From: Amia ocellicauda
Lineage: Eukaryota; Chordata; Actinopteri; Amiiformes; Amiidae
Reading direction: 5' to 3'
Assembly (NCBI RefSeq): GCF_036373705.1
Contig: NC_089850.1
Coordinates: 34,830,233 to 34,894,232, forward strand
Length of the DNA: 64,000 bases
Shown: positions 1-64,000 of the stretch, one piece after another
Numbering within the stretch: the first letter of the stretch is position 1
How the letters are laid out: each line of letters opens with the position of its first letter
Made by a program: the position numbers and the translations under genes
The notes under the pieces: model-generated
Told to the model about the DNA's origin: nothing
Seen by the model: only the letters and a program-made list of their open reading frames with translations
Databases searched by the model: none

Positions 1-285
1 TGTCTGTCTTTTACAGTGTTTAATGTCCAGCTGTGATTCCTGTGAGCACAGCTGGTCAGTAGTTTAAAAGTCTTCTGGTGTGGAGCTGTGAGCAGGGTGG
101 TACTCAAGGGAGCTCAGCCTCCCTTCCTCCCACCTGTGTTGAAGGTCTGACATCAGCCTCCCACCCAGCCAGTCTGACACACTGGGGCTTTGATACAGCT
201 GCTCCAGACTGCACTCACTTTCTTCTGTGATTATTTTTTACATTTTATATTCACACTAATAAAGGACCAAGTTTGCACAAAGAAC
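1..285 (+). other. Possible 3' end of a plus-strand neighbour gene
   Basis: No open frame of note is seen. An AATAAA signal lies near 259-264 and is followed by a GT-rich stretch (around 285-300), the usual layout of a vertebrate cleavage and polyadenylation site on the plus strand. That would make this the 3' UTR tail of a gene lying mostly left of the window and converging on ppp1cb. Nothing in the sequence identifies the gene. A chance AATAAA cannot be excluded. Confidence 0.3.
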
Positions 286-643
286 CGTGTGTGCGTTTCT
301 CTCCAGGATTCCTTTTCCTCTTCCCAGCCTATGGAATCACCTGCACTGTGAATCTGCATGTCTGTGGCCAGGGCTGCCTCACCACAGTGCCAGACAAGAG
401 CCTCAGTGTCTGTTCTGGGTCGTGTTTTACTCCAAACTGGTTACTAATTAGTAGACTCAATTAGTGCACTTATTTACTCTGTTACCTGTACTGTAGCTCT
501 CAAGGACCAGGGCTAGAGACCCCTGCTTTACTTACTTAACACTCACATAGTAACAACTACAGACTCACTACCACACACATGACACTGCAGGGCCACTGAA
601 GGACCAAATGAAGAGTCAACAGAGCCACTCCGGTTTGTTTACA
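286..643. other. Intergenic stretch, no gene seen
   Basis: This lies between the putative plus-strand polyadenylation site and the putative end of ppp1cb. It contains only short random frames. No repeat family or RNA gene was recognised. Confidence 0.5.
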
Positions 644-649
644 TTTATT
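644..649 (-). terminator. ppp1cb: Candidate ppp1cb polyadenylation signal
   Basis: TTTATT on the plus strand reads AATAAA in the ppp1cb direction. It would give a 3' UTR of about 2.1 kb (2755 down to about 630), in line with the long 3' UTRs of PP1 beta genes. No transcript evidence is available, and nearer variant signals could be used (for example CATAAA near 2525). Confidence 0.4.
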
Positions 650-2622
650 GAACCCAAAGACTGTGAAACTAACTTGTACAAATCGCAAAACTGATTCTTC
701 CGTTTGTTTCGTTTTAGCTTTGTTATTACACGGTTTCTCGGCAAGAGAAGTTAAATTAGAAAAGACCAGAATCAAAAACAATAAGAAAACAAGATACCAA
801 AAAGAGAACTCTCTGGGATAGTGACCACCCTGTTGGGTACAGATTGGTGTTTGTTTGCTCACATCCAGACAGACAGAGGAGTCATGACCATGGCTGACTG
901 TCCACAGAGCAGTCACTGACACTCGGGAGGAGACAGGCAGGCAGGCTGTACACAGCCCTGCACTGAAGGAAAAAGGGAGAGAGGGGGAAGGAGAGGGACT
1001 CCATTAATGAGTGAGGGGGGAGAATAGCCCTGCACTGAAGAGTGGGAAAAGAGAGGAGGCTCCATCCAAATAACCTCTGAAGCAGTGACTTAATCTCTCC
1101 ACCAGGTGTCACCATTTTCTGCTGTGTGTATCAGTTTGTGGCATGTGCGTCTGTGAGACTGCATCTCATATTTAGGGCCCACTGGTCTTTACTGTAAAAG
1201 CTTTGGCAAACACAAAGTGAACGACAGTGTCTTGAGTGGGAGTCTGAATGCTGTCTGGTCCACAGTCACTGCTCTCTAAAGGCACTGTGACTGAAATTAG
1301 TGTATGTGTGGGTTTTGGGTTGTTCTCATTAGAATATCCAACGATTTCAATAGAAAAATCCTATCCTCAGCTCTCCCCTCACTGCCCCATCTCCTCTGCC
1401 TGTCCCACTTTGCTCCGAGTCAGAGCCCTTGCCAGCTGCACTGATTACAACAGGCCAGGCCTCCAGGCTAGCTCACTCGCACCTCATGCACAGGCCTGAG
1501 CTGGCTGAACAGAGGCTTCACATCCTGATCGAGCTAAAGCAATGATGTGTTACGATGACAATTCCACCCCCAAAGATTCCCAGTCCCAAGGTTTTCCCTC
1601 TTCAGCCTTCCTGACTCTCCAGGGGCTGGAAACCATCAGACCAACACAATGCCAGACTCCCCACGACCGTCTCAGGCAAATTGACCATGCCTTGTGTGCA
1701 GCAGGGCTGTGGTCCTCAGCCCTGGTCCTGCAGTACCCCCGTGTCCGAGCCAAATCTCTCGCTTATTTAATCCCTTTTACCTGAACTCTCTCGTTCCATG
1801 AGGTCCAATTAAGCAAACATTTCATTACGTTAGTGATTTTGAACGCAGCTGGAACCAAAGCCCACAGACACAGTGGTGCTCCAGGACTGGGGCAGACCAG
1901 CACAGCTCTAGTCAATGCTGAGGAGCTCCAGTACCAGACTGTGACTCAGCTGTCTGGTCCTGAATAGGGCTAGGGGGGAGCTGCCCAATCAGACCGAGGA
2001 GCAGCAGTCTGTGTCCAGGCACAGTTGGTCAGTCAGTGTGTATTAGACAATTCACAGCCCCCAGCCCCCCTAGCACTGCACTACTCTCCCTCAGAGCACT
2101 TAGGCCTCGTCACACTCCACATCCCCCTCTCCCCCTCTCCCCCTCTCTCCCTCTCTCCAACTCGGCTACATCCATCTTTCATTTCATCCCTACCTCCCGC
2201 CACCTTCCACTAAAATCTTTATAGAACTTCACCTCACCCTCTCCTTATCTTACTCCCCCCCTCTCTGTTTGTGTGCGTGAGAGAGGTTGTGCTCAGCTGT
2301 GTCTGCGTGTGTGAGGATGTGGCCAGGCAGTGTGCATCTCTGTGTGTCTGTAAGTGTGTCAGAGAGGGTGAAGGTCTGTGTGTGCATGTCATCACCAGTC
2401 ACACAGCACCAGGGTCTGGCTTCAACACTACAATCTGGTCCCTGGGTTCTTGCCTTCTCTCAGGATGGCTCTGTGCCTGTCAGTGTTCCTCCCCCCAGCA
2501 ATAAAGAAAAAAAAAGGAAAAAAGATTTATGTACACCACTATATAGAGAGAGAGAGAGAGAGGAGCTCCAGACTGTGAGCAGACAGGAGAGGAGAGGATC
2601 GGGGCTGCTGTCTGTCTGTGCA

Positions 2623-2667
<45 letters not shown>

Positions 2668-2755
2668 GGTGTTAACGGTGGTCTAGGTGGTCACAGGAGT
2701 TGGGGGGGTGGTCAGAGGGTAAGAGGGGCGGCGGTCTCGAAGACAGACCGGCCGC
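650..2755 (-). other. ppp1cb: Putative ppp1cb 3' UTR
   Basis: This is the region between the ppp1cb stop codon and the candidate AATAAA. It has no convincing coding frame. It holds a (GT)n run at about 2624-2661, a short GA run near 2546-2562 and an A-rich stretch near 2505-2523. The extent is inferred from the polyadenylation signal only. Confidence 0.4.
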
Positions 2756-9120
<6,365 letters not shown>

Positions 9121-9240
9121 CTTGTCGGAGTCGCAAACAGACGCGCCGGTTCCTCCTCCACCCGCCGGGCGGCGCCAGAGACACCGAGGCGCCTGATAAC
9201 AGCGCAGCGCGTCAGTCACGGCACACTGACGTTTAAATAT
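9121..9240 (-). promoter_or_regulatory. ppp1cb: Putative ppp1cb promoter / 5' UTR, CpG-rich
   Basis: The sequence around and upstream of the ppp1cb ATG is much richer in GC and CpG than its surroundings, and the CpG-rich stretch continues into intron 1 to about 8830. A CRE-like TGACGT core is at 9227-9232. No TATA box was seen, which fits a housekeeping CpG promoter. The transcription start cannot be placed from sequence. Confidence 0.45.
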
Positions 9241-10360
9241 ATTCATGCACAAGCGAAAAGTAAAAGACGAGTATGTCTGTTGCTGTCTGTATTAGCACGT
9301 CTGAAACATCCAAAGAATGCATACACTTTCTTCAATAAATATTATTATTATCATCTATTTGCTGCACCTTTTTGATTTGTCTTCCTGAAGTTTTTTTTGT
9401 TTCATTGCAGAACTTGTGGCTGCATTGTGTAGCTGTTTCTCTGTGTTATATATTGTTATGTGCACAGTTGTCGGTGTAGTATGCAAAGAAGGGCTGAGTG
9501 AAAAGCAATAAAGTGAGCAGCTCCCACACATACTTACTGATCCCCACCACCAGAGCCACAGACTCCCCCAGCTCTGTGGTGTCTGAGCAAGGTGACTCTG
9601 AAGCCGCAGTTTAAACATTTACACATTCTGTCCTACCCTCTGTTTATACCCCCCCAACCCCACTCCCTCTTTTCCCTCACACCCCTATAGCCAAGCAGTC
9701 ATCAGTTATCCATCTGTCAGTTTTGGGCCTGGGGTGGTGGTGTGGGGGGGGGTTATATCAGGGTGTACAGTTACCCTGACACTATTGTGAATCATGAATC
9801 ACCATGATCCCCTTTGTCCACAGAGAGCGATAGAGCGAGAGAGATAGATAGAGATAGACAGAGAGAGAGAAAGATCATTGTATTTATTGCACTTCTACTT
9901 CCCCTATGCATTGCTTCTCTGCACTTGACCCATATCTGTAAAGCTTTTTTATTATCTGATTTATCTGTATGTGAGTTTGTTCCTTATGTGTTTTGCATTG
10001 TGTGGGTGTTGTAGTGTGTGTTGTTCTGTGTGTTACAATGCATCACGGTGTGTGTAACTGTGTGAGCATGGTGTGTGAGCCTGTTGTAGGGTTGTGAGAG
10101 TCCATATTGCAGTATGTGTGTGTGTGTGTGTTGGGGGTTATAGCAAAAACAAACTACTCATTGACAGCAGATCCATATATGAGTAGAGGAATGACTCATC
10201 CAACAGAAAATCAATCAAGTTTTTCTATTAACAGGAAGACCAATGTATTATTTCATTCTGACCCTTTGCTAGATATGGGGAATAGTTCAGTTTGATCTCC
10301 GGATCCTCTCAGTTTAGCTTCTCAGAAGGAGGCACAGAAGATGCCACACTTTTGCCTCAC
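9241..10360. other. Intergenic region between ppp1cb and plb1
   Basis: No supported coding frame is present. The content is AT-rich sequence, T-rich and GT-rich tracts (around 9740-9755 and 10000-10130) and short GATA/GACA runs near 9826-9870. It separates the ppp1cb promoter from the probable 3' end of plb1, which reads in the same direction. Confidence 0.55.
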
Positions 10361-10373
10361 TGACTGATTGTAC

Positions 10374-10411
10374 TTTATTTTATTTTATTTTATTTTATTT
10401 TATTTCATTTA
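10374..10411 (-). terminator. plb1: (TTTTA)n tract with candidate plb1 polyadenylation signals
   Basis: A TTTTA pentanucleotide run on the plus strand reads as overlapping AATAAA hexamers in the plb1 direction, about 0.75 kb past the plb1 stop. It could supply the plb1 polyadenylation signal or be a plain microsatellite. No other strong AATAAA was noticed nearer to the stop on this strand. Confidence 0.35.
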
Positions 10412-11141
10412 TTTAACAAACATATTTATCAGGAAACAAAATACATCACAGATAAAGAAACAGCAATCTGTACAGACAGGAATTAACAGGAGACATCTTT
10501 GCACATTGAAGAATGAAACTCCTGGGAACTATACTCTCTCTAACAGGCTGGACTACTGATGTCCTTTTCCCTACAGGTACCCTGTATACTGTGCTATTGT
10601 AGGGGGTAAGAGAGTAATTCAGTTCAGAGATAAGAGGCCGACTCTGAGGAATGTCACAGGAGAACGAACAGCGAGTCACAACTACAGGTCCTGCAAAAAA
10701 TAAATGTGAAGGACTTTGTAGACTCTAGACTATAGAGCAAATGTACTGATTTGTAATGTCAGTGGAAAGCTATAATGAACATTTTTCTGAACTTTTAAGA
10801 ACTGCCAACAAAATGCAGTAAAATGCAGAAAATATGTACTTTTTGCCTATTGTCGATTTTACAGTAAAGACACTTTAGTAAGCACATGACTAGTTTGTAC
10901 ACACAGAGCTGCAAACTGAACTGACCGTGGTGCACAGCTGCATGTATGTTCATACTGGCTGTGATGTTACTGCACCACACTTTGTAGCAAATACGTCAAT
11001 GGTAAAACTACACTCTACAGTAAGCTGCTATAGTAATTTCCCCTGGGTTCTCTATTGATTAGCCTTGAGGCCTCCCAGGTGGGGGTGGCCACAGTGTGCT
11101 GCAGCAGGAGGACGGGGTGATGTTGTTATTATGGGATGCAG

Positions 11142-11360
11142 TCACAGTGCTGTGCTGGGCAGCTCCAGCCCTCTCTCCTTCTCCCGCACTCTCTGCTGGG
11201 CTTTGCGGGAGAGGAGGAGCCACGTGGTCAAGCAGCCAATCAGTAGCCCCGCTGCCAGGATAACCATGGCAGCCCACAGAGGCACCGTGTTGATTGCAGG
11301 GAGGGTGGAGGGGGTGCGCCATGGAAAGCTGTTGTTCCTCGTGAAGAAATAGGGCTGGTC
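11142..11360 (-). other. plb1: plb1 last exon: transmembrane anchor and cytosolic tail
   Basis: This exon encodes 72 residues and the TGA stop (11142-11144). A Thr/Pro-containing stalk leads to one hydrophobic helix of about 23 residues (roughly [16 protein letters not shown] onward), followed by SRK and a short charged cytosolic tail ending LPSTAL. The topology is type I: lipase repeats outside the cell, a short tail inside, as in the PLB1 family. Confidence 0.93.
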
Positions 11361-14300
11361 CTGAGAGAGAGAGAGAGAGGAGGAGGAGCAGGAGAGAATG
11401 TGAGAATGGTGGAAAGGGAGAGAAGCGAGGGCATGGAAGGAGAGAGGATGGAGAAAGGTGGTATGGAAGAAACAAGTATGTGATATAATATTGCTATACT
11501 GTGCTGCTGTAATGTACTGTATCAATGTGTTAGTTAATCATTGTATCAGTGTGTATATCATCGAGTATGTCATTGTGTCTCACCTTGCTGGGACAGTGGA
11601 TCTTCCTGCGGTTGTGTGTGAAGTTGTTGTAGACCTGCTTCCGTCCCACTGGCTCCAGCTGCAAAACACAGTGTCACTGTCACCCCTATTCTCATCACTG
11701 CCCAGCAGTTCTGGAGGTCTTTCACTTTGGCACTGTGGCCCCTGTTTCTCTGCCCCGCTAACACTTCACCCTGGCCCAGCAAACACTAACCCCTCCCTGA
11801 CCCCTGACCCTGGGCACTCTCACCATGTTGTTCCACAAGGCAATGGCCATCTCGGCATGTCCGCGCTCACTGAAGTGGAAACAGTCAACCGAGAAGAAGC
11901 TCAGGTCAGGCTTCCCATCCTGCAGAAAGAGAGAGAGGGTGGGGGGGGAGGCATAGAGAGGGAGGGAGAGAAGGTGAGAGAGGAGGAGAGAGAAAAGAGA
12001 ATGAGACTTCATTATATGAATATATAAATTAGTCCTTTATAACATGGCTATATCAAAAACTGACTCGTTGCAAATTATTCTCACCAGTAACCAACGCACT
12101 TACACATTTTTCGGAAACAAAGCATTTTAAATACATATACAAACATTTTTTGCAAACATAAAATAAGTTACTTTTTGCAGTCGAAGCATTTTAAATTAAT
12201 TTTATATTTTTTGCTAAGATAGAGTAACAAGCCATTTAGTGTTAATTTGAACAATATTGTATTTGTAACAAGGGAAATAGGGAAGGGTCTCTAATCTGCT
12301 CCACTGATTCATGTCTTTGCATTAGCGCATCAGAACAAACTTGATTATATAAATATACTAAATCAGTCTTTTAGAATACAGCGCTGTATCGAAAATTGTA
12401 TTTCTCTCGTTACAAATTATTATAACAAGTGAAACCAATGCAGTTGCATATTTTTAAGCATTGAAAATAAAAATACAATTATATATTGTTGCTTACTTAA
12501 AATAACAAGCCATTTAGTGTTAGTTTTAACATATTTATAATACGGGTAGTAGGGAAGTGTTCTCCTATCTGCTCCACTGATGTGAAGGCTGTTTGTCTGC
12601 CCCCCTGTCTCTAAAACACACGCCGCCACAGTGCGTGCTGGAACTTGAGCCGGTCGAGTGTTTACACTTCCAGGATCAAATGCTACCGATGCATTTGATC
12701 CGGATCAGAAATGGCAGTGTAAATATGCCTATTGTTAGTGGGCAGTGTGGCAGTGTTACTGGGGGCTCCGTGTCGTGGTCAGAGTGACTGTGGAGTGGAC
12801 TGTGCAGTGATCAGGACGGCCCTGTCACTGACCGCTGCCAGTGGGATGATGGAGTTCCTGAAGTAGGGCTGAATGACCACTGTGAAGTCCTCCCTGCCAT
12901 CATAGCGCCCCCCCGACACCAGCCTCTCTGTCTCCATCTGGGGGGGAGAGAGGGAGTGAGGGAGAGAGAGGGATTGAAGGAGCTGCTAAAGCCATTCAGT
13001 CTTGACAGAGAGGGAAAGACAGAGGGAGGGGACAAGAGAGGATGACTAGAGAGCGGGGGCAGAGAGAAAAAGAAAGAAAGAGCGAGAAGAAGAATGAGAG
13101 GAGGCATAGAAAGGCTGATGGACAGAGGGAGAGAGGGAAACTGGGTGGGGAGAATATAAAAATGAGAGAGAAGGGAGTACTATATAGAGAGTGAAAGGGA
13201 AAGAGAAACCCTGACCCCTGACCTGGTACTCGCGGTTGACCCTCTTGATCTCACTGAGTTCAAGTGAGTCCTCCCCTGGGATCAGGAAACATGGACACAT
13301 GTTCCTAATGGAAAGACGGACAGATACTCAAACTGACAGACTAACAGACAATCCTTCTGTCAGTCAGACCGGTACACAGACAGACAGACACAGTTGCAGA
13401 CCAACCGACAGACAGACACAGTGACAGGCAGACAGATGGACATCACTATGATAGGCAGACAGACAGTGTACTTTTGCAGCAGAGAGCAGCCCAGTGAGTC
13501 GTCCTTGATTCTCCTCAGCCCTTCGATCTGCAGGATCTCCAGCAAGTTGACAAACACCCGGGGCACCTGAGAAAGAGGGAGTGAGAGAGAGATGGAGGGA
13601 GAGAGAGACAGCGAATTAGGAAGTTAGAGGGAGAACAGGAGAGGGAGGGAGAGAGGAAGAGAGTAGTAGATTTATGAATGTGGGTCGGAGTGTCTCGGAT
13701 ACCATCAGATTGTGGGAGATGGACCCCATCCCCTCACCTCTCTGTAGAGTAGATCCAGGCTGTCCCTCAGGTGCTGGCTGTAGTTCTGCACCGACAGGGT
13801 GTCCTGCACCGAAACACAGACACACCTGCACTGTCACTACACAACAACACAGCCAGCAACACAACTGTGCAGTCAGGCATAACTACTCAGGTACGTCACA
13901 CATTGCAGCGCAACACAGAGACATAGCCAGACCATCAGCACAACACCTGTATGGTCAGCAGCACCACTGCTTAACATACTGAGATACAATCACACAATCA
14001 CCCACAAACACGACACAGCAATAAAGAGACTCAGCGGGAACACAACTGACCAGACACAAAATAACAAGGGGCTGAGCATTGTAAGAGTGGAGACTGTGTG
14101 GCACAGTGGTCATTATTGTGTTCAATATAGTGGTCAGCGCAATGGTCAATAAAGTAATCAGTACAGTCGTCAGTATGAAAGCAGACACTGTGAGGTGCAG
14201 TGGTCATTGTAAGAGCGGACACTGTGAGGTGCAGTGGTCAGTGTGAGAGCGGACACTGTGAGGTGCAGTGGTCATTGTGAGAGCGGACACTGTGAGGTGC

Positions 14301-17300
14301 AGTGGTCAGTGTGAGAGCGGACACTGTGAGGTGCAGTGGTCAGTGTGAGAGCGGACACTGTGGGGTGCAGTGGTCAGTGTGAGTGCGGACACTGTGGGGT
14401 GCAGTGATCAGTGTGAGAGCGGTCACTGTGGGGTGCAGTGATCAGTGTGAGAGCGGTCACTGTGGGGTGCAGTGGTCATTGTGAGAGCGGACACTGTGAG
14501 GTGCAGTGGTCAGTGTGAGAGCGGACACTGTGCGGTGCAGAGGTCAGTGTGCAAATGGACTCACCCTGTCCAGACAGTACTGACACAGGTCATTTCCCCC
14601 AATGAACAGGGTCACCATCTTCCAGTCATTGTCAAAATCCACCTCCTGAAAGAGAGAGAAAAGGGAGAGAGTAGAAGGGGGAGAGAGAGAAAGATTTCAG
14701 TACAGGTACAGCATCTGCTAATTGAGATACAGAGATACAGAGAGAGGGCCTGATGAAAGTTTAGCACTGTGAGTTTGGACAGCACTATGGCCGAATATAC
14801 ACATTAACTTTGTATCATGGTTTACTACACTACAGTATACCTCCTATACCTACCAGGATATCAATTTGCTTTCCTACACTTTACTGTGGATTTCTCATAG
14901 CGTAGTATAGAAAACGTTTATATGGGGAGACAGAGAAAGAGAGCTAGAGATATTCAGAGACAGAGACAGACAGACAGACAGCATGTAGGGTGACTGACCG
15001 GGCTATCTTTCAGGGCCTGGATCAGATTCTCCACTTGTTCTGGAATATCTCTGTGGAAAAGACACACTGAACACTGAAAGAAACCCTGTGTCACAGATAA
15101 ACGGTCAGTCAATCAATGTATCAGTCAGGCAGGCAGTCAGTCAGTGTATCAATCAGTTTGTCAGTGAGTTAGTCACCATATCAGTCAATCAGGGTGTCAG
15201 TCAGTCAGTCAGTCAGACTCACGCTGCCTTGGCTCCAGATTGGGCCATGTTGAAGCGAGTGTTGGCCTTCCCCTGACCCGTTGAGAAACCAAACAGAGAA
15301 GGATTGAACTCCTTCAGGATATCTGACAGAGAGAGGACGGGATGGAGGGGGGAGAGGGGAGGAGTGTAAATGTTATTGTTGTTCTGTGTTGTGCTCCGAG
15401 CCTGTTCATGTCCCAGTCAGCATGCCCTGCTGTCAGAGCTGAGACCGGATTACTGTCATGACAACACCACCTGAGCTCAATCTGAGTACAATCTGAGCCT
15501 CTGGGAGAGCAGGAGAGAGGAGGGAAAGAAAGCAATTTAAAATGAGAAGTTCACCTCAGCGGAAAAGGAAGAGGTCAGTGCTGAGAGACAGAGAGATGGG
15601 ACACTGACCTGAGGGGTGAGGGGTCAAGGGTGAGAGGTCAGGGGTTACTCACTGGGCAATGTGGTGACTGTCTCCAGCTTCTTATCCCCCCCGATGCTGC
15701 AAAGACACAAACACTCTCTCAACAACACACACAGATACACAACACCAACACACAGCTAGAGGCTGACAGTGTGCACTCTGAAACAAACAATCACAACACA
15801 TTACAACACACTTCAGTGCAACACAACACTTTACAATACAACACAGTAACACAATGCCACATTAGAAAACACATTGTATTATAACAGACTTCAATACAAC
15901 ACAATAACAGATGCTTCAATGCACTATAGCACTATAACACTGCATCCTAGCACACAGCATAATTCACTCCAATAACAATACATAATTTACACCAACCACA
16001 ATTTTCTATGGTATGTGAGTGGGTTTGACCCCCTACCCTGACCCTGACCCCTCACCTCCAGGACAGTCCTCTCCACTCCGTCTTCAGCGTGAGGATGGAC
16101 TTCGCCCGCACCCCGAACCCTGCCTGGACAGATTGACACAGGACCAAGTTAGATACACAGACACAGAGACACAGATGGACACACAGCCACACAGATAGAA
16201 AGACACTCACAGGTGGACGCAGGGACCCAGGCAGACACACTGACACACAGACAATGCACAGACTAACAAACAGACACAGACACACAGAGACCTGAACACA
16301 CACACAGATATAGACAGGCACAGACATAAAGAGATACAAAGAAACACAGAGAAAGACACACATTGACATTGACAGAAAGACAATTGCACAGGATAGAGGA
16401 GGAGTGAAAGGGGGTGTCACAGATACTCACAGACAGAGAGTCTCCCAGAGCAGCCACCACTCTCACATCTCCTGGCCGCAGCCTGTGGGCTGAGAGATAG
16501 AGCACAGTCACTGACAGCTCACAGCACAGAGCACACTGTATTCCACTGACACACTGACAGCACAGAGCTCTGACAGCGACTGCACACTACACAACATACC
16601 ACATACACTGTACTATTGACACTACTGACAAAACTGTCAATGTTGTCACACTTTTACTCTCCCTCCCTATCTCCCTTTCACCCTCCCTCTCTTCCTCTCT
16701 CTCTCCCTCTCTCACCTGAGGTGGGTGGGGAATCAGAGGGAGCCCGGTTCTTACAAGTCAGGTCACTGCCCCAGTCCTGACAGGAAACACAAATAGTAAC
16801 ACATGACAGCACAGACTCTGAGTGTGTATGTATTTGGGGGCATGTCTAACACAAGGTGATGTCCCAGAGCACACTGTGTGAACAGCTCCACACTTGATAG
16901 AGTGTCCAAACCCCCCACAGAGAGACTGACCTACCTTGATTGGTGGCTCGGTGGGGTCGGGGTCAGGGTAGGAGTAGTTACTGTTCCTATAGGTTCGCAG
17001 GAAGGGTGCGTGCTAAAACAGGAAGAGGAAGTCAAGCTTATGTCTAACTTGCAACACTGTAACTGGACTAGTGCAGTGTCCTGTTACTGTAGACCCCTGT
17101 TGTAGTGTAATGTTACTGCTGCCCCTTATTGTAACGGGACTATTATATTGCATTGTTCTTGTTATTGTAGTTCCCTGTTCTAACAGGACCATCCTATACT
17201 ATTACTGTAAGCCCTGATTGTAACATAACTATTCTAGTGATGTAGTCATGTCTAAATATTATTATTATTGATATTGTTATTAGTTGTAGTAGTAGCAGCA

Positions 17301-20300
17301 GTAACATTATCCAGTATGTGAACAGTGCATGGTGTCTGGTGGGGAAGGGGTGCAGTCCTGGGAGTCACCTGTGAGGGGCAGTGTAGAGTGAACCCTGTTG
17401 TGAAGTTCTGAACATCAGTCTTATTGCCCAGAGGTTCCAGCTGTGAGACAGACACAAGGACACAGTCAGACAGGCAGAGAGACAGACACTGAACTGACAC
17501 AGACAGACACGTGGGACAGACATTCAGTCAGATACAAAACCAGTCAGACACACAGAGACACACACAGTCAAACACTCAGTCAGTCAATGAACAAGTGAGG
17601 CAGCGACTGCCTCATGGACAGACTGTCACAGACAGAGAAACAGACAGACGCACACAGGTGCAGACAGTGAGAGAGAGTCAGTCAGTCATTCAGTAAGAGA
17701 GACAGTCAGTCAGTGTTAATGTCAGTGTGTCAATGTGTCAGTCAGTATGTCAGTTTGTCAATGTTTTTGTCAGTGTTATCAGGCAGTGCAGTGTGTCAAT
17801 GCATCATTATCACCATGTTGTTCCACAGGGATCGGGCCATGTGGGATTGGGCCTTCTGACTGAGGTGGAAACAATCTGGAGTGAAGAACGTGCGATCAGG
17901 GCGCCCATCCTGGGTGTGGGTGGAGGGGGGACATATAGGTGGGGGGAGAGGAGAGAGATCTTATCATGTGCAAAAGACTGAGAGACAGACAGAGGTAGTC
18001 TAAACATTATACACGCTCAATGCCTAGAAATGAAGACCACTACATCTATTCTTTAAATGTTCTGAGGGTGTCTGCAGATGGTTTTGCTTCATTGTTAAAT
18101 GAGACTGTTACCTGATGATGTTATGGAGTTAATAATGTTTTCTCCAATGTGGAAATGCCAAACAAAATGGAAGGTGACATAAATGTATCAAGGTGCTTAT
18201 CTCAGAGTTAACCATTTAACATAAAATAAAAATGCTAGTAAATTTCACTTGACATTGCAGTGTCACAAATGTTGGCCAGGTGCAGAGTGGGCTGCCTGCA
18301 GTGCCTCTGACCTGCAGCAGGGGGAGCACCACCTCCCTGAAGAAAGGCTGCACCACCACAGTGAAGTCATCACGCGTGTCGTATCGCCCGGAGTCCACCA
18401 GCTCAAGAACTGCTCGCTGCCACGGCAAGACACGCACAGGGCACACAGGACAAATGGCACAGGTGACAATTTTCCAAAGATTTAAAATTGTGCTACATAA
18501 TATTTGACTGCTGATCAAGTGATGTAAAAAGGATAAAGCAGGATTGTGTATAATAGTGTGGGGGATTTTTTTTTAATAAACAGTTAAGGTGCTTTTTAAT
18601 GTTCTCTTTTAAAAGTATACGCAGCATAAACAAGTATTATAATAAAATATGTTTTGCTGATCTTGCCTGTTCATTATTTTGGAATCACAGTTTAAAAGGG
18701 ACTGACACTGAGGAACAGGCAGGGCGTCCTTGTCTACGTACCCAGTTGCCAGTATTACTGGTGTAATATTGCTGTATTGGTGGGATTCATGTTTAGCTGC
18801 TCTGGGTGTGGCTATTTTCCGGGGAAGTTCGTACCTGATAGGCTCTGTTCAGGTCATTCAATGTCTGGAGCTCCCTGGACCCCTCCTTAGGCTTCACCAC
18901 ACAGCGACACAATATACTGAGAAACAGAGGGGGGGGGGGGCAGTCAGCCACTGAGTGTCACTTTACAGTCAGACTGGGGGAGTGGAGACACTTGCAAGCT
19001 TATTCAAAAGACCATGATGTAATTGGAGTTGACTGATTAATGAGCAAGTTACAACACAAGGTGAAGGAGTTAATTGGTAAACGAGTCTGATGAAGTTGAG
19101 GAGTAAATTGCAGACTGAGGGAGTTAATAAAGGGGAGAGGGCATTGAGGAGATAATTGGTTAACAAGGGTGTTAAATGCTGAGGTGTAAATTGGTTAAGG
19201 AGACCGTTACTTGACAATCAGGGTGGGGCAGCCCAGGCTGCGGTCCTGGTGCAATCTGCGCAGGGGGGTAATGTGCATCGGCTCGACCAGGTTCACAAAC
19301 ACCCGCGGCACCTGGGGAGAGAGACAGGCAGGCACTGAGAGACAGACACTAAGTTGCAGACAGGTACTGCACTGAGAAACAGACAGACAGAAAGGAGCAG
19401 GTGACAGAGAGACAGAGGGAAAGAGAGACAGACAGAGAGACAGTGCTAGAGCTGTACCTCTTTGTGTAGGATGTCCAGAGCCTGCTGGATTCGGATCATG
19501 AAATTCCGGGGTGAGAAATAGATCTACATAGATAGAGAGGGAGGAGGGAACTATAAGAACAGAACACCAGTTGAAAGGTTACAGACTTTAAATGCTTAAT
19601 TAAACCCGTCTTTTGGCCTCCCCTGCCAGTTTCCCCCCCAGCACCAGGCCTCACACTGTCAGTGCAGTAGTCACACAGGTCATTGCCTCCGATGAACACT
19701 GTCACCAACTTCCAGTCCCTCTGGAAATCCACTCGCTGAGGAGACAAGGAGGGGGAGAGATGTAGTGAGGGAGCGAGGCGCAGAGAGAGACCTGTATTTA
19801 CATGCTCTGATAACAACGATGTCATTAGGTTATGCCAATAAAGCTTTTTTGAATTGACTTGAGAGTGGAGCGTATGTGTGAGATGGAGAGACAGTTGCTA
19901 CAGTGTATTGCAACAGCAGCTATTTCACCATTCTACTACTACTATCACTAGGCCGGTTCTACAGACCTGATACTGCTGCCCCCTATTGTAACTTCAGTAT
20001 TCCATGTTTCTCCCACTGTAATCCCCAGGTCTACCACTAGATGGCAGCGTTTCTCCCTGTCTGTCTCCTGCAGCTGACTTTGTGTGCTTGACAGCATGTC
20101 AGTCTGTGTGTATGCGTGTATGTGTGTGTGGCGATTGTTTGTGTGTGGCAAGTGTATGTTATTGTGTGGAAGAGTCTATACCAGGGTGTATGTGTTGGTG
20201 TGTGTTAGTGGGCTACAGTGTGTAGCTGTGTTTGAGTGAAAATATTGTATATTATTATATTATAAATATATGTTGACGTTTTAAAAGTATAATTTCTGTA

Positions 20301-22030
20301 TTTATTCTTCCTCATTGATGGAATGCTTTGTCAACTCTGATGTAACTTAGTCCTGCCAATATAGCTTTTCTGAATTGAAATGAATTGAATTTTGGTGTGT
20401 GTGTAGCAGTTTGGGTCTTTGTGTGTGTGTGTGTGAAGTTTGTGTCTGTGTGTGTGTAGCAGTTTGTGTCTATGTGTGTGTATAGTTATTAGTTGTCTCA
20501 CCTGGTCCTGCTTCATCAACTTCACCAGGGTGTGCACTTGGCCCGGTAAGTCCCTGTCAGAGAGACAGACAATTAAAAGACAGTCAAGAATATCTACAAC
20601 AAAAGAAGTTAAAGAGAGAGATAGAAACATGTACCAGTCCTGTATGGACAGACAGACAGACTGAAGTGTAAATCCCTGCGTCACAATGATTAAATAGACG
20701 GACTCATCCGCCACCTGCACCCCCCCCTCTTGGATCTTTCCTCCCATGCCCCACTCTCCCTCTACCCCTTTCACCCCATTGCTGATAATTTCACTGCTTC
20801 CCTGATCCTTCTCCACTCCCCAAACTCTCCACACCCCTGCCCCCTTCTCCCCTGTGCCACCTATCCCCCAGCCCCCATGCCCTTCCTACACTGTGGTGGC
20901 TCCGGGCTGCGCCTGGTTCAGGAAGGCGTTGGCAGCGGTGTTTCCAATGCCCACAGAGAAGCCAGTCAAAGCCGCATTGAACCTCCGCAGCAAGTCTGCA
21001 GAGACACACAGACACACACTGTAAGCAGGTCAAAACACACTCACACACACACATTCATACACACACTCTCTCTCTCACACACTCACACCTAAACACTATC
21101 AACATGTCTAAACACACATTCACTGATACACTGCTCAGAGAATACAGAGGTACAGTGTGTTACTCACTGGGCAGGGTGGTGACTGTGTTCAGGGTCTGAT
21201 CTCCTCCAATACTGAAAAACACACAATAATAATAATATTAAAAGAAGAATATTCAGAATCAATTTTTTCTGCCCCTTCTCCTTTTCCCACTCTTGCCCCC
21301 CTATCACAATCTCCCATCTTTTCCATCCCTCTCCCTGTATCTGCCCCTCTCCCCCTTTCCTGCCCTGTATCCCCTGTTATCTACCCCGCCACCCTCAAAT
21401 AATTTTCCTCTTCTGTCCCCACTCTGTTTATCTCTGCCCCCTCTACTGCCACAAATTTGCCCTTCTCTGTCTCTCCTGCCTCCTTCTACTCCTTCTCTTT
21501 GTGTTGACTTGCTCACTGTCCTCTCTTGCCCCCTTTCTCCCTGAGTTGCATCTCTATCTGCCCCTCACCTCCAGGAAAGCCCCCTGTACTGCTTCAGGAC
21601 ATCCAGGATGTTGTTGGGGTTGGCACCAACACCATTTCCTGCCTGCAGAGACACACAGACAAGACACACACACGGGCAACATGACAGACAGTGAGACAGA
21701 TACAAACACAGAGACCGTGAAACATGCATGCAAACACACAGGCAGACAATGAGACAGACACAGAAAGTTAGACAGAAACACGGTCACACAGACAGAGAGA
21801 GATACACACAAAGACAGTCCGAGAGACACGGAAAGACATTGCGAGAGACAGACAGACAGGCATTATAAAGTCATTGAGAAAGTGATGACTGCAGTCTGCA
21901 GACAGTGAGAGAGACACACAGACAGACAGACAGACAGGAAGACGGACAGACAGACACAGAACCTCTTACCGTCAAAGAGTCTCCTATAGCTGCTACCACT
22001 TTGATGTCCCCTGGCCTGAGATAGTGGACT

Positions 22031-22066
<36 letters not shown>

Positions 22067-22798
22067 CAGTCAGGAAGGCAACAGAAACAGGCTTTTCCCT
22101 ACCTATAGCACTGACCATAAACTCTACCCTTATCCTAATTTTAAACTTAATCTCAACCTAACTCTAACCTTATCCATTACCACAGCATTGACCCTAATCC
22201 TAGTGCTAACCCACTTCAACACCTACCAGGGCTTACCTGAAGTGGGGGGGGTGTCCGAGGGGCTGTGATCAGTGCAATGCAGCTCACTACCCAACACCTG
22301 CACAGAGAGGGAGAGAGAGAGAGAAAATCACTACACAGGCACACACACACACAACACAGTCAGTACAACCCCAAACACAGACAGAGACACAGTTAACCCA
22401 GCCCTGCACAAACAGACACACCAACACACCCACACAGCCCTGTGCATACAGACACACACAGAAACCACAGAGACGCAACCCCGGACACAGACACACAGCC
22501 CTGATGAGCCCTGCACACACAGAGACACAGTCAGACACACAGCCCTGCTGCACACTGCATATCAACACACTGCATGCATGCATTACAACACAGGACAGGA
22601 GAGAGCGAGAGAGACTCACCGGGTCAAGGGGTTTGGGCACTGTGGGAGTGGAACTATGTGTGGTAGTGTGATTCTGTGTGGAAGTGGGAGTGTGTGTGGG
22701 AGTCGGTGGGGTGGCGTTGCTCTTGTGCAGCGTCCGAGATCTGGGCTGGGGAGAGCTGGGAAAAGAGTTCCTGTGAGTGCGGAGGAACGGACAGTCCT

Positions 22799-22850
<52 letters not shown>

Positions 22851-25800
22851 GGTGTTAACTGATGTTTAGTTCTCTGCCAGACAGAGTTCAATCACAAACA
22901 GAAAAGAGGAAAGCCTGAGAGAGCAGGAGAAGGGATTCATTTAAAAGCCCAGCCAGGGGGGAATCAGGGAGGTCTGAGGGAGGGAGGGAGGGAGAGAAGG
23001 AGTGAGGGTAGTGGGGTAGCAGACAGAGCTGAGGGCCGGAGTAGAGAGACAGGGTGAGTCTCACCTTGGTGGGGCACACAACAGGGCTGATGTCATTGTC
23101 CTCCATGGCAGGCTGCTCTCCCATGGGCTGCAGCTGGAAGAGAGGCTGTGAGATTGGGTGGAGTGCCTCTGACTTTCCAGTGAACTCAGGTACAGGTCTG
23201 TCTGTCTTCTCTGCTTTATTTAATGTAAATCAGTCCAGAAGGCTTCATAACTCACCACCTAAAAATCGTCTGGGGAGTTGAAGAATTGCATTGCACCAGT
23301 GACTGTACTGGTTCCATTGATCCAATCTCACATGTGTTTCCCAGTCTGTGGACAAGGGTTTAATTTATAGAGCTGCCATTTACGTCAGAGCTGCCCTGTA
23401 ATACTAAGTGGCCTAGAAGTGCTCCACGGTTAGGGCTGGAGAGCACTGTGCTACAGCAAAAGATGCTGACTCATAGGTGATCTTTATACTCTCTTTAAAA
23501 CACTTAAATAACTTCCTTCTTTTAATCAACTTAGTCAATTAGCCCCCACACTAAAAGTCAGTCTTTCATCAGACAATGGACATGTCCTCACACTGTCAAT
23601 CCAGACAGGAGAGGAGGATGTGATAAGAGGGACAGAGACACAGATGGGCTCAGCGCCCAGAGAAGATTCTCACCAAGACTTAGTCACCTCTTTCTCCTTT
23701 TCTTCATCTCCCTCTATAACTTTATGAACTCTTCCCGATAAATCTTATCTCACAGAGGAGCAGGAATCAGGGATAATTTCCCAGGGCTGCTGCCACCGAG
23801 GGAGATAGACGGCGCTGACAGAGACACACAGAGGGCACAGAACCACTCTCTCACTGCTGCTCCTCACAACCACCAGCACAACCTGATCTAATCTGATCTC
23901 AGCCCATCTAATCTAATCTGCCATGCTCTCCCAGGTTGATGTGGGGTGATCTTGGCTTTCCAATCAGCCAGTCCTTGTGTTCAGATCCTTAACTTCCCTG
24001 GCCTTGACTAAGGGAGAGGTGGAGGGGGGGTTAGTGTTTTACTGCAGTGCTGACACTGATCTCTGCTCTGAACCCTGACTCCTGACTCAAATTCAAATCA
24101 GTTTGATAAGATTGTCCTCCACTATGCTTCACTGCACTAACGGCTCCTGTACACAGCAGGCCCTGTTACTGCTGAGTGCAGTGTGAGTCAGCTGTGTGTC
24201 AGGTGTGACAGGCGTGTGTCAGTCAGGCTCACCAGGCCAGTCCACAGCTGCAGGGCCAGGCGGAGGGCATCGTGTCCAGCAGGGGTCTCCCTCCCTCCCT
24301 GCACACAGGAGACACACAGACAGTGAGGAAAGTTGCTAGTGACACATACAACAGTTAACCTACATGGCATTCCTGAAAAAAAGGAATCACAAAAAATAAA
24401 ACCCAGACCCACAGGTGTCTTTTCTGTCAGCGTCACCGTCTGCAGGGTATGGTCAGGATACTGAAATACTCCAACCTTACACACACAGTGTCAATACATA
24501 GCAGTCCTACCAGCTTTCAAAGCAGAGGTGGACGGCAACAGCACTTGTCACTCACCACCTTGTAGTCCGTGCCAGTGCCAGTGGGCAGGGCCTGGATGTG
24601 CACAGTGAAGTCCTCTCTGTCGTTGTACCACTGCTTCTCCACCAGCTGCTGCTCCAGAGCCTCCTGCACACAGCACAGACCGGCACAGACACAGTTACAC
24701 TGAGCTAAAGCCACCAGGCCCAAACTCACCAGAGCAGATGATCCAAGTGGCAGACACACAACACAGACACGCACACGGGAGCTGGTTACACCCGTTCTCC
24801 CACGACGGAGACGACAGCACAGCCAGGTAAACGAACAGGGCTGAGGGACAGGGGACGAGGCGGGAGGAGGAGGAGAATAGGAGCATGGCAAAGAAGGAGA
24901 AGACTGAGCAGCAGCACTAGGCCCTGATGCAGTGGGAAGGAGCAGTGATAAAGAGGAGCAGCAGTACAGTGATGAAGAGGAGCAGTGCCGTGATGAAGAT
25001 TAAGTTTACCTCCAGAGCTCGGGTGAGAACAGCATCCGTCAGTCGGACCCCGGCGGCACTGAGAGCTCCTTCACACTGACCACAGCGCCTGCAGACACAC
25101 GGCACACTGAGCACACTGCACTGTACTGCACTACACTCACACACACTGCACTGCTGTCAATGCAGAGGCCACAGCCAGTATGGCAGTGTTGTGTGAATAT
25201 AAATATCCAGAAATAGCCCAGTCTGACATACCTGCCCCCCAGAGCCTGTCCTGTCTGTCCCACCCATGGCACCACGCTGACCAGCGCCCGGGGGACCTGC
25301 ACACAATGACAAACGGGGACAGCAATAGAGACCAACACACAGAGATAGGGGTGTAGGGACAGACAGAGGGACACATAGGTACAGAGGCAGGGGGACACAC
25401 AGGTACAGACAGACATTTAGGTAGAAAGGAAAAATACCATTATGAGTTCACTTTCTTTTTAAGAAAATAAGTATACATAGCCCTATTCTTAGTTAAATAC
25501 ATTAAGAATTTAGGTGGCACAGTGGCTTACAATGGGAATTATTGTATTTATTTTTATTTATTCCTCTGGTTAACAGGCCAGTTCTCCTCACCTGTCTGTG
25601 CAGCACCTGTACAGCGCTCTCTACCTGCTCCACTGCACTCTGCACAGCTGGGCTGACCTGAGAGACATGGACAGACACAGAGACAGGGTGAGACATGGGG
25701 ATAAAGGGTGGACAGACAGAGTTTATCAGGCAGACAGACAAGTGTGGAGGGGTGTGTGTTGGTACCTGGGTGTCACAGGGACAGGGCTGCTCTCCACTGA

Positions 25801-27732
25801 ACAGCAGGATCAGTCTCCAGCCTCGGTCTGAGGGCCTGGCCTGCATGGAGAGACAGGATGTTACCCTGACCTGCCTGACACTGGCCCTCCAGTCCTCCAC
25901 CTACTGAACACTGATACTGAGCACTGTCCCCCCCAGGCTGACTGACCTACTGATAATGTCTTTTGTTATCTATAGGCAGGCAAACACATGAGGGCTTTTT
26001 CATCTGTGTTCCCACATAGGCAGGGCCTGGGAGTGTACTCTCACTGAACTCTATTCTGCTGCAGTTATTTTATTTTGTTTTATTGCTCCTAATTGCCTTG
26101 TGATTAAATAAATAGCTGGTCTTAATCAGCAGAGAGATGTAGATAGTGAGGAGGTTGAAGACAGAGAGGCTAAGAGAGTGCAAGAGAGAGGGAGAGAGAG
26201 GGAGCAAGGGACAGTAAGAGGGAGAAGATTATGGAGAGACAAGAGGGACAGGGTGGGGAGAAAAGGAGAGGAAGAAAGAGTCTGGCTTACAGACAAGATC
26301 ATTACCTCACTGCTCCTGAGAGAGAGAGCCAGGGCCTCAGCCTGTTCTGACAGGGACCTGATGGGCAGTCAGACATGGCACTGAGACACACAGATATAGC
26401 ATGGAGCCTTTGGACAGACAGACACACACACACACACAGATTCACTTCACAGACAGTACTGATATGTTGGACAGACAGACAGACAGTACAGACATATTAC
26501 ACAGACAGACAGGGTACCTGTGCTGGTGTGTGTGGTCAAGCTGCAGTGTGGACAGTTCAGGGTTAAACAGGGACAGGAGCTCTGAGAGAGAGAGAGACAC
26601 AGAGGAAGTCAGAGCACAGGCAGTTACACACTAGCACCCTCACAGGGTCACGCCTTCCCACACACTAACATACATAAACCCCAAATCTAAATCTACAGCC
26701 TTACAGTCAGTGATCCCATCACAGCACTATAGTCTAGCCATTGACTGCTGTGCAGTACTGTGTTGTACAGAGCTTTGTTATGTTGCGCAGTGCTGTGCTG
26801 TATTGTGCTGTGCCGTCTTTGGTTCAGGGCCAGCGTTTGTGTTTAACTGGCTCTATCTGCCACTAGGATCTCTACTGACGCCTGTCACAAATCACTCTCG
26901 CATTTTATTGTTTTATTGTGGAATTTTGCTTATTGGGAAAAGGTAGCACTATTGCCAGCTCACAACTAGCTTTCTTCTATACACAACAGTTAATAGAGTT
27001 AAATCCAAACCCACTTGCTGAATATGTAAGAGCTCTGGATGCTTATATAAATATAATAGATCATCTAGAACATTCTATTACCAAGAGTATGAAGCTGAAG
27101 AATATCCAGAGCTTTCTGTTATGGCAAAATAATGCTCTTCACTACTCTAAATACTACTTTGCAGAACTTTCTGCTACTGAAAGCTACAAAAGAACACATA
27201 TACACCACAGTATTCTTGTTATTATTATAATGTATAGCACATGTACAATGCTTGTAAAAGCCACTGGAGAACTGCCAAGCTCAGATAAGGCAGAGTGGCG
27301 GCTGCTGTGTGTCTGCGCTGATCTGAAGCTTTCCGAGGGACTTTATCTGCTGAGGCCTGACGCTGCACTGTCTTCCTTGGCAGCGCCCTATCACTCCCAC
27401 CATCGGGGCAGAAGGTCACTGAGGTCAGAGACTCAGAGGCATGTCAGAGGAGAAAACCAGGGACTCTCTGTGTCTCTGCGGTAGGACTGAGTGTCTGGCT
27501 TGTAGTGATTCCCTGCACTGCACTGGGAAGCACATAAACAACCTTTCTCCATGGTCACTCCTGAGGGGTGAGATGTGAGGAGTCAGGAGTGAGGGGTGAG
27601 GGGTGAGAGTTGTGGATTTAGGGGTGAGGATTCGGGGGTAAGGGGTGAGAGGTGAGGAGTGAGAGGTGTGGTGCAGGGGGAGAGACACAAGCTGTTGGAG
27701 TTCTGCAGGGTCAGGTCTTTAGTGGGTGTGTT

Positions 27733-27777
<45 letters not shown>

Positions 27778-28415
27778 GACAGACACTGCTAAAGACTTAC
27801 CTGATAACCTTCCTATAACTGTGGCCACTGCACTCCTACAGAGAGAGAGAGAAAGAGAGAACAAACAAGAGGGATTATTATTATTGTTGTTATATTTTGA
27901 CGATGACATAATATTATTTTTCAAGCAGTCCTTAGCAGGTCAGGTGTGCAGTACTAGCTACAGGCCTAGTCCTGCTGTCCAAACAATCGTCCATCTTGGT
28001 CCACTCACTCTGATCACTGATGGGAAATGTTCAGCAGTGCTCTGAGCAACTCACAAAGCGCGGGACTGAGTGAGTCATTCAACTGATCCTTTCTCTGTGC
28101 CGCTCTGAGATGCTCGCCTGCTTAACGCACCCAATGTGTTCTATAAATCAAGGCTCTCAAGTACTGTTCCTGGAGTGGCTACAGTGGCTGCCAACTTTTA
28201 ATTCCAGATAAGTCTGCCTATAAATGTATCAACTTTATCTGATCTAATCAGTCAGGCACATAAAACATTATTTGAAGTATTATTTTTTTTCCATTGAAGG
28301 CTTTTGATTGGTTGATACTCTTTTGGTTCCCCGGGGCACAACTAACAACAGCATTTGCAGCTTTATAGCGAAATATAAAATCCATCAAGTTAATCAGGTA
28401 GTCAGGTCCTCTCTC

Positions 28416-28446
<31 letters not shown>

Positions 28447-30595
28447 TCTTCATTCACAGACTGTCACCCTGCCCAGCTCCTCACCTGTCTGTCTGCACTT
28501 GCTGGTCTCCAGGGAGGATGGGGGGCTACACAGCAGAGAGAGTTGGAGAGAGGGAGAGACAGAGTGTTAGTGTTCTCTGTCAGTCACACATTTTGACAGC
28601 ACCAGAGTTAACACTGTTACACTGCTGCTGTGTGTGTTGTGTTTTACTTTGCATCTGTGCACTGTGCAGTATGTCACTGGACCACACTGCCACTGAACTG
28701 TGCAACACCATCACAGTACTGTAGCACAACACCACTGTCCTGTACTGCTCCACACTCTTCTACACTGTCTCTGTTTGTTGCTATAGTACTGCTTGATGGT
28801 TCTAGCCTGGTATTGATCGTTGGTCAGAGGTCAGAGAGACACTCACCAGGGCTCCTATGGCAGCTACTGTAGAGATGTCTGAGGGCCTCACACTGTGAAC
28901 TGGAGAACACACACACACACCACACACAGACACACACAGACAGATAGACAGATAGACACACAGAGGTACACATCCACACACAGAAACACAGAGATAGGGA
29001 CTTCATTAACAGAGGCAGGAGAGACAGTTTGCTCAGGCAGGACTCTCTGGAAGGATCCTGTGGTAAATCTGGGGTGTATTCCTTACATCAGTCTATTACA
29101 ATGAGAAACTCTGCTGTGACTGATTTGTTCTCCAATGCTGTGGTGTGCTTTGTGCTGGGCTGGTGGTATGAGGGTGGGCCTGGAGTCGGAAAGGGGTGTA
29201 AGGCACTATAGACCAGTTGGAGAGAGGAACACACTCACCTGAGGAAGGGGGAGGCTGGGCAGGGAGGGCAGAGCAGGGCAGGAGCAGCTGTCCCTCTGTC
29301 TGTAAAAGGAAGGACACACAGACACAGTCATCGCACACACATAATCTCTCTGAGAAAATGACTTGGGAAATGTTGGACTGTGTGTCGCTCTCTCTCTGCC
29401 TCACACACATATAAACACATGCTCTGACCCAGGCACTCACATCCTCACACAAACTGACACACCCAAACACAGTGGCCTCACCCTGTCTGCTCCTCCCTCT
29501 GACACTGCAGGCCCCAGGCCTGACACCAGGGGGAGCTCTGACTGTATGTGGGACCCTGTGGAGCACCAAAAGAGGGAGAGGGAGGCAGGGACAGATGGAG
29601 AGAAATATGGGGTGGGAGTTAAGACACATTTTAAGCATGGATATAATGGAGGATATACGTGAGTATAAATATACCGACTTATTTGTGTAATGTGTATTCA
29701 CAGTGTGGGGAAATAGAGAAATTCTCCTCAGGTCCAAAGTACAAAAACTTGGCCTTAAAAGGTAAAACTCCAGGTACAAAAACAAGCAAATTAAAAAATA
29801 AAAGCAAAGCAAAACAAAACACTCACTGGGTTTATAAAAAATAAAACAAAAACTAGCTACAAACATGTAGCTTGGTCCAGCATTAGAAAAACTGACTTTG
29901 ACCTTCTGCTCTTTCATGTCACACCCCAAACAAACCCTCTCTTCCTGCTTCCTTAATACCTTAAGCCTCATCCTCCCCACAATCCACACACATCCAACAC
30001 CAATAACACAATCCCAAGGTTACATCGAAATACATGTATACCAGTAAGTATTTACAGAGATCTCTTTTATAATAAGTCCACTGTTTTTGTCCTTGTTAGC
30101 CAAATGTTCAATGTTTGTTAAGATGTTATGTGAGCTCACATGTTAATGTATGTTCTTTCCATTCTTTCCCCATGTCTGCATGTTGTGGTGGAATACTTTT
30201 GAACAGGTAAGTCAGTGTTTATTTGATGGTCCACAATCTCACAAGGTTCTGTCAGGCTGTGTATAGGACAGGAACATGACCATTGCTCCTAACCATGTGA
30301 TGTACCAGCATCACACTCTGGTTATTAGTTTCTTCACACCAGTGTCTACCATGGGAAGTGCAGCTGTTGTGCTTGTCCCAGTCTTTATTCCATCTTTATT
30401 CTATCTGTTTAATGAGTTAACAGTTTATAGTGTGTGGGACTGAGTGAGTGTGTGTGTGTGACAGATAGAGAAAATGTGTAAGACTGAGTGAGAGAAGTTG
30501 CTGATCATGTCCTGGGAGGAGGACTGCAGTGTGGACTGTGCTTGCATTCCCACTGCTCTCTGCAGCACAGCACTGAACACAACACCCCCTGCTCA

Positions 30596-30643
<48 letters not shown>

Positions 30644-32713
30644 TAATCTTGCAGCCAGGCCCCTCTGCTCAGATTCACCCCATCATCTCAGAAATCTGGC
30701 AGCTAAATCTGGGGTCCACTCACAGACCAGGAAAACAAAAAATGGGACAATCACCCAACAGACGTCCTGCATGCATAATTCTGTAAATCAATACTGCAGG
30801 TGCACAGAAACACCCCAAATAATGCATGCAGGGCGGAATTAGGCCGTTACCCACTACAGGTCCAAATTTTAAAAAGAGCACTAAAATACTGGGTTCACTT
30901 AAAACAGAGTAACCCAGATTCATACCACTACAAGGCCCTTCAAAGCCAAGAGCTCAGCTCACTAAAGAGCCCCCTCAGCCAACTAGTCCTGAAGTTCACT
31001 GCTCTGAGCCACACGGACATCAGTCAGTTTCGGGACAGCACTGCAGGAACACAACCAATCAGAGCCAACCACATCACAGAACATATGAAAAGCTCCTATT
31101 TGGAACACTGGAATAAAGAAACCAAAACACAAAACAAAATGGGGTGCTGTCGGGCCCTAAACAGAAAATACATCCTGGCACAATACCTAACCGAGGTCAA
31201 AGATTTAAGACAAAGGCGAATCCTGACCAAGTACTGGCTCAGTGACCACAGCCTGGCCAAAGAGACGGGCCGACACAGGCAGACCTGGCAGGCTAGGGAG
31301 AACAGGCTCTGTGGTCACTGTGAGACACGACAGGTGGAGACGGAGATGCACTTCCTCCTACACTGCAATAAATACAAAGAAACGAGAGACATATTCTTCC
31401 GCAAAATCACCATCTCTCTCCCACATTTCCAAAACAAGACAGAGCTACAGAAACTGGCAGTGCTCCTGGGAGAGGGACACACAGCCCCACTAGCTGCCCA
31501 ATATGTAGCGGACTGTTAGCACAGAGGAACTGCAGGGAAGAAATGTGTCTATATACTACAGTATAAATCATTACTGAAATGTATTCTTTTATTACTACTA
31601 TTGTTTTTTTATTATTTGTTTTATTATTATTTGGTCTATTATTGCAGTATTATTATCATTACCACTATTATTGTCAATATTACTGTTATTTGTATTATTA
31701 TAAGTATTGTTATCATTATGATTATTGTTTAACATTATCATCATTACCATCTCTCCCTGCACGACAAAATTGTTAGATTAATCTGTACCACCCCCCCACA
31801 CACACACATTTCCCCAGTTTCTAGTGTATTCTTTTCAATTAATTCCTGTTACACTACGTAAAACAAAACAAAAACTGATGTTGGTTATATTGTACCTGCT
31901 TTGGCAATACTGATATGTCATGCCAATAAAGCTCCTTTGAATTTGAATTTGAATTTGAATTTGACAAACCGATTCGTCTGCATTGTGCCAAAATACCAGT
32001 TCCCTGTTCCAGTTCCCAGTCCAGAGTTACTATGAATAGAATTATACTATGGTAACAGGATCATTAAACACACTCTGAATAAAATGTAATAGCTGAGGTT
32101 TATGGATGATCTATAACACATACTGGACAGTGACTTTCAGGGACAAGAGCAGCCTTCCAAGTAATCTCCTGACAAACTGTCTGTCTCTCTGTCTCTCTCT
32201 CTATTTGTGTGTTTGTCTGTGAAATGTAATTATTGACATGACAATTTACAGTGTTGCCAGACTATTCATGTTAGAGCAACACCCATTAATGACAATAACA
32301 ATAACAACATTTATAACAACAATGACCAATCTGCTGCCACTTCCATCTCTTTACTCCCCCTTCCCCTTCTTTCTCTCTCTCTGCTCAGCACGTATTTCCT
32401 CTTATAATCATATGTCTGCTTGGAAAATGTTTTGCTTCTTACAAAATTTCAGTAACCCTGGAGGTCCTGCATCTACAGTTTCTCATTTGCATACATTTTG
32501 AATCATTGATTGTCCATTTTAAAGTGTTATTTCTACTCCAGTGTATTCCACTGTACTGTTAGTAGAATAAAGTACATGAATGCCCCCCAACAAGAAACCA
32601 AATCTGTTACTGTCTTTAAGAAATAGAAGCCCCCTGGTACCTGTGAGGGCAGGCAGATCTCCCAGCAGCGTCACTGCCAGAGCCGCTAGTGTCACAAAGC
32701 GAGCTGTGTCCAT
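11142..32713 (-). CDS. plb1: Membrane-associated phospholipase B1 with three tandem GDSL repeats (43 coding exons)
   Basis: PLB1 is a brush-border type ectoenzyme with phospholipase A2, lysophospholipase and lipase activity. I could chain 43 GT-AG exons with matching phases into 3354 nt, or 1117 residues plus TGA. The order is signal peptide (residues 1 to about 25), repeat 1 (about 44-299), Thr/Pro-rich linker (about 300-378), repeat 2 (about 379-691), linker (about 692-737), repeat 3 (about 738-1045), then a tail with a transmembrane helix (about 1073-1095) and a 22-residue cytosolic end. Exon coordinates are given in the block entries below. Recognition rests on [29 protein letters not shown] and DCFH blocks in the right order. 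Mammalian PLB1 is remembered as having four repeats and about 1450 residues, so this gene is one repeat shorter. It lies next to ppp1cb as in mammals. A few splice choices were decided by phase. Confidence 0.92.
12015..12585. repeat. Diverged tandem duplication of an AT-rich unit in a plb1 intron
   Basis: Two AT-rich blocks, about 12015-12310 and 12345-12585, share an ordered set of matches: an ATATAAAT start, a CAAATTATT segment, AACAAGCCATTTAGTGTTA, and an end reading TCTGCTCCACTGAT. The copies have diverged by indels and substitutions. The unit is about 240-300 bp. I do not recognise the family. Confidence 0.75.
14181..14554. repeat. 34-bp minisatellite, 11 copies, next to a plb1 splice donor
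   Basis: GCRGACACTG-type motifs recur exactly every 34 bp from 14181 to 14521, giving 11 units with a few substitutions. The array lies in the intron after plb1 exon 14565-14645 and begins about 10 bp from its donor. Degenerate partial units extend to about 14080. Confidence 0.93.
16130..16380. repeat. (GACA)-rich tract in a plb1 repeat-3 intron
   Basis: This is an impure run of ACACAGACA and GACAGACA units filling the intron between exons 16431-16489 and 16056-16123. The homologous intron of repeat 2 holds a similar tract at about 21650-21960. Similar short tracts lie at about 13310-13465, 17500-17720 and 19320-19445. Confidence 0.8.
16716..17012 (-). other. plb1: plb1 linker between repeats 2 and 3
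   Basis: Two exons, 16935-17012 (26 codons) and 16716-16776 (phase 0 to 1), encode [15 protein letters not shown] followed by an acidic, Pro-rich stretch and then DSPPTS. This pair is homologous to exons 22620-22796 and 22237-22297, so the duplicated unit of this gene includes the linker: 14 exons in all. Confidence 0.88.
19815..19860 (+). mobile_element. LINE 3' tail fragment in plb1 intron
   Basis: TATGCCAATAAAGCTTTTTT followed by GAATTGACTT resembles the 3' terminus of the LINE at 30643-31964 (TGCCAATAAAGC plus GAATTT repeats). Only a very short 5'-truncated end is visible. A second copy sits at about 20285-20395 and a third near 61960-62020. Confidence 0.55.
20285..20395 (+). mobile_element. 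LINE 3' tail fragment in plb1 intron
   Basis: TGCCAATATAGC followed by GAATTGAAATGAATTGAAT matches the LINE tail type seen at 31917-31964. The preceding words (ATGTAACTTAGTC) also resemble the LINE 3' UTR. The left boundary is not clear. Confidence 0.5.
22237..22796 (-). other. plb1: plb1 inter-repeat linker with Thr/Pro-rich mucin-like exon
   Basis: Exon 22620-22796 (59 codons) starts with [11 protein letters not shown], a conserved opening of PLB linkers, then turns into a run dominated by Thr, Pro, Ser and His. Exon 22237-22297 follows and ends in phase 1 to join the GDSL exon of repeat 2. The Thr/Pro/Ser composition suggests an extended, possibly O-glycosylated spacer. The matching linker between repeats 2 and 3 has a first exon of only 26 codons. 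Confidence 0.8.
22802..22847. repeat. (GA)n microsatellite in plb1 intron
   Basis: A nearly pure GA run lies next to the splice acceptor of exon 22620-22796, so the pre-mRNA reads (CT)n and supplies its polypyrimidine tract. A similar (GA)n run at about 27737-27775 lies in an earlier plb1 intron. Confidence 0.9.
23065..28899 (-). other. plb1: plb1 repeat 1: degenerate, catalytically dead GDSL domain (12 exons)
   Basis: Exons in transcript order: 28847-28899, 28485-28525, 27801-27835, 26518-26581, 26306-26357, 25766-25840, 25592-25657, 25232-25296, 25010-25088, 24556-24663, 24233-24298, 23065-23127. The scaffold is recognisable ([44 protein letters not shown]). The nucleophile motif GDSL is replaced by GAL at about residues 59-61, GGND by SGEQ at about 140-143, and the DCFH histidine block is gone. 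Several exons are shorter than their partners in repeats 2 and 3. This repeat is probably structural. The two shortest exons (41 and 35 nt) are the least certain and were placed by phase and position. Confidence 0.78.
30596..30642. repeat. (AAT)n microsatellite
   Basis: About 15 AAT units stand directly before the LINE fragment, within plb1 intron 1. Confidence 0.95.
30643..31964 (+). mobile_element. 5'-truncated non-LTR retrotransposon (LINE), C-terminal ORF2 part and 3' tail
   Basis: An open frame to the stop at 31517-31519 encodes the end of a LINE polyprotein: [30 protein letters not shown], then a terminal zinc-knuckle-like CGHC-x8-H-x4-C block and [15 protein letters not shown]. In-frame sequence FCKSILQV continues upstream of 30800, but a TAA at 30776-30778 breaks it, and the endonuclease and reverse transcriptase core are absent. 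The 3' UTR ends TGCCAATAAAGC plus four GAATTT-type units, typical of target-primed insertion. It lies in plb1 intron 1, antisense to plb1. The clade is tentatively jockey/L2/CR1-like, from memory of similar fish proteins. Inactive. Confidence 0.85.
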
Positions 32714-32784
32714 GTCTGTCTGAGTGTGTGACCGTCCGTCTGTCTATAAGCAGCAGAGGGACCTGTCTGTTTATCTCCCCATGG

Positions 32785-32791
32785 TTATATA
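32785..32791 (-). promoter_or_regulatory. plb1: plb1 TATA box
   Basis: TATATAA on the minus strand is about 72-78 nt upstream of the plb1 ATG. Initiation 25-30 nt downstream would leave a 5' UTR of about 45 nt. A GATA-type site (AGATAAG, minus strand) is at 32911-32917. GATA factors drive many intestinal genes, and mammalian PLB1 is intestinal, but use of this site is inference. Confidence 0.6.
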
Positions 32792-33384
32792 GTGCCTGAA
32801 GGAGGGGAGGGTGCAGTAGGGGGGGCTAGTTCATTCACCCTGGGCACATAGTAAACCACCCCCCCTCCCTACCTACGCTGTACAAACACCTCCAGCACTG
32901 ACCCTGGCACCTTATCTCAGAAGAGTGTCTTAGCGTCAGCAGGACTGTGTGTGTGTGTTTGAGTGCGTTTATGTGCGTAGCTAAGTGTGTGTGTGTTCAT
33001 GTGTGACTATGTCAGTATTCATGTCTGTGGGGATGGGAATGTAAGTGTACAAGCAACTGTATGTATGAGTATGTATGAGTGTGTGTGTGTGTGTGCGTGT
33101 GTTTATAAGCGTTAATCTTTGAGTGTGTGTGTGTGTGTTTGTTCGTAAAGCCTCGTCTCCACTGATGGAGCTAAGCCCTTCGCCCTTGTAGATGCATATA
33201 AGAGAGATGTGCTAATAGGTTCAAGTTCAAACACACTTGCAATTGCCCATTTGTCTCAGCCACACTCTTAAATATGAGCTTTTGAAACATGTACTCTACT
33301 GTGCTGTGCTGTAACTACTATGCACTGTACTATGCTGTAGACACATGCAGTATTAAGTAGATGTTATAGCATTTTCACAATAAC

Positions 33385-33450
33385 TTGGTTAGCTCAATCC
33401 ATACAATCCATACAATTCTCCAGGCCTTGGGTTCTAGCCCTGCCTTTGAC
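33385..33450 (+). mobile_element. Possible tRNA-derived SINE fragment
   Basis: GGTTAGCTCAAT resembles a pol III A box, and GGGTTCTAGCCC, about 45 bp on, fits the B-box consensus GGTTCNANNCC. The spacing and the absence of a foldable tRNA acceptor stem suggest a SINE head or tRNA relic rather than a gene. Chance is possible. Confidence 0.3.
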
Positions 33451-34431
33451 TAGTGAAAAATGTAAGACACTAAAATGAAATGTATTAGTTCTAATCAATC
33501 CCTAAATATACTTTTTCCTTATTAAGACCTTCACAAGAATAACCGCATCTCTCAGCACAGTGCAGCAGTACAGTACACAGATGGATAGCGATACACATAC
33601 ACATATATACTATGCACACACACACCAAAAGCCAAACAATATTAATGTCATTGTAATTGTAGGGTTTGCAACAGGCCGCTGGAATAGGCACAGAAAATAA
33701 CTTTGTTGTGGGAGAAAATGTATTTTTCTTTTTAATTTTAACGTATCAGAGGGAAGTATTACTATTTACTCGAGTTCTCTTTAATTGATGTACCTCGCAC
33801 ACACAGTCACACACTCACTCTGACATCCAATCGAATCTAGATAGATCTGCAGTTCAGATATGTGACAGTCACGCAATAGTGCTGGCAGGAGAGGGCAGCG
33901 GTGACCTTGGGATACTCTCCCCCTGCCCAAACCATTACCTGATCCTGTGAGTGAGAGCCGGGACACCAAAACTGTGTGTCCTAGTGTGCTTTCTTTTGCT
34001 TTGACTTTGTATCGAATGTAGTCTTATGTTACCCACTGTATGTATAATATAAATATATAATGTCTGTTACATTAATGTTGTTTGTGTAGCAGTGCAACCC
34101 AGAACAACAGTGCTGTAAAAAGATGATATCAGCAGATAGGGAGCAGATAACACATGACAGTAAAGTGGAAGGGAGGGGCAGCTGATGGGATGTTTTTGCT
34201 GGTTTAGCACCAGGATGTGTCCCAGCTCAGAGATCACTCTTATCACTTGGGCATTAAAGGAGATAAGATTGATTAGATAGATGGAGATGGGGAGAAAGGG
34301 GTAGAGTAGGAAAGGAGTAGAGGGAGAGAGAAAAGGAGGGAGAGAGAGGAATTTTCTTTTAAATTTGTGGCAGAACCGGTATAGCTTTATCATCCAGATC
34401 TTCTGAATTATAAATCTTGAATCTTGAATCT

Positions 34432-34432
<1 letters not shown>

Positions 34433-34486
<54 letters not shown>
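34433..34486. repeat. (GA)n microsatellite
   Basis: A pure GA/AG run of about 54 bp lies in the intergenic region between plb1 and ypel5. Confidence 0.95.
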
Positions 34487-34488
<2 letters not shown>

Positions 34489-34660
34489 AGCACCACTATG
34501 AGCATGGGTCAGTGTGATCGTTGATTTGTGGGCTCAAATTAAAAGCAAAGACACTCTACCCAGATTGCTCCAGGAAAACCACATAAATGGTTACCCATGT
34601 AAGTTGCTCATAGTATTAATTCATATCTCTGGTCTAAACACTTGAATCGGTCCATGGATC

Positions 34661-35446
34661 GGTGTTAATTTTAGCAGCTATTTTATATTTAGTTTTAGTC
34701 TTACTCTTTTGACTAAAATGCTTGTCAGTTTTAGTCACATTTTAGTCATTTCATTAGTTTAAGTTAATATTAGTCAACGAAAACTCCTGTCATTTTAGTC
34801 TAGTTTTAGTCAATGTAATTTTAGTCACATTTTAGTCCATTTAGTATTTTTTTTATTTCATTATCAACATCATGTCTGATGCCAGATGTTTACATCAATT
34901 AGTGGATGGATGCAAAACATTGATTAACTTCATTTTAAATTTTAAATCAAATCACAAACAGGTATTGTAAACTTCATGGTCACAAGTTTGAAGTCTCTCT
35001 TGAAAATGTGTGTAATAAGAATAGAGTTACAAGAACAGTATGGAAGCATATAGTGGACTTCATTCAAATACAAATGTAATTCCACAACTGCATTTTCATT
35101 TTTCATTTATGCACGCGTTATTTAGGTCAAAATGCAAATACAATGATTTCATTGTATTTTTATATTCCAGTACGCACATTCGCTGACATTATTACAATTT
35201 AAAATGGCTTTTGCATTAATATTTCGTTTTCAAAACTTCCCCCGCAGATACACAAAAGAGTAGATGTTTAAAGTGATATTAAAAGCATAAGCAAATTGTA
35301 GCCAAGCATGAATTGTGCTTCATGTTGTAAGCGCTTAACTTGGATTAATTAACTTGGGACATTTATTTTTAGTTTTCGTTTTTGTCATAGTATTTCGTCT
35401 CGTTATCGTCACTGAAAATAGGATTCGTTGACGAAATTAAAACACT
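34661..35446. mobile_element. Putative non-autonomous DNA transposon (TTTTAGTC-rich)
   Basis: The left end, GGTGTTAATTTTAG, and the right end, which reads CAGTGTTTTAATTTCGTC on the other strand, look like diverged terminal inverted repeats. Inside the left end TTTTAGTC words recur many times (34695-34840), and inside the right end are TTTCGTCTCG and CGTTGACG words. This resembles fish hAT-type non-autonomous repeats as I remember them. No coding capacity and no clear target duplication were seen, so boundaries are approximate. Confidence 0.5.
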
Positions 35447-35607
35447 GCGCCCAACACTCACAATACAATGCTCACACAACTCAAACCGTTGATAGCTGCG
35501 CTGTAACAGAGCATGTGTGATCATGCATGTGTCGGCGCCGATCATTCAGTCAGCAGCTTCACGCCAGCTGTTCAGCGACTAGAGCAGAAGACACGCATGT
35601 CACGCGT

Positions 35608-36572
35608 GATACACACGATACACACTATACACACAATACACACGATACACACAATACACACTATACACACAATACACACAATAACACTATACACACTATA
35701 CACACAATACACACAATACACACAATACACACAATAACACTATACACACTATACACACAATACACACAATACACACAATAACACAATACACACTATACAC
35801 ACAATACACACAATAACACAATACACACTATACACACAATAACACTATACACACAATACACACAATAACACTATACACACTATACACACTATACACACGA
35901 TACACACGATACACACAATACACACTATACACACGATACACACAATACACACAATACACACAATAACACTATACACACTATACACACAATACACACAATA
36001 ACACAATACACACTATACACACAATAACACTATACACACAATACACACTATACACACAATACACACTATACACACAATAACACTATACACACAATACACA
36101 CTATACACACAATAACACAATACACACTATACACACAATAACATAATACACACAATACACACAATACACACTATACACACAATACACACAATAACACAAT
36201 ACACACAATACACACAATACACACTATACACACAATACACACAATACACACAATACACACTATACACACAATACACATAATAACACTATACACACTATAC
36301 ACACAATACACACAATAACACAATACACACTATACACACTATACACACAATACACACTATACACACAATACACACAATAACACAATACACACTATACACA
36401 CAATACACACAATAACACAATACACACTATACACACAATAACACTATACACACTATACACACAATACACACAATAACACAATACACACTATACACACAAT
36501 ACACACAATAACACAATACACACTATACACACAATAACACTATACACACTATACACACGATACACACGATAC
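35608..36572. repeat. ~965-bp tandem array of TACACAC/AATACAC units
   Basis: Short words ATACACAC, AATACACAC, AATAACAC and TATACACAC alternate without interruption. Higher-order periods of roughly 40-100 bp seem to recur. No coding potential. It lies about 0.6 kb left of the ypel5 promoter region. Confidence 0.97.
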
Positions 36573-37069
36573 TCCGCCATCTGCTGCCACCTAGTGGACG
36601 CCCTGGCCTCCTGCGGGGACAATTTGGGTCAATAGCATTAATAAAATGTCAGACACTGCTGTGAACAATTAATATTTTATTACAATTAAAAACAATATCA
36701 TACAGAAATCTACATGTATTACGGTTTATATGTCTGTCTACAGTTACTGCCGCTAGGGTAGGGCAGGGACTATGTTACATCCCAATTTAATGACATAATT
36801 ATCTTACAAAAACAGGAAGACTAAAATACTTTAAAAACGTGTTAAAACTTTTCATAACAAACGAACACAATAATGACCAATACAATACACGAGCAACAGA
36901 AAGAAACTGAGGAAACTCGCTGGGATAGGTGCGGACTGGGGGGCAGCTAACTAGACTAGGTTGATCCGCACAATAATGATGTTTGTTATTGCAATAGTGT
37001 GCGTTATAACTCCCGCAATGCTTTTGCAATACCAGTAACAATGTGTCAATAAAGCAACCTGAACAGACC
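36573..37069. other. Intergenic stretch before the ypel5 promoter
   Basis: AT-rich, with no supported gene. Begins with CATCTGCTGCCACCTAGTGG, a CTCF-like word (CCACCTAGTGG near 36587-36597) that is also common in SINE tails. An AATAAA at about 37050 has no gene assigned to it. Confidence 0.4.
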
Positions 37070-37261
37070 CCAATGAAATGTGTGAATGTTAACCGTCTGT
37101 CACACTCGTTTACCCAGCTCGCCGCTGTCAGCCGCTTCCTGTCCCAGGCGGCTCTGCGCCTATAGGAGCCGCTCAGCTGTCCGTCAGGGCCGGGGGCGGG
37201 GCCTCAGCGCGGAGCGGATGTTGTTATAGAAGCTGCAGGAACAGCTGAGCAGCAGACAACA

Positions 37262-37321
<60 letters not shown>

Positions 37322-37454
37322 GGAAAACAAAAGGAAAAGAAGAGAGACTAACTGAGTGAGAGCGCAGCGGCTCATCGACCTACGGTGATTCGTCGCAGAG
37401 TCGAGGCAGGCCGGCGATTGACCGACTGACACGCACACGGAGACAGGCCGAGAG
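37070..37454 (+). promoter_or_regulatory. ypel5: ypel5 CpG-rich promoter and probable non-coding exon 1
   Basis: A CCAAT box (37070-37074) and a GC box GGGGGCGGGG (about 37192-37201) precede a (GA)n run at 37266-37320 and a sequence ending GAGAG at 37454, followed by the good donor GTGAGG. The CpG-rich domain runs to about 38350. A non-coding first exon ending at 37454 and spliced to 41600 fits the YPEL family layout. The transcription start was not placed. Confidence 0.5.
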
Positions 37455-37690
37455 GTGAGGGAGGCGGCCGGGCTGGGTGTCAACAAAGACAGCGCGGAGC
37501 CCGGGCTGAGGCGCAGACGGCGGCCGGGGTGGGGGAGGGGGCGGGCGGCAGCTGCTCCGTGTTTGCTCGGTTGTTCGCTGCGTGTCGGAAGGATTGTGTG
37601 TGTCTGTGTGGTTGTGAAATAAACCCGCACTGGGTTACTTCCAGCTGGGGGGTGAACTCCAATAATAATAATGCCCGGCAGGCGCGTCCT

Positions 37691-37772
37691 GCACTGGTGT
37701 CTGTTTCCCAGTACAGCACTGGTGTCTGTTTCCCAGTACAGCACTGGTGTCTGTTTCCCAGTACAGCACTGG
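37691..37772. repeat. 25-bp tandem repeat, three copies plus a partial, in ypel5 intron 1
   Basis: GCACTGGTGTCTGTTTCCCA-type units start at 37691, 37716 and 37741, with a partial at 37766. The copies are identical, so the array is recent or still changing in length. Confidence 0.95.
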
Positions 37773-37901
37773 CCGGCCGGTCGCGCTGTCTCTGTGCGCA
37801 GATGCTGCTCTGAGCTGGACTGAGCACAGCGGCTAAATTCCTCCTTTTGAAAAACTTTAAAAGACAGCTCGCGTTTTCGAAGCGCAGGTGTCCGCAGGTC
37901 T

Positions 37902-37966
37902 GCGCAGATCTGCGCAATCCCACCGATCCCATTGGTGGAGCGGCGCAGCAGTGCGGAAATCTGCGC
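37902..37966 (+). repeat. GC-rich palindrome-ended repeat, copy A (ypel5 intron 1)
   Basis: It starts GCGCAGATCTGCGCAATCC and ends GCGGAAATCTGCGC, so the ends are near inverted repeats of each other. The middle reads CACCGATCCCATTGGTGGAG and includes an ATTGG (inverted CCAAT) word. A closely related copy lies at 48072-48141 in lbh intron 1. Confidence 0.75.
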
Positions 37967-38603
37967 CACACGGACGCAGCCGCATTCATAACAAAGCAAA
38001 GACAAACAAAACGCGCTGGGCAGAGGAAAGCGCAAAGCCCGCAATGTCTGCCAGCGCGGATTACAACACAGACGCATCGCTGGGGTCAGTCCGCACTGAG
38101 AGCCCCCCACCCGAGCTGCGACACCTGTGATCGGGGGGCTGTGTGTGTCTGGGTCTCTGTCTCCCCTGCGGGCTGCGCTGCTGCGCTGCTGCTGGTTTGT
38201 TTGCGCACAGGTTTCCTCCCCACGACCTGACCCAGCCGTTTTGTTATTGTTGTGCTACTTCGTATCAGATCGTCAGTATATCGCGACAGTGCAGTGTTAT
38301 AAAGTGTTGATGGCGGCGGATGGGTCTTGGTGTGGGTGTGGGAGGGGGTCTGTCTGGATCGGTTACTGATTTGTTATGACGGAGCACAGCTGTTACGGGG
38401 GAGAAGGGTGACCTACGCTAGTGCAGTCGTGTTGTGATTGTGGCGGTTTTTACATTGCTGGGTTTTGCCACGTTGTCTAAGTGCATATATTCATCCCTGA
38501 GGCGTCGCTGTTAGTCAGTATGAAGAGCCCAGTGTGTCCTGCTGGTAGATGTTTCCTGGAGATTGTGCCCAGTAACTACAGCTCTGTGTGCTATATATAG
38601 ATG

Positions 38604-38604
<1 letters not shown>

Positions 38605-38671
<67 letters not shown>
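38605..38671. repeat. (TA)n microsatellite in ypel5 intron 1
   Basis: A pure TA run of about 67 bp, able to extrude as a cruciform. No function inferred. Confidence 0.97.
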
Positions 38672-38672
<1 letters not shown>

Positions 38673-39722
38673 GCTGCAAGGTATCTTTATTTGAATGCAG
38701 GCGAGGTAGATAGAGGGGAAGCTCCTGACTGTTCTTGTTGCAGGCTGTCCTCTGTTGACTCCTGCTGCCTTGTTGTTTTTTGGCCGGGGTGTGCATCTTT
38801 TTAACCGTAACAGCGTTGGCGTTGTGTTGGTGCTGTGCCCTGCTGCGATGGAGACTGCAGCACAGTCTCCAGGCAGGGCTGTGATTACACCGTATGACAC
38901 ACAACAGGGGCAGTGCGGTGGCAGTCTGTCTGTGACACACTCATTGTCTGTCTGTCTACATCGTCCCTGCTGCCTCTCTGTCTGCATTTACACTTTGTCT
39001 CTTACGCTGTTTGTCTGTGATGGTGGAGATGGGGTTTGATGTGTGTTGTGCATGTATCAACAGCCCAGACACCCACATTAAAATGAGCAGCCCCGCAGTG
39101 GATGCGAAATGCAGCAGTGTGGGGTTTTCAGGGTTTAAAAAGGTACTAAAAATAATCTCTGCAATTAAGACCACAGAGGGAGCAGCATGAGAGACTGGAA
39201 ATCTATAAATAAACCCAAAGCAGAGAAAAACACAAGATCAAGAAGAGGAAAAAGGGCAATGAGAAGACAGGATAGAGGAGAGGATAGTGTGGGTGGAGGA
39301 AAGGAGAGGGGGGGGCAGACGTGTGTGTGTGTGTGTGTGAATAAAACCAAGGGAAGGCACAAATGACCGGTCTCTCTACAATCAACAACAACACTCTTCA
39401 GTCAGACTGGATTGTATGGCAGCATGTGCATCCTCCGCTCACACTGCAGCTGTCACAGTCCTCGAGATGTATAATTATAAATGAAGCCGTTGCGGCATTA
39501 GGAGCAGGAACTGCAACAGTGATCTCAGCAGAAAGATCTCTACTGTAAGAAAAGTTATAGTTTCAGTGCTTGTGGTCATAGCCTCCAGGGCAGCAGAAGT
39601 GTTAATGTCGTATTAATACTTGTTGTTACAGCAGTAGAGTTGGTACTTGCAGTCATTCGAGGTCTTGTATCGGTAGCTGTAGGACTACCTGTAGTAATGG
39701 CAGATGATGTTGCAGCAGTACT

Positions 39723-39749
39723 TGTTATGCCACTCTCAGTGGCATAACA
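39723..39749. repeat. Short perfect hairpin in ypel5 intron 1
   Basis: TGTTATGCCACT and AGTGGCATAACA are perfect 12-nt inverted arms around a 3-nt loop. Too short for a pre-miRNA on its own, and no flanking stem extension was seen. Confidence 0.8.
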
Positions 39750-41191
39750 GCCTGACTGCTTGCAGCCTCTCACTCCACCAGGACTGGGGCTGTGCAGTCT
39801 ATTCCTCCTTTCCTTTTTCATTCTTTTCTTTGTTCTCCATTTCTTTCTTCAGCTCAAGCCTTTATCTAAGACCTGCAGGGTTGACAAGAATCTAAATGCT
39901 AAAAGGCTTTACATTTGAAAAAGGCACGACCTCAGTGACAGTGTTGCCGGGAGCAGCCCTGAGTACAGTAATGAAGCACATCAGCACCATGATAGCCATG
40001 CCTGTCCTAAACATACAGTCAGGCAGTGGACATGCTGTGCTAACCTAGGTTAGAGGACCAGCACCCAGCCCAGAACGTTCTTTGAAGTCCAACGGGAACG
40101 TTGTCACCATGAGTCTCATTTTACACACTGAGTCCTGTTGCACTGCACTGGATATTAAGGGCAGTAGGTGCTAATTAGGCTGCCAGAGGCTGAGCTGCAC
40201 TGAAACCACAGAAACCTCCAGACAAGGCCAGCCTGCATGTGGGGCTTTGTGGTGTAAATGCTTTGGCAATGCTCATGAACTGTGCCACTGAAACTGCTCT
40301 GTCCAGTGGAATGTAAAAGACCAAGCAAGTGTCCGACATGCACAGGGATCAGAGCAGCTCGGACAGACCTGTTCTGCTTCTGTCTGTCTGTGCGAGTATG
40401 TGCTTGTTCCCTTTTTTTTAATGATCTAAAGACCATTTGTTCAGAGCTGACTCATTAATTCGCTGACCTCATAATCCAAAGTGACTCAAACGCTCGCAAG
40501 TATAATGTTATTGTGTGGACTAGAGGATAATGTTATATAATCAGTCACACATGATTGGTTACACAATGTAAATAATACATACAGTAGTTTATATTTCAGA
40601 GGTCTATATGTTGTAGTATGCAGTGTAATTCACAAAAATAGATGATTGAAAAATAATATACGCTAAGATGAGATCAAAGTGGAGCATGAGTCAGTGGTGA
40701 TGTGAATTGAGTGCAGATGCCTCCCGTGTGTGTGATTGTTGGCACAGCCACCTTAATTACATAGTTAATTATGATGTAAATCAATGTATGGGTAGGGACT
40801 TGTTGGTGTCTTTCACAATTGTGCAATGGACTTTCCTGCTGTTTGCATTCCCCACCCCACAGTAGACACAGTGCTTTTGAGTCAGAGTGCCACCGGTTCT
40901 GATGGGGAGGGCAGTGTCTGTATCTTTGCCTGGAGCCTTGCAGACTGGGCATGGGTGTCTCTACAATCTCATACCTGAACACTCTGATGCAATGCCTGCC
41001 TGTGTTCAAGCAATAAACTTACATAGCACCTCTAACTATGAGCACGCAGGACTTCCCATCGCTGAGCAGTGCGATCCATCTCTGGTTTTATAGGTTGCAG
41101 ATTCTTGTCCTGGTTGTGCTGCCCGGTGAAGCAGATTATCTGAATATTGCTTATAATGTTCTTCTGTAAATAAGATGTGATATCCAGCCCC

Positions 41192-41394
41192 TGAGCCTCG
41201 TTCCTCGAAGCTGGCTAACTGAGTTCGCAACATAACTTTCAGGATAACTTGACAGAAGTCTGGCTTTTTCTGTTCTTCAAAGCAAGTCCAGCTGAGTAAA
41301 TTACGATAGGAGATCATTTAAATCAGGCTATTGGATTAACTGAGTTCGGTTGATTAACCTAAATTAGTTAAACCAGGTATGAGAAACGGGGCCC
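41192..41394. mobile_element. Possible MITE-like element in ypel5 intron 1
   Basis: The left part reads GAGCCTCGTTCCTCGAAGCT and the right part, on the other strand, GGCCCCGTTTCTCATACCTG. Both then continue into GGYTWACT-like words, giving loosely matching inverted ends around about 150 bp of AT-rich sequence. Similar GTTTCTC-ended elements are common in fish genomes. Boundaries are uncertain. Confidence 0.4.
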
Positions 41395-41626
41395 TGGTTG
41401 TGCCTTTAAAACCAGAGTCTGCAGCTGTAAACCCTGGACAGGCTAATACTGACAAAATGATGTCTCTATATACAGTAAATGTCTGTTTCTCTGTCTATAT
41501 AAGTCTCTGTGTCTGTATCTCTCTGTGTCTGTAGCTCCCAGCTTGCCCTGCCTGCCAGACTAACCTGTCCTGCTCCCTCTTCCCTCTGTCCCCCTGCAGG
41601 AGTGTCCCAGAGTGGAGCTGAGCGCG

Positions 41627-42311
41627 ATGGGGCGGATCTTCCTGGACCACATCGGCGGCACGCGTCTATTCTCCTGCGCCAACTGCGACACCATCCTGAC
41701 CAACCGCTCCGAGCTCATCTCCACACGCTTCACCGGCGCCACCGGCCGCGCCTTCCTCTTCAACAAGGTACGCACCCTGTCACACCAATGAACACACACA
41801 CACACGGACTCCATTACCTCCAGACACGCACGCTGACACTCGGCCACACACTGTGTCAGTGAGTCAATGTCTGGTAACAGGCGCACTGAGTGACACACAC
41901 TCTGTGACACCGAGCCACTCACAAAGACTAGCTGACTCGCTGACGCTCAACCACAACCACCCACACCTACTCACACACACTGAATCCCCTGATGAACAAT
42001 CAATGGATCACCGTTACAGTTGGCACAGCTGGGTTTCCCACATTGCTTGAGTGGTTTGTAAGAATGTACCTGTGTGACACCCCCAGGTGGTGAACCTGCA
42101 GTACAGCGAGGTGCAGGACCGCGTGATGCTGACGGGGAGACACATGGTGCGGGACGTCAGCTGCAAGAACTGCAACAGCAAGCTGGGCTGGATCTACGAG
42201 TTCGCCACGGAGGACAGCCAGCGCTACAAGGAGGGTCGTGTGATCCTGGAGCGGGCGCTTGTGCGCGAGAGCGAGGGCTTCGAGGAGCACGTGCCCTCGG
42301 ACAACTCCTGA
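41627..42311 (+). CDS. ypel5: Yippee-like 5 (complete, two coding exons)
   Basis: YPEL5 is a small, very conserved zinc-binding protein. From memory it associates with the CTLH/GID ubiquitin ligase and with RANBP9. Coding exons are 41627-41767 (47 codons, within an exon whose acceptor AG ends at 41599) and 42087-42311 (74 codons plus TGA). GT-AG, phase 0, 121 residues, the standard YPEL5 length. The yippee zinc motif is complete: CANC (Cys17, Cys20) and CKNC (Cys73, Cys76), with 52 residues between the pairs. The segments [17 protein letters not shown] and [18 protein letters not shown] identify YPEL5 rather than YPEL1-4. The second exon has strongly GC-biased third positions compared with the intron. 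Nothing is broken. Confidence 0.97.
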
Positions 42312-43941
42312 GCGCTGCCGGGCCGACGTGCGGTCGAGGCCGTGCTTCTCCATTTTGCAAAACAACTCTGCCCCTACGCCCCACCCCCACACCGCACAAA
42401 CCACAACACACACTCGCAGCTCAAGTGCCCCATTGAGAGCCTCCAACTCAGCTAACACCCCTGTTGACACCGCCTGCCCCCCAGCGCGTTCACTGACCAG
42501 CATTTCCTTGCGCCTCACCCCCACCATCTAGAGAGTCCGACTGACGCCGCTCTTCCTGACTCGCACGGTCTCACCCCCCACCCACACGTTAACACACAGT
42601 TCGCCAAAACCCCCACACACTGCACACACCGCACACTTGTATGCAACAGAGATCAATTACATAACACATTTACACGAGCACAAACACAGAACACCTGAAA
42701 ACCCACACACACCCGCACACACACACCCCGTGGCCATTCTAGAGCCCAGAGCCTGCAGCCTGCTAGTATCACAGCCCCTGAGGGACAGGGTAGGACGACT
42801 GTAGAGAGAGTAGGAGTGAGAGTGAGAAACGGGTGGTGGTGCAGATAGAGGCAGTTCAAGTGTGTGTCAAACCAGTTAAGAGTTTTGTGTGGCAGAGTGG
42901 GGTTTTAATAATGGAGAGTTGGTTCTTTTTATTTCCGTTCTTTTATTTTTCCCTTGTCTCTGTCTCTCGGTGTCCTAGACTGAGGAATGAGTGAGTGCTG
43001 TGCTGCTGTGATTTCCTGCAGCGGGTGGGTTACTGTGTTTCTGTGCTGGGGTTTGCATGCACAAGTACCACATTGGCGAAGTCGTTTGAGATCTTAACAG
43101 ACATGGTGTTGTAGTTCCAGACCGTCACCGGTACGGACTCTGCCACAGGTACATTGCTCTGCATGCGCCCACTGTGGTCTGTGTCGTCTCCTCCCGCTGT
43201 CCCTGTAGTTTTGCGGTGTGAGAAGCTTGTGTGTGCAGAAAGCGTTAGTGTAACATTTCCAAGGAACCGGCACAAAGGACAACCAGGGTCCGGCTAAGGA
43301 AGGATGGAGGGGTTAGTTTAGTTCATCATTATTATTATTGTTATTTCCTGTTTGTTTTTTGTATTAATCTCAAATTTGAACATCCCTTTAATGTGAAGGC
43401 ATTTAAAGAGAAACTGTTCATTGAAATTTAATTTTAGCAGGACTGACTGATTAACTGACTGACATTTGCTGAAAGTCAGACCTGGTGAGTGAGTCGGTGT
43501 GATCTCTCTGTGACGGGTGGGAGGGTGTGAGAGTGTGAAGGCTGCCGTGTGCTGTGAGGGTGTGTATTCAGCTTCAAACCTCTCTCTCTTGGTGCACAGG
43601 CTGCAGACTCTGGGAAGCCCTGTGGCCCTCCTCCCTTTGACCAGCCCTGTCCCCTTGTGCCATTACCAGGTTTTTGAAGATTTATGATGGGGGTGGGGGC
43701 GGTCCTGTTTATTCCTGCAGGACACAGAACCAGTCCCTGCCCCCCTCAACCCATCACCTGTCCGATCACAACTCACCTTGCCTCTGCAATTGGCAGATTA
43801 GAAAAAGTGATTGTCATAATCTGGTGGTAATAGTGTGATTATTATTACTATTATTATTGCTGTTTTTCTTTCTTTAATTTGAGGAAAGTGAGAATGTTTA
43901 GTCTTTGCTGAGTTTTTCTGTAGTGGCAGTTTATCAATAAA
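42312..43941 (+). other. ypel5: ypel5 3' UTR
   Basis: This runs from the stop to a good AATAAA at 43936-43941 with GT-rich sequence (TGTGTATTGTGTG) just downstream. It is about 1.6 kb long. A stretch around 43030-43290 has high sequence complexity and an antisense frame of 81 codons, considered under findings. Confidence 0.75.
43936..43941 (+). terminator. ypel5: ypel5 polyadenylation signal
   Basis: AATAAA is followed within about 30-40 nt by a GT-rich element, the standard vertebrate arrangement. Confidence 0.75.
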
Positions 43942-43989
43942 GTGATTTGTCTTGAGTCCTTGCTGTGTATTGTGTGTTTTCTGTGCAGT

Positions 43990-45337
43990 GTGGTATGTGT
44001 TGTGTGATGGTTGTGATCTGTGAGGTTGTGCAGTGGGGGGGGGGCACGGTGCACCAATTCATAACTATTTAATTAAAGATCTTAAAACGTTATGGTTCTG
44101 TATTAAGTAATGCCCCCTAGGCCTAGACTGCAACTCTGACCTACCTACAAAGTGCAAATTATAAACATACTAAATCTCATTTTGATTTAGAAGCAGTTGA
44201 AAGTGACTTCTCACAGTAAAAGGGTTGGTACTTTGTGAATCAAGGGTAGGTCAACATTTTGATTGGATCCTATGAATACTGTCATAAGAAATAGAACAAG
44301 GGTGTCAAGTATTGTCTAACAAGTAAAGACTGTTTCTTTATTAGTTGTATAATAAATAACGATATGGCAGTATTAGTTATTTCAATTTTCAAATTTGATT
44401 AAAAAATGTTCTACATTAGTTTTACATTGATTTCATTATCTAGCTTTCAAGAGATGTTTATATCAACTTTCCTGACCACACAATAATATTCTAAACAATT
44501 AAACCGTCAGCAATTTCAATATGACATCCAATATGATATATTCTGTAGTAAGAGCTTGTATATATTTGTTTGCTTGATTTATCTGGTAAAATGTATTCTA
44601 TATAAATGAACAGAAACAATCACTGTACTCTCAGGTACTTATCGTTTATTTTAATAATGTCCACCAGAGGGCGACACATCCCCATAGTATGACCAAGGGA
44701 GCACTGTGAAATATCCTGCCTCCAGCGCTGTTCTGTTTCTGTTCCGAGTGTAACCTTCACAAACGTAAGCTATTTAAAGCTCCCTATTGAACCTTTGCAA
44801 CTAATCTGTGTTGTTGTTCCTGTAGCAGCCTATTATAACTATTGCGACTATTCTATTGTTTGGTTACTGCAGTGTCCACAGGGGGGCAGTACAGGGCAGG
44901 AAAATAATGCAGAAATGTTCAGGATTGATTGAGTCTGCCAGCGCAGATATCTGCACCACGTCCACCCGAGACCGGAGCCGGACCTGTCGATCTGAGCGTC
45001 CCAACAGAGCCCGCAGGTTTAATTTTTCAATCAAAAGATGTCATCAATGAAGAACAGGTTATATATATGTAAAAGCAAACTGGCGGGTAATACATCTTGA
45101 GGTATTTTCTATAGACCATTTCAAAATCGTAGGCTGGTGCTGTACAGAAGCTGGGACAATAACAGCAACAGCAGGAAGGAGGGGATAAGTGTGTGTATAA
45201 ATTGGTGTTGTGTCTTTGTGTCTGTGTGTGTATTGCATGCCCCCACACTTCATCTCCACACGTATCACTTAGCACAATGAAACCCATTCAATCCTATCTG
45301 CAATCCGCACACGTATTACGGCCATGACACCGGGACA

Positions 45338-45368
<31 letters not shown>

Positions 45369-46060
45369 ACTGTTAAAGACAGGATTTTGTAGAAGCAATT
45401 GTGCATCAAATGGAGACCCCCACCCAGATAGTGCAGCCGCAGTGTGAGTCCTACTGACCGCCGTGCGCTGCAGAGCCCCCTCCCTTTCATTCATCTTCTC
45501 AGTGTGACTTTTACAGCAACATGCGACCTGAGCTGATTTCATGTCTGGACACAATGAAGGCTTCATGTCATCCTCCTTAGCTGCGTTTGAAATCGTATTG
45601 ATGCTTATGCCCCTCTGTCTGTATTGAGTCGTAGTTTGGGCGCTGGCACATGCACGATCCATATAGATTTGCAATGCATTTACGATACAGGGAAGGTAGC
45701 ACGCGTTAGTTGTATAGCACAGCAGTGCCCACCCTGACATTCCCACTCTGCACCTCACTGCAGAAACTGAATCTGTTCCACCCGATAATAATAATACAAT
45801 ACTAATCTGACATGAAATTTGACATAAACATAAAACGTATAGGCTACATCCCCACACACATACATTGTTATTAAATCAGGACACGCATGGTACTGATATC
45901 AATAAAATATTGCTGATATGAGCGATGCGTTCATGTGTGGCTCAGTAATAGCGGATTACGTGATTTGTCTTGCATTGCTGCACACACGCACATAGCGGGC
46001 CGCCAGACGTCCCAATGCCATTCAAGTTCAAGAGTGGGTTTTTTTCCTCAATGAACCGGG
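43990..46060. other. Intergenic region ypel5-lbh
   Basis: No supported coding frame is present. AT-rich to about 44650, then a stretch with words such as CACCAGAGGGCGAC and CCACAGGGGGGCAGT (SINE-tail-like or CTCF-like, near 44661 and 44876). GCGCAGATATCTGCACCA near 44941 resembles one end of the palindrome-ended repeat described at 37902. A (GT)n run lies at about 45340-45368. Confidence 0.5.
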
Positions 46061-46072
46061 ATGAGCTGCGAT

Positions 46073-46187
46073 CTGATTGGCCGCCGCAGATCCGTGCGCT
46101 GGCTCCGTGCGCGCGCGCTGCCATTGAAGAAAAGGCCAGTGAGGGGGGCGGGGCTGTCGCGGCCGGACACGCCCCCTGGTATAAATA
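46073..46187 (+). promoter_or_regulatory. lbh: lbh core promoter: CCAAT, GC box and TATA
   Basis: ATTGG (inverted CCAAT) is at about 46076-46080, a GC box GGGGGGCGGGGC at about 46143-46154, and TATAAATA at 46180-46187. The spacing predicts initiation near 46210-46220, at the start of a hexanucleotide run. A TATA-driven promoter suits a developmentally regulated gene. Confidence 0.75.
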
Positions 46188-46218
46188 CGGCAGCGTTGCG
46201 AGCGCACCGGCACAGCCA

Positions 46219-46262
46219 GCAGAGACAGAGACAGAGACAGAGACAGAGACAGAGACAGAGAC
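46219..46262 (+). repeat. lbh: (AGAGAC)n hexanucleotide repeat in the lbh 5' UTR
   Basis: About seven tandem CAGAGA/AGAGAC units, followed by three CACAGT units (to about 46280). They lie just downstream of the predicted initiation site, so they should be transcribed. Confidence 0.9.
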
Positions 46263-46420
46263 ACAGTCACAGTCACAGTCTCAGTGTAAGCAGGAGCAAG
46301 TCGGTGTCCCCTGAGCTTCGCTTCTCCGCCGCCTGACAGCTCTGCCCGCTTGTGCAGGTCCACTGCGGAGTGAAGCCGGAGTCGTTGGTTTGTTTCCTGG
46401 GTCGCTCTCCGCGTTTGTAG

Positions 46421-46426
46421 ATGTGA
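46421..46426 (+). promoter_or_regulatory. lbh: Start-stop uORF (ATGTGA) just before the lbh start codon
   Basis: An ATG followed at once by TGA lies 4 nt upstream of the lbh initiator ATG at 46431. Such minimal uORFs stall ribosomes in known cases. Here the arrangement is seen directly, and any effect is inference. Confidence 0.6.
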
Positions 46427-46430
46427 ATTC

Positions 46431-49400
46431 ATGTCGGCGCATTATCCTTCACTATACTGGTGAGTACCGTTTCTTTTCTCTTCTCCGCCCCCCTTTATCA
46501 GTCTAATCTTCCGTTTTTTTGTATCCCTTCCCCTCTTTTACGCTGCGCTACTCTGTTACTCTACCCCCCTCCTTTTACATCCCCGTCTCCCCACTCCATC
46601 TCTGTCCGCCTGTCTGTCCCTCTGTCCCTCTGCCCTCCTCTGTGTGTGTGTCTAGGGTGGGGGGTTACATATGAAATCCCACCTGTCACTCTTGCTGTGG
46701 GCACCTGCGGCAAAGCCCCCCCCCCACCCTGTTTCATAAGCGCTTTACTGCCTTGACAAGGTTATACAAGTTCCTGCCAGTCCGAGCACACCGGATCACT
46801 GACATGCAATAATGGGTATGTGTATGTATGTATATGTATATATATATATGCATATGCATATGCAATTTTCCACACTCCTCTGCATTTTGAGACGTGTTGC
46901 ATGTTGAGAGGATGAGAACGTGTAGTTGAGGACATTACCTGTGCATTTAGTGTTTTAAGGGCTTTTATGCTGGCAATTGCAGACCCTTTTTGAACTGGAG
47001 GCAGATCTGTCCTCTGTCCATCCTGTCTTTCTTGCTAGTGTTAGTGTCCTCAGTGCGCCCTGCGAGCTGCGGTGATCGGCGCGCTGCTGGTAACGCAGAT
47101 ATCATTCATTACAGCCCAGCGCTCCCACAGCTGTCCACTGTGCCATAACGGCGTTTTAATCTGGAGCCGGTTAATTTATTTTCCGTTTTATGGCCCACAT
47201 GATTAGAGCAACTGCTAACTTTCAATAATGCAGAGCGGTTAACAAGCCCTAATGTGCTGGAGGAGTAATTGGTTGTGTTGGGGGGGGGGGTACAGCCGTG
47301 TCATTTGCTCGAGCACTGCTGGGATGAGCAGTTTCAAAGTGCTGCTTTGGGGACGACGGCCCATCTCGTATTCACAACATGTCTGCAAAACCAGCACTTG
47401 TACCCGTGTGTGTCCATGCACATGCAGTCCATGCACGCTGTGTTGGCTGGCAGGACAGGTTAGATTCAGGACAGTGCGTCACAATGGGGTACCGCGTTAA
47501 ATGGAGAGCGGTCTGCGCAGTGACGTGGTAATCAACTGTGTTAAAGTCTACTATAATTGTAATGACTATTTGGTGTACTTTTATATTGTTGCAGCGTCTT
47601 GTATTAAAATACAATCTCAGTGATGTATTTTGTTCCCGTAAATAACTGCAGCAAAGTGGGGGGTGGGGGGGCCACTCAACCCGAGACTGCTGCGCCCGCT
47701 TTCACTCCGTTTTAAACCGGTTTCAGGAAGTGTTGAAAGAAAGGTCATATTCCACACAACACGGAAAAAACAGAAGTTATGTTTTTATGCACCACGCGTC
47801 TTCTGAAGTTTTTTCCTATTGTTTGCTAATAGACCAAGTGGTTTCACATTAACTGAGAGGCCGAGAGAGGCGAGTGGGCCGCCTGTCCCCGCACTGTTTG
47901 CATTGAACACGAGTGATGTTATATGGGTGAACATAAAAAGAGGGTTTAGGTTTGCGTTTGGGCTGTTGTAAAAGAGTTTAACACGGCTGTCCTCTGTCTG
48001 GGTACCACAGTGCTCGTGTGGCTCCCCGCTGCAGCACAGTGAGAGGCAGGGTAACGGGTCGTGTTCGTGTAGCGCAGATCTGCACAATCCCACCGACCCC
48101 ATTGGCGGAGCATACAGGCGCACAACTGCGGACATCTGCGCAGCGCCATCGCGACCGCTGTGTAGTGTGCGCTAGACTCGGTGTCTCGACCGTTTACTAC
48201 CGAGACTCGTCCGCCTGTTGTGGTGTGACTGCTACACAGAGGAGATTATGAACCTTGGTTTGTTTGTGTAGCATTTTTGTAGCATACCATTTTTTTAAAA
48301 TAATATTAATAGCACTATAATGGGCACTGCTGCACTGTAACATTGTAGGGAATGGGGCTTGCATGAGTTACATCGTTTATCACGATCTGCAGATTTCAAC
48401 AGACTGTAGGGAGAACAAGAGCTCCTGCAGTTACAGTAAAGAAGCTGGTGATGTGAGGGAAAGGTGGTCAGAGTGTCTGTTGAAGTGTTCGCTCTCAACC
48501 GTGTGGGTATCGGAGTGGGTGAAGAAAAAGCACCTTTACATTGCATCGCATTTCCTAGAATAGCTCAATATAGACATAGGAGCTGTGCATGGTCAGAGTC
48601 AGACCACTCAGCAGTGGTCTGACTCTGACCATGCACAGCTCCTATGTCTATATTGAGCTATTCTAGGAAATGCGATGCAATGTAAAGGTGCTTTTTCTTC
48701 ACCCACTCCGAGCGCAATACTGCACAAAGACTAAGGAGAGCCTAGCTGGGCCTAGTCAGAATGTCCCTCCTCTCTCGATCCGTGTTGACTCGGCTGCATG
48801 CTGCCTGAAAACTCTCAGCTGCTAATTAATGCTGTAATTATTCATCATTATCGCACCGGGGTTTCCAGCAGCCTGACCTTTTCATTGCTGTACTGCGCGC
48901 ACTCAGCCACTGCCAGGAAAGGGCAGAGATCTGACACTTATTACTCCTGTGTATGTCTGTGTAAAGCTCTGAGTCCTTGTACCTATTGAATGTAGGTCAC
49001 AGCAGTAGCACATTTATTTGCCAAGCTTGCTGTGGACCCAGCACAGTCCAAGCATATCAGCATGGCAGACAGAGGACAGAGGTGCTGCAAAACTGTGCTT
49101 TGATTGCATTGTCACTAATGGACATCTCACACGATATACATTTCTGGCAATCCAATAGAGAACATTTCTACTGTGATTCACTGTCCAAGTAGCTTTGCCT
49201 TCATTCAAAGCACTACAGCTATATGTTAAGCAAGTGGACATGCCTTAACGAACACACTCGCCTGTACTGAAGGGTCTCCAGCAGCATTTACAACACACCG
49301 TTGACTTCTGTCTTCAAGTTGCTATATTCTAGATTTCCTTAACTAGGACTGAAGGATGAGATTATTGATGTTATTTTACTTTTACAATGCAACAAGTAAT

Positions 49401-52400
49401 TAAAAATGTAATTTGCCACATTTGCCACCAGGCTTATGTATGTAATTAGTACAGCAGTAATGTGCTACCACTATTTTGAATGCTTGATTTTAAATATTTG
49501 CCAAATTCTCATTTAAGTGTCTGCAGTATTCAATAACAAACATTGCAAGGTTGAATGGTAACCTTTCAATTTTAAAAGCTGTGATATTCAATAAAGAAAG
49601 CCATCTGTGTTCTAGGACTGTGCCGTGCTCCAAATCTAGGGTCCCTTTCCACTCTAGGGCTGTGCTGTACTCCGACTAAACATGCCTTTCTGTTTTTGTT
49701 GTTGTGGTAGTCTGACTTCTCTCTCTCTCGCTCTTCTGTGCCTTTCAGTCACCCAGATGCGCACTTCCTGCAAGGCAGGCTGTAGTGTTTAAGGCTAGGC
49801 CTGGCTGCTGTCTTTGGGCTCATTGCACTGTGGAGAGATGAGAGCAGTGTGTATGGCAGCCTGTTCTGGGAATTCCCTTGTGATCGGGGACTTTCTGTAC
49901 CTCTATATTAAAGAGACAGACAAGCACACTCCTGCTCAAGGTGGAGAACTCGCACAGACCCATAAAGACCCAACACAACAAGTTGTACTCTAGTGATCTA
50001 ATTCTAAGGTGTAACTGCACAGGTGCAGGTTTACTCTTCGGGTACAGCAACATGAATTGCAAGTAAGACTGTATTGGCTTGTTAGGGGCTATGCTGTCCC
50101 AGGCAGGCCTCTGGGAACGGGCCCCCTTCCAGCCAGCCCAGTCCTCTGTTCTGTGCACAGCTGTGTGTTCTGTCCCTCAGTAATGTCCTCTGAGAGCCTC
50201 CTCCTCCATATAGTGCCTTTCAGAGCAGGGGGCCATGAAGCCGGTTGGGCAGCTGTGCCGCATTCCTAAATGCTGCATTCCAGTCTCCTTGCCTCACAAG
50301 GAAGATTTGATTTGAATTTCCTGTAAAGATGTTAGATTAAACGAGCAGGATAATCCTGTGTATATATATTTTTTTAAACCTGTGGTTTGTCAGGATGTCC
50401 CCTGCAAACGACGGGGGTGTGTGGTGTGAGGGACAGCCACTGTGTGTCAGACTGTGAGCTTACTGACATAATTAGTCCTGCTTTCAATTTCAGTTCAGTT
50501 TAAGAGTGCTTAGTGTGACAAGTGTTAGTGCCAATGCAATGATTAAAAGAAAAACAAATAAATAGTAATGACAATTGTGAATCCTTTCTCTCTCTCGCTC
50601 TGTCTGAGCTGTATTTGCATGACAAGATCTGTACAAGTATTGTCAAAACATTGTTCTAAATCCAGTGCTAGGAGAGTACAGGAATGCTAATATAATAAAA
50701 GGAGAATTATATACAGATGTTTCACAGATGCTATTGAGACATCCTGTGAGTAATATACAGACATTTCTCTCTTTGTATCGTTTGAAGCAGCCTGGCCATT
50801 GTGACCGCTGAGCTGTGTGTTAATATATAGACAGTGATGCTCTGAGGGTGTGAGCAGAGAGGGCAGGCAGTGTCCATCCGTCTGTTTTGCGTGTTGGAGA
50901 CTGAGGCAGAACAGCCCAATGCAGCACATGGAGACTGTACCACTATGCTATATCCAGCACTTTCTAGTTCCTGAAGCTGATCGTGATATCCAGGTCCAGA
51001 GTGAGGGGCGTACGGGGGGGCTGAGCAAGTCTCCGCCGTAGGAGATCGGTTGTACTATAAGGAGAATCTGGATTGGACTCTGTATAATTTTATTTGTTCT
51101 GCTATATACATTTGAAATATCTTAGGATGTTGATATTCTGTTATTCTTCGCAGAGCAGGATGTTTATATGAAGACGGAGTAGAAATATGACTGCCAATAG
51201 CATGTGTTTAGCTTTAGCCCGCTTCTCTAATAGCCATTCAGTTGAAGTTCTTTCTCTCCTGTGCGTCTCTTTCCTTGTTCTTTCCGCCTCTGGTCTGTTT
51301 CCTGTTGGCAAGGTTTTGTTGTGTGCAAAAATCTTATTTTTTCCCTTCCCTTCTGTGACTTGTGTCCGCAGAGAGTCCGAGTTATTTCCCATGCTCACAG
51401 GCTGCATTACCTATGGTAGGAAAACTGGTGTCTGCAAACCTCATGGGGGGGGGGGGGGGTCATAAAAGGGATTTGGAGCACTAGGAGAAGATTTGCCAAA
51501 GCATTCCACCACAGCCCCCCCTGCTGTCACTGCAGGTATTAATCAAGGTTTTCGAGCCACAATCGACAACATCATGCGCACATTAGGCTCTGTGAGGGCT
51601 AGGAGCGGTTTTAGCTGAGCTGAGGTAATGAGTTATGCAAAATATCTTGCGTACGGTGTCTGCATCTCTTGCACTCTCAGTGGGAGAGGCAACAGCAGGG
51701 CTCTCGCTCTGTTCCAGTAGGGACTGTCGTTTGGCTTTTATTCCAACCCAACTCCCAGTTACGGGGGGTGGGTGTCTCATTATGGAGAGACACTGTGGCA
51801 ACTCAAGGAACGGAGTATCTAATCAAATACATCATTGATGTTAATGTCCTCCAGAGTCATAAAACGGATGACTAGTACTAGCTGCCCTCGCTGTGTGCTG
51901 AAGATAAAAATAAAAAAAACAAAGAATGCTGTAGTCTGAACTTCGGCTATTTCTTATCCATTTATTTTTGTTGAGGTCATTTACATGGTCAAAGCTTCCT
52001 AATGCAGTTTTCAAAATTGCAATGGAAACTTTGTGAATTTGGCTATGGCAGTGGAAAAAATACATAATCCAATATATATACATGTGTTTATAAAGGAGTA
52101 CACATACATGCACATTTGGTTTATTTTTATATGAAGTGCGTGTGTACTGCTTTTGTATTTATACATTTGTGGCCTCCTCCCCTCTGAAGTTGTCTAATTC
52201 AGTCCTAGCACTTCTCTTTCAACACTGGGTTCTGGGAAATCCTGGTGTTGGGGGGGGGGGGGGGGGGGTATTAACAGCGCATCAAAACAGTCAAATTGGA
52301 AACTGAATTGCCAGACACATCTTAACGCTAAAAGATGCACTGAAAAGCCTTGTACTGTTAATCACACCAAGAAGTTTCTTGTATGATATACACAGTTATG

Positions 52401-55400
52401 TATGAAACTCAGTTGGAACTAGAACATTTCAGCTGGAGTTGGGAAGTGTTCAGGGGGAAGTGCTGAAGGGGAGGGATATGGGTGTGACACTGTGTTGGGT
52501 AAGCACATGCAAACATTTAGTTCTGCAACCTTTTTCTTGTAGGTTGTGCATTATAACTGTCCCCCTCTGCAAGAAGCAGGCTTGTTTGAGAGCTGCCTTC
52601 ATGAGCCCTGAGCTCTGAGAGGAGGGGCTACAGCTCTCTGCAGGGCCTGTGTGCTCAAGAGCTGGACACCGCGGTGCATGCCTGGGCAGTGGAGGTGGGG
52701 ACCTGCACACGATGGTGTTCATGACTGTAGTGGAGAGTGTCCTCTCTGGTGCTGTAGAAACACGAATGGTGTCAGCTCCGTATTTCTGCTTTGCACGCCT
52801 ACGATGCAGTTTCATAATGACTGAGCAGCTTCACTGTTTTCAGCACAGAGCTGCAGAGCTCTACAGTAGCTGCTGAAACCCAGTCAAAACAGTGGAAACT
52901 TTTATTTTCTTTGCAGATTACGTTTTTGATTTTATTGTAATATATATTTACAGTACTGAAAGTTCTAACCACTGCCTTTGATGTTCCACACAACAAGAGC
53001 TGGTGTCTGTCTGCCGCCTGCACTGCAGTTTGATTACCCTGGACTGTGGGTGCAGCTCTGCCCCTGTCTGTCTGTCCTTCTGCTCTTCACGAGTGATCTT
53101 ATTCGCTGCTCTTGTCCGAGTGTCCATGTGAGCGCATCTGACCCAGCTATTCTAACCCTCTGTCTCGCTCAGCTCCGTGTTCCTGCCCTCCTGTGAGATG
53201 ACTGAGGTGGTGATGATGAGCGGCGCCCCCATGGACGACATCCATCTCATTCCTGGCAAAGACCGACACTCCTATCAGGTACTGCTGAGGGGAAACTCAT
53301 TATAAGGTTGATTCCTGCTCAGCCTACTGTGCTCAGGGCTGCAGTGGTTTTTGTTTTAAATCCTCATAAGTTGAGTGAGAGAACAAGAAATGGAGAAGGA
53401 AGAAGGGATACTACTTGGGGGTCAGGGGTTTGGCTGCTTCTCTTTATGTGCCTCTCAGTTTTGTCAGCACCTACTATAAATCCCACCCCCGCTTCCCGTG
53501 AGCTCACGCATTCCCTACATTCCTCCAGCAACACTGGAGTGTCACCCTACACACACACACTGGGATCTGTACTGTCTCGGTCCCTGACAACATCCTTCCC
53601 CTGGCCCTGCCTGCCTGTCTCGGCACACCATCCAGTCCGGCCCCCTGCACTGACACACAGGCATAGCAGTGAGCGTCTGGCTGGCTGTGTCTGGGCTGTG
53701 AGTGTCAGTCTGTGTCGGATCAACCGAGCGCTGTGCACGTGCTATAAACTGTTCTGCAGTACAGGAGCTCAATGCCATGTCTGACTTCAATACCACACTG
53801 TAAGGCACAGCCTTACACCCACAGAACCGGCCACACTAGCATTATCTTTCCAGGCTTCCTACTAAACTATTCAAACTTTGACAGTATCAGGGTCAAGACT
53901 CTGTCAGTCGGTCAGTGTTGGCCTGTACTCCGCACGGTGGGGGGGCTGGGCTGGGTGTTCTCGGGTGGCCAACCTGTTGGAGGCGTAGCAGGTGTCGGGA
54001 AGTGTGCAGCGACCGTGTGGTCTGTCAGCCTAGCTCTGGTTCTTTTCTGTGCTAGTTGTATTTTGAAAATATTCACAGGGTTGGTTTTAGCCTGTTTGTT
54101 TTTGGTTCCCCTCCATTTTGAGTTCTCTGGTGGATTTTAGTCCTCTTTGTTGCTGCCAGCAGACTCCACATGCAGAACTTCTCCAGAATTTTAATTTACT
54201 TTCCTGAATACCAGATCTGTGGTCCTCTGCGGTCTTCTCCTCAGAGTGCTTCCATTCCCAGTGGACCAGAGTGTCAGTGCCTACTGTAATCCCCTGCTTT
54301 GCTAGTATATTGCTGATCCCCAGAACATTTCCCTCCCCTGCAGTCTGAAATGGAGTTTTATTTCATCCTACAGCTATGGTCTCCAGCATTGGACCTCACT
54401 TTATTGATCATTTTAGCAACAAGTACCCCATTCATTGAACTGTGCTCCTCAAGGGGGTGAAGGACATTTGGGTGATTGTTGCCAGTGATCTCTTAACTGA
54501 CTGAATTCAAAAAGAGCACCATCATTGATCAGTGGTGTACAAATAGAGGAGGTTGTTCAACCCGTTGTGCTGGTTTGGTAGCTGCAGTAACTTCCAGACT
54601 TGAAAATTGCATCCGGTCTGTTCTGGAATGATCTCAACTGCTCGTATCTTATCTCTTGAATTCTTGAGCCCGTGTCTTTTTTTCCCCTTGCGTCTGGAAG
54701 CTGCTCCCTCATGTGACTCTGCCCCCCCTGCCTAGTGATGTCTGGCGGCTTAATTGGTTTAATTGAGGCAGCTGAGGGCCTGGTGTGACCTGTTGGTAGG
54801 TGTGACCTGTTGGTAGCAGTGCCCACTGACTGTGGAGCGTGACAGTGGACCTCGAGGATCAGATTAGGAGAACATTGCTTCCACACCATGTTTTAATGGT
54901 CTTTGTTAAACCACCACCTGGACTGAAATTAAGTAGGATTAATTTTTAAGTAATTGCCCTGTCTGCCATTGGCTATACTTGGCTGCACTGTAGTAGAAAG
55001 CTCAAAGCCCCCCTGAGTCAGACTTAAACCCTTTGGCTGGAAAGCTGCAGCCTCCTGTCACGTCTTTCAGATCTGGAGCATCCCACCTGATCGGATTGGA
55101 CATGCAGGTTATGAAAAATTAGGAGCCTGCTAAAACTGGTGCTCATCCTTTTATTTTTTTTTAATCGAAATGGGCTGCCCTGTGTACAGATTTCTGTACT
55201 TGAGTGGGATTTGTGGTCTGAAAGCTGGAGTAGTATTCTCGGAGGCCCAAGACCCCTTTGTTTGTCCAGCTCCCTGGCTGCCATCCCTGGGGTGCCCAGT
55301 TACTCGAGCTCCCTGCTTCTTGGTCGGACCTCTGACCCAGGCCTGTGAGCTCACAGCAGTGTTTTTTGTTTTTTTTGTGTTTTTTGGTAATTGTTTCAAG

Positions 55401-57761
55401 ATGTGGAATCGGGGTAAATATTTTTAGGATCCTGTTCGGGGGTTATTTATAGCCGGGAAAAAATATCTAATGGAATCTTTTGTGGATTAAATTGTTTTTA
55501 TATGAATTTTTTCCTTTGCTTTATTTGTCGGAGAGTGGGGGGGGCTGTGTGAATCAGTGTGCCCTGTGAACTTGGTGGAGAGACTCAGAATGTTGGTCTG
55601 TCTTTTGAAGTCTGTGAGTAGGGAGCGTTACAGGAAGCCATGCACGTAGGCAGGAGTTGGGTAAATCACAGCGTCTTGTTTTAAAAAAAAATATATATAT
55701 ATATTTTTCTGCTAGAGAGTACAAGCCTAAATCTGCATGTAGGATTAGGAATCTCTTATTCCAAAGCCATCAATGAATCGGTCTCCCTTTTATGTGTGAA
55801 GAGACACCAAAGCAGCTCGAGTTTCTTGCTGTTGGGGGTGGAGGGGACACTGACTGGGTTCCTCTGCCTGTTATGTTATTGGCTCCAAAGTGAAGTGGAA
55901 GGAGACAACCGTGCGCATGTCGCCCAGGTTGGCAGACCCCTGCACTGCGTCCTGCCACAGCTCAAACGGCATCTGCAGCCAGCACTAGAGCAGAGGAGAT
56001 GGTGGGCAAGGAGTCAGGCTTTCATTAAGTGCCTTGCTCTTTTCCGAAACCCCTCTGCCCCCTTTTCTTTTTTTTATTTTATTTCAAGCTTATCTGCCTT
56101 GCAACAGCAACCACTTCCTATGCGTCTGTCCCCAGAGGAAGAGGTGCAAACTGTATTGAACTGAATTGCAACTCTGCAAATCTCAAACCCAGTTAGTTAG
56201 GCTGTCAGAGGGCTGCTTGACTTCGCTCTGGGCTGACACCAGTCCCGCACCTGCTACCAGCCTAGAGGTGGCATTTTCCCCAAGTTCTTAAACGGTCTCT
56301 CCATCTGCACTTTTGATGGAGGAGGGACCAAAAACAAGCATTTTCTCCAGGAGAGCGCACCTCAGCTGGCCTCCCCAGGATCGACTCGGCATCACTGATC
56401 AAACTACTGACCTCTGGCCTCCCAAAGTGTCAGTCAAGGAGGTAGTTGCCAGTTGCATCGCCTTAATAGTTGCCACTGAGCTCTTTATTATGAAGACATG
56501 AGAGGGATTACAAGCTAGAGGAGCCTTATTCAGACACTCCTGCTTGTTGGTCCCTCAGGAGCTAATCATCCCCAGAATTGCATCCGGCGTTTTTTTTTTT
56601 TTAACAATCCTAGTTGACTTACAAACTGCGACTGGGTAGGTTTGATCTACACATTAAAGTAATCTGCACACACAACCTTAATTCTGCTGCACAATTCATA
56701 TATATATATATTAAAAAAAAAAAAAAAATCTAGCTGTACTGGATTACAAAGACTTTTGTTTTTGAATTTGTTACATCCCCCCCCCCCCCCCCCCCCCCCA
56801 AAAGTATTTACAAAATGGAACAGACACAAGTGTAATTTACAACCCTGCCTTTCCCTCCCTCACCCCCCCTACAGCTGGCTGGTTTCGGCTCGCAGCGCCA
56901 TGGACAGCGGATGGGACGGCAGCCTAATGCTCTGTTTCCACTGGGCTCCGTGCCCAGACTCAAATCTGTCTCCATTGAAGACACGGGTTTAAAAATAGTT
57001 TGCTGAGTTCTGATAACGATAGAATATGTGCTGTACTTGGAAAAGCTTCTTAATAACAAGACAGCCGTGCGCACAGCTTTTTTTTTTTCTCTTCCACTCC
57101 CCTCCCCCCCTCTTCCTCGAGAGAGATGGGAGCTGGTGTGGTGTGGTTCAACATGTCTGTTTCCCCCATAAGCCCTCGCTCACACTTCACTTCAGTTCAA
57201 TTCAAGCACTCTTTACTGGCGTGAAGACAAGGTTTTCTCATTGAGTGTTTACATTGAAGGGAGCAGTGCAGCAGAACAGTGCAGAGAGGGGTGTACATTA
57301 ATTGCAATACAGAAATGCAGAACATTTACAGATGCTTAAAGAACAGTTTCAGTGCATATGGATCATTTCTAAACTTCCTTTCTCTGCAGATGTTCCTCGG
57401 CTGGAGAGAGTGTTTTATGCCCGTTCAAAGTGACAATGAGCCTGTCTGTGTGTGTCTCCATTTGTTGTGGAAATTAAAGGTGATTAAGTGTTTTTCCTCA
57501 GTGTCTCATGCTCACCCTGTCCTCCTTGGGTCTCTACAGATTTTCCCCGACCCCTCGGACTTTGAGCGCTGCTGTAAGCTGAAGGACCGGCTGCCCTCCA
57601 TCGTGGTGGAGCCGTCGGAGGGAGAGGTGGAGAGTGGGGAGCTGCGCTGGCCTCCAGAGGAGTTCCTGGTGAGCGAAGAAGAGGAAGAGGAGGATGATAA
57701 GATGAGCCAGGAGGGGATGAGCCCATGCAAGCCGGCTCAGACCCAGGACAACCAGCACTAG
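46431..57761 (+). CDS. lbh: Limb bud and heart development protein (complete, three coding exons)
   Basis: LBH is a small acidic nuclear transcriptional cofactor acting in limb, heart and Wnt-responsive tissue. Coding exons are 46431-46459, 53173-53278 and 57540-57761, all GT-AG. Together they give 118 residues (mammalian LBH is about 105). The third exon carries the diagnostic core FPDPSDFERCCKLKDRLPS, then VVEPSEGEVESGELRWPPEE, then an acidic run of Glu/Asp and a longer polar tail that accounts for the extra length. The short first exon joins in frame to give MSAHYPSLYCSVFLPSCEMTEV, parallel to the N-terminus of mammalian LBH. A second in-frame ATG at 53198-53200 (residue 19) could also be used. 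Introns are 6.7 and 4.3 kb. Confidence 0.93.
48072..48141 (+). repeat. GC-rich palindrome-ended repeat, copy B (lbh intron 1)
   Basis: It starts GCGCAGATCTGCACAATCC and ends GCGGACATCTGCGC, with CACCGACCCCATTGGCGGAG between. It matches copy A at 37902-37966 in the same order and orientation, with a few substitutions and a 5-bp length difference in the right half. Confidence 0.75.
48511..48710. repeat. Perfect 98-bp inverted repeat with a 4-bp spacer (lbh intron 1)
   Basis: The left arm 48511-48608 and right arm 48613-48710 are exact reverse complements over 98 bp by base-by-base reading, with CAGC between. The left arm begins CGGAGTGGGTGAAG and the right arm ends CTTCACCCACTCCG. Flanks on either side do not match. 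The arm sequence is complex, not a simple repeat, and has no transposon ends that I recognise. It may be a recent palindrome made by template switching, a source of hairpin RNA, or an assembly or read artefact. Confidence 0.97.
52250..52268. repeat. Poly(G) run in lbh intron 1
   Basis: A homopolymer of about 19 G. A shorter run (about 14 G) is near 51447-51460. A poly(C) run of about 23 is at 56777-56799 in intron 2. Lengths of such runs are unreliable in assemblies. Confidence 0.85.
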
Positions 57762-58385
57762 AGCGACCAGCCAATCAGACACACACACACATACACACAC
57801 GCACACGCACACATGCTCACACATACGCACACAGGCTCAAGCTGCCCTGGCTGCCAAGATACGGACTTGCAATATGCAGCACAGGACACGCATGCAACAC
57901 GGGACACATACGCGCTCTCTCTCTCTCTCTCTCGCACAGACATACAAACATGTGCGTGCACACACACACGCTCACACTGATGCTGCTGCCAGGGACTGGA
58001 GCTGAAGGGAGAAGGGGACACAACAGCCTGTACACTGTAAATATACCACCTGGTTAGATGGTCACACTGGACACCAATGCAGGAGAGAGAGCGTACCTTA
58101 TGGCACACACCTGCTCACTCACACTGCCATGGATCCCAAAGAGAGGATACTTTACACTCGCACACGGCGATGGACATGAGAAAGCTCTAAAGACACTGCC
58201 ACAGACGCTGGACAGAGGCAAATGCAGGACGGGGGGGTTGATATGTTAGACATGTGCTTCCACGTTTGTGCCACAGTCCCGAGAGAGAGAGTGGGGGACA
58301 AATGCACTTATGTTGACCAGAAGAAAACCAAGGGGGAGAGGGACGGAGTGCTGTGTGTGTATGTATATGTACGTGTGTGTATGTA

Positions 58386-58604
58386 TACAGCTCTGGAAAA
58401 AATTAAGACCACTGCAAATTTCTTAAATCAGCATCTCTACATCTATGGCAGCCATTCCATTCCATTCATATTTTTATTTGGAGTTTGGGAGAAATGTCAG
58501 TAGTTATAGAATAAAACAAATGTTCATTTTACACAAACATGCCTATAAATAGTAAAATGAGAGAAACTGATCATTTTGCAGTGGTCTCAATTTTTTCCAG
58601 AGGG
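58386..58604. mobile_element. Tc1/mariner-type MITE inside the lbh 3' UTR
   Basis: The left end, after a TA, reads CAGCTCTGGAAAAAATTAAG, then ACCACTGCAAA. The right end, read on the other strand, gives CCTCTGGAAAAAATTGAGAC, then CACTGCAAAATG. The inverted ends of about 30 bp match well except for the last few bases on the right. The interior (about 150 bp) is non-coding. The CTCTGGAAAAAATTAAGA end is characteristic of a widespread fish Tc1-like family, from memory. Confidence 0.8.
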
Positions 58605-58744
58605 GTGTGTTTGTGTATGTGTAATTTTTTATATATATATACACGTACACACAGGCCTCTGACACCATGCATGCACGTGTGTGTGTATTTTCTCCCTCAC
58701 TGGGGTAGTGTGTGTGTGTGTGTGTGTGTGCGTGTGCGCGCGCG

Positions 58745-58791
58745 CGTGTGTGTGTATATTATATAATATAACACACACACACACACACACG
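58745..58791. repeat. (GT)n-TATA-(AC)n hairpin-forming tract
   Basis: A GT run, an AT-rich centre (TATATTATATAATATA) and an AC run form a near-perfect self-complementary stretch, preceded by alternating CG. If transcribed in the lbh 3' UTR it would fold into a long stem. Confidence 0.8.
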
Positions 58792-60906
58792 TTTGAAGGC
58801 CGTGTGTGTGTCCTGTGCTGAAGTTGGTGGTGGGGGGGTAGGGGTAGCGGTAGCGCACCCTGGTAGGACAGACTCTGACGATGTTGCTGCTCTCACCACT
58901 TACTCTCTCCTCTCCATTGCTCTCTGCGATTGCTATCTCACTGATGCGCTGCTGCTTCCTGTCTCTGCTGATGTGCAGGGCTGTGTTTGAATTGTGGCAC
59001 ATTCTCTTCCTCTCTCTTTCTGGGGCAGCTGATGTTTTGTTTTGCTCTAGAAAAAAAAAATGTGGGGGGGGTTCTGTTATGGTTTTTCTTGCCTTATATA
59101 CTTTTTTTTTTTTCTCCCCTCTGTAAGCCAGGGCCTGGGGCGTGTCCGTGGGTCGGGGGTTATTCTGCACCCCTCTCGTGTTCTTGAAAGAGAAACCACT
59201 GATCTGATAGATGGGATGGGATGGGATGGGATGGGGGGGGTGGTGGTGGTAAAGTGGCGTTAAGAATTGCACAATTGCAAAACCCGTGGAGTGAGTGAGA
59301 GTGGGGGGAGGATTAGAAATCTAGAGGAAGTCCATGCATCAATGTACAGGTTTGTTAAGCACCTTCCCCCAGAACAAGATTGTTGTCAGGCAGCTTGCCA
59401 CCTGTCACACAGGAAAAGTTGAGCGAACCTGGAGAAGTCTTCTCTCCAATGCAGGACTGTGTAATGGCAGATCCCTCTGTTTGGAGAGACCTTGCCCAAG
59501 AACGGTGACAGTGCTAATGACAACCCACACACCCGCCCTCTAACAAGGGGCAGGACAAATGGTTCCAAGTCATATTCCGTGGGCAGGTATCTGGAGTAGG
59601 AGAGACGGGAGCTCTGCAGGACTGTGGATTGATGCCTGCCCCCTTTATCCTTGTGTGATGCTGGATTAGATGGCCAACATGACTGGGCCCTGACACTGCT
59701 GCTCCGGTGCTGTTACAGGCAGACTGTAGACACCTAAACACTGAGGTCCTCCCAGTGTCTGCGTCTCTCTCTAGGGTACTGGGTCATATTAGTGCTGTCC
59801 GAGATGATGTGCGATGGACTGACTCATTGCACTTCTCTTCTGTCCCCCTCCCCCATTCATCACCACTCAGAAAAGGAAGTGGTTTGGAGTTATATGTGTA
59901 TGTATGTATGTATATATGTATGTTAGAAACCAGCAAACAAAACTTTGTGCTGTCCATAAATGGTACGGACTGGGTGAGCATTGGAACAGGGCCACGGGTC
60001 TATGACAGCCACTGCCTTCAGTCAGGAGGGGTCTAGGGGTTACTGTCGGGGTGGAGTGGTTTCTCCGCAGGAGGGGTTCACATGCGATTTAAAATGGGAA
60101 AAGCAGGTCTGGATTCTCAAGGCCTCTGATAAGGGGGTGCTGAAGTGGGGAGCACTGTTCTGTACTGAAGCCACTCATCTGATGGGAGCTGGAGCACTGT
60201 GTGCCTGTTTCTGCTCAGGACTGCAGTACAGGTTGGGGTGCATAAGATACAGGAGGACACTACAGCCCTCTAGGCCTGGTGCTGTGTGTTAGAGAGGTGA
60301 TGGGCAGTGCTGGTCTAGGTGAGTCTCAGTTCTGCATGTCTTTTTAACACCCTACCTGCTCTCTTCTTATCCACATGGATTAAATGGTTAAAGTCCTGAC
60401 CCAGAATAACCTTTAGCAGTCTTAGTCCACATCATGAAAATAAATGCTTCAGTAATTAAGAGCTTGACTAAAACTCAAACCACAGGGCACTGGACTGGAC
60501 TCTAATGTGGCCCACCGGCCCAAGGTGGCTAAGTGTTGTCTTGAAAGGAATGTGTAAGAAAAGACTGGTGCTGAAGTGGAATTTAAATGATTTATTTTCC
60601 TCCCCATATGTCCTCGAGAGATGTGTTCAGTGGACAAGTCTGTCTGTTGGTCTGCCTGCATGCATGCTCTTCTGCATCCATTGTACATTCTTTTTTTTGT
60701 ACATTTGGTTTTGTCGTTTTAATTGTACTCTAGTGGTTCTCTGACTCTGGCTGTGGGACTCTGTGCGCTGTGACCAGTAGGATGTTTCCTGTGTCATGTA
60801 TTCTGTATTTTGTAAAGCTCAGGGAGATTTGCTGGCTTTTTTTTTTTTTTTCCATTTTTTTTTTTTTTCTCCAAACCACTTTTCTGTCACAGTGACAGAA
60901 TTTGTA

Positions 60907-60912
60907 AATAAA
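60907..60912 (+). terminator. lbh: lbh polyadenylation signal
   Basis: AATAAA follows a long T-rich region and precedes a GT-rich stretch (GGTCTGTGAGTCTGTCTGTC). It is the best plus-strand signal after the lbh stop. Earlier variant signals may give shorter UTRs. Confidence 0.65.
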
Positions 60913-60939
60913 CATTTGAAAGTGCTTTCCAAGGTCTGT

Positions 60940-63169
60940 GAGTCTGTCTGTCTGCCTTTGAGTCTCTTTTCAGAGAAGGTGGGCTAGGTTTATAGTCTGG
61001 TTTATAAAGGGGTTCTCATGCAGGAAATGGTTTTGGCAAAACAATTTTATAAAGCCCCCCCACAACAAACCTTTAATGACTGATAACATAACTCAGAACC
61101 AGTATTACAAACATAACTAACTTCCTCCCTGCACACTTTTCTTCTCAGTCTCATCATTCTCTCCAAAACTATTTCTCTCTATTACATTTTTCTCCCTCAA
61201 TTTCTCCCTTTTCCTCTCTTGCGGTCTCTGATCCTTTTCTCTCTGGAACCCCTTCCCCCACTCTTTCACTCACTCTATTTTGGTCTTTTTTTTTTTTTAA
61301 ACCTCTTCCTGTTTCCCTCTCTACCCCCCTCCACCCTCTTCGCTTTTGTGCCTGCTTCACCTGCTGTGGTGGGGGAGCTCAGAGTTCTGCATACTGTAAC
61401 TTCCTCTGTGAGTGAGTGTGTGATTAGGAGCATGACAATGTGTGACGCTTTGTTGGTATTCACAGGCCGTTTGTCTCTATCTGTGTGTGTGTGTGTGTGT
61501 GTGTGTAAGTGACTGTGTGTGTGACTGTTTTCTTTGTCTGATTGTGACTTCTGTTGCTGTTCATTTCTCTCACACGCTGTCTCTGACAAACCCCTGCTGT
61601 CTCTTCCTCCACTGCCTCTCTCTCTCTCTCTCTCTCTCCATGCCTTCCTCCTGTCTCTGTTATTTTGCTCAGAGTCAGAGTGTAGTTTTGCTTGCTAATG
61701 CTCCTTGGTGGAGCCAGCTCATCTACACAATACACCTAGGTACACGTGTGCGTTTGCTGTTAACAGTACAATTAGCTGGGTGTTGTGTAGCTGGGGAGGC
61801 AGAGCTGTGTGTGGGCTGCACAGTGAGTCATTCAGTCTTCACTGACTCTGCATCATAGCTGCCCAGAGGTCAGTCCTGCTGATTGTTGCACATCTAAGAT
61901 ATGAGAAAGTGAGAGAGAGAGCGAAGGCTTAAAAATAAATACATGGTAAAAACTTTGGCAGTCCCATTGCATTCTTGTCATGCCAATAAAGGAAATTGAA
62001 TTGAAGTGAATTGAAAAGGTTTGTGGTAGAGGTAAAAACAAAAGACAAATAAAGGAGAGAAAAAGACAGACAGGGACAGAAGGGAGAACAGGGAGAGAAG
62101 GAGGCCATACAGTGTATATAGACGCTATAGAGCAGGAGCGACGCAGGCCACTCGATGTCCAGGATAGGAGCGGGTGGAGCCGTGGTGTCTGACAGCGCTG
62201 GGTTATCAGACAGGCTGTGCTGTCTCCTCACAGGCTGGCGGCCCTGCAGAGCTCAGCAGTCCTGGGCAATGATGACAGTAATTACAGATATGGCTGAATA
62301 ATCACTGCCCACAGCCACATTGCACTGTACGTCAGTGGAAAAACTGACTGTCCAGGTGAGTGCCCCCCCCCTTCCCTCTTCATCTCTCTCTCCCCATCTC
62401 TGTATCTAATTGTCATTACACCATTAAGTGATTAGTCCTTCTCCCTTGATCTTTCAGCCCATCTGGTATATCTACTCTGTACAACTGGTGTATATATATT
62501 GTAAACACTGTACACTTGATAAATATAGACAGGATACATTTTAAACCTAGTGCACATATACTGTATACACTGTACATCTGGAATATGTAATGAATACACT
62601 ATACACCTGGACAATATACTGTACACACGGCACACCTGGTGTATATTGACAGACTATACTATACCCCCAATTAATGTCTTGCGTGAGAGTCATTGGGGTA
62701 TGACTCCCGGAGTCATTGGGGTAACTGATTGATAGAATAGTCACTGAGTGTCGCTTCTGCCCTGCATCCTGCCCCTCACCACTCACCCCACTGACACACA
62801 GACTGTCTCTCTGTGTCCCCCTGCCTCTCTTCCTCCCTGAGCACCTGTAGTGCTAGTGTGTGTGTCTGTGTGTCATTTATGGGGAAATGCAGTAAAGTCT
62901 ACTGTCTGTGTGTGAGGGTTGCAGCTGTATTGTCAGTGTAACAGTGTGTCAGTAGTGTAGTGCCTCTGTGTGTGTCAGTGTGTCAGTAGTGTAGTGGCTC
63001 TGTGTGTGTCAGTGTGTCAGTAGTGTAGCGACTCTGTGTGTGTCAATGTGGCACAGGGCAGTACAGTGGCTGTTGTGTGTGTCCATATAGTGTCAATACA
63101 CAACAGCACAGTACAGTGGCTGTGTATCAGTGTCAGTATAGTAGAGTACAGTACTATACAATGATAGTG
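60940..63169. other. Intergenic region right of lbh
   Basis: No supported coding frame is present. Simple tracts include (GT)n near 61482-61507 and (TC)n near 61617-61638. A LINE tail lies at about 61940-62020 (TGCCAATAAAGG plus GAATTGAA). A GTGTGTCAGTAGTGTAG-containing short tandem repeat of about 47-49 bp lies near 62940-63050. Confidence 0.55.
61940..62020 (+). mobile_element. LINE 3' tail fragment
   Basis: CTTTGGCAGTCCCATTG, then TCATGCCAATAAAGG and repeated GAATTGAA units. The order of words matches the 3' end of the LINE at 30643-31964 (TTTGGCAATACTG, then TCATGCCAATAAAGC, then GAATTT units). Confidence 0.6.
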
Positions 63170-63171
63170 TA

Positions 63172-64000
63172 CAGTACTGTGCAAAACTTTTAGGCATGTG
63201 TGAAAAAATGCTGTAAAGTAAGAATGCTTTCAAAAATAGACATGTTAATAGATTATATTTATCAATTAACTTAATGCAAAGTGAGTGAACAGAATTAAAA
63301 TCCAAATCAAATCCATATTTAGTCGGCCAAGGAAACTTACTGCAGCAGATGAAAGACACATCATGCTTACTTCCCTTAGCAATCGGAAGATGTCCAGCAG
63401 TGCCATCAGCTCAGAATTGGCAGAAAACAGTGGGACCCTGGTACACCCATCTACTGTCCGGAGAAGTCTGGTCAGAAGTGGCCTTCATGGAAGATTTGCG
63501 GCCAAAAAGCCATACCTCCGACGTGGCAACAAGGTCAAACTACTCAACTATGCACGAAAACACAGGAACTGGGGTGCAGAAAAATGGCAGCAGGTGCTCT
63601 GGGCTGATTAGTCAAAATCTAATATTTGTCTGTAGCAGAAGGCAGTTTGTTCGCCGAAGGGCTGGAGAGCAGTACACGAATGAGTGTCTGCAGGCAACAG
63701 TGAAGCTTGGTGGAGGTTCCTTGCAAGTTTGGGGCTGCATTTCTGCAAATAGAGTTGGGGATTTGGTTGGTCCCAAATTTATTCTGAAGCATGACAACGA
63801 CCCCAAACATACAGCAACAGTCATTAAGAACTATCTTCAGCGTAAAGAAGAACAAGGAGTCCTGGAAGTGATGGTATGGCCCCCACAGAGCCCTGATCTC
63901 AACATCATCGAGTCTGTCTGTCTGGGCTTACATGAAGCAACTGATGCTGCCTAAATCCACAGAAGAACTGTGGTTAATTCTCCAAGATGTTTGGGCCAAC
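63172..64000 (+). pseudogene. Decayed Tc1-like transposon with transposase relic, cut by the window end
   Basis: A TA dinucleotide is followed by CAGTACTGTGCAAAACTTTT, a Tc1-type terminal repeat. The leader runs to about 63310 and then jumps into mid-transposase, so the N-terminal part appears deleted. The plus-strand relic shows the helix-turn-helix part (RPRKLTAADERHI, HPSTVRRSLVRSGLHGR), the first catalytic Asp in QQVLWAD followed at once by a stop at 63609-63611, then after a frame change VWGCIS, HDNDPKHTA and SPDLNIIES. The second Asp and the Glu of the DDE triad are therefore visible. A further frameshift follows the SPDLNIIES block. It is inactive. The right end lies beyond the window. 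Confidence 0.88.

Follow-up and report, generated by a model that had tools for sequence, protein, structure and literature searches.

The lbh locus and the palindrome

The window, that is, the whole 64-kb stretch of DNA that was analysed, contains the gene lbh and, 4.5 kb upstream of the first lbh coding exon found, a perfect palindrome made of two long arms and a short spacer. The features, numbered along the window, are as follows.

48510..48608, + strand: left arm, 99 bp; exact reverse complement of 48613-48711, the only partner found elsewhere in the assembly
48609..48612, no strand: spacer CAGC (hairpin loop), 4 bp, read from the sequence
48613..48711, - strand: right arm, 99 bp; exact reverse complement of the left arm
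53198..53278, + strand: lbh coding exon (MTEVVMM...HSYQ), the first coding exon found, followed by a GT donor; from sequence and translation
57540..57761, + strand: last lbh coding exon (IFPDPSDF... to stop); Pfam PF15317

Pfam PF15317 matched the window at 57531-57761 (E 2.5e-22), the last exon alone scored 80 bits, and the spliced product of 53198-53278 and 57540-57761 covered positions 1-98 of the 101 in the Pfam Lbh profile with 94 bits. Two further Lbh-family matches were found in the assembly, on contigs C5 (with one internal stop) and C27. Upstream of 53198, the search for an lbh exon gave no match to mammalian N-terminus motifs and no convincing alignment. An earlier note on this DNA had placed the palindrome in lbh intron 1; the identity of the gene is borne out by the profile score, whereas the intron is unproven. 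With no upstream lbh exon found, the palindrome may lie either in intron 1 or 5' of the gene; a non-coding first lbh exon located farther upstream than the palindrome would be plausible, though unproven. The observed/expected ratio of CpG, calculated in 500-bp steps, was 0.77-0.9 at 45.5-46.5 kb, 0.39 at 46.5-47 kb and 0.68-0.84 at 47-48.5 kb; for the step containing the palindrome it was 0.42.

Several other features of the window were recorded. An AT-rich, homeobox-site-like stretch at 48820-48880 (TAATTAATGCTGTAATTATTCATCATTA) resembles, by eye, a conserved non-coding element. An open frame at 63285-63608 (+) encodes a helix-turn-helix domain of the Tc3 transposase type (Pfam HTH_Tnp_Tc3_2, E 3.5e-14), and another at 19499-19897 (-) shows a weak, below-cut-off match to GDSL lipase (E 2.4e-4).

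The two arms are complementary at 100% of their 99 bp. The earlier note had described a perfect palindrome with 98-bp arms and a 4-bp spacer; the palindrome and its spacer were recovered as described, and the arms proved to be longer by one base at each outer end. The outer ends are abrupt. The first base pair outside the arms is mismatched and scattered pairing occurs farther out, so that the flanks are mutually unrelated, as had been claimed, and what lies between them is the adjacent reverse-complement copy by which a template-switch mutation (TSM) is recognized. The 99-bp arm ranked first among the 65 near-palindromes detected in the window (perfect arms of at least 12, spacer up to 60), and the next 19 among the matches listed, with arms from 33 down to 24, all represent registers of a single (TA)n run (38605-38670). 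As controls, the dinucleotides of the window were used to generate six first-order Markov sequences, each of 64 kb; a single arm of 12 occurred in two of them, and none of 12 or more in the other four. A chance origin is excluded, because sequences of the same size gave no perfect arm longer than 12.

Copy number and other palindromes in the assembly

The assembly searched comprises 988 Mb in 385 contigs, and the window lies on a contig of 64.4 Mb. The proposed check on copies of the arm across the genome was run, and only the palindrome's own two arms were matched, with no other copy at E ≤ 0.001 or at E ≤ 10. This search skips very common words, and a missing match does not amount to proof of rarity; at E ≤ 10, where one candidate came through the first pass, target sites that are very short may have escaped detection. 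The region around the palindrome (47800-49400, 1.6 kb) was matched in full length at one place only, namely itself. The other 44 matches listed for it were one self-pairing of the palindrome and, for the rest, dispersed repeats (query positions 256-367 and 1183-1600); 40 of the 659 candidates were scored, and the repeat counts are lower bounds. These repeats, which flank the palindrome region without reaching the palindrome or its near flanks, occupy 48055-48166 and 48982-49399 of the window and resemble many places on other contigs. Given the single full-length place and the single-copy arm, therefore, neither a second haplotype copy nor an element family was seen, and a haplotype duplicate was rejected, the near flanks showing no second copy among the candidates scored.

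As to a target-site duplication (TSD), no exact direct repeat of 3-12 bp abuts the arms, and the abutting dinucleotides differ (TA versus GC). One 27-nt pattern from the arm, searched exactly, gave 0 matches in viral_contigs and 0 in genome_contigs, a weak test because both collections are viral or prokaryotic.

Other palindromes in the same genome were sought in a background scan of 35 loci (205,985 bases), with perfect arms of at least 20 and a spacer of up to 60. The set was non-random, consisting of 14 stretches of 10 kb (one fixed coordinate on 14 contigs, 140 kb) and 21 loci taken from repeat or Lbh matches. One locus inside the window at the lbh exon (L037, 3,183 bases) was included, and nine loci were left out, namely four holding the 99-bp palindrome and five fetched for another palindrome. 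Ten sites were obtained, eight in simple repeats and two, in L007 and L030, in complex sequence. The palindrome at L007:9179-9275 (C5:5009179-5009275) has 43-bp arms and an 11-bp spacer and lies inside a high-copy repeat: all 40 places scored, of 260 candidates, matched it at 99-100% identity, itself included, and the perfect 43-bp arms were kept in 4 of the 4 copies fetched. The second, at L030:2690-2767 (C2:19094976-19095053), is a near-palindrome with 48-bp arms (36 perfect pairs, one mismatch and 11 more pairs) and a 6-bp spacer; it lies near a TATC microsatellite, and no other copy of it was found in the assembly at E ≤ 0.001. It has the look of an earlier product of such an event that has since acquired one substitution. 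The L030 locus came from a repeat match, and the fixed-coordinate stretches (140 kb) gave no single-copy case. These results suggest that the 99-bp palindrome is not the sole one of its kind in this genome, two cases permitting no rate.

Origin of the palindrome

In our assessment, the palindrome is probably an inverted duplication produced by one recent template-switch (fold-back) event in replication or repair. A template switch with return is favoured because the structure has a single copy within the reach of the search, ends abruptly between unrelated flanks, lacks a TSD, and has a spacer of 4 bases; the second single-copy near-palindrome met in 205,985 bases (L030) adds support. The same observations agree with the earlier proposal that one event would suffice, and with its framing of the palindrome as very young, maintained, or an artefact. 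A nascent strand ending near CCACT-CAGC-AGTGG would fold on itself, or jump to the sister or complementary strand, then copy about 94-99 bases backwards, and go back to its proper template close to the point of departure. One arm would thus be old sequence and the other new, and the arm sequences do not tell which. The centre CCACT-CAGC-AGTGG offers a 5-bp stem and a 4-nt loop able to nucleate a hairpin, and could have primed the fold-back if present before the event. A 10-base direct repeat (TGGTCAGAGT), present in the left flank at 48465 and in the arm at 48590, was considered as a switch point and not used, because by our estimate chance alone would give about 0.3 pairs of this kind per 800 bp.

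Comparable events have been reported in other organisms. In great apes, 4017 significant short-range template switches were described; the reported gold-standard set (n = 1503) has a median templated length of 12 and a maximum of 128, 65.0% of its events make the sequence longer, and a single inverted repeat is what the majority patterns leave behind (PMC7954356). The palindrome shares with these mutations the local reverse-complement copy beside its source, the perfect arms and the untouched flanks, and differs in that its arm is far above the median, though under the maximum, and that it was read from one genome. It was also reported that template switches can make perfect hairpin stems in one step, and that in the rRNA study concerned the largest pattern, of 59 bp, did not pass quality control (PMC8794818). 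A length of 99 bases is therefore long for the class, which weighs against a template switch. Since the ape templated maximum is 128, and since perfect arms whose spacer does not exceed 8 bp are reported to reach 140 bp at most in human (PMC13155455), the 99-bp arm is long, but within known bounds; arms of this length are less exceptional than the earlier note implied. Fold-back inverted duplications, as described in PMC3907307, likewise place an inverted copy beside its source with a non-duplicated spacer, and arise at short inverted homology at the turning point, which is possible at the palindrome too. Unlike the palindrome, they rearrange chromosomes on a large scale and have spacers of 766-70,466 bp; the copy in the palindrome measures 99 bp, and beyond it the original sequence continues. 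Microhomology-mediated break-induced replication, as a form of double-strand-break repair, was proposed to explain microinversions of 17-33 nt (PMC8755829); this would be an alternative route to the palindrome, inseparable from a template switch here.

An assembly or library artefact, that is, a read fold-back or a whole-genome-amplification palindrome carried into the consensus, is considered unlikely. The palindrome was seen in the assembly consensus rather than in reads, one survey put the share of fold-backs among nanopore genomic DNA reads at about 0.55-0.6% (PMC12870357), and amplification is reported to produce artificial palindromes (PMC6218980). A fold-back read, however, would normally run back along its own flank to the end of the read; here the turn-back lasts 99 bp and gives way to unrelated flank, which would need two switches and the support of a majority of reads. 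The near flanks, moreover, lie at one place in the assembly, and virtually no fold-backs were reported in PacBio HiFi genomic reads from the three PacBio samples of the survey (PMC12870357), a figure whose relevance hinges on the technology used for this assembly.

The earlier note had also raised the possibility of a Dicer substrate or hairpin-RNA source. Folded as RNA on the given strand, 48490-48731 forms one long hairpin of -202.7 kcal/mol, compared with -63.3 +/- 4.7 for shuffled sequences (z -29.6), and the DNA fold gives -131.8 (z -32.6); this stability is not separate evidence for a role, because it follows from the palindrome itself. De novo microRNAs have reportedly been traced to template switching in a 2023 PNAS paper. 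The patterns at some microRNA loci are compatible with an origin by template switch, and the hairpins so born, such as MIR633, resemble the palindrome in having a perfect stem within the reach of a single mutation, the difference being that the palindrome is known here from DNA sequence alone (PMC8794818). A functional hairpin-RNA gene (an endo-siRNA or young microRNA precursor) that selection or recurrent template switching keeps intact would have a 99-bp perfect stem in its RNA strand. Against it, no match to a known RNA family was obtained in Rfam for the window at the gathering score, no second genomic match to the arm that could serve as a target was found at E ≤ 10 within the limits of that search for very short sites, and transcription of the site is unproven. 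A Dicer substrate is thus physically possible, the Rfam and arm searches having given it no positive support, and we regard a functional gene of this type as very improbable. The specific version of this explanation, a newborn locus in a transcribed lbh leader region, in which one switch made a 99-bp double-stranded stem that is diced and kept perfect by selection or repeated fold-back repair, is given an equally small chance; if true, such a locus would have been caught before it gained the mismatches typical of established microRNA genes. Most likely, the palindrome does nothing.

The least probable explanation, insertion of a MITE or another miniature or fold-back transposable element, draws on the occurrence of palindromic parts of repeat families in this genome (as in L007, with 43-bp arms at 40 scored places), and was rejected on copy number (no other copy of the arm at E ≤ 10) and the missing TSD, with the L007 family as the positive control, the same search finding such copies when they are present.

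Age and significance of the palindrome

The perfect identity of the arms indicates that the proposed template switch either was evolutionarily recent or was followed by later rounds of the same process that repaired differences between the arms. If no homogenisation is assumed, 0 differences in 99 pairs set the 95% upper limit of the age at 15.1, 7.6, 5.0 and 3.0 Myr when the rate is taken to be 1, 2, 3 and 5e-9 per site per year, respectively; fold-back repair between the arms could hide a greater age. According to a review, the risk that palindromes pose to genome stability is higher when their arms are longer and more alike and the spacer is short (PMC7999016), and such a risk fits a young age.

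Taken together, the palindrome is a real and striking feature of the assembly, yet of an ordinary kind of mutation, and the present evidence gives it no role other than that of an example of this mutation. It is likely a recent template switch with a size near the upper end of the known range, and likely illustrates cleanly how a single copying error can place a long perfect hairpin next to a developmental gene. Population data would allow it to be used to follow the rate at which such structures decay.
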